34,833 bases of DNA from Gammaproteobacteria bacterium (GTDB taxonomy: Bacteria > Pseudomonadota > Gammaproteobacteria > UBA6429 > Thiohalophilaceae): the NCBI GenBank assembly GCA_026197095.1, contig JAPHTF010000166.1:1-34833 (forward strand), in the 5' to 3' direction. A program made the translations under genes and the position numbers. Below the pieces are notes generated by a model. That model made no database searches. It worked only from the letters and a program-made list of their open reading frames with translations, and was not told the origin of the DNA. How positions within the stretch are numbered: position 1 is the stretch's first letter; every line of letters starts with the position of its first letter. Shown piece by piece: positions 1 through 34,833 of the stretch.

Positions 1-174
1 GGCAAAGTAATTGCGGATGATCCTGATAGTTATCGCTACCTTGCAGAATCTATTCGCATGCACCCGGATCAGGAAACCCTGAAAGGAATGATGGTCGAAG
101 CGGGTTTTGAAAAATGTGAATATTTCAATTTAACCGGGGGTGTTGTCGCTTTACACCGTGGTTATAAAATTTAA
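1..174 (+). CDS. ubiE: UbiE, C-terminal fragment
   Basis: Last 57 codons of the bifunctional demethylmenaquinone/2-methoxy-6-polyprenyl-benzoquinol methyltransferase, a SAM-dependent C-methylase of ubiquinone synthesis. The 5' part lies beyond the left edge. The visible end keeps the family's closing pattern: a [14 protein letters not shown] helix, then MMVEAGF, then a strand with [15 protein letters not shown] before the stop. The next gene is ubiJ, the usual partner, which supports the call. The catalytic SAM motifs are not in the window, so the name rests on the C-terminal signature and context. Confidence 0.93.
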
Positions 175-186
175 AAACATAACACT

Positions 187-275
187 ATTTCCACAGCGAA
201 CACGCAGGAGCACAGAGATTTTAATTTGTATTTCCTCAGTGAACCTCGGCGTCCTCTGTGGTTTAAAAAATTTGA
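187..275. repeat. Dispersed imperfect palindromic repeat, copy 1
   Basis: Lies between ubiE and ubiJ. The left arm begins CCACAG (191-196) and the right arm ends CCTCTGTGG (253-261); the arms pair imperfectly. The 13-mer GTCCTCTGTGGTT (251-263) recurs exactly at 11291-11303, in both cases followed by a T/A-rich TTTGATT tail. It has no coding potential. It resembles the CCACAGAGG-type dispersed palindromes common in environmental bacterial genomes. It may fold in mRNA between ubiE and ubiJ. Confidence 0.6.
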
Positions 276-299
276 TTTTTTCTCATGGATAATTTGTGA

Positions 300-929
300 A
301 TGAGTTTACCAACCGAAGTCATTCTTACCTTAACCGAAGCCCTTGAGACTTCGATCAATCTTATTCTCAAACAAGATAACGCCACACTCGAAAAATTCGC
401 TGCCTTACAGGGTAAAACCATTGCTTTTAAATTCACTGATCTTGATTTAAGCCTGTTTCTTTTTCCACATACGGAAGGCATTCAGGTGCAATACATTTAT
501 GGAGCCCAGGCCGATACCACCTTACAGGGCACAACACTCGCCTTCGTCAATATGTCATTAGGTGACGCCACTGAAAGCTTCTTTAGTGGTGAAGTACGGA
601 TTAAAGGTGATATTGAGCTTGGCCAGCGTTTTAAGCGTATCCTGGATCAACTCGATTTAGACTGGGAAGAGTGGATATCTCAATACAGCGGTGATCTTAT
701 TGCATTTAAAGCGGGTAGCTTTATACGTAGCTTACATTCCTGGGGTAAAGCGACATTAAAGACGGTGCAACTTGATACACGTGAATATTTACAGGATGAA
801 GGCCAATTAAGCCCACATCCAGCAGAAATAGAAGACTTTACTCAAAAAATTAGTCAATTACGTGATCATACCGCCCGATTAGAGGCACGAATTTCGCGTT
901 TACAAAAACAATTAGATACACCCGCATAA
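300..929 (+). CDS. ubiJ: UbiJ, ubiquinone biosynthesis accessory factor (SCP2 domain)
   Basis: A 209-residue protein of the usual UbiJ length. The N-terminal two thirds (about 10-125) form an SCP2 sterol-carrier-like lipid-binding domain, with the strand pattern around TIAFKFTDLDLSLFLFP and the SFFSGEVRIKGDIELGQRF segment near 92-111. The last 40 residues are a heptad-rich helix (KISQLRDHTARLEARISRL) that predicts a coiled coil. UbiJ binds hydrophobic ubiquinone intermediates and scaffolds the soluble Ubi complex with UbiK. It follows ubiE, as in E. coli, but ubiB is displaced about 5 kb downstream. The start ATG at 300 has only a weak ribosome binding site. The family call is firm from domain layout and neighbour. 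Confidence 0.93.
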   Translation: MSLPTEVILTLTEALETSINLILKQDNATLEKFAALQGKTIAFKFTDLDLSLFLFPHTEGIQVQYIYGAQADTTLQGTTLAFVNMSLGDATESFFSGEVRIKGDIELGQRFKRILDQLDLDWEEWISQYSGDLIAFKAGSFIRSLHSWGKATLKTVQLDTREYLQDEGQLSPHPAEIEDFTQKISQLRDHTARLEARISRLQKQLDTPA

Positions 930-1066
930 ATCCTACTTTTACTCCTATATAAAAAGTCACTTTTCATTCTTGTAATTAAGTATAAAATTACCCATTCACG
1001 AAATGATCGAGTATCCTTTGCAGCTTACTTTTAAATATACAAAATATTCCCAGAGCATTATTTTCT

Positions 1067-1411
1067 ATGAATGACACCAGCACTGTTAACGTAAATGACT
1101 TTTCTGCAGATGAACTTAAATTTATCGATGAAACACTTAATAATCGTTATGGTAACCCGGTTGAAACACAACGTGCAGAAATAGATTTTGGTGATGATAA
1201 TGTAGCAGATTGTCCCGCTATATACTGGGAACATAATGGTTGTCATTTCATTATCGCTAAGGGTGAAGATAATAAATACTTTAGCCAGTTTTTTTATGAC
1301 GATGATGAACAGTTTGGAACAGAAAAACCATTTTATGATGAATTGAATCATTGCATCATGAGCTTGTTGCAAGTACAAGCTGATCATGAGTTAAAAAAAG
1401 CCGGATTTTAA
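1067..1411 (+). CDS. Small acidic protein of unknown function
   Basis: A 114-residue protein that I do not recognise. It is acidic, with runs such as FGDDN and FYDDDEQFG, and has no signal peptide or membrane segment, so it is probably cytosolic. Tyr and Phe are frequent in the middle part (AIYWEHNGCHFII, KYFSQFFYDDD). Three Cys lie near 61, 71 and 95, without CxxC spacing. It has its own terminator immediately after the stop, so it looks monocistronic. Its opposite-strand ORF is a shadow. It lies in the block inserted between ubiJ and ubiB. Codon use resembles the neighbours, and the open frame with a sharp terminator supports a real gene. Confidence 0.7.
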   Translation: MNDTSTVNVNDFSADELKFIDETLNNRYGNPVETQRAEIDFGDDNVADCPAIYWEHNGCHFIIAKGEDNKYFSQFFYDDDEQFGTEKPFYDELNHCIMSLLQVQADHELKKAGF

Positions 1412-1418
1412 AATTTAT

Positions 1419-1448
1419 ATAATGCCTGCATTTGCGGGCATTATTTTT
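1419..1448 (+). terminator. Rho-independent terminator after the small acidic gene
   Basis: An 11-bp stem (ATAATGCCTGC pairing with GCGGGCATTAT, one G-U) around an ATTT loop, followed by TTTT. It lies 8 bases after the stop codon and 44 bases before the phosphofructokinase start. Confidence 0.85.
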
Positions 1449-1491
1449 AACAACGTACCAATAAATTTATTTTAATTAGAGGGGAACACCA

Positions 1492-2934
1492 ATGGTTGCT
1501 AAAAAAAAGGCCGCTAAAAAGAAAGCCAAGAAAAAAATTGCGAAGAAAAAGGTCGCAAAGAAAAAAACTGCTAAAAAGAAAGTAGCTAAAAAGAAAACCG
1601 CTAAGAAAAAAGTTGTGAAAAAGAAAGTTGTAAAGAAAAAAGCTGCTAAAAAGAAAAAAGTCAGCAAGCCTGCTGAACCATTGAAAAATGCATTTTATGC
1701 TCAGTCAGGTGGTGTAACTGCAGTTATTAATGCAAGTGCATGTGGTGTTATTGAAACTGCACGTAAAAATGGCAATAAGATTGGTAAAGTTTATGCCGGC
1801 CGTAACGGTATTATCGGTGCCTTAACTGAAGACCTTATTGATACAAGTAAAGAGTCTACTTCTGCGATTTCAGCATTGCGTTATACACCTTCAGGTGCAT
1901 TCGGTTCTTGCCGTTTCAAACTCAAATCACTTGAAGAAAACCGTCGTGAATATGAACGTTTAATTGAAGTATTTAAAGCACATAACATCGGTTACTTTTT
2001 CTATAACGGTGGCGGTGATTCAGCAGATACTTGCTTCAAAATTTCTCAGCTTTCTAAGGAAATGGGTTTTCCAATTCAGGCTATCCATGTTCCTAAAACG
2101 GTTGATAACGATTTACCGATTACCGATAACTGCCCGGGTTTTGGTTCAGTAGCAAAATACATTGCCGTTTCTACACAAGAAGCCAGTTTCGACGTGGCTT
2201 CAATGTGCAAAACATCAACTAAAGTATTTGTTGTTGAAGTAATGGGTCGTCATGCAGGCTGGATTGCAGCAGCAGGTGGTTTAGCCTCTACCGAAGAGAA
2301 TCCTATTCCTATCGTTATTCTTTTCCCTGAAGTTGAATTTAATCAGGAAAAATTCCTCGCTAAGGTTGACGCAAATGTAAAAGAACACGGTTACTGTACT
2401 GTTGTTGTTTCTGAAGGTACGCATTGGCCAGATGGGCGCTTCCTTGCAGAAACAGGTTTAAAAGATGCATTTGGCCATAGTCAATTAGGAGGTTGTGCAC
2501 CAGTCGTTGCCGGCATGATTCAGGAAAAATTGGGTCATAAATATCACTGGGGTGTTGCCGACTATATGCAACGTGCTGCACGTCATATCGCATCGAAATC
2601 TGATGTTGATCAAGCCTATGCGATGGGTAAAGCTGCGGTTCAATTCGCTTTAGCTGGCCATAACTCTGTTATGCCGACTGTTGATCGTATTTCCAACAAA
2701 CCTTACAAATGGAAAGTCGGTATGGCGCCATTAAGCAAGGTAGCAAATGTTGAAAAAATGATGCCTGATAACTTCATTTCAGCAGACGGCTTTGGTATTA
2801 CAGCGAAGTGTCGTGAATACCTGGCACCATTAATTAAAGGTGAAGATTACCCACCTTATAAAGATGGTTTACCTAAGTATGTGCGCATGAAAGGTGTTGC
2901 AGTAGAGAAAAAATGTAAAGATTTTGATCTTTAA
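1492..2934 (+). CDS. pfp: Pyrophosphate-dependent 6-phosphofructokinase with Lys/Ala-rich N-terminal tail
   Basis: 480 residues. Residues about 66-480 form a PfkA-fold enzyme: YAQSGGVTAVINAS at the phosphate-donor loop, FFYNGGGDSADT, then PKTVDNDLP, the K/DND signature typical of PPi-dependent enzymes, and VVEVMGRHAGWIA for fructose-6-phosphate binding. The reaction is reversible phosphorylation of fructose-6-phosphate by PPi, in the cytosol. Residues 3-58 are an extra tail of eleven KKK blocks spaced by A, V, I or T, resembling histone H1-like or AlgP-type tails; this is not usual for the family. The start is supported by AGAGGGGA at 1478-1485, six bases from the ATG. Starting after the tail would need an internal start with no good ribosome site. 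A terminator follows. PPi specificity is inferred from motifs. Confidence 0.92.
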   Translation: MVAKKKAAKKKAKKKIAKKKVAKKKTAKKKVAKKKTAKKKVVKKKVVKKKAAKKKKVSKPAEPLKNAFYAQSGGVTAVINASACGVIETARKNGNKIGKVYAGRNGIIGALTEDLIDTSKESTSAISALRYTPSGAFGSCRFKLKSLEENRREYERLIEVFKAHNIGYFFYNGGGDSADTCFKISQLSKEMGFPIQAIHVPKTVDNDLPITDNCPGFGSVAKYIAVSTQEASFDVASMCKTSTKVFVVEVMGRHAGWIAAAGGLASTEENPIPIVILFPEVEFNQEKFLAKVDANVKEHGYCTVVVSEGTHWPDGRFLAETGLKDAFGHSQLGGCAPVVAGMIQEKLGHKYHWGVADYMQRAARHIASKSDVDQAYAMGKAAVQFALAGHNSVMPTVDRISNKPYKWKVGMAPLSKVANVEKMMPDNFISADGFGITAKCREYLAPLIKGEDYPPYKDGLPKYVRMKGVAVEKKCKDFDL

Positions 2935-2956
2935 ATAAATCTTTAATTTTTTCTAA

Positions 2957-2990
2957 TAAAAAGGGCAGCTTAATCACTGCCCTTTTTTTA
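2957..2990. terminator. Bidirectional terminator between pfp and the Hpt gene
   Basis: Stem AAGGGCAG (2961-2968) and CTGCCCTT (2977-2984), flanked by A-run on the left and T-run on the right, so it can end both convergent transcripts. Confidence 0.88.
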
Positions 2991-3002
2991 TATCTTAATG
3001 TA

Positions 3003-3350
3003 TTAAGACTTTACTTGTTCGGCGATTTTATGGTTTTCATCCTTTCCAGCTAAAATCATTTCACTCATGTTATTCATTTCACCAATCTGATTCTTAACCG
3101 TATTAAAATCTTTATTTCGTAAAGACACTTCAATATCGGCGCAAACCTGGGTAAGCATCAGGTAACCATAACCACCACCCACACCTTTCAATTGGTGAAT
3201 TAATCTTGAGAAATTTTCCCACTCTTTTGCAGAGTGTGCTTTTACAATGTCATCACGCAATATCGGTAAACGCAGTAAAAACTTATCGACTAAATCTATA
3301 AGGCCAGGATCTTCTTTGAGTAATTCTGAAGTAATAAATTGAGCAGTCAT
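3003..3350 (-). CDS. Stand-alone Hpt phosphotransfer protein
   Basis: 115 residues, almost entirely one Hpt four-helix domain. The phospho-accepting histidine is H52 in LIHQLKGVGGGYGY, which matches the HxLKG signature. No kinase, receiver or membrane segment is present. Such proteins pass phosphate between the receiver domain of a hybrid kinase and a response regulator. A hybrid kinase with a receiver but no Hpt domain is encoded at 17882-19597, and a simple kinase at 4399-5853. Either could belong to the same relay, but the sequence does not prove partnership. The gene is convergent with pfp and shares a terminator with it. Confidence 0.85.
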   Translation of the reverse strand: MTAQFITSELLKEDPGLIDLVDKFLLRLPILRDDIVKAHSAKEWENFSRLIHQLKGVGGGYGYLMLTQVCADIEVSLRNKDFNTVKNQIGEMNNMSEMILAGKDENHKIAEQVKS

Positions 3351-3656
3351 TTTTTATACGCTTTCCAAAACTGAGCTATGATGAATTTAAACATTATTAT
3401 TTGTTAATAATTATAGTATATAAACAATACATCTCATTTAAAAATAATTATAACGCCAGATAAAGCACACGGATTACGCATTATCCAGTTAAATCTGGGG
3501 AGTGTTTATTACCCAGCAATACCAAGCTTATTCTTTCTAGAATATTACTACTTAGCTAGTCAGTCGTTGATCAATTAATACCTGAAATGTACCTTGAATC
3601 TAAAGTTGAATATAAGTCCGGTGAAAATTGATTTATATATTTATTTATATAATAAA
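3351..3656. other. AT-rich intergenic region, no gene seen
   Basis: 306 bases between two minus-strand genes. It is AT-rich with scattered short stops in all frames. It should hold the promoter of the Hpt gene and the 3' end of the upstream transcript. A small imperfect palindrome around CCAGTTAAATCTGG (near 3487-3500) is visible. No RNA gene or coding sequence is recognised. Confidence 0.5.
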
Positions 3657-4136
3657 TTACCACTCTGCCACCTTAAATGACGCTTGAAAAAACCATAATG
3701 CAACTAATTTAGGACTTACTGAAGGAATATAAGTGACGTTAATTGCAAATTGACTTGTGCCAACAGAAGCATAAGGTAAGGCGCCTAAAAAAGGCTGCCC
3801 GTTTTTATAATTTTTCCGTGTCATAATAAAAGCAGTAATACCTGCATCAATATGCCAACCATCTTTATCATCAGCCAATAAGAAACGGCGTTTACTTCCA
3901 CCGCCTAGGTAATTTGAATTATTTGATAAACTGTCTTTAAAAAAACCACCATTGATAAAATTAATCCATTTATCTTTTTCTTTAAAATTATACTCAAAAC
4001 CTAAACCCCAGTTCTCCTCATTATAATTTTTCTTCTCTTCATGCATCGCAATGCCATTAATAATTAAATTAAATGAGTCCGCCATGATCTGCTGTGAAAA
4101 GCAAAAAGTCATAAGAACTAAGAGTGTTTTTAACAT
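3657..4136 (-). CDS. Small exported protein, probable outer-membrane beta-barrel
   Basis: 159 residues. The N-terminus MLKTLLVLMTFCFSQQIMADS is a signal peptide with likely cleavage after MA, near residue 19. The mature part has amphipathic strand-like segments with alternating aromatics (NWGLGFEYNF, WINFINGGFFKDS, WHIDAGITAFIMT, ALWFFQASFKV) separated by polar turns. That fits a small 8-strand barrel such as PagP-like or related proteins. GIAMH and the WGxGxEY pattern recur in a group of uncharacterised proteobacterial and phage-associated proteins that I cannot name precisely. Length suits an 8-strand barrel. Function is unknown; location is inferred. Confidence 0.65.
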   Translation of the reverse strand: MLKTLLVLMTFCFSQQIMADSFNLIINGIAMHEEKKNYNEENWGLGFEYNFKEKDKWINFINGGFFKDSLSNNSNYLGGGSKRRFLLADDKDGWHIDAGITAFIMTRKNYKNGQPFLGALPYASVGTSQFAINVTYIPSVSPKLVALWFFQASFKVAEW

Positions 4137-4248
4137 TACAAAATTTATCCAAAATCAACTGGTGATTTATTTATCGGCACAAAATAGCCGACTTTTACTT
4201 TTGTATGTTAATAATTGTTAAATACAGTCAATCTGTGAATGCTGTAGT

Positions 4249-4382
4249 AAAACCGGCTAACACCCGCGTCATTCCCAGTTAATACTATGATTTTCAACAT
4301 CATAGTAAGTCGCCCGGTTTTTTCACTAAGGGTTAACCATGGCTGCTATCGAGGAGAATATGGAATTAAAGATAGTAGCCGG
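4249..4382. other. Structured intergenic region, candidate small RNA or regulatory element
   Basis: AAAACCGG (4249-4256) pairs with CCGGTTTT (4314-4321), which is followed by more T. This encloses a perfect 9-bp hairpin, TACTATGAT (4283-4291) with ATCATAGTA (4299-4307). A second inverted repeat follows: GGCTGCTATC (4341-4350) with GATAGTAGCC (4371-4380). CCGGCTA (4253-4259) can alternatively pair with TAGCCGG (4376-4382). On the plus strand the first structure ends in a T-run like a terminator, yet both flanking genes are on the minus strand. Nothing else is recognised here. Confidence 0.4.
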
Positions 4383-4398
4383 TACTTAAAGATGCTCT

Positions 4399-5853
4399 TT
4401 ACTTTGCTAACGCTAACTCAAACCAGAATCGGCTGCCTTGCCCCTCAACACTTTCAATGCCAATCTCACCCTGCATTAATTCAATAAGGTGATGCGTGAT
4501 ATACAAACCGAGGCCTATCCCTTCTTGTTGAGTGTCATAACGCTGAAAAGGTTTAAACAATTCGTGTATTTGTTCTTCTGTTAAGCCCTTACCTGTATCC
4601 GAAACTGAAACTCTGATTTTATTATTTGCAACAACATCAGCATTAATCATCACTTTGCCACCAGTATGATTATATTTAATCGCATTTGAGATTAAATTAA
4701 TAAAAACCTGTTTTAATCTTTTTGAATCTGCTTTTACTAAATTAATGGCTTCTTTATCAACATTATTTTCTATGCTGATATTGTAAACAGAGGCGACTGG
4801 CGTCAGTAACGTGAGGCTTTCTCCTAATACATAAGTTAAGGAAACATCTTCAATTGTTACTGCAAGCTTGTCTGTTTCAATTTTTGATAAATCCAGAAGC
4901 TCTTCTATTAAACTTAATAAATGTTTACCAGACTTAGAGATACCATCAACATTATCCTGTTGCTCTTGATTTAATTCAGGAGCATCAGACATTTTTAACA
5001 GTTGACTAAAACCTAAAATTGCATTGAGTGGCGTTCTTAATTCATGACTAATCATTGAAATAAAATTTGTTTTTGCGCTATTCGCTGCCATTGCAGCATT
5101 GCGGCTTTCGATTAAATTTTCTGTATATTTTTTTGACTCATAATTTAAAGTAATGTTTTCAACTGCAGTTTGATTAATTCGTATTGCCCCGTTTACAGAG
5201 AAAAAAGCAAACACTAAAGATAAACCTGCAACTGAATTAGATATAAATGTAGCCTCTTTCAATTCTATTATGACAAGAGGTAAAAAGAGTAGCGCTAAAT
5301 ATGTCAGGATACATTTAAGACTATATGATAAAGATGTCACGGCACCCGCACTAATTCCTATCAGAATTAACATAGGGAAATAATGATAGATAGTTTCATC
5401 GTGTGGCAATATCCAGATACTCACACTAGACCAGGATAAAGCAGTTAAGACTAATAATATATAAAATGCATTATCCCAAAAAACTATCCGATTATTATTT
5501 TCTACCCTGATATAAAATTTATATAAAACAAAACGTCCTATATTTATAAGCATAACAATCAGAAACCAGGTAAGTAAAATTGATTGATCAATTACACGCC
5601 ATAAAACTAAAACCATTACATACGCAATAATCACATTCGCTATCACGGAAGAAGGTAAAGCCTTATAAAGAGAATCTACTTTTTTCTGAAAAATAGTTTC
5701 TTCAAGTCCTTGTTCATTTTGTGGTAAATCTTCTACTCTTTGCACTTTCCTGTGTTCCTTATATGCTCTGTCCAAATTGCTTTCTGCCGGGTATTTCAGG
5801 TATGTCGGCACTTTGTTAAATCGCTTTACTACTCTTACAATTAAGGCGGACAT
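4399..5853 (-). CDS. Membrane sensor histidine kinase
   Basis: 484 residues. Residues about 1-65 are soluble and basic. Residues about 68-225 carry some six hydrophobic segments in a seven-TM/MASE-like sensor arrangement with short loops. Then come a linker helix, HisKA with the phosphorylated histidine H270 in ISHELRTPLNA, and a HATPase with NLISNAIKYN (N box), SDTGKGL (G1) and GIGLGLYI (G2). It ends right after the ATPase domain, with no receiver or Hpt. It is an inner-membrane kinase of unknown signal. No response regulator gene is adjacent, so it is an orphan. It is divergent from ubiB with a 90-base shared promoter region. Confidence 0.9.
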   Translation of the reverse strand: MSALIVRVVKRFNKVPTYLKYPAESNLDRAYKEHRKVQRVEDLPQNEQGLEETIFQKKVDSLYKALPSSVIANVIIAYVMVLVLWRVIDQSILLTWFLIVMLINIGRFVLYKFYIRVENNNRIVFWDNAFYILLVLTALSWSSVSIWILPHDETIYHYFPMLILIGISAGAVTSLSYSLKCILTYLALLFLPLVIIELKEATFISNSVAGLSLVFAFFSVNGAIRINQTAVENITLNYESKKYTENLIESRNAAMAANSAKTNFISMISHELRTPLNAILGFSQLLKMSDAPELNQEQQDNVDGISKSGKHLLSLIEELLDLSKIETDKLAVTIEDVSLTYVLGESLTLLTPVASVYNISIENNVDKEAINLVKADSKRLKQVFINLISNAIKYNHTGGKVMINADVVANNKIRVSVSDTGKGLTEEQIHELFKPFQRYDTQQEGIGLGLYITHHLIELMQGEIGIESVEGQGSRFWFELALAK

Positions 5854-5943
5854 ATTTCTATTTCACAGATAATACAGTTTATTTATCTCATATTATCCGT
5901 ACAATAGTTAACTATAGTATGCCTATTTTCCAGAGACACAATA

Positions 5944-7587
5944 ATGTCGTACATCACACGTTTACTCAGACTTTCTTATATTAGCTGGATCTTGATTCTG
6001 CATGGACTGGATGAGTTAATTCTCGCCACCCACCTTTTTCGACCCTTTCGCTACTTACAAATATTCATGCCCTGGACATGGATGGCAAGAAAAACGCCCC
6101 GAGGAATCCGAATTCGTCAGGCATTAGAAGATCTTGGGCCTATTTTCGTAAAATTTGGTCAAATTTTATCCACCCGAAGGGATTTAATGCCGGATGATAT
6201 CGCTATCGAGCTGGCGAAACTACAAGATCAGGTGACACCCTTTGATAATCAAACCGCTTACAAAATTATTGAAAAGTCACTTGGCCATCCGCTTAAAGAA
6301 ATATTCAGTGACTTTAGTGACGCTCCTTTTGCTTCTGCTTCCATTGCCCAGGTTCACGCTGCCACTTTACATAACGGCCAAAAAGTCATCGTTAAAGTAT
6401 TACGTCCAAATATTAAACCTGTTATCCAACGTGATATCAGCCTGCTTTATATCATCGCAGATAAAATTGAGCGGTACTGGCCTGCTGGAAAAAATCTTCG
6501 TCCAAAAGCCGTTGTTGCTGAATTTGAAAAAACATTATTAGATGAACTTGATCTCATGCGTGAAGCCGCCAATGCTTCTCAACTACGGCGCAACTTTCTG
6601 AACTCAGAAAAAATTTATATTCCTGAAGTTTACTGGGATCATTGCCGCAGGAACATCATGGTCATGGAACGCATTCATGGCACGCCCATTGGTGACATAG
6701 ATGCACTTGTTGAAAAAAATATTAACATGCAACAACTCTCAGAACGTGGCGTTGAAATATTTTTCACCCAGGTTTTTCGTCATAGTTTTTTTCATGCCGA
6801 TATGCACCCTGGAAATATTTTTGTTGCTGATAACGGTCAATATATTGCAGTCGATTTTGGCATAATGGGCACACTCAATGAAACGGATCAACGCTACCTT
6901 GCGGAAAACTTCCTCGCCTTTTTTAACCGCGACTACCGCCGTGTTGCAGAATTGCATGTCAGTTCCGGTTGGGTCGGTAAAGATACGCGCATTGATGAAT
7001 TTGAATCCGCTATCCGCTCAGTCTGTGAACCTATTTTTGATAAGCCCTTAAAAGATATTTCATTTGGATTATTGTTACTTAATTTATTCCAAACTGCACG
7101 TCGCTTTAATATGGAAGTACAGCCACAACTTATCTTGCTGCAAAAAACCTTACTGAATATCGAAGGCCTGGGTCGCCAGCTTTATCCTGATCTGGATTTA
7201 TGGAAAACGGCAAAACCCTTTTTAGAACAATGGATGAAAGACAAGCTTGGTCCAAAGACATTCTTTAAACACTTAAAAGAAAATGCACCTTTATGGGCTG
7301 AACAATTACCTAAAATGCCCAGTCTTTTTTATGATGTTTTAGAACAAAGTAAGCAGGGCAAATTAAAAGTTGAGTTAAATGAAACTCAAATGCAGCAAAT
7401 TAGAGATGAAATTAAATTGAACAATAGTCGTTCTCTCCGTGCAATTAGCGGTGGAAGTTTACTTATAACCGCGGCTTTACTCTTTAATACTAATCTCGCA
7501 TGGTTACCTGTAGAGTACAGCCACTTACCTGCCATGCTTTCAACAGCGCTGGGTGTAAGCCTGTTGCTTAGCCTGTTAAAACGCTAA
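5944..7587 (+). CDS. ubiB: UbiB, ubiquinone biosynthesis atypical kinase/ATPase
   Basis: 547 residues, the normal length. It has the ABC1/ADCK/UbiB signature: the KFGQ motif in [19 protein letters not shown] (about 69-87), the A-rich loop [13 protein letters not shown] replacing the kinase P-loop, [12 protein letters not shown] as the catalytic loop, and AVDFGIMG as the metal-binding DFG. Two hydrophobic segments at the C-terminus (about 497-545) anchor it in the inner membrane. UbiB ATPase activity is needed for ubiquinone synthesis and for handling lipid intermediates. It is separated from ubiE-ubiJ by about 5 kb of unrelated genes. It probably has its own promoter in 5854-5943 and is followed 28 bases later by an FMN reductase. 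Confidence 0.96.
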
Positions 7588-7615
7588 AGCACTATAAACT
7601 AAAGGATTTAACAAT

Positions 7616-8230
7616 ATGAAAATATCTATCATCAGTGGCAGCCACCGTAATCCTTCTCAGAGTGAGAAAATCGGGCAATATATTGAGACTATTTTTAAAA
7701 ATGAATTTTCTGATATAGACCCATTTTTATACTTATTAGCCGATAATCCGCTCCCGCTTTGGGATCAATCTGTTTGGGAATCTGATGAAAAATGGATTGA
7801 ACGTTTAGCACCTTTAAAACAACAATTCAGTGAGAGCGATGCGTTTGTGATCATTTCACCAGAATGGCACGGGCAAGTTCCATCCGGACTAAAAAATCTT
7901 TTTCTGCTGTTTAATAAATTTGAATTTGGACATAAACCTGCTTTTATTGTTGCGGTTTCTTCTGGCAGTGGCGGAGCCTACCCTGTTGCTGAGTTACGTA
8001 TGAGCAGCTACAAAAACAATCGCCTTTGTTATATTCCTGAACATTTAATTGTTCGTGATGTAGAGAAAGTCTTTAATGAAAAAGAAGAAGATAATGATCA
8101 ACGCTCGGATTCTTATTACAAAGAAAGACTAAAGTGGTGCTTAAATATATTAGTTGGTTATGGCAAGGCATTAAAAACCATGCGCGCTGAAACTGAAATC
8201 CATCATGATAAATTTGGTAACGGAATGTAA
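7616..8230 (+). CDS. NADPH-dependent FMN reductase family flavoprotein
   Basis: 204 residues with a flavodoxin-like fold of the NADPH_FMN_red family. The N-terminal MKISIISGSHRNPSQSEKIGQYI is the phosphate-binding loop for FMN. SPEWHGQVPSGLKNLF (about 83-98) is the family's central motif, and AVSSGSGGAYPV matches the third cofactor loop. It is predicted to be a soluble quinone, chromate or azo-type reductase; the true substrate cannot be told. AAGGATTT precedes the ATG. It probably shares a transcript with ubiB, and a quinone-related role would suit that position, but this is inference. Confidence 0.85.
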   Translation: MKISIISGSHRNPSQSEKIGQYIETIFKNEFSDIDPFLYLLADNPLPLWDQSVWESDEKWIERLAPLKQQFSESDAFVIISPEWHGQVPSGLKNLFLLFNKFEFGHKPAFIVAVSSGSGGAYPVAELRMSSYKNNRLCYIPEHLIVRDVEKVFNEKEEDNDQRSDSYYKERLKWCLNILVGYGKALKTMRAETEIHHDKFGNGM

Positions 8231-8308
8231 CACGATTAAGCCAACCCTGAGAAGATAAAGCAACAGACGTAAAAAATTAAAATCAACGCTTGCTTCATTA
8301 AAACGTGT

Positions 8309-8896
8309 TTAATTTTTTACTCTTTGTAATGCAAGCTCTACTTCATTACGTTTAGCCTCACCTAACATCAGTTCTATTAACGTTAAAGAAAAATCCATGG
8401 CGGTTCCAGGGCCTCTTGAGGTGATGACCTTACCATCCACCACAACAGCAGATTCTTCATAAGTGATATTTTTTACAGGAAATTGATCAAGCGCACCGGG
8501 GAAGCTGGTTGCATGTTTACCATCGAGTATTCCAGCTGTTGCCAGCACCCTGGGTGCCGCACAAATCGCTGCCGTGTATTTATTATTAGCTGCTAATTTT
8601 TTTACTATTGTTTGAATGCGCGAATCACTATTTAGATGATCGGCCCCCGGTAAACCACCGGGTAATACGATCATATCGAAATCAATATCTAATACATCAT
8701 CCAATAGCTTATCAGGTATTAACTTCATACCACGGCTCGCGGTGACAACATTACCATCAAGCCCGGCTGTCACAACATTAATACCTGCACGGGTTAATAA
8801 ATCAGTAATAGTAATCGCTTCAAGTTCTTCACAACCCTGCGCTAAAGGGACAAGAACAACCGGCGTGTGAGCTATTGTTGTGCTGGCTTTTTCCAT
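8309..8896 (-). CDS. yajL: DJ-1/PfpI family protein, YajL-like
   Basis: 195 residues with a DJ-1/ThiJ fold. The nucleophile elbow is AAICAAP with C112, the partner acid is E24 in GCEELEA, and IVLPGGLPGADHL is the family's second loop. SRGPGTAMDF near the C-terminus is typical of the YajL/DJ-1 branch. Family members protect proteins and nucleotides from oxidative or carbonyl damage, and the exact activity is disputed. The start overlaps the end of yibQ by 25 bases, so the two are translationally coupled. Unlike the E. coli arrangement, it sits at the end of the gpmI-envC-ctp-yibQ run. Confidence 0.9.
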   Translation of the reverse strand: MEKASTTIAHTPVVLVPLAQGCEELEAITITDLLTRAGINVVTAGLDGNVVTASRGMKLIPDKLLDDVLDIDFDMIVLPGGLPGADHLNSDSRIQTIVKKLAANNKYTAAICAAPRVLATAGILDGKHATSFPGALDQFPVKNITYEESAVVVDGKVITSRGPGTAMDFSLTLIELMLGEAKRNEVELALQRVKN

Positions 8897-9720
8897 AATG
8901 CGAGTTTTCTTTGTTGGCGTAAGCTAATTAATTTCGAGACTGAGACAAGCTTTATTCCTTTGCTCTCTAACTCTGGCAGCCATTTTTCTAATTCAGACAA
9001 TGTAATTTCTTTTGGATGTGCAATGGCCAAAGCTGTTCCATTTTGTTGTGCTTTTTGTATTAACTTTCGAAGTTGTTTTTGTATAAAAATTTTTGAATCT
9101 TCATGATCAATAAAAATATCGCGCTGAATACTGTTTAAACCCTCTGCGCTCGCAACTTTGTGTGCAACACTATCACTTGTCGTTTTACTGTCGACAAAAA
9201 ATAGTTTTTTATCCATCGCAACTTCTTGCATTAGTCTTTTCATCCATAATGGACTTTTAGTTAGCAAGCTACCCATGTGGTTATTAAAACCACTCACATG
9301 AGGAATTGAGTTTATACTTGATAGCAATACTTCATTAAACTTTTTTTCTGTCATGCATTCTGTTAAGCCACCTGGCCCCAGCTTCTTTCCTGCTTCGGCT
9401 TCCATCGGTAAATGCAACATGACTTCTTTGTTTTGTTCATGTGCATTTTGTGACAGTTTATTTACGTGCGGTGCATGCGGTAAAAATGAATATGTTAAAT
9501 CGCCAGGTAAATTTACCGCACGTTGTCCTGATTTAAGACGATAGCCCATATCGTCAATAATAATACTGATGGCAGGCTGGTTTACATTAAGGTTGTTTAT
9601 TACAGGAGGCAGGGGGGTAATTGGAAATTCATTAGCCTGTACCAAAGCTGGAATCAATGGCAGCAGGCTAATGAAAAAAAACGAAATCTTTCTCGAAGGT
9701 ATTGAATTCGCTTTCTTCAC
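8872..9720 (-). CDS. yibQ: YibQ-type divergent polysaccharide deacetylase
   Basis: 282 residues. There is a hydrophobic N-terminal signal (about 10-30, ending near VQA-NE). A divergent polysaccharide deacetylase (DUF610) domain spans about 48-265: ISIIIDDMGYRLKSG, LTYSFLPHAPH, MLHLPMEA, GFNNHMGS and FFVDSKTT are the family's ordered motifs. It is presumed periplasmic; substrate unproven. The position after envC and ctp matches the conserved gammaproteobacterial cluster. It is 11 bases from the ctp stop, and its end overlaps yajL. Confidence 0.93.
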   Translation of the reverse strand: MKKANSIPSRKISFFFISLLPLIPALVQANEFPITPLPPVINNLNVNQPAISIIIDDMGYRLKSGQRAVNLPGDLTYSFLPHAPHVNKLSQNAHEQNKEVMLHLPMEAEAGKKLGPGGLTECMTEKKFNEVLLSSINSIPHVSGFNNHMGSLLTKSPLWMKRLMQEVAMDKKLFFVDSKTTSDSVAHKVASAEGLNSIQRDIFIDHEDSKIFIQKQLRKLIQKAQQNGTALAIAHPKEITLSELEKWLPELESKGIKLVSVSKLISLRQQRKLALWKKPAQQ

Positions 9721-9731
9721 TTTATTTATAA

Positions 9732-11066
9732 TTACCTGTTTTGAATATTCTTAACCAAATGAATACCCTTCAATAAATTTAACGCTTCATATAAGGCATA
9801 ATCTTCTTCGGCTAATTTTAATTTTTCTTCTGTATCCTTACTATCTTTTATCTCAACAGTTTCTTCTTCATCACCATTTTCCAAATGGCCAGATAAATCT
9901 TTTTCTTTAGTTCGCTTCAGGCCATTGTCTTCGTTTTTTGATACTTTTAAATCATTAAGTTCAATATCTGGCGTAATACCCTTTGCCTGAATTGATGTTC
10001 CATTTGGCGTGTAATATCGTGCTGTTGTTAACTTAAGTGCACTGCCATTACCTAAAGGAACCACTGTTTGTACAGAGGCTTTACCAAATGACTGACGGCC
10101 CATAATAATGGCACGTTTATGATCCTGTAAGGCACCTGCCACGATTTCAGAAGCGGAGGCTGAACCACCGTTAATCAAGACTACAATCGGTGCATCATTA
10201 AGTAAGTCCATACCTTTTGCACTATGCGTCATGTTATTCGATTCATCACGACCTTTGATGCTCACTACCACACCATTTTCTAAAAATGCATCTGAAACTT
10301 CAATCGCAGCCGTTAATAACCCGCCGGGATTATTTCGCATATCAAGCACTAAACCTTTCAGATTCTTTTTATTATTTTCTTTTTTCAAACTTGAAAGCGC
10401 TTTGCGTAAATCGGAACCGGTACGTTCCTGAAATGCAGAAATACGAATATAACCAAAGCCTTCTTCTAACGTTTTACTGCGGACACTTTGAACTTTTATA
10501 ATGTCACGTGTTATTTTAATTTTAAGTGGTTTATCTTCACCTTTACGAACAATGGTGAGCAAAATAGTGGTATTCGGTTTGCCACGCATCTCGCTTACGG
10601 CATCTTCAAGACTCATACCCTTCACATTTTTATCATCCAGGCGAATGACTAAATCACCGGCTTTCACACCTGCTCGAGCTGCTGGAGTGTCATCAATAGG
10701 TGATATCACTTTTACAAAGCCGTCTTCCATGCCCACAACAATGCCCAGTCCACCAAATTCTCCACTCGTGCCTTCACGTAAATCGGTAAAGGCTTTTTTA
10801 TCTAAATAAGCTGAATGAGGATCCAGCCCGCTAAGCAAGCCACGGATCGCATTTTCCAGTAGCTCTTTATCCTTAACTTCTTCAACATAATTTTCTTTAA
10901 TTTTGCCAAACACTTCACTTAAAGAACGAATGTCTTCAAGTGGAATTGACTGTGCAGAATGCCTTGAGTTTTCTCTTTCAGCTAAAACGCCCTGACCCAC
11001 CGCCAGCATGACGCCGAGCATTAGCCCTAAACCAAGAATAAGAGTGTTTCGTGTCATGCTTTTCAT
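9732..11066 (-). CDS. ctpA: S41 carboxy-terminal processing protease with PDZ domain
   Basis: 444 residues. An N-terminal membrane segment or signal lies at about 8-29 (TLILGLGLMLGVMLAVGQGV). The PDZ domain is about 95-165 and includes GEFGGLGIVVGM. The S41 core holds the catalytic Ser in GGSASASEIVAG and the Lys in GRQSFGKASVQT four turns later. The last 70 residues are charged (EDNGLKRTKEKD, EEETVEIKD). It is a periplasmic protease that trims the C-termini of envelope proteins and, in related species, controls murein hydrolases. It sits between envC and yibQ, as in many gammaproteobacteria outside the enterics, and a murein-remodelling role fits. 302 bases separate it from envC. Confidence 0.95.
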   Translation of the reverse strand: MKSMTRNTLILGLGLMLGVMLAVGQGVLAERENSRHSAQSIPLEDIRSLSEVFGKIKENYVEEVKDKELLENAIRGLLSGLDPHSAYLDKKAFTDLREGTSGEFGGLGIVVGMEDGFVKVISPIDDTPAARAGVKAGDLVIRLDDKNVKGMSLEDAVSEMRGKPNTTILLTIVRKGEDKPLKIKITRDIIKVQSVRSKTLEEGFGYIRISAFQERTGSDLRKALSSLKKENNKKNLKGLVLDMRNNPGGLLTAAIEVSDAFLENGVVVSIKGRDESNNMTHSAKGMDLLNDAPIVVLINGGSASASEIVAGALQDHKRAIIMGRQSFGKASVQTVVPLGNGSALKLTTARYYTPNGTSIQAKGITPDIELNDLKVSKNEDNGLKRTKEKDLSGHLENGDEEETVEIKDSKDTEEKLKLAEEDYALYEALNLLKGIHLVKNIQNR

Positions 11067-11368
11067 TAACTGTCCTTTATCCTAAAACTGATATCTATCA
11101 GTACCATTTCTAATGCTTTTTGCCAAAGTATCACAATACCTTGTTGATTTTAAAGCAAAATCAACAAATTGCTTGATTTGCGCCACCTAGATGCCAAGGA
11201 CGCCAAAAATTCTAAAAAAACATCTTTAACCACAGAGGGCTCTGGGGTTCACAGAGAAAATAAATCGATTAACCTCCGTGTAACTCTGGGGTCCTCTGTG
11301 GTTCGATTTTTTTGATTCTTACTTAATATCCTGCTGTCCCTAGCCTTGGCATCCTGGCAGTAAAAAAT
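11067..11368. other. Intergenic region between ctp and envC holding a composite palindrome
   Basis: 302 bases. No coding sequence is seen. It contains the nested inverted repeat described at 11190-11353. Ctp would be read through it on the minus strand from envC, or from a promoter in the 11067-11180 part, which is AT-rich with a TTGATTTT repeat but no clear consensus. Confidence 0.5.
11190..11353. repeat. Dispersed palindromic repeat, copy 2, with outer inverted arms
   Basis: The inner arms are AACCACAGAGG (11228-11238) and its exact complement CCTCTGTGGTT (11293-11303), with imperfect pairing continuing inward. The outer arms are GATGCCAAGG (11190-11199) and CCTTGGCATC (11344-11353), also exact complements. 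The 13-mer at 11291-11303 is identical to 251-263. The whole can fold into a long cruciform or RNA hairpin. No transposase is present. Confidence 0.65.
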
Positions 11369-12589
11369 TTAACCTCGGCACCACTTTGTCGGGTTACTCG
11401 GCTGCCCTTTAACACGCACCTCAAAGTACAAGCCACTATCGGCCTGGCCACCACTACGCCCCACGGTCGCAATAACCTCACCTTCTTCAACCCAGTCGCC
11501 TGTCCCTTTATATAGTGCCTGGTTGTAGCCATACAAGGTCATATAGCCTTCACCATGATCGATAATCACCAGCATGCCATAACCGCGTAACCAATCTGCG
11601 TAGGCAACTCGACCATGTGATATTGCCTTTACCTCGTTACCTTCTGCGCTAGGTATGAGTACCCCATTCCATTTAAGATTTGCTGCCTGACGTGATTTAC
11701 CAAAGAGCCGTTTAACGTTACCTTGCACTGGCCACTGTAATCGACCACGGCGTTTACTAAAGGTTTCACGTTTGTCGATTTCCGTTAACGTCGACGGCAT
11801 AATATTGTGAATTTCTTTTAATAACTGTTGTAATAACGCCTCATCTGCAGCCAGCTTTTTCAATCGCGTGCCTTGCTGAGCAATATCTTTTTCCATCGCT
11901 TTAACAATTTTACTGCGATCGATAAAATCATCTTCTAATTTTTGTTTTTCAACTTGTTGCTGCTTACGTGAAACTCTTAGTTCATTAGTTTTTGTTTTTA
12001 CCTGGCGGGTCAGGCTATCAAGTTTCTCAATGCTAATTAGCGCTTCATCAATATGGTGGCTACGTGCTTTATGAAAATAATCATAATACGTTAGCGTTCG
12101 GCCAATTGCTGCAGGGTTTTCCTGGTTTAAAAGTAACTTAAGGTATTCCTGGCGTCCGATCATGTAAGCTGCTCGGATTTGCTGGCTTAAAATATTACGC
12201 TGGCTGGCAAGTTCATTTCTGGTTTGCTGTTGCTGTTGTTTTAATTTTATTAGCTCACGATTCTGTTTACCTAAATGCCGATTAATTTTCCTTAAAATAT
12301 AGGCACGTTCACCAATACGTACTTCAATATCTTTTAAAAATTTTGTCGCTGAATCTTTTTCTTGCTGTTTTTGTTCGAGGCTTTGACGCAGCTCAGCCAT
12401 ACGCTTGCGTAATTTTTCAAGCTCACGCTTTTTCTCCTGGCGTTGGTTGAAATCTAAACCTGAAGCAGGTTCATCATCAAAATTAGCCTGTATAACAGGG
12501 TGAAATGAAAGGAAAAGAACAAAGAGATAAATAACACCTCTGATTGATTTTATTCGAACCGAATATCTTCGTTCAGGGGTATTTACCAT
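11369..12589 (-). CDS. envC: EnvC-like murein hydrolase activator
   Basis: 406 residues. A signal segment at about 17-36 ends near VIQA-NF. A long coiled coil (about 48-270) is rich in K, E, Q and R. A LytM/M23 domain covers about 285-406. The metal-binding residues of active M23 enzymes are missing: the HxxxD position reads PSAEGNEV and the HxH position reads LYFEV. This is the degenerate pattern of EnvC, which activates the amidases AmiA/AmiB at the septum rather than cutting murein itself. The gpmI stop TGA is directly followed by this ATG, so translation is coupled. Confidence 0.95.
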   Translation of the reverse strand: MVNTPERRYSVRIKSIRGVIYLFVLFLSFHPVIQANFDDEPASGLDFNQRQEKKRELEKLRKRMAELRQSLEQKQQEKDSATKFLKDIEVRIGERAYILRKINRHLGKQNRELIKLKQQQQQTRNELASQRNILSQQIRAAYMIGRQEYLKLLLNQENPAAIGRTLTYYDYFHKARSHHIDEALISIEKLDSLTRQVKTKTNELRVSRKQQQVEKQKLEDDFIDRSKIVKAMEKDIAQQGTRLKKLAADEALLQQLLKEIHNIMPSTLTEIDKRETFSKRRGRLQWPVQGNVKRLFGKSRQAANLKWNGVLIPSAEGNEVKAISHGRVAYADWLRGYGMLVIIDHGEGYMTLYGYNQALYKGTGDWVEEGEVIATVGRSGGQADSGLYFEVRVKGQPSNPTKWCRG

Positions 12590-14161
12590 TCAAATCAGGC
12601 TCGGTTGGTTGTCATCTTCAACAGGTCCGATCAAAGAGCGCCCGGTCATTTCAGTTGGCTTTTCAATGCCCATTAAATAAAGCATGGTTGGGGCAACATC
12701 GGATAACGCGCCACTGCTTTCCATCTTAGCTTCGCGACCAAAATAGACAAAAGGCACAGGGTTTGTTGTATGTGCGGTATGCGGCTGGCCTGTTTCTTTA
12801 TCAAACATCTTTTCCGCGTTACCGTGGTCAGCAGTAATTAACATCTCACCACCTGCCTTCTCAATCGAAACGAGTAAGCGCGCTATACAATCATCAATTG
12901 TTTCAATGGCTTTTACTGCGGCATTAAAGTTACCACTATGCCCTACCATATCCGGATTAGCATAGTTGCAAATAATCACATCGTATTTACCACTTTCCAT
13001 CGCTTCAACCATGTGATCAGTTAACTTGATCGCATTCATTTCAGGTTGTTGATCATAGGTCGCGACATTGGGAGACGGTACTAAAATGCGTTCTTCAAAC
13101 TCAAAAGGTTCTTCACGTCCACCATTGAAGAAAAAAGTCACATGGGCATACTTTTCAGTTTCGGCAATACGCAGTTGGTGCATCCCCAGCTGAGAAATGT
13201 AATCCCCAAAAACATTGGTTAACCGTTCCGCAGGATAAGCAACCGGAATATCATATTCAGAATGGTATTCAGTAAGGCTGGTGAAGCGACCTAACTTCGG
13301 CACACGCTTTCGTTCAAAAGCATCGAAATCAGCTTCAATAAACGGACGAGTAATTTGACGGGCACGATCAGAACGGTAATTCATAAAAATAACAACATCG
13401 CCGTCTTCAACTCTAACCGGTGATCCACCCTCTTTTACAATGGCCGTTGCTTTAACAAATTCATCGTTTTCACCGCGCTCATAAGCATCTTCGAGTGCTT
13501 CCATGGCTGAAGTGGCCTGAAACTCACCAATACCATCAGTAATTAATTCATACGCGCTTTGAATCCGCGGCCAACGGTGATCCCGATCCATGGCGTAATA
13601 ACGCCCTATAACTGAAGCGAATTGGCCATTACCGAATTCATCAAACTTTTCTTGCATCAAGTTTATCGAATCTGCAGCACTTTTAGGGGGGGTATCACGA
13701 CCATCAAGAAAAGCGTGTAAATAAACGTTTTTAACGCCTTTTTCCACTGCCAGCTGGCACATGGCATGAATGTGCTCTTCATGACTGTGTACGCCGCCGG
13801 GGGACAACAATCCCAAAATATGGACCGCTTTGTTATTCGCTACGGCGAGTTCTACGGATTCAACCAGGGTATCGTTAGTAAAAAATGAGCCCGTTTTAAT
13901 CGAACGGCTGACGCGAGTGTATTCCTGATAAACCACACGACCTGCACCCAGGTTTAAATGACCTACTTCAGAATTACCCATTTGCTCAGCAGGCAGCCCT
14001 ACTTCCGCGCCTGAGCCTTTTATAAATGTGTGAGGGTGCTCATTCCACAGCTTGTCCCAGGTGGGTTTATGTGCGGAGGCAATGGCATTACCCTCTATTT
14101 CATCTGAATGGCCAAACCCATCCAGAATGACTAAAACAATTGGTTTTAAATTCAATGACAT
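12590..14161 (-). CDS. gpmI: 2,3-bisphosphoglycerate-independent phosphoglycerate mutase
   Basis: 523 residues, slightly longer than the usual 510-515. It converts 3-phosphoglycerate and 2-phosphoglycerate in the cytosol with Mn as cofactor. VLVILDGFG at the N-terminus binds metal; the phosphoserine nucleophile is S64 in [16 protein letters not shown]. Further family motifs are [45 protein letters not shown] and [11 protein letters not shown]. It is the first gene of the gpmI-envC-ctp-yibQ-yajL run, and it is divergent from the ArsR-type regulator. The shared 241-base gap must hold both promoters. Confidence 0.97.
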
Positions 14162-14250
14162 AGCTTTTTAATTACTTATTACCATAAATTGTATTTTAGA
14201 CATATTCTAAAAAAAATCTAATTAATACGCTAGGATACCGATTTTGCGAG

Positions 14251-14268
14251 TTGAATAGAAGAATTCAA
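14251..14268. promoter_or_regulatory. Candidate operator, 6-6-6 inverted repeat
   Basis: TTGAAT (14251-14256) and ATTCAA (14263-14268) are exact inverted repeats separated by 6 bases, in the gap between divergent gpmI and the ArsR-type gene. It lies about 40 bases upstream of the putative -10 at 14308. Binding by the ArsR-type protein is a guess from position and symmetry. Confidence 0.35.
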
Positions 14269-14300
14269 TTAAATATTAATTAACCCTTCTCAAACGAGTG

Positions 14301-14313
14301 ATTATTGTATAAT
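14301..14313 (+). promoter_or_regulatory. Probable -10 element of the ArsR-type gene, with overlapping palindrome
   Basis: TATAAT at 14308-14313 is a consensus -10 box, 90 bases before the ATG. It is part of the palindrome ATTAT-TGT-ATAAT. A weak -35 (CCTTCT, 17-base spacing) precedes it. Overlap of a palindrome with the -10 is typical of ArsR-family autorepression. Confidence 0.45.
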
Positions 14314-14402
14314 GTTTTGTTAATAAAGAGCAGACTCCGATTTGTTAGAAATCAGGGTTTAAAGCCAATTATAAAATATTATTTAATTTGGGGATTCCAG
14401 AA

Positions 14403-14738
14403 ATGGATGGACTTGCTATGACTGAAACATCACTTCCAGCATTAATGACGCAGGATGACGACATTGAGCGTGCTTCACGTTCACTAAAAGCCATGTCGCA
14501 CCCTTTACGCTTAAAAATACTGTGTACGCTTGGGGATCAGGAGATTAGTGTTCAAGATATCGTTGAGCATGTTGGGACATCACAAAGTAATATTTCTCAA
14601 CATTTAGCAATTTTACGCGATAAAGGTATCCTGTTTTCACGAAAAGACGCCAATCGCGTGTATTACAAAGTGGGTGATACACGAACTTTGCGCCTGATTG
14701 ATATGATGCGTGAAGTTTTTTGTTCAGCTGAGCTTTAA
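14403..14738 (+). CDS. ArsR-family regulator with the SqrR/BigR cysteine pair
   Basis: 111 residues from the ATG at 14403, which has GGGGA eight bases upstream; a TTG 15 bases earlier is less likely. It has a winged helix-turn-helix: SLKAMSHPLRLKIL, recognition helix SQSNISQHLAIL, wing FSRKDANRVYYKV. The metal-binding ELCVCDL motif is replaced by EISVQDIV, so it is not a classical arsenic or zinc sensor. It has exactly two Cys, C41 in the second helix (KILCTL) and C107 in the last helix (REVFCS). These positions match the persulfide-sensing pair of SqrR/BigR/YgaV. The next genes are DUF2892 and a rhodanese, the same pairing as ygaV-ygaP. A sulfide/persulfide-responsive repressor is the best reading, inferred but well supported. 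Confidence 0.85.
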   Translation: MDGLAMTETSLPALMTQDDDIERASRSLKAMSHPLRLKILCTLGDQEISVQDIVEHVGTSQSNISQHLAILRDKGILFSRKDANRVYYKVGDTRTLRLIDMMREVFCSAEL

Positions 14739-14807
14739 AATTCACTTTATACCCCCCATATCCAAGGGTATTCTCAACAACATTAACTTAATTTGTAAGG
14801 TGTAACT

Positions 14808-15023
14808 ATGTCTATTACTCGCAAAATTCGCATTATGGCCGGCTTCGTTGTTTTATTGTCATTAGCACTTGGTGTTCAAGCGAGCCCAATCTTTCAAAAT
14901 GTTAACTGGTTATGGTTAACCGCTTTTGCTGGATTTAACTTATTCCAAAGTGGCATTACCGGTTTTTGTTTACCAGAAATTGTTTTAAAGAAAATGGGTA
15001 AAGACTGCGATTCTTGCTCTTAA
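14808..15023 (+). CDS. DUF2892 (YgaP C-terminal-like) membrane protein
   Basis: 71 residues with two membrane segments, about 9-25 and 32-52. The core FNLFQSGITGFCLPEIVLKKMG matches the GFNLxQxxxTGFCP/ILxKLG pattern of DUF2892, the domain that anchors the rhodanese YgaP in E. coli. Here it is a separate protein. The tail ends in CDSCS, a CxxC pair that could carry persulfide or bind metal. It is 69 bases after the ArsR-type gene, with AAGGTGT before the ATG, so it is probably the regulator's co-transcribed target. A terminator follows. Confidence 0.85.
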   Translation: MSITRKIRIMAGFVVLLSLALGVQASPIFQNVNWLWLTAFAGFNLFQSGITGFCLPEIVLKKMGKDCDSCS

Positions 15024-15082
15024 TATTTAAGCTATGATCTAGTGAAACTGTCATCACTAGGTGCAAATATTTCAAATAAACT

Positions 15083-15114
15083 ACCCGTGGTTGATTTTAT
15101 AGCCACGGGTTTTT
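15083..15114 (+). terminator. Rho-independent terminator after the DUF2892 gene
   Basis: Stem ACCCGTGG (15083-15090) and CCACGGGT (15103-15110), with weaker inner pairs, then TTTT. It separates the regulator-DUF2892 unit from the rhodanese gene; only 33 bases remain for a separate promoter, so partial read-through is plausible. Confidence 0.85.
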
Positions 15115-15147
15115 AATTCTATATACTTAATCTAAGCCGCGAAAACC

Positions 15148-15573
15148 ATGAATCAACTTATTACATTTACCAGCAATAACACCATTCTTGTTATTTCTAT
15201 TCTGATCGTTTCACTCATGCTTATCTACAGCTTTATCGGTGAAAAATTACGTGGCTACAGCTCAGTATCCCCTGTGCAAAGCACACAAATGATTAACCGT
15301 GATGATGCCATCATGCTTGATGTACGGGAAATTAATGAATATAGCGAAGGCCATATTATTAATTCGGTACATATCCCACTTTCAAACTTAAATTCACGAA
15401 TGTCAGAACTTGATAAGCATAAGTCACAAAAGGTGATTGTTGCTTGTCGTTCTGGTCACCGTTCTTCGAACGCGTGCGCAAACCTGAAGAAAAATGGTTT
15501 TGAACAAGTGTTTAATTTGAGTGGTGGTGTAATGGCATGGCAAAATGCCAACCTGCCATTAATTAAAAAATAG
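15148..15573 (+). CDS. yibN: Membrane-anchored rhodanese, YibN-like
   Basis: 141 residues. One N-terminal membrane segment, about 8-29 (NTILVISILIVSLMLIYSFIG), precedes a single rhodanese domain, about 43-138. The catalytic loop is ACRSGHRSSNA with C100; the six-residue loop fits sulfur transfer. DVREINEYSEGHI is the conserved N-terminal motif. It sits next to grxC-secB-gpsA, as yibN does in E. coli. The sulfur donor and acceptor are unknown. The neighbouring thiol-disulfide proteins and the ArsR/DUF2892 pair suggest persulfide handling at the inner membrane. Confidence 0.92.
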   Translation: MNQLITFTSNNTILVISILIVSLMLIYSFIGEKLRGYSSVSPVQSTQMINRDDAIMLDVREINEYSEGHIINSVHIPLSNLNSRMSELDKHKSQKVIVACRSGHRSSNACANLKKNGFEQVFNLSGGVMAWQNANLPLIKK

Positions 15574-15610
15574 ATTTAATGTACCTAAATATTTAAAGAG
15601 ATTATTTGTT

Positions 15611-15865
15611 ATGCCTAAAGTCGAAATTTTCTGTACTCCATTTTGTCCATATTGCATTCGAGCAAAAAAGTTACTCGATAGTAAAAATGTTGAATATGAA
15701 GAAATCCGTATTGATCTTGAACCTGCGCGTCAGGATGAAATGGTTGCACGTGCTAAACGTACTTCTGTTCCACAAATTTTTATTGATGATTATCACGTCG
15801 GTGGTTGTGATGATTTATTTGAACTTGAAGCTGAAGGTACTCTCGATTCACGTTTAGGATTGTAA
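15611..15865 (+). CDS. grxC: Glutaredoxin 3
   Basis: 84 residues, the usual length of GrxC. The active site CPYC is at 12-15, preceded by C8; TSVPQIFID holds the cis-Pro, and HVGGCDDLFELE binds glutathione. It reduces disulfides and mixed disulfides with glutathione in the cytosol. It is 38 bases after the rhodanese and 7 before trxC, in the conserved grxC-secB-gpsA order. Confidence 0.96.
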   Translation: MPKVEIFCTPFCPYCIRAKKLLDSKNVEYEEIRIDLEPARQDEMVARAKRTSVPQIFIDDYHVGGCDDLFELEAEGTLDSRLGL

Positions 15866-15872
15866 GTAAACT

Positions 15873-16328
15873 ATGAGCCAAAGCGTACATATTGTTTGCC
15901 CACATTGCGACAGCATTAACCGCCTCCCTGCTGAAAAAATTTCAGCACATAATCAATCTGCTCAAGCGGCAAAATGCGGTAAATGTAAAAATACTTTATT
16001 TAATGGCGAAGTACTCGAGCTGAATGCAGGCAACTTCAGTAAGCATGTATCACGTAACGATATACCCGTGCTGGTTGATTTTTGGGCACCCTGGTGCGGA
16101 CCCTGTAAAATGATGGCACCCATTTTTGCCCAGGCCGCTCAACAATTACAACCTCAAATTCGTGTTGCAAAAGTGAATACCGAAGCAGAGCAACAACTCG
16201 CTGCACAATTTCAAATACGCAGCATTCCTACTCTGGCTATTTTTAAACAGGGAAAAGAAATTGCCCGCACCGCAGGTGCAATGGATTTACAAAGTCTCAT
16301 TAGCTGGGTTAAACAAAATTCAAATTAA
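15873..16328 (+). CDS. trxC: Thioredoxin 2 with N-terminal zinc ribbon
   Basis: 151 residues. A zinc-binding domain with C9-x2-C12 and C35-x2-C38 precedes a thioredoxin fold with WCGPC at 74-78 and cis-Pro in SIPTLAIF. This is the TrxC layout, an oxidative-stress thioredoxin. It lies between grxC and secB, an addition to the enteric yibN-grxC-secB-gpsA order. The ribosome site is weak and only 7 bases separate it from grxC, so coupling is likely. Confidence 0.95.
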   Translation: MSQSVHIVCPHCDSINRLPAEKISAHNQSAQAAKCGKCKNTLFNGEVLELNAGNFSKHVSRNDIPVLVDFWAPWCGPCKMMAPIFAQAAQQLQPQIRVAKVNTEAEQQLAAQFQIRSIPTLAIFKQGKEIARTAGAMDLQSLISWVKQNSN

Positions 16329-16377
16329 TTCATACTCATTTTAAATTGAGTCAAACACAATCAATTCAGGAACCAAC

Positions 16378-16845
16378 ATGTCTGATACAAAAGAAACGAC
16401 TAACGAAAACACTGAACCGCATTTTTCAATTGAAAAAATTTATTTAAAAGATGTTTCTTTTGAATCACCTTCCGCACCAGGCGTTTTTACTCAAGACTGG
16501 ACTCCAGAAATAAATATGGATCTTAATTCTCAAGGCCACGCGGTTGAAAATAGCGTTTTTGAAGTTGAGTTAAGTATCACTGTTACGGCAAAAAATAATG
16601 ATAAAACAGCGTTCTTAGTTGAAATTAAACAATGCGGAATTTTTACTATTAGTGGAATGGATGATGCTAACTTAAACGGTATGTTAGGAAGCTTTTGTCC
16701 AAACCTTTTATTCCCCTATGCACGTGAAGCCGTATCTGATCTTGTAACGAAAGGTGGCTTCCCACAATTATTACTTGCGCCGGTTAATTTTGATGCTATT
16801 TATGCACAACATTTGCAAAACAGTGAAGGTGCAACAGTTAACTAA
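16378..16845 (+). CDS. secB: SecB, protein-export chaperone
   Basis: 155 residues, the normal length. FSIEKIYLKDVSFESPSAP near 17-35 and the YAREAVSDLVTKGGFPQLLLAPVNFDAIY block near 120-146 are SecB hallmarks. It is a homotetramer that holds precursors unfolded and hands them to SecA. AGGA lies 7 bases before the ATG. It is followed by gpsA after only 3 bases. Confidence 0.97.
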   Translation: MSDTKETTNENTEPHFSIEKIYLKDVSFESPSAPGVFTQDWTPEINMDLNSQGHAVENSVFEVELSITVTAKNNDKTAFLVEIKQCGIFTISGMDDANLNGMLGSFCPNLLFPYAREAVSDLVTKGGFPQLLLAPVNFDAIYAQHLQNSEGATVN

Positions 16846-16848
16846 AGC

Positions 16849-17877
16849 ATGAGTAATAACACGTCACAGACAATTGCTGTTCTGGGTGCGGGCTCATGGG
16901 GCACCGCACTGGCCATGTTACTTGCTCGCAATAATCAAGCGGTAAATCTTTGGTCGCATAATGCAGAACATGCAGCATTGATGCAGCAGAGTCGTGAAAA
17001 TAGTCGCTACCTTGCAGGACTCACTTTTCCGGAAAAATTAACGATTAGTGCTGATCTTGAAGCGACACTTAAAAATGTCAGCAATATTCTTATCGTCGTA
17101 CCCAGTCATGCATTTCGTGACACGCTAAAAACCATTAAACCCTTTTTAACAGAATCAAGCCGTATCGCCTGGGCAACAAAAGGGCTGGAAACAGACAGTA
17201 ACAAACTTTTACACCAGGTTGCTCTTGAAGAACTAGCAGAGCTCGTAGAATTCGGTCATAAAATTTCCCTCGCGGTTATCTCTGGCCCTACGTTTGCACA
17301 AGAAGTAGCGCAAGGATTGCCTGGTGCAGTAACCATTGCATCAAGCGATCAAAGCCTGGCCTTAGAGTGGGCTAATTTATTACACAATGATCACTTCCGG
17401 GCTTATACCGGTGATGATGTAGTAGGTGTTGAACTCGGCGGTGCCTGTAAAAATGTTATCGCCATTGCAGCAGGAATTGCAGATGGTATGGGCTTTGGTG
17501 CAAATGCACGTGCCGCATTAATTGCGCGCGCACTGGCTGAAATAACACGACTGGGTGTTTCGCTTGGCGCCAATGCAGAAACCTTCACGGGGTTAACCGG
17601 GCTTGGTGATTTAGTCTTAACCTGCACAGATGATCAGTCACGTAACCGGCGGACGGGGATTGCTTTAGGTCAAGGCAAAAATCTTCAGGCCGTTATAAAA
17701 GAAATTGGTCAGGTTGTTGAGGGTGTGGCAACAGCTAAAGAAGTGGTTGCATTAGCCAAAAAACAAAACATTGATATGCCCATAACTGAACAAGTTTATA
17801 ACGTATTATATAACCACTGCTCTCCAGAAAATGCGGTTAATGCTTTATTTAACCGAACAATTAAAAACGAAAATTAA
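16849..17877 (+). CDS. gpsA: Glycerol-3-phosphate dehydrogenase [NAD(P)+]
   Basis: 342 residues. The nucleotide loop GAGSWGTALA is at 13-22, the substrate motif is ISGPTFAQEVAQGLPGA, and the catalytic Lys lies in LGGACKNVIAIAAG. FTGLTGLGDLVLTCT is a further family signature. It makes sn-glycerol-3-phosphate for phospholipids. It is last in the yibN-grxC-trxC-secB-gpsA run. Its stop is 4 bases from the stop of the convergent hybrid kinase, so the two transcripts must overlap unless they end inside each other. Confidence 0.97.
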   Translation: MSNNTSQTIAVLGAGSWGTALAMLLARNNQAVNLWSHNAEHAALMQQSRENSRYLAGLTFPEKLTISADLEATLKNVSNILIVVPSHAFRDTLKTIKPFLTESSRIAWATKGLETDSNKLLHQVALEELAELVEFGHKISLAVISGPTFAQEVAQGLPGAVTIASSDQSLALEWANLLHNDHFRAYTGDDVVGVELGGACKNVIAIAAGIADGMGFGANARAALIARALAEITRLGVSLGANAETFTGLTGLGDLVLTCTDDQSRNRRTGIALGQGKNLQAVIKEIGQVVEGVATAKEVVALAKKQNIDMPITEQVYNVLYNHCSPENAVNALFNRTIKNEN

Positions 17878-17881
17878 AAAT

Positions 17882-19597
17882 TTAATTAAGTTTTTCTTTA
17901 ACGATAATCATCAGATTTTCAAAATTAACCGGCTTCTCTACCAAAACATCCATTCCCGCTTTAAGATAACTTTTCCTTTCATCATTCATTACACTTGCGG
18001 TCATTCCAATAATAGGCGCCTGACTGAGGTTTTCTTCTTTGATTATTTTTGTTGCCTGAATGCCATCCATTTCCGGCATATGCACATCCATTAAAATAAC
18101 ATCAACATGGACATCATCTTGGTGCAGGTAATTCACTGCCTGCTGTCCATTTTCAGCAATGATCATTTCATGGCCTTTGTCTGATAGCCATGTTTTAACG
18201 GCTAAACGGCTTATCTGATCATCCTCGACAAGTAAAATTCGAAGTGGTTTTAATATAATATTTGTTGTTTGTTTTTGATCATCTGCCTCAGTCACTTCTG
18301 CAATAGGAAATGAGAAATCCAGAATAAACCGCGAGCCTTTGTCTGGTGTTGATTTAACTTTTATATTGCCACCCAATACAGTAATTATTTTTTTGCAAAT
18401 AGGTAAACCTAAACCAACCCCTTTATTATAAATACGCGTGGGTGAAAGCTGCTGAAAAGGCTCAAAGATACTGTCAATCATATCTTCCGGAATGCCTATT
18501 CCAGTATCATTAACCTCAATGTGAAGATTAAAGTTGCCAGAACCATCCTTATCACCTTTCATAACTAAATTAACTTCGCCATGCGAGGTAAATTTAGCTG
18601 CGTTATTGATAAGATTAATAACAACTTGTTTTAAACGCACTTCATCCGTAATTAAATATGCCGGTAATTCATCATAAACATCGACATTAAAATGAACATC
18701 TTTCTCCTCAAACAGATATTCAACCTGTAACAAAATATCATCGATAAAATTCCAGAGCTTAAAGGTTGTTTCATTAACTTCTAACTTGCCCGATTCAATT
18801 TTGGATAAATCAAGTAAATCATCGATCAAACTCATAAGAATAACGCCAGCACGATCAATCGATTGCAGATAATCACGCTGTTTCTCATCAAGCTGTGTTG
18901 TCCGTAATACCTGAACAAGACTTAACATGCCATTCATTGGCGTTCGAATTTCATGACTCATATTGGCTAAAAAAAGACTTTTCGCTTTGCTTGCCGCCTG
19001 TGCGTCTTCTAATGCGAAATCAAGATTTTTTATCACTGCAGCTAAATCATAATTTTTATCTTCTAGCTCTGCTTCGTAGTTTTTAATCTGCATGTTGTAT
19101 ACACGGCTTAATAAACCAAAAACGATTAAGCTAAATATAGCGGTTTGAATAGCAGTATTAGAAAGCTGTAATTCAAGGTAGTAGTGCATTACTATAATGA
19201 CAATAATAGAAACCAGGGTGAGAAAATTCCCTGAGCGCTCACCCAGCAACATATAGGTGAGATAAAGCGCAATATAAAACCAGGCAATTCGAAATTCATC
19301 ATGAACAACCGTTGCTAGCGCAACAGCAAACACAATGAGTGAAGATACAACCTGCGCCCAGGCAACCCGTCTATACCATTGTTTATTTTTGCGTAAAATG
19401 ACAATGAGGAAAATATTAAAAAAAGTGTAAATAATATTAACGATTGGCTGTACCTGACCAATCGCCATCATGTCAAAAAGACCTAATATTCCAATCAATG
19501 CACCAAATGATAGTGCAATCGCCATAAAATAATTTAGTGTGCGAAATCTGAATTTCAGATGACCTTCTGATTCATCAAAATCAAAACCACTGGTCAA
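17882..19597 (-). CDS. Hybrid sensor histidine kinase (TM sensor, HisKA, HATPase, receiver)
   Basis: 571 residues if it starts at TTG 19597. About five to six membrane segments (25-170) precede a coiled linker. HisKA has H215 in NMSHEIRTPMNG; the HATPase has NLINNAAKF, NDTGIGIP and GVGLGLPI; the C-terminal receiver (about 450-571) has phospho-acceptor D504 in ILMDVHMPEMDG and the conserved Lys in VEKPVN. There is no Hpt domain, so an external one is needed; a lone Hpt protein is encoded at 3003-3350. The TTG lacks a ribosome site. GAGGT at 19634-19638 would instead serve an ATT at 19622-19627, nine or ten codons upstream. Confidence 0.92.
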   Translation of the reverse strand: MTSGFDFDESEGHLKFRFRTLNYFMAIALSFGALIGILGLFDMMAIGQVQPIVNIIYTFFNIFLIVILRKNKQWYRRVAWAQVVSSLIVFAVALATVVHDEFRIAWFYIALYLTYMLLGERSGNFLTLVSIIVIIVMHYYLELQLSNTAIQTAIFSLIVFGLLSRVYNMQIKNYEAELEDKNYDLAAVIKNLDFALEDAQAASKAKSLFLANMSHEIRTPMNGMLSLVQVLRTTQLDEKQRDYLQSIDRAGVILMSLIDDLLDLSKIESGKLEVNETTFKLWNFIDDILLQVEYLFEEKDVHFNVDVYDELPAYLITDEVRLKQVVINLINNAAKFTSHGEVNLVMKGDKDGSGNFNLHIEVNDTGIGIPEDMIDSIFEPFQQLSPTRIYNKGVGLGLPICKKIITVLGGNIKVKSTPDKGSRFILDFSFPIAEVTEADDQKQTTNIILKPLRILLVEDDQISRLAVKTWLSDKGHEMIIAENGQQAVNYLHQDDVHVDVILMDVHMPEMDGIQATKIIKEENLSQAPIIGMTASVMNDERKSYLKAGMDVLVEKPVNFENLMIIVKEKLN

Positions 19598-19650
19598 AAA
19601 ATTTGAAAAGGAAATGCCTTTAATAATGATATACCTCGTGTGAATTTATC

Positions 19651-20115
19651 TTAAATACTTCCTTTAAAATCAAGCTGACGCCACGCTTCATATACCAGTA
19701 AGGTTACCGCATTTGATAAATTTAAACTTCGGTTCGTGGGTTGCATTGGAATACGTAATACATGCTCACTGCCTAAATCCTCTCTGACCTTTTCAGGTAA
19801 ACCCCGCGTTTCCGGACCAAATAAAAAAGCATCACCTTCCTGGTATGCTATATCGTGTACATACTTCTGGCCTTTAGTTGAAACACCAAAGATCCGCGCT
19901 GGCTTCACCTTCGTTAAGAAAGCGTTTAAAGAATCATACTCCTGTACTGCAGCAAATTCATGGTAATCCAACCCCGCTCTACGGAGTTTTTTATCATCCA
20001 TATCAAAACCAAGCGGGTGTATTAAATGAAGCTGCGTCCCGGTGTTCGCACATAAGCGAATAATGTTACCGGTATTAGCGGGTATCTCTGGTTCAAAAAG
20101 AACGATATGGAACAT
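19651..20115 (-). CDS. trmL: tRNA (cytidine/uridine-34 2'-O)-methyltransferase TrmL
   Basis: 154 residues, a minimal SPOUT enzyme. The three knot motifs are in order: NTGNIIRLCANT near 15-26, FLFGPETRGLP near 98-108, and LNLSNAVTLLVYEA near 131-144. It methylates the wobble ribose of tRNA-Leu isoacceptors, using SAM, as a dimer. It lies near gpsA, as in enterics. It is divergent from pyrD with an 84-base gap. Confidence 0.95.
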   Translation of the reverse strand: MFHIVLFEPEIPANTGNIIRLCANTGTQLHLIHPLGFDMDDKKLRRAGLDYHEFAAVQEYDSLNAFLTKVKPARIFGVSTKGQKYVHDIAYQEGDAFLFGPETRGLPEKVREDLGSEHVLRIPMQPTNRSLNLSNAVTLLVYEAWRQLDFKGSI

Positions 20116-20199
20116 GTCTATTCAACTTTAATTTTAGTGTGAAAACATTTTACCCTTTTCATCTGTACCTTTCCTCTACTTCCTTGTATCTTCTCGGAT

Positions 20200-21144
20200 A
20201 TGACTATAGAGAACAAAGACTTACTGAAAACTGAATTTTGCGGCATGAATTTCAATACCCCACTGGTACTTTTATCAGGCTGTGTGGGTTTTGGTGAAGA
20301 ATATACTCGCGTTGAAGGATATTCGAATGAAGATGTCGGTGCCGTCTGCCTAAAAGGGACAACGGTTGAACCTCGCTTAGGTAACAAACCCCATCGAGTA
20401 ATTGAAACACCTATGGGTATGATCAATGCCATTGGTTTACAAAATCCGGGCGCAAAATATGTAATCAATGAAATCCTGCCAACGCTACCCATGCATGAAA
20501 CACGTTTTATCGCCAATTTATCAGGCTCAACTATTGAAGATTATGCCGAAATTGCAAAAATGTTTGATGATACAGACATAGATGCGGTAGAAATCAATAT
20601 ATCCTGTCCAAACGTGAAATGTGGCGGTATGGCATTTGGTAATGATCCTGAAATGTCAGCCCGTGTAGTTGAGGTTTGTCGTAAAGCAACGAGTAAACCC
20701 ATTATTACCAAACTTTCGCCAAATCAAACCGATATTGCGCAAAATGCGCGCCGCTGTATTGATGCCGGTACTGATGGCTTTGCCGTTATTAATACCATGA
20801 TGGGCATGGCAATCGACATCGAATCACGTGAACCCATTATTGGTAATAATCAGGGTGGTTTATCCGGCCCTGCAATTAAACCTATCGCTTTACTAAAAAC
20901 GCACCAGGTCTCGCAAGTATGCCGTGATCATAATATTCCGATTATTGGCCAGGGCGGAATAACCACGGCAGAAGATGCAATTGAATTTTTAATTGCCGGT
21001 GCAACAGGAATTGGAGTGGGGACGGCACTATTTTATGATCCACTCGTCTGCAAAAAAATTAATCAAGGCATTGCTGATTATCTACAACGTCATAATTTAA
21101 ATAATGTCTCGGAATTAGTTGGAACATTAACGCTAAATAGTTAA
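20200..21144 (+). CDS. pyrD: Dihydroorotate dehydrogenase, class 1 (1B-like)
   Basis: 314 residues, soluble, with no N-terminal membrane helix. NTPLVLLSGCVGFG opens the FMN-binding TIM barrel. The catalytic base is the Cys of NISCPNVKCGG, where class 2 enzymes have Ser. KLSPNQTDI, GGLSGPAIKP, IIGQGGITTAEDA and GATGIGVGTALF bind FMN and phosphate. This is the class 1B catalytic-subunit pattern; such enzymes normally work with the PyrK flavin/iron-sulfur subunit and NAD. No pyrK is in the window. Most gammaproteobacteria use the quinone-linked class 2 enzyme. It oxidises dihydroorotate to orotate in pyrimidine synthesis; the acceptor here is uncertain. Confidence 0.92.
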   Translation: MTIENKDLLKTEFCGMNFNTPLVLLSGCVGFGEEYTRVEGYSNEDVGAVCLKGTTVEPRLGNKPHRVIETPMGMINAIGLQNPGAKYVINEILPTLPMHETRFIANLSGSTIEDYAEIAKMFDDTDIDAVEINISCPNVKCGGMAFGNDPEMSARVVEVCRKATSKPIITKLSPNQTDIAQNARRCIDAGTDGFAVINTMMGMAIDIESREPIIGNNQGGLSGPAIKPIALLKTHQVSQVCRDHNIPIIGQGGITTAEDAIEFLIAGATGIGVGTALFYDPLVCKKINQGIADYLQRHNLNNVSELVGTLTLNS

Positions 21145-21215
21145 TTTTACTTAACAATTTTTAATTAATGCCGATATAGGCCATAATACGTTATTGATAC
21201 CGCAAGGACATAAAA

Positions 21216-22976
21216 ATGGTGGCAGCCGCTCCACGTAAAAAAATTCGCTTAGGTGATTTACTTGTTGAGAAAGGTCTTATTTCTGAAGACCAGCTCATGC
21301 AAGCATTGGCAGCACAAAAAACTACCGGACAAAAACTCGGCCGCACATTAACTTCAAGCGGCCTCGTGACCGAAGAACAAATGCTGGAATTACTCTCTAC
21401 CCAGCTCCAGGTTCCATTCATTGATCTTAAAAAATACAATTATGATGCTGAAACAGTTCAGTTAATTCCTGAAACTCTGGCTCGTCGTTATCGTGTTGTT
21501 TCTTTGAAAAAAAATCCTGATAGCAGCATGCTGGTTAGCATGGCAGATCCAACAGATATTTTTGCTTACGACGAACTGTCTAAACAACTTAAATGTCATC
21601 TGCACCTCGCGGTATCGCGTGAATCAGAAATCATGTCTACCATTGATATGGTTTACCGCCGTACCAGTGAAATTTCAAACCTGGCTGAAGAACTTGGTGA
21701 TGAACTTGCTGAATCTGATATAGATTTACAGCAACTCGTTCAAAGCGAAGATGTCGCCAATGCCCCCGTTGTAAAACTACTGCAATCTATTTTTGAAGAT
21801 GCTGTGCAAATAGGTGCATCCGATATTCATATAGAACCTGATGAAACAGTTTTACGTATTCGTACCCGTGTTGATGGTGTATTACAAGAACAGGTGATGA
21901 AAGAAAAACGCATTGCCAGCGCATTAGTCTCGCGTCTAAAACTGATGGCAGGTTTAAATATTTCAGAGCGACGCATTCCGCAAGATGGTCGTTTTAATAT
22001 TCGTGTTCGTGATCGCAGTATAGATGTGCGTCTTTCAACCATGCCAATTCAAAACGGTGAATCTGTTGTAATGCGTTTACTTGATCAATCAGGCAATACG
22101 CTGATTCTTGATCAGCTAGGCATGAATAAAGACTTGCTCGAACATTTTAGAAAAAATATTCATCGACCCCATGGCATGATTCTCGTTACCGGCCCAACCG
22201 GTAGTGGTAAAACAACGACCCTTTATGCTGCTTTATCTGAATTGAACAAAGCTGAAAAGAAAATTATTACTGTAGAAGATCCTGTGGAATATCGTTTACC
22301 ACGCATCAACCAGGTACAGGTTAATAGTAAAATTGGATTACACTTTGCCACGGTTTTACGTGCGGCTTTACGTCAGGATCCGGACATCGTCCTCGTCGGC
22401 GAAATGCGTGACCAGGAAACGGCGTCTATTGGCTTACGTGCATCTATTACCGGTCACTTAGTTTTATCTACTTTACATACCAATGATGCTATCTCTACTG
22501 TAAACCGTTTAATTGATATGGGTGCTGAAGGTTTTCTTGTTGCTACCGCATTAAGAGCCGTATTAGCACAACGTTTAGTCCGCAAAATTTGTAACAACTG
22601 TAAGACTGAATACACTCCGGAAAAACAGGAGACCATCTGGCTATATAGTTTATTGGGTAAAAATGCTGAACAGGCTAAATTTTTTCATGGCCACGGTTGC
22701 CCACAGTGTAATAACACCGGTTACAGTGGTCGTATCGGTGTATTTGAGTTTCTTGAAATTGATGATGAACTTGCAGATGATTTACGTCGTGAAGACTCCG
22801 CTGCTTTTGCTAAGCATGCCAAAGCAAGCCCTCTGTTCAGACCCTTTTCAAAACATGCAATGGAATATGCAACACAAGGTGTAACCTCACTTGAAGAAGT
22901 TATTCGGGTAACAGGCATGGTTGAAGAAGATCTTGAAGACCCTGAATTTCAACTTGAAAATAACCTGAGTGCTTAA
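21216..22976 (+). CDS. mshE: MshE, MSHA pilus assembly ATPase with c-di-GMP-binding N-domain
   Basis: 586 residues of the PilB/GspE type. The N-terminus has two tandem MshEN motifs: the first opens RLGDLLVEKG and closes ALAAQ, the second opens KLGRTLTSSG. In MshE this domain binds cyclic di-GMP. The AAA core has Walker A GPTGSGKTT at 326-334, the Asp box DIHIEPDE, Walker B DPDIVLVGEMRD and a His box in LSTLHTND. A tetracysteine zinc site follows (CNNC ... CPQC). It powers pilin extraction from the inner membrane. AAGGA precedes the ATG. It is the first msh gene here; upstream is pyrD, not mshN. Confidence 0.96.
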   Translation: MVAAAPRKKIRLGDLLVEKGLISEDQLMQALAAQKTTGQKLGRTLTSSGLVTEEQMLELLSTQLQVPFIDLKKYNYDAETVQLIPETLARRYRVVSLKKNPDSSMLVSMADPTDIFAYDELSKQLKCHLHLAVSRESEIMSTIDMVYRRTSEISNLAEELGDELAESDIDLQQLVQSEDVANAPVVKLLQSIFEDAVQIGASDIHIEPDETVLRIRTRVDGVLQEQVMKEKRIASALVSRLKLMAGLNISERRIPQDGRFNIRVRDRSIDVRLSTMPIQNGESVVMRLLDQSGNTLILDQLGMNKDLLEHFRKNIHRPHGMILVTGPTGSGKTTTLYAALSELNKAEKKIITVEDPVEYRLPRINQVQVNSKIGLHFATVLRAALRQDPDIVLVGEMRDQETASIGLRASITGHLVLSTLHTNDAISTVNRLIDMGAEGFLVATALRAVLAQRLVRKICNNCKTEYTPEKQETIWLYSLLGKNAEQAKFFHGHGCPQCNNTGYSGRIGVFEFLEIDDELADDLRREDSAAFAKHAKASPLFRPFSKHAMEYATQGVTSLEEVIRVTGMVEEDLEDPEFQLENNLSA

Positions 22977-22989
22977 TTAGAAAATCACG

Positions 22990-24225
22990 ATGCCCGTTTT
23001 TCAATACACAGGTCGCAACAACCAGGGTCAATCTGTCGATGGCAACCTTGAAGCTAATTCTGCTGATGCGGTTGCAACCCAGCTCTTAAGTACGGGTGTC
23101 ACACCGATTAATATTACTCAAGCGGATAAAGCTCAAGACACAAACGAAAAGAAAAACTTTAATTTTGACTTTAGTAAAAATAAAAAACCCACACTTGATG
23201 ATTTAACTTTATTTGCAAGACAAATGTACACCCTGATGCATGCAGGTGTACCCATAATCAGGGCTATTACAGGCTTAAGTGATACTACCCGAAATTTAGT
23301 CTTACAAAAAACATTACGTTCTGTTCGAGCTGAAATCGAAGGTGGTCATGAACTCTCTACGGCATTAGCACAATATCCTGATATTTTTTCTCACCTCTTT
23401 ATCAGCATGGTTCAGGTAGGTGAAAATACTGGTAATCTTGATGAAGTATTTTTACAAATAGCAGGTTACCTTGAGCGTGAAAAAGAAACACGTAACCAAA
23501 TTAAATCTGCCATGCGTTATCCCACCTTTGTATTGATCGCTATTACCGTTGCTATGTTTATTATCAACATGTGGGTTATTCCAACTTTTGCAAAAGTCTT
23601 TGCCGGCTTTGGTGCAGAACTTCCTCTGGCCACACGCATTTTACTCGGCACATCAGAATTCACTGTTGCCTACTGGCCCGTTTTATTAGGAAGCCTGATT
23701 ATTGCAGTTTTTGGAACGCGTTATTATGTCAAAACAGAGAAAGGACACTGGCAATGGGATCGCGCGAAGACACGCATACCCATTGTCGGCAGTATAATTT
23801 TACGTGCAACATTATCCCGCTTCGCACGGTCATTCTCTATGGCACTCAGTGCGGGCGTTCCCTTAGTGACAGGTCTCGGTCTTGTATCACGTGCAGTGGA
23901 TAATGTTTATGTCGGCGGCCATATTGCAGACATGCGTAACGGCATTGAACGTGGCGATACATTAACAAGAACCGCTGCAAGCACACAAATGTTCACCCCT
24001 CTCATTATTCAAATGCTTACTGTCGGTGAAGAAACCGGTAATGTTGATGATATGCTGAATGAAGTAGCCGATTTTTATGATCGTGAAGTTGACTATGATG
24101 TAAAAAATCTCACCAGTGCTATCGAACCGATATTGATTGTATTCATTGGCGCCATGGTACTGGTGCTTGCTCTGGGTGTATTCCTGCCTATGTGGGATCT
24201 TATGTCTGCTGCAAAGGGCAGGTAA
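22990..24225 (+). CDS. mshG: MshG, type IV pilus inner-membrane platform protein (PilC/GspF family)
   Basis: 411 residues. Two T2SSF domains (about 72-195 and 275-398) each carry the LTLFARQMYTLMHAGVPI-type entry and the VGENTGNLDEVF / VGEETGNVDDML signature. Three membrane segments lie at about 172-193, 220-241 and 378-400. It forms the rotor-like platform turned by MshE. It follows mshE by 13 bases and overlaps the next gene by one base (TAATG). Confidence 0.96.
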   Translation: MPVFQYTGRNNQGQSVDGNLEANSADAVATQLLSTGVTPINITQADKAQDTNEKKNFNFDFSKNKKPTLDDLTLFARQMYTLMHAGVPIIRAITGLSDTTRNLVLQKTLRSVRAEIEGGHELSTALAQYPDIFSHLFISMVQVGENTGNLDEVFLQIAGYLEREKETRNQIKSAMRYPTFVLIAITVAMFIINMWVIPTFAKVFAGFGAELPLATRILLGTSEFTVAYWPVLLGSLIIAVFGTRYYVKTEKGHWQWDRAKTRIPIVGSIILRATLSRFARSFSMALSAGVPLVTGLGLVSRAVDNVYVGGHIADMRNGIERGDTLTRTAASTQMFTPLIIQMLTVGEETGNVDDMLNEVADFYDREVDYDVKNLTSAIEPILIVFIGAMVLVLALGVFLPMWDLMSAAKGR

Positions 24226-24773
24226 TGAAACATTTCAATTCTCCTTTCAAACATGCTCAAAATGGTTTCACATTATTAGAAATGGTCGTTGTCATTGTTC
24301 TCGTTGGATTTTTAGGTTTAATAATTTTAGATCGTGCTTGGAAATTTCGCGTTTATGCAGAAGAAGCGGCTGTCACTTCCATCATTGGAAATATTCGCAG
24401 CGCATTGGGATTAGAAGTCGCCAAACTGGCAGTTCGTGGAAAAATCAAAAATATTGCAAACTTACATAATACCAATCCAATGAATCTAATGGCGCAAACA
24501 CCTGATAATTATATTGGTGAAGTTGACGACACTTCAAATGTTGAAGGTAAAGGTATTTGGTACTTTAATAAAAGTGACCACACTTTAAATTATACTGTGA
24601 GCTATACTGATAATTTTAAAAGCAATGTAAATGGAATTAAACGTACACGCCATCAACTTAAAATAGTGTATACCGATAATAATAAAAATAGCCGTTTTGA
24701 TGCAGGCATCGATGACATTAACGGTCTAGACTTAGTGGCAAAGGAACCCTATCGCTGGATAGTAGAAAAATAA
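24225..24773 (+). CDS. Pilin-like protein at the mshF/mshB position
   Basis: 182 residues from the ATG that overlaps the mshG stop; GGGCAGG lies just upstream. The prepilin leader ends HAQNG, then FTLLEMVVVIVLVGFLG, with Glu5 kept and a hydrophobic helix of about 20 residues. The globular part has no Cys pair and ends in PYRWIVEK. DNNKNSRFDAGIDD resembles a calcium-loop-like acidic turn. It is cleaved by prepilin peptidase and is probably a minor pilin. In Vibrio and Shewanella the order mshE-G-F-B-A applies; which of mshF or mshB it corresponds to is unclear, since I see no close family match. Confidence 0.8.
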   Translation: MKHFNSPFKHAQNGFTLLEMVVVIVLVGFLGLIILDRAWKFRVYAEEAAVTSIIGNIRSALGLEVAKLAVRGKIKNIANLHNTNPMNLMAQTPDNYIGEVDDTSNVEGKGIWYFNKSDHTLNYTVSYTDNFKSNVNGIKRTRHQLKIVYTDNNKNSRFDAGIDDINGLDLVAKEPYRWIVEK

Positions 24774-24800
24774 ACTTTATCTATAAAGTGAGAATACACA

Positions 24801-25406
24801 ATGGAAAATCTTTTATCTGATACGCTTGAAAGCACTTTTTTTAATATCATTATTGTTGGCGCTGCACTATCCATGCTTTATGGCTTTTGGCTAATCATTT
24901 CACCTAAAAGTGCCCTCACCCTTAATCAAAAAATTAACAAAAGCTTTTCGATGCGTGAAGCAACCAGGCCATTAGAAAAGCCAATTACAGTAGAACGTTG
25001 GTTTTATCGTTATGCAAAAGTTGCCGGCCTTTTATTAATGGTAGGATCAGTATATTTATTCTATTTATTATATTGGCAGTTAGATTTTAATTACTTAGCA
25101 AAAAGTTTACCGGGCCTTACAACTTTAATGTGGGAGTGGCTATTACAAGCATTTCAAATTTTCTTTACCATCATGTCTGCTGTCGTTTTTTTAATGGGCT
25201 TTTTAGTCCTGGTGCGACCTAGTCAACTCAAGCCTCTCGAAGAAAAGGCCAACTTTTGGATCTCTACCCGGCAAAAAATGCAATTCATGAGTGACAATAT
25301 GGGTCAGGCGGACAAATTACTTGCTCAATTTCCACGCCAATTTGGCGCGATCATTCTGGTAGCAGGCGCTATTGTTCTCTTAAATATGAATAAATTTAAT
25401 ATTTAG
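24801..25406 (+). CDS. Membrane protein of unknown function with two related halves
   Basis: 201 residues with four membrane segments (about 16-34, 71-92, 112-138 and 184-199). The halves look like a duplication: the first has GFWLIISPKSALTLNQKIN, a basic soluble stretch, then VAGLLLMVGSVYLF; the second has GFLVLVRPSQLKPLEEKAN, a similar stretch, then FGAIILVAGAIVLL. Each half is helix, R/K-P-rich loop, amphipathic stretch, helix. No known domain is recognised. It sits between the pilin-like gene and the major pilin, where mshB is found in Vibrio, so it probably has a pilus-related role, but no function is claimed. Confidence 0.75.
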   Translation: MENLLSDTLESTFFNIIIVGAALSMLYGFWLIISPKSALTLNQKINKSFSMREATRPLEKPITVERWFYRYAKVAGLLLMVGSVYLFYLLYWQLDFNYLAKSLPGLTTLMWEWLLQAFQIFFTIMSAVVFLMGFLVLVRPSQLKPLEEKANFWISTRQKMQFMSDNMGQADKLLAQFPRQFGAIILVAGAIVLLNMNKFNI

Positions 25407-25424
25407 AAGGTATTTACCGATATA

Positions 25425-25486
25425 AAGGTTTGTACTTAACCTTATTAATGCTATAAGATTAGATTAACTATATTCTTTAACCTTAT
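25425..25486. promoter_or_regulatory. Repeat-rich upstream region of the major pilin gene
   Basis: AAGGTT (25425-25430) and AACCTT (25438-25443) form an inverted repeat with a 7-base spacer. TTAACCTTAT occurs twice in direct orientation, 25436-25445 and 25477-25486, 41 bases apart, close to four helical turns. The 174-base gap before mshA is the longest in the pilus locus, so a dedicated pilin promoter is likely. No clear sigma-54 site was found. Confidence 0.35.
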
Positions 25487-25580
25487 GATTTATAGCTATT
25501 TTGTAGTTTCGCCATTATAACTATGTAGTGCTGAAACACTTTCGCAACTGCGGTTGCCACATAACTCAGGAGTTACACTC

Positions 25581-26081
25581 ATGAAAAAACAAGCCGGTTT
25601 TACGCTCATCGAGCTAATCGTGGTTATTCTTATTTTAGGTATATTGTCTGCGACAGCTTTACCTAAATTCGTCAATGTAGAAAATGAGGCACAAACAGGA
25701 GCGCATAACGGTGCTGCTGGTGCATTTCAAGCAGCGATCATGTTGACTCATGCAAAATGGATTGCACAAGGTAAACCAACCACTGGTGCTGCGCAGCTTA
25801 TCGATACAAATACATACGCCTTTATCAACGGATCTGGTTGGCCAGAGCATGTTGCTAATACTTCAGCAGCAGCAGTTGCAGCAGTAGATGCCACTGATTG
25901 TTCTGAGTTGTGGAATGGCTTATTCCAACAAAATGGACCTGTTGCTGATACGGCTGGTAGTAATGATTATACTGCTACATATGCGGCAAATGTATGTACC
26001 TTTACACGTACTGCTCTTACTACTTTAGATCTTCAATATAATAATACCAACGGGTTAATCACTATAGATGATACTCCTTAA
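25581..26081 (+). CDS. mshA: MshA-type major pilin
   Basis: 166 residues. Leader MKKQAG, then FTLIELIVVILILGILSATALPKF, a textbook type IV pilin helix with Glu5. The start is fixed by TCAGGAG eight bases upstream; a longer frame would add an atypical leader. Ala-, Thr- and Gly-rich globular domain with a Cys pair (ATDCSELW ... NVCTFTRT) as in MSHA pilins, forming the receptor-side loop. It has a separate upstream regulatory gap and a strong hairpin behind it, both typical of a highly expressed subunit. Confidence 0.92.
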   Translation: MKKQAGFTLIELIVVILILGILSATALPKFVNVENEAQTGAHNGAAGAFQAAIMLTHAKWIAQGKPTTGAAQLIDTNTYAFINGSGWPEHVANTSAAAVAAVDATDCSELWNGLFQQNGPVADTAGSNDYTATYAANVCTFTRTALTTLDLQYNNTNGLITIDDTP

Positions 26082-26096
26082 TTTGGTAGCACTATA

Positions 26097-26131
26097 AATA
26101 CAGGCATCTATATTTTATAGATGCCTGTATT
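26097..26131 (+). terminator. Strong hairpin between mshA and mshC (attenuator or mRNA stabiliser)
   Basis: A perfect 16-bp stem, AATACAGGCATCTATA (26097-26112) with its exact complement (26116-26131), around a TTT loop. The following bases are CTTTATAA, so the T-run is weak. It probably gives partial termination or protects the mshA mRNA 3' end, leaving less transcript for mshC onward. Confidence 0.75.
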
Positions 26132-26143
26132 CTTTATAACGCC

Positions 26144-26575
26144 ATGAAAAATACTGGTTTCACAATCGTAGAACTCATTGTTGTTATTCTTATTATTGGC
26201 ATTTTATCTGCTTCTATTGCTCCCCGTTTTTTTTCTGATAATGATTTCAAAGCCCGTGGTATTGCCGATGAACTCATTACCGCTATACGTCATGCCCAAC
26301 GTTTATCCATGACGCGTGGTGAAAACCATCGAGTCATTATCACCACAACCAATTATACTGTTGAAAAATTTGTTGCTGGTATCAGTACACCGGTTCGCCA
26401 TCCTGATGGTAGTACGTCCTTTAGCAAAACTTTTCCAGCTAATATTGTTACCACTGCTAAAACAATAGAGTTTGATCAACTTGGTCGCCCTATCCCAAAT
26501 AACGTAGCAACTGTTTCATTATCACCTTTTACTCTGACTGTAGAACAGGAAACGGGCTATGCGCATATTTTCTGA
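26144..26575 (+). CDS. mshC: MshC minor pilin
   Basis: 143 residues. Leader MKNTG, then FTIVELIVVILIIGILSASIAPRFF, with Glu5. The globular part matches the MshC/GspH-like minor pilins: FKARGIADELITAIRHAQRLSMTRG is the conserved helix with the RLSMTRG motif, and IEFDQLGRP follows. It is probably part of the pilus-tip priming complex. It comes 12 bases after the hairpin behind mshA and overlaps mshD by 17 bases. Confidence 0.93.
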   Translation: MKNTGFTIVELIVVILIIGILSASIAPRFFSDNDFKARGIADELITAIRHAQRLSMTRGENHRVIITTTNYTVEKFVAGISTPVRHPDGSTSFSKTFPANIVTTAKTIEFDQLGRPIPNNVATVSLSPFTLTVEQETGYAHIF

Positions 26576-27215
26576 CTCACAATCCGGTTTAAGTCTTATT
26601 GAAGCTATTATATTCATACTGATCATTTCTATTGGCTTAACGGGCATCATCAGTGTTTACCTCTACACAACAAAGCATAGTGCCGATACGATGTTGAGTT
26701 TAAAAACCGTTGAACTCTCACAGGCATTAATGGATGAGATTCTCAGTAAAGGCTACGATGAAAATACACCCGTAGGTGGTGGTTGTGTTGCTGGTTTTGT
26801 TGCGACAAATTGTAGCTCGAGTACTCTCGCACAGGCTACAGTAATAGGCAGTTTTGGGCCTAACCCAGGCGAAACACGCTCACGCTTTGATGATATTGAT
26901 GATTATCATAATCTTGCTTACTGTGGTGCTGGGGTTGCTAATCCACCTTCTCCATGTGCTGCTGGTAGCTGCCCTGCAAGCCCAAATAACTTTATCGATG
27001 AAACCGAAGCTGATATTTCAGCAAACTACGCAGGATACTCGGTATGTGTTCAACTATCATTTGCCGGTAATGAAATGAATAACGTAGCTCTGGTTGCACC
27101 AACTTTAAATAATCATGCGAATGTATTAACTAATGATGCCAAACGTATTGATTTGATCATTCGCGATCCACTCGATGCACGACTCACTTTTACTTCTTAC
27201 AAAGCCAATTTTTGA
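26559..27215 (+). CDS. mshD: MshD minor pilin
   Basis: 218 residues. Leader with SQSG, then LSLIEAIIFILIISIGLTGIISVY, keeping Glu5. LSLKTVELSQALMDEILSKGYDENTP is the MshD/PilV-like signature. FDDIDDYHNLAY, near 108-119, is another conserved MshD motif. Several Cys (six or more) lie in the loop region about 70-150, unusual among the neighbours and likely disulfide-bonded outside the cytoplasm. It overlaps mshC by 17 bases and ends 2 bases before the mshO ATG. Confidence 0.92.
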   Translation: MRIFSDSQSGLSLIEAIIFILIISIGLTGIISVYLYTTKHSADTMLSLKTVELSQALMDEILSKGYDENTPVGGGCVAGFVATNCSSSTLAQATVIGSFGPNPGETRSRFDDIDDYHNLAYCGAGVANPPSPCAAGSCPASPNNFIDETEADISANYAGYSVCVQLSFAGNEMNNVALVAPTLNNHANVLTNDAKRIDLIIRDPLDARLTFTSYKANF

Positions 27216-27217
27216 TT

Positions 27218-28093
27218 ATGTTAATTAAACAACAAAAAGGTTTTACCCTAATTGAAAGCATTATTACCATAATTATTATTGGGATTGTCGCCTCTACTGT
27301 GAGCTTAATTATTGGTAATTATTTAGAAAATTATGATGCAACCTCCAGGCGCACGAAGATGCAGACCTCAGCGCAACTGGCGATAGAACGTATCTCACGT
27401 GAAGTTCGCAATGCCTTACCTAATAGTGTCTGTATCCCTGACGATGCTGGTACAAATTGCATACCAACAACACCGGCAACACCAATAACACGAACAAAAG
27501 TTGCATTTATTAAAATAATAGATGCGGGGTACTATCAAGATACAAGTGGTGACTACCCAGATAATACCTCACACAGGGTATTGCCTGTTTCACCTGCGGC
27601 AGCATCTGACCAATTTGATATAGTCTCTGGCACTGATTTGCGTGTCCAGGTTGATGATCATGTTGCTGTTTACAATATTAATAACTCATCAATTTATACT
27701 GGCAACAACCTGTCAAAAGTAACCAGTGTTACACCCATGAATATTGATGGAGTCGCAGGAGATGACATTATTCGCTTAGAAATTAATAGCAAATCCTTTC
27801 CGCTCCACTCTCCTCAGCGACGCGTTCATATTATTGAATCAAACACCACTATATTTTATCTTGATGGCACTGATTTAAAATTAGGAAAAAGCGCTAATTT
27901 TGAAAATGTAGCATTTAACCCTACAGTACCTGCAAGCTCATATTTATTATTACAAAATGTCACTAACCTTTCTTTTAATTTTGATTCAGGTGGTCCACAA
28001 CGAGCAGGTTTATTACATATTGATTTAACGGTTGAAGATCAAGGTGAGCAAATTCATATAATCCATGAGGCACACGTTTACAATGTACCCTGA
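27218..28093 (+). CDS. mshO: MshO minor pilin
   Basis: 291 residues from the ATG at 27218; a TTG six bases earlier is in frame but lies inside the mshD stop. Leader MLIKQQKG, then FTLIESIITIIIIGIVASTVSLII. LAIERISREVRNALPNSV is the conserved PilW/MshO helix. It is a long pseudopilin with two Cys (VCIPDDAGTNC) early in the globular part. It overlaps mshP by 11 bases. Confidence 0.92.
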   Translation: MLIKQQKGFTLIESIITIIIIGIVASTVSLIIGNYLENYDATSRRTKMQTSAQLAIERISREVRNALPNSVCIPDDAGTNCIPTTPATPITRTKVAFIKIIDAGYYQDTSGDYPDNTSHRVLPVSPAAASDQFDIVSGTDLRVQVDDHVAVYNINNSSIYTGNNLSKVTSVTPMNIDGVAGDDIIRLEINSKSFPLHSPQRRVHIIESNTTIFYLDGTDLKLGKSANFENVAFNPTVPASSYLLLQNVTNLSFNFDSGGPQRAGLLHIDLTVEDQGEQIHIIHEAHVYNVP

Positions 28094-28493
28094 AGTAAAA
28101 CAAAAAGGTTTTGCTATTGTTAGTGCAATATTTCTTATTGTTGTTCTGGCTTTTTTGGGTGTTTCTATGGCGCGCATTTTAACTTCAGGGCAGCAAGCGA
28201 TAAATCAGGATATATCATCCTTACAAGCCTATTATGCTGGTCGTTCAGCACTGCAATGGAGTATGTACCAATCTATACTGGCGGATGCAGGAACTATAAC
28301 GCTAACTAACAATGATAAATACACTCTGACTTTTTCAAATGCTGGTCTGAATAACACAACAGCTGAAATTGAATTTAATATCAATACAGTTCTTGGGAAC
28401 AACTTTTACAATATTTCCGCTATGGCAGATTTTGGTACTGCAGGAAATCCTGAATTCAGCAGGCGTAATGTAGAAATACGTTTTGTTCCCTGA
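28083..28493 (+). CDS. mshP: MshP, minor pilin-like (PilX type)
   Basis: 136 residues from the ATG at 28083; an in-frame ATG at 28065 would give a longer leader. MYPEVKQKG, then FAIVSAIFLIVVLAFLGVSMARI, resembles a prepilin segment but lacks Glu5 (Ser in that area), as is usual for MshP/PilX-type proteins. The AYYAGRSALQWSMYQ helix matches the AxxAAxSGxxWA pattern of this family. It is a minor component of the pilus tip or assembly complex. It starts inside the end of mshO. Confidence 0.9.
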   Translation: MYPEVKQKGFAIVSAIFLIVVLAFLGVSMARILTSGQQAINQDISSLQAYYAGRSALQWSMYQSILADAGTITLTNNDKYTLTFSNAGLNNTTAEIEFNINTVLGNNFYNISAMADFGTAGNPEFSRRNVEIRFVP

Positions 28494-28504
28494 GAAAAAT
28501 ATAA

Positions 28505-30433
28505 ATGTTATTTAATTATCTGAAATTCAATGCATATACTTTATTTAGTCTGTTTTATATTTTATCTCTAACGTCTTCATTATTTTATACCGGCAACAAT
28601 ACCTGGTTATTTACCGCTAGTTATATTTTTCTTGTAATCAATCTTGCTTTAATATTAAAACAACGCTTTTATAATCCAATCAAACTTCCAATAAATGGGA
28701 TATTAATCTCTGCTGTTTTATTACTTATATGGTTTGGCATCTCCTTTTTTCCAAGCCAAATAAAGTACCTGAGCGTATATAATTTTTTCTGGGTTGGCAG
28801 CTTAATTATTGTTTTTTTACTCTTTAGCTTTAATGACAACAAAGACCAAATTTGGAAAACTGTCTGGCCAGCTATATTATTGCTTGTCACAATATGGGCC
28901 ATATATGGCTTAGTTCAATATTATTATCTACATGTTCCAACTAACGCTTCTTTTCTTAATCGTAATACACTTGCCGCTTTAATTAATCTCGCATTGCTAC
29001 CTGCGTCAGGTTATTTTTTATTGTTAGAAAAAGATCGGCCATGGGAATTTTTAAGCGATAAAGTATTAACACTGGCACTTGGTATTTTATTTTTAGCGAC
29101 TTTTATCATTACCAGCCGTGGTGCTTCATTAAGTTTAATTATTGGATTTATATTTTTACTATCCATGCTCTTTAAGCACATAGAAAGGCAAAAGATTTAT
29201 TCTTTATTAATAATAATTTTTGTCTCATTTTTACTTGTCACGATATCTCAGTATTTTATTGCGGATCTTCCTGATGGATTCGCTGATAGAATGATGACCT
29301 TGCAAGACTCATCTAAAGCTGGAAATACACGCTTTATTATCTGGGAAAGTTTAATCCCTTTATTTAAAGAAATGCCCTGGTATGGGCTTGGCCTCGGTAG
29401 TTTATGGCTATTTTGGCCACCTTATCGCCCAGCGACTGACACCAGCGCCGGATTTTTTGCGCATAATGACTATATGCAAATAACCCTTGAGGCAGGTTAT
29501 CCCGGGATAATATTACTTGTTGCGTTATTTATTTTTATTTTATTGGGTTTTGTAAAAGCCATTAAAGCTTCTTCAGACAACAATAATTTTAATGCACTTC
29601 AACGTGTAGAGATTGTTTCATTATTTTCTGCATTAGCCACTTTTGCTGCCCATAGTCTTTTTACTTATAACTTTTATATTTTACCCTTACTGCTTATTGC
29701 AGGACTTTATCTTGGTCGTTTCAATCAACTAGCTGCTCAAGACTCGATTTTAACTAAGACTCTTCCTGCTTTTCAGCAATACTTTAAACCTATCATGTTT
29801 ATTATAAGCAGTCTTGGTTTGATATTTATTTTAGGCAGTTATTTTATAACAACGTCCCTCTCAAGTTATTACAATGATGAAGCTAAAAAACTTATGCAAA
29901 TGCATAAGTATCAACTTTCAGATACGTATTTTCAAAAAGCACAAAAACTTGCGCCATTAATGGACAACCCGTTTTTTAGTCACGCAGATTTATTACGCCG
30001 CGCTGCTAACCAATTATCCGAGGTTAAGAAAGTTGAACAAGCTAACTCTCTTTTGAAACTGGCGCATGAAAATCTTGACCAGGCTGAAAAACTTAATCCA
30101 TTACGGCCTCAAACACGCCACATTCGCGGTTTAATTTATGAGCGTGATGAACCTGAAAACGCAAAATTTGAATACGAAAAAGCCTTGAAACTCGACCCTC
30201 GTTTCCTCTTTTCTCGCATTCGCTTAGCGACACTCCTTCACAAGGAAAATAACCTTAAACAAGCACTGCAAATTCTAAATGATGGTGTAAACTTTTCTTA
30301 CCGGATTGATGAAGTCATGCTTGAATATATGACTTTATTTGCCAAATATTCAAGAGAGGCGGGTGTAGAAAGCTTTGCTATGCATTTAGAGGCAAATATT
30401 AAGAAATATACAGAGCAAATTAGCAAAAATTAA
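28505..30433 (+). CDS. Wzy_C/PglL-like O-oligosaccharide ligase with C-terminal TPR-type repeats
   Basis: 642 residues. About ten to twelve membrane helices (10-455) carry the Wzy_C domain. Visible landmarks are SFLNRNTLAALINLALLP, a TSRGASLSL loop, GNTRFIIW, and the periplasmic AHNDYMQITLEAGYPG with H320, at the place of the essential His of WaaL and PglL-type ligases. Residues about 465-642 are soluble and helical with TPR-like units (YFQKAQKLAPL, NLDQAEKLNPL, EYEKALKLDPRF, LKQALQILNDG). Such enzymes transfer lipid-linked glycans onto lipid A or, in PglL/TfpO, onto pilins. The position inside the pilus locus suggests pilin or adhesin glycosylation; the acceptor is inferred. Confidence 0.88.
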   Translation: MLFNYLKFNAYTLFSLFYILSLTSSLFYTGNNTWLFTASYIFLVINLALILKQRFYNPIKLPINGILISAVLLLIWFGISFFPSQIKYLSVYNFFWVGSLIIVFLLFSFNDNKDQIWKTVWPAILLLVTIWAIYGLVQYYYLHVPTNASFLNRNTLAALINLALLPASGYFLLLEKDRPWEFLSDKVLTLALGILFLATFIITSRGASLSLIIGFIFLLSMLFKHIERQKIYSLLIIIFVSFLLVTISQYFIADLPDGFADRMMTLQDSSKAGNTRFIIWESLIPLFKEMPWYGLGLGSLWLFWPPYRPATDTSAGFFAHNDYMQITLEAGYPGIILLVALFIFILLGFVKAIKASSDNNNFNALQRVEIVSLFSALATFAAHSLFTYNFYILPLLLIAGLYLGRFNQLAAQDSILTKTLPAFQQYFKPIMFIISSLGLIFILGSYFITTSLSSYYNDEAKKLMQMHKYQLSDTYFQKAQKLAPLMDNPFFSHADLLRRAANQLSEVKKVEQANSLLKLAHENLDQAEKLNPLRPQTRHIRGLIYERDEPENAKFEYEKALKLDPRFLFSRIRLATLLHKENNLKQALQILNDGVNFSYRIDEVMLEYMTLFAKYSREAGVESFAMHLEANIKKYTEQISKN

Positions 30434-30523
30434 TCATATTTGGGCTTATTTTGCCGATAACTGGTAACACGGCCATCTTATAAAATTGCTACACTTTTAA
30501 AAGCGAATCAACACGTTACCTTT

Positions 30524-33500
30524 ATGATGAAAAAAATAACATTCAAACACATTCTTCCGCCTTTTTTTTTAATGTCGTTTAATAAAATCACTTGTTCTTT
30601 TACGCACAGACGTGCATCTTTTTTATTATTTGTAACTTCTATCTTATTTATTTCAAGCTTAGCTTCTATGCCAGCATCAGCGGCTGTTTCCTTTCGCGCG
30701 GCTGACTCAGCTTCTACAAACACAGTAAGTGGAGGAATTGTATATGTTGGTGCGGGCACAGCGGCCGGACGAACAGGCTGCGGCAGCATAAACCCATCGA
30801 TTCCGGCAGGGAATGTTGGTGATCTGTTAATTGCATTAGCGATGACAAAAGAGACCGGTGGTGGGAATGATATCACCATGACCGGTTGGAATACCTATTA
30901 CACAGCAGAATATCCAGGCAGTCCTCCAGACGAAAACGAAATGCAAGTCCGCATTTACTGGCGATTTGCCCAGGCTACAAACCCAAATACGATTACCCAG
31001 TCTGGATCAGCCTGTGATAATGGTGATGGCAGTGGCATCGGTGGACAAATTTCCCGTTTCCGCGGTGTCAACGCCACCACCCCGTTTGATACAGCAACAC
31101 CTGGTGTTGTCACGCAAGACTCTGGCAATATCGACACAGGCACAATAACGACGCCATCTGCTAATGCCATGTTACTGGTGGCCAGTTTCGTCAGTGACAA
31201 CCGGACAGTAGCCGAGGGTGCGGGTTGGAGCGAATCTTTCGATTTTGACTATAACGATAGTGGGGCTGAACCCGACCTGGGAATAAGCCTTAACTACGAA
31301 TTACAAACCGCTGCGGGCTCAAAAAGTATTAATAATTGGGATCTGTTTGGTGGTGGTAGTGACGAAAATTTCGGCATCATTTTAGCCTTACGTCCTGCAG
31401 GTACAGGTGGTACACCTACTCTAACAATTAATAAACCCGGCGGTACAATATCGGGGGATGTCATGATTGCATCCATCAGCACGGCACCAGGCACTATCTC
31501 AATAACGACACCCCCTGCTGGATGGACCGTTATTCGACAGGTTAGCCAGAACAACACGAACAGCAGCACGCTCACATCCTATTACAAAGTTGCGACTGCA
31601 ACTGAACCACTCAGTTATGACTGGGTATTGAGTAGTACCGGTTTTATCGGGGCTTCCGGAGGGATTGCAACTTTCACCGGCGTCGATGTCACGACACCTG
31701 TTGATGGTGAGTCCGGTGTTGCAACGGGGCGTGATCGCGATCACGATGCGCCCAGTGTCACCACCACACTGGCTGATGGCATGCTCGTCACAATTCATGA
31801 GCTGGCAAGTTCTGGTACCTGGACATCACTCGATGGCATGACCGAAATGGTAGATACAGCATCGGAAACGCCTACTACCGATACTGGTGTTTCACTGGGA
31901 ATGTACTATGAACCCCGTCCACTTGCAGGTGCAACGGGCACACGTACTGCAAGATCAACTGCAAACGGGGGGGATCGTGATTATGGTGTGACCCAATCAA
32001 TTTCTCTCAAGCCCGCTATTGCCACACCCCTTGTCTGCTTTACCGATGATTTTAATCGCGCGAATGGCTCACCCGGATCTAATTGGGTAGTTTCGAATAA
32101 CAATGGTACTTTCGGAAACCCAGTGATTTTCAATAACCGCTTACGCATGACAGATGCAAGTGGTAACGCCGCCACCATGGCCACGCTGCAACAAATTTTT
32201 CCCGGCGCAGGAAACCGCATCGAAGTAGAATTTGATCATTATGCTTATGGTGGCTCAGGTGCTGATGGCATAGCTGTTATCCTCTCTGATTTTTCTGTCC
32301 CTCCCGCTCCAGGAGGTTATGGTGGCTCGCTAGGGTATGCTCAACGTACAGGCATTAATGGTTTTACGGGTGGTTGGCTCGGTGTCGGCATTGATGAATA
32401 CGGTAACTTTTCTAATCCTACTGAAGGTCGGATTGGTGGCCCTGGATTTAGACGTGACTCTGTTTCAATACGTGGTTCTGGCTCAGGTACAAGCGGTTAT
32501 AGCTACCATGCCGGAACGGCCGCAAATCTCGTTCCTGAAGTAGACAATAATGGTGCTGCAAGCCCTGCTCACCGTTACCGAATTATTATTGACCACTCTA
32601 ACGGTGTTAATGCATGGGTCTCTGTTGAACGTGACACTACAGGCAGTGGCAGTAATTATGTAACGCTGGTTGCAGCTTATGATGCAAAAGCACAAACCGG
32701 GCAAGCTGCTGTACCAGCCAACTGGATACTTTCATATACAGGTTCAACCGGTGGTGCCACGAATGTTCACGAAATTGATAGTTTACGTATATGCGCAACG
32801 GCACAAACGCCTGTCAATACGACATTACATCATATTGAATTTATTCATGATGCTTCTGCGGTAACCTGTAACCCTGAACAGATCACCATAAAAGCGTGTA
32901 CCAATGCGGCCTGTAGTAGCCTGGTAACATCATCCGTTACAGCAACTTTATCTCCAACGGGTTGGATCGGTGGTGATACAAAAACTTTCACCGGCGGTAC
33001 TGCTACCTATGAATTAAAACATACACTGGCAGAGACCATTACCTTTGCAACAAGTAGCGTCGTACCGGCAGCCGCAAACCCTGTGATATGCAGGAACGCA
33101 GCACTTACCGTCATTCCTTGTACCATGGTGTTTAATGACAGCGGATTTATTTTTAGTAACGATACTGATAGCAGCACCATTATTCCAACACAACTGTCAG
33201 GTAAAGATTCTAATGTTGGTTTTAATGCTAAAACAATTACACTTAAAGCAGTAAAAAAATCTGATAGTGATCCAGCACAATGCGAACCCGCATTCCAGAG
33301 CAAAACCCTGGATATTGATTTTGCTGCTGAATGTAAAAATCCAACCAGCTGCGTTGCTGGACAACAATTTATTTTGAATGGCTCAGCTTTAGCTGCAACA
33401 ACAAATGATAATGCTGCTGCAGGCAGTAGCAGTTACACAACGCGTTCAATTACATTTGATGCAACTGGCAAAGCCAGTATTGTTTTTAACTATCCTGAAG

Positions 33501-34833
33501 CCGGGGCGCTTGAACTGCATGCACGACATAATATTTTATTAGCCGATGGCACAACACCATCGGGTAACTACATGTCAGGTTCAAGTTCGTTTGTTGTCAG
33601 ACCACTTGGGTTTTCTCTTTCCGGTCTCTCATATGCAACAGATGCGTCTGGTACTGTATTTACTCAAGCAGGTGAGGATTTTGTAACAACATTAACTGCC
33701 GTAAGATGGCAAGCGGCTGATGACACAAACGATGATGGTATACCAGATACTGGAGCCAACCTTGCAAACAACATAACGACTACAAACTTTGGTAACGAAA
33801 TTACTCCTATAACGCCTTCAAATATAACAACCTCACTTCCTTCAGTACCTTTGGTAACCGTTATTGATGCAGGCATTTTAACAAATAGTGCAAACGGTAC
33901 TAATTTTACCAACGGTGTGGGTACTAAAACGTATAATTGGAGTGAAGTTGGAATATTTAATTACTCAACAACTCTTTCAAACTATTTATCAAGTGGTGAA
34001 GATATTATAGGTCGCGCTCAAAATGTTGGCCGTTTTACACCGCATCACTTTGAAACACTTGTTACCCATGCCTGTAATAGCTTTACCTATTCAGGGCAAC
34101 CTTTTACCGTTACTGCCTTAGCAAGAAATAAAGCTAACGCAACAACAATAAACTATCGTAATACCTTTGCAAAAGGTGTAACTCTATCGGATGCTAATCC
34201 TGCCGCAACACCACTGGGAACTTTTGCTAATAATACTTTAGACTTTGCAAGCTTCTCAATTAGCCCTAACTTTGGCCAAAGCACAGTAACTAATTTAACC
34301 TATACATTTACAACAAAAGAAACGCCTCCAGAGACGATAGAAATACGTGCAACAGATATTACCGACACGACAATCAGCTCAAATTCTTTTGCTGAAGGAA
34401 GTACTGAAGTTCGTAGCGGTCGCACCCATATTGAAAATGCTTTTGGTTCAGAACTTGTAGATATGTTTATTCCTGCACAAGTTGAGTATTACAATACAAA
34501 TGGTTTTGAAATTAATACCGCTGATACTTGCTCAACAATTGATGTCATATTAACTGATATTGGAGCTGATCCTATTACTCTTGGTACTGGGGTAGGACAA
34601 ACTTGTATCTGGGATGATGCTGATAATAGTGTTGGCGGTACTGACTTTACTTGTCTTGCAGATGCAACAAAACCACAATTTAGTGAACCACCTACTAATG
34701 GAAGCTTTAATATTAATCTCAAATCTCCGGGTGCAAATAATACGGGTGATATTGGAGTTACTTTAACCTCACCACCATGGCTTCAATATGATTGGGATGA
34801 TAACGGTACACATGATAACGATCCGACTGGCAC
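30524..34833 (+). CDS. mshQ: MshQ-like giant adhesin with L-type lectin-like domain, partial
   Basis: Over 1436 codons without a stop; the 3' end lies past the right edge. ATGs at 30524, 30527 and 30572 are possible; a signal peptide ends near residue 54 (ASMPASA-AVSF). From there: two related beta-rich domains (about 60-290 and 290-500); an L-type lectin-like domain (about 505-757) with EVEFDHYAYGG, ADGIAVIL and GWLGVGIDEYGNFS; two Cys-containing modules (about 770-950); then a region with RFTPHHFET and TYSGQPFTVTALARNK, typical of the DUF6701 part of MshQ. It is secreted, probably a cell-surface or pilus-tip adhesin that binds sugar. GC is clearly higher near 31000-32300 than in the 3' part. 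Confidence 0.9.
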   Translation, partial: MMKKITFKHILPPFFLMSFNKITCSFTHRRASFLLFVTSILFISSLASMPASAAVSFRAADSASTNTVSGGIVYVGAGTAAGRTGCGSINPSIPAGNVGDLLIALAMTKETGGGNDITMTGWNTYYTAEYPGSPPDENEMQVRIYWRFAQATNPNTITQSGSACDNGDGSGIGGQISRFRGVNATTPFDTATPGVVTQDSGNIDTGTITTPSANAMLLVASFVSDNRTVAEGAGWSESFDFDYNDSGAEPDLGISLNYELQTAAGSKSINNWDLFGGGSDENFGIILALRPAGTGGTPTLTINKPGGTISGDVMIASISTAPGTISITTPPAGWTVIRQVSQNNTNSSTLTSYYKVATATEPLSYDWVLSSTGFIGASGGIATFTGVDVTTPVDGESGVATGRDRDHDAPSVTTTLADGMLVTIHELASSGTWTSLDGMTEMVDTASETPTTDTGVSLGMYYEPRPLAGATGTRTARSTANGGDRDYGVTQSISLKPAIATPLVCFTDDFNRANGSPGSNWVVSNNNGTFGNPVIFNNRLRMTDASGNAATMATLQQIFPGAGNRIEVEFDHYAYGGSGADGIAVILSDFSVPPAPGGYGGSLGYAQRTGINGFTGGWLGVGIDEYGNFSNPTEGRIGGPGFRRDSVSIRGSGSGTSGYSYHAGTAANLVPEVDNNGAASPAHRYRIIIDHSNGVNAWVSVERDTTGSGSNYVTLVAAYDAKAQTGQAAVPANWILSYTGSTGGATNVHEIDSLRICATAQTPVNTTLHHIEFIHDASAVTCNPEQITIKACTNAACSSLVTSSVTATLSPTGWIGGDTKTFTGGTATYELKHTLAETITFATSSVVPAAANPVICRNAALTVIPCTMVFNDSGFIFSNDTDSSTIIPTQLSGKDSNVGFNAKTITLKAVKKSDSDPAQCEPAFQSKTLDIDFAAECKNPTSCVAGQQFILNGSALAATTNDNAAAGSSSYTTRSITFDATGKASIVFNYPEAGALELHARHNILLADGTTPSGNYMSGSSSFVVRPLGFSLSGLSYATDASGTVFTQAGEDFVTTLTAVRWQAADDTNDDGIPDTGANLANNITTTNFGNEITPITPSNITTSLPSVPLVTVIDAGILTNSANGTNFTNGVGTKTYNWSEVGIFNYSTTLSNYLSSGEDIIGRAQNVGRFTPHHFETLVTHACNSFTYSGQPFTVTALARNKANATTINYRNTFAKGVTLSDANPAATPLGTFANNTLDFASFSISPNFGQSTVTNLTYTFTTKETPPETIEIRATDITDTTISSNSFAEGSTEVRSGRTHIENAFGSELVDMFIPAQVEYYNTNGFEINTADTCSTIDVILTDIGADPITLGTGVGQTCIWDDADNSVGGTDFTCLADATKPQFSEPPTNGSFNINLKSPGANNTGDIGVTLTSPPWLQYDWDDNGTHDNDPTG

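Follow-up and report, generated by a model that had tools for sequence, protein, structure and literature searches.

A cysteine-pair ArsR-type regulator conserved at the gammaproteobacterial yibN cluster, a candidate reactive-sulfur-responsive autorepressor

Described sulfur-sensing ArsR systems and layout of the locus

The reactive-sulfur-sensor (RSS) ArsR proteins form a recognized cluster (SSN cluster 4, with SqrR, BigR, YgaV and HlyU) which, in the available passages of PMC10509353, is defined by a pair of Cys residues in alpha2 and alpha5 and whose genes have rhodanese neighbours. YgaV of E. coli, when bound to DNA, covers its own start site, and sulfide treatment abolishes its DNA binding, as stated in the available portion of PMC9774250. 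A survey of the gene neighbours of such regulators names sqr, sox, pdo, rhd, shdr and transporters; the gpmI/yibN/secB position is not named in the main-text section of that survey (PMC12423496). Here we have analysed an ArsR-type gene at this position in a stretch of 34,833 nucleotides (the window) from a gammaproteobacterial genome of the family Thiohalophilaceae. A literature search by title and start of abstract, with few subscription papers covered, returned no description of an arsR-yibN locus; the arsR subfamily conserved at the yibN cluster is one for which we found no prior description, although its kind is already known from YgaV and SqrR.

The regulator gene (arsR) lies divergently from gpmI and is followed by a free DUF2892 gene, a membrane rhodanese gene, grxC and trxC (Table 1), an order which the original prediction had read from the sequence and which open reading frames together with domain and profile matches bear out. 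The names gpmI, envC, secB and gpsA follow the E. coli counterparts. The same housekeeping cluster in the same orientation is found in E. coli (gpmM < > yibN-grxC-secB-gpsA-cysE), which however has no arsR, DUF2892 or trxC there. Farther along the window (21216-28493), the list of open reading frames holds a GspE/GspF-like pair and then a series of prepilin-like proteins.

Table 1. Coordinates of the features of the locus within the window.
Feature	Position	Strand	Basis and remarks
gpmI	12590-14161	-	ORF; 58% identity to E. coli gpmM; divergent neighbour of arsR
TTTTAGA-N5-TCTAAAA dyad, gpmI side	14194-14212	.
Conserved element upstream of arsR, candidate operator over promoter	14286-14333	+	Conserved in relatives
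ArsR-type regulator, 111 aa, Cys41 and Cys107	14403-14738	+	ORF; PF01022
DUF2892 (PF11127, YgaP-like_TM), free-standing, 71 aa	14808-15023	+	ORF and domain match; ends CDSCS
Intrinsic terminator	15083-15118	+	11-bp stem 15083-15110 and T-rich tail
yibN ortholog, N-terminal membrane anchor and rhodanese, CRSGHRS loop	15148-15573	+
grxC (glutaredoxin 3)	15611-15865	+	TIGR02181, 113 bits vs cut-off 90
trxC (thioredoxin 2)	15873-16328	+	NF008229, 164.8 bits vs cut-off 125
secB	16378-16845	+	ORF; 50% identity to E. coli SecB
gpsA	16849-17877	+	ORF; 51% identity to E. coli GpsA

As in the YgaV-YgaP pair of E. coli, a Cys-pair ArsR protein stands here beside rhodanese and DUF2892 functions, and the window's regulator is 41% identical to YgaV over 87 residues. 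The two systems nevertheless belong to different clades and different loci, and YgaP fuses its rhodanese to DUF2892 whereas the window has a YibN ortholog and a separate DUF2892 gene. Indeed, the rhodanese scores 85.5 bits against E. coli YibN versus 51.2 bits against YgaP, aligns with YibN at full length (144 columns, 31% identity) and has the same neighbours. It is therefore a YibN ortholog and not half of a split YgaP, as had been proposed for it together with the DUF2892 protein. The membrane anchor ascribed to it does stand, in that the N-terminal part of the sequence reads as hydrophobic.

Cysteine pair, fold and clade of the regulator

Translation of the arsR reading frame yields two cysteines in total, at residues 41 and 107, and an alpha3 region free of Cys, so that the SmtB/ArsR-type CxC of alpha3 (the metal/arsenic site of cluster 1) is absent; in both respects the original prediction was accurate. 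In an AF2 model (mean pLDDT 79, with both ends poor), C41 is placed in helix 34-43 (alpha2) and C107 in the last helix, 93-110 (alpha5), both outside the DNA-reading helix 61-73. Since residues 16-110 of the model superpose on residues 16-110 of SqrR from Rhodobacter capsulatus (6o8m, 95 residues), C41 and C107 correspond to the SqrR pair, which carries the same numbers, as had been predicted. Each of the two is kept in 110/110 loci, in a protein whose positions 14 to 107 are mostly near-invariant, and 154 of a wider set of 155 orthologs keep both. The sole exception, L238 (genome G259), has Val for Cys107.

Sequence and fold comparisons point in the same direction, to differing degrees. The best sequence matches in the PDB are BigR (known from Xylella and rhizobia; top, 66.3 bits), HlyU, YgaV and SqrR, at 58-66 bits, followed by NolR at 52 bits and then a match at 42. 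The top 22 Foldseek rows are HlyU, NolR, BigR, SqrR and YgaV. The best fold match is HlyU of Vibrio, which has the same Cys pair (Z 17.1), followed by SqrR (16.5); a CzrA mutant reaches 15.5, so this comparison does not separate the sulfur sensors from the zinc sensor CzrA, and the common fold is no proof of the signal. BigR offers a further likeness in S. medicae, where it adjoins a sulfurtransferase/dioxygenase and has an AT-rich stretch upstream. The window's protein nonetheless lies under the curated cut-off of the NCBIfam BigR equivalog NF040642 (75.4 bits vs 155) and, unlike the BigR-Blh system, has no Blh or TauE among the identified adjacent genes.

In the tree, the window's family and the known sulfur sensors are split together from the metal sensors and others (29 rows vs 8) with support of 97/95; the family, paralogs included, forms a clade of its own (96/97), sister to the known-sensor clade (89/85), all three supports coming from a bootstrap that was not fully settled according to the program. 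This tree is a rebuilt one, from which 12 rows had been dropped (three long outgroups together with Agro_L254 and, for thinning, five orthologs, two paralogs and one further outgroup) and to which seven PDB chains had been added; in the first tree, with its long outgroup branches, the window's family and the known sensors also stood apart, weakly. The expected grouping with SqrR, BigR and YgaV thus holds against the metal sensors but not within their clade, to which the window's family is a sister; SqrR and HlyU, too, belong to the sister clade. Sequence, Cys pair and tree support assignment of the regulator to the reactive-sulfur-sensor ArsR group, with which the fold is compatible, and by the same sequence evidence it is a separate sister subfamily of SqrR/BigR/YgaV/HlyU, conserved at the yibN cluster.

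Two alternative readings of the protein bear on this assignment. It is recognized by the general NCBIfam 'metalloregulator ArsR/SmtB' model (84.3 vs 55) and its fold resembles that of CzrA about as well, as would suit a sensor of metals or metalloids, the kind to which most annotated ArsR/SmtB proteins belong; yet alpha3 has no Cys, the whole protein has two, SmtB, CadC, CzrA and NmtR lie on the other side of the 97/95 split, and no metal exporter is found among the identified neighbours, all of which makes metal sensing the least probable of the readings weighed here. Very unlikely as well is an ArsR protein without an inducer site, repressing constitutively or by its level alone. NolR, for which we know of no inducer site, does fall inside the known-sensor clade of the tree, but both Cys of the window's regulator are almost absolutely conserved despite lying outside the DNA-reading helix.

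Further related proteins were encountered along the way. Some genomes have, in addition to the ortholog, a second ArsR about 53-58% identical to the window's and with both Cys kept (L257-L262), and in the window's own genome a 225-aa protein (L002, G000:C90:39351) joins an ArsR-type HTH to a rhodanese domain.

The conserved element and the gpmI-side dyad

Upstream of arsR the window carries a conserved element with the core ATTATTGTATAATGTTTTGTTAATAAA at 14301-14327, which includes TATAAT at 14308-14313. Its 48-base consensus is matched at 30 or more positions in 67 of the 108 loci with enough upstream sequence, giving 47 distinct sites, in which bases beyond the TATAAT hexamer are also invariant (T26, A28, T29); arms of the form TATTA...TAATA can be read from the consensus. 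A weaker core, TATTATYGTAT (at least 10/11 bases), occurs in 98/151 loci versus 1.7% of shuffled sequences. In the window's own genome, a 31-column profile finds one strong site (E 8.7e-6, the next at 0.5), and 37 of the 40 family genomes have strong sites, 38 in all, each of which shares the strand of arsR and precedes the gene by 32-316 bp. One genome, G017, has two copies 221 bp apart (G017:C404:2295 and 2516).

Across the class sample, a site at E <= 1e-3 is found in 28/274 genomes, all of which carry arsR, and the 25 class sites outside the window's family all lie 30-290 bp upstream of the gene. None appears at this threshold in the 135 arsR-negative genomes, nor in the other 111 of the 139 arsR-bearing ones, in which the element has thus diverged or is absent. 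Such sites served to train the profile, and filtering in the class scan was strict; strong sites elsewhere would have been equally detectable, and none appeared. Furthermore, a search for a regulon beyond the locus gave no second strong site in the window's own genome (31-column model, 150 of 4010 candidates scored), though weaker sites may occur there. In four family genomes searched for a rhodanese, with the question of whether the element outlives arsR, the best matches were 32-40% identical and none was a clear YibN ortholog.

With strong sites at arsR only, and with the element overlapping TATAAT, the element is likely the operator of a single-locus autorepressor, to which the ArsR protein would bind. 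Since the element covers TATAAT, a dimer sitting on it would obstruct the promoter, which is how YgaV acts at ygaVP; the window's regulator would in this respect resemble YgaV, which binds over its own promoter (PMC9774250, available portion). The SqrR site offers no parallel here: ATTC-N8-GAAT is not enriched in the window (19 vs 24 expected) and is lacking upstream of arsR, apart from one near-match at 14241 that is within chance. It is possible, if doubtful, that the element is instead merely a strong conserved promoter. It does contain TATAAT; a simple sigma-70 scan (outside which other -35 types lie) did not list it. However, the invariant T26, A28 and T29 and the TATTA...TAATA arms of the 47 sites would be unusual for a plain promoter across families, and no site occurs in the 135 arsR-negative class genomes, although gene loss could remove a promoter too.

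On the gpmI side of the intergenic region stands a separate dyad, TTTAGACNNNGTCTAA, seen also in L281, L290, L291, L292, L293 and L294 and perhaps a peroxide/iron regulator box with gpmI in its regulon. The dyad TTAGACNNNGTCTAA, at 10 or more of 12 bases, is present in 68/107 arsR-bearing versus 1/20 arsR-free gpmI loci, and a related dyad pattern in 47/74 arsR loci with gpmI versus 1/32 without. It was considered as a second ArsR operator and set aside, since exact copies elsewhere adjoin other genes. In five genomes of the family the adjacent gene is rubrerythrin-like (Pfam was run on one, the others being near-identical in sequence); a sixth genome has its copy flanked by a di-haem cytochrome c peroxidase gene and a LysR-type gene, and the seventh copy, in L280, is found near an aspartokinase-like ORF. 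The rubrerythrin and peroxidase neighbours fit a peroxide or iron regulator, and the dyad is probably the site of another, peroxide-linked regulator rather than of this ArsR, which may possibly bind it as well.

Distribution, transcription reach and YibN

The original prediction described the regulator, DUF2892 and rhodanese genes as inserted into, or grafted onto, the conserved cluster. The position of arsR proves instead to be class-wide, so the locus is not an insertion in this genome. Within the family, 39/40 genomes match the regulator at E <= 1e-3, 36 of these 39 (the window's own included) at 79% identity or more, with G007 contributing a fragment only. The class sample has matches at E <= 1e-25 in 139/274 genomes, the best E-value being only 1e-33 or weaker in nine of the 139, and the phylum sample at E <= 1e-28 in 46/349, of which three reach at least 65% identity (the window included), all of this class, and the others 50-60%. 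A contig scan returned at least 577 relatives, the best 80 of which were taken as loci; Thiohalophilus, Thiorhodospira, Allochromatium, Sedimenticola and Thiohalocapsa are among them. Sulfur-oxidising type strains with the locus include Thiohalophilus thiocyanatoxydans DSM 16326 (L041) and Allochromatium warmingii DSM 173 (L111). Median identity over these 80 loci is 85.6% for ArsR versus 69.8% for GpmI and 54% for SecB and GpsA, a contrast inflated by their having been chosen by ArsR similarity.

In the window, the divergent side of arsR carries gpmI, envC and a third gene, which we take to be carboxy-terminal-protease-like. Among the 148 loci with at least 1.2 kb upstream, the nearest divergent gene is gpmI in 107, envC in 34 and the protease in 5, and two (L043, L064) have none of the three. 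Downstream of arsR, a rhodanese is found in 151/155 loci, and in three of the remaining four the sequence ends within 341 bp. The fourth, L125 (G197), has 1.5 kb downstream of arsR without a rhodanese; the upstream element is present there.

A remnant of arsR survives in place in L224 (G237), its DNA-binding part deleted in frame and both ends kept, with DUF2892 and YibN still beside it, and G107, which has the same genus code as G237, carries an arsR ortholog at 82% identity. The HTH-deleted remnant points to arsR loss elsewhere rather than gain here. Parsimony on a SecB and YibN tree counts 17 changes of arsR presence, a number which fits repeated loss and for which horizontal transfer is also possible.

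The best 80 of at least 577 loci have a rhodanese in 78, secB in 74, gpsA in 72, gpmI in 45, grxC in 35, trxC in 26 and DUF2892 in 8, counts lowered by contig ends and divergence. The presence of grxC and trxC at part of these loci could speak for a general thiol-redox (disulfide or peroxide) switch, in which a C41-C107 disulfide formed in oxidative stress would induce thiol-repair proteins; indeed H2O2 sensing and control of thioredoxin are reported for a different ArsR protein, RexT (PMC8960804, in part). We consider this unlikely. RexT-type sensors use a proximal alpha3 Cys and belong to another cluster, while HlyU, with the same Cys pair as the window's regulator, is unreactive to H2O2 and specific for persulfide in vitro, as reported in the available passages of PMC10509353; moreover, most of the 80 loci have no detected grxC or trxC whereas nearly all have a rhodanese. 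HlyU differs from the window's regulator, in turn, in activating another set of genes.

How far transcription from the arsR promoter extends appears to vary. The window has a terminator between DUF2892 and yibN (-17.7 kcal/mol, z -5.2), with a similar stem in L004, L006, L007, L009, L010 and L035 and none found in L005; a simple scan places a terminator before the rhodanese in 17/107 loci, those of the window's type included. The gap before the rhodanese in arsR loci has a median of 99 bp and is as short as 6 bp. The unit had been described as running on into grxC and trxC, which is right for gene order, but the strong stem splits off yibN. In many lineages transcription probably reads through into yibN, but less so in the window's genus, where, given the terminator, the direct target would be arsR-DUF2892.

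A separate DUF2892 gene occurs in 18/110 loci. The CxxC ending ascribed to its product is indeed present (CDSCS), though restricted to 7/18 DUF2892 rows, of which six belong to the window's genus and the seventh is nearly a copy of them; an 'FC' after the second membrane segment supplies the Cys common to 18/18 rows. In L004 the CxxC tail (window 15006-15023) is lost to a stop codon. The window's own genome has a second PF11127 protein (L033, G000:C36:1724), which scores 77.3 bits compared with 44.8 for the window's.

On balance, we think that the locus probably encodes a homodimeric winged-helix autorepressor of arsR(-DUF2892)-yibN that responds to reactive sulfur, and that YgaV and SqrR provide the best models for its mode of action, with persulfide as the putative signal. 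In this scheme, the reduced ArsR dimer would bind the upstream element over the -10-like hexamer, keeping arsR-DUF2892 from being transcribed and, where no terminator intervenes, yibN and the genes beyond it as well. As persulfide or polysulfide rises, C41 in alpha2 and C107 in alpha5 would become bridged by sulfur atoms and the bridged dimer would leave the DNA, allowing the YgaP-like membrane protein and the YibN sulfurtransferase to be made. GrxC and TrxC, encoded next door, could reduce persulfides.

The rhodanese itself shows a pattern relevant to this proposal. The active loop of the window's YibN looks intact, as judged from its sequence, and the catalytic Cys is present in 132/132 readable distinct arsR-bearing sequences versus 34/43 arsR-free ones (Fisher p 1.6e-6 with no control for descent, 132/0 vs 34/9, the truncated L010 excluded), while CxxGxR is present in 95/133 versus 10/43 (p 3e-8, likewise with no control for descent, 95/38 vs 10/33). 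In 144 thinned rows, the figures with and without arsR are 103/103 versus 32/41 for the Cys and 67/103 versus 10/41 for CxxGxR. In 7 independent pairs, the association of the YibN loop with arsR is not significant (median p 0.625 and 0.5). As to the sampling, 40 arsR-negative loci were hand-picked among the SecB matches listed, and 20 added 'arsR-positive' loci were mostly chosen for lower identity, two of which (L241, L242) proved to have no arsR and were counted as negative along with E. coli. In E. coli, with no arsR at the locus, the YibN loop is DGSGMQC and lacks the Cys at its usual position; the available text of PMC12282094 reports one at the other end of the loop, as well as a link to YidC. 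In the accessible part of PMC10215317, expression of E. coli YibN did not raise cellular sulfane sulfur and no YibN activity is reported.

A broader and more speculative scenario, which we rate as improbable, would have the gammaproteobacterial ancestor carry sensor and catalytically active YibN as a single unit, a class-wide sulfane-sulfur checkpoint over the YibN/SecB export-and-thiol cluster with sensing through a single strongly conserved operator; in lineages losing the sensor, E. coli among them, the sulfurtransferase loop of YibN would then have decayed, the protein being retained only for a membrane role as a YidC partner. On the reading of a reactive-sulfur-responsive autorepressor, the locus would tie reactive-sulfur sensing to YibN, and a regulator so far without a name, present in about half of the class genomes sampled (139/274), would gain a name, an operator and a likely signal.
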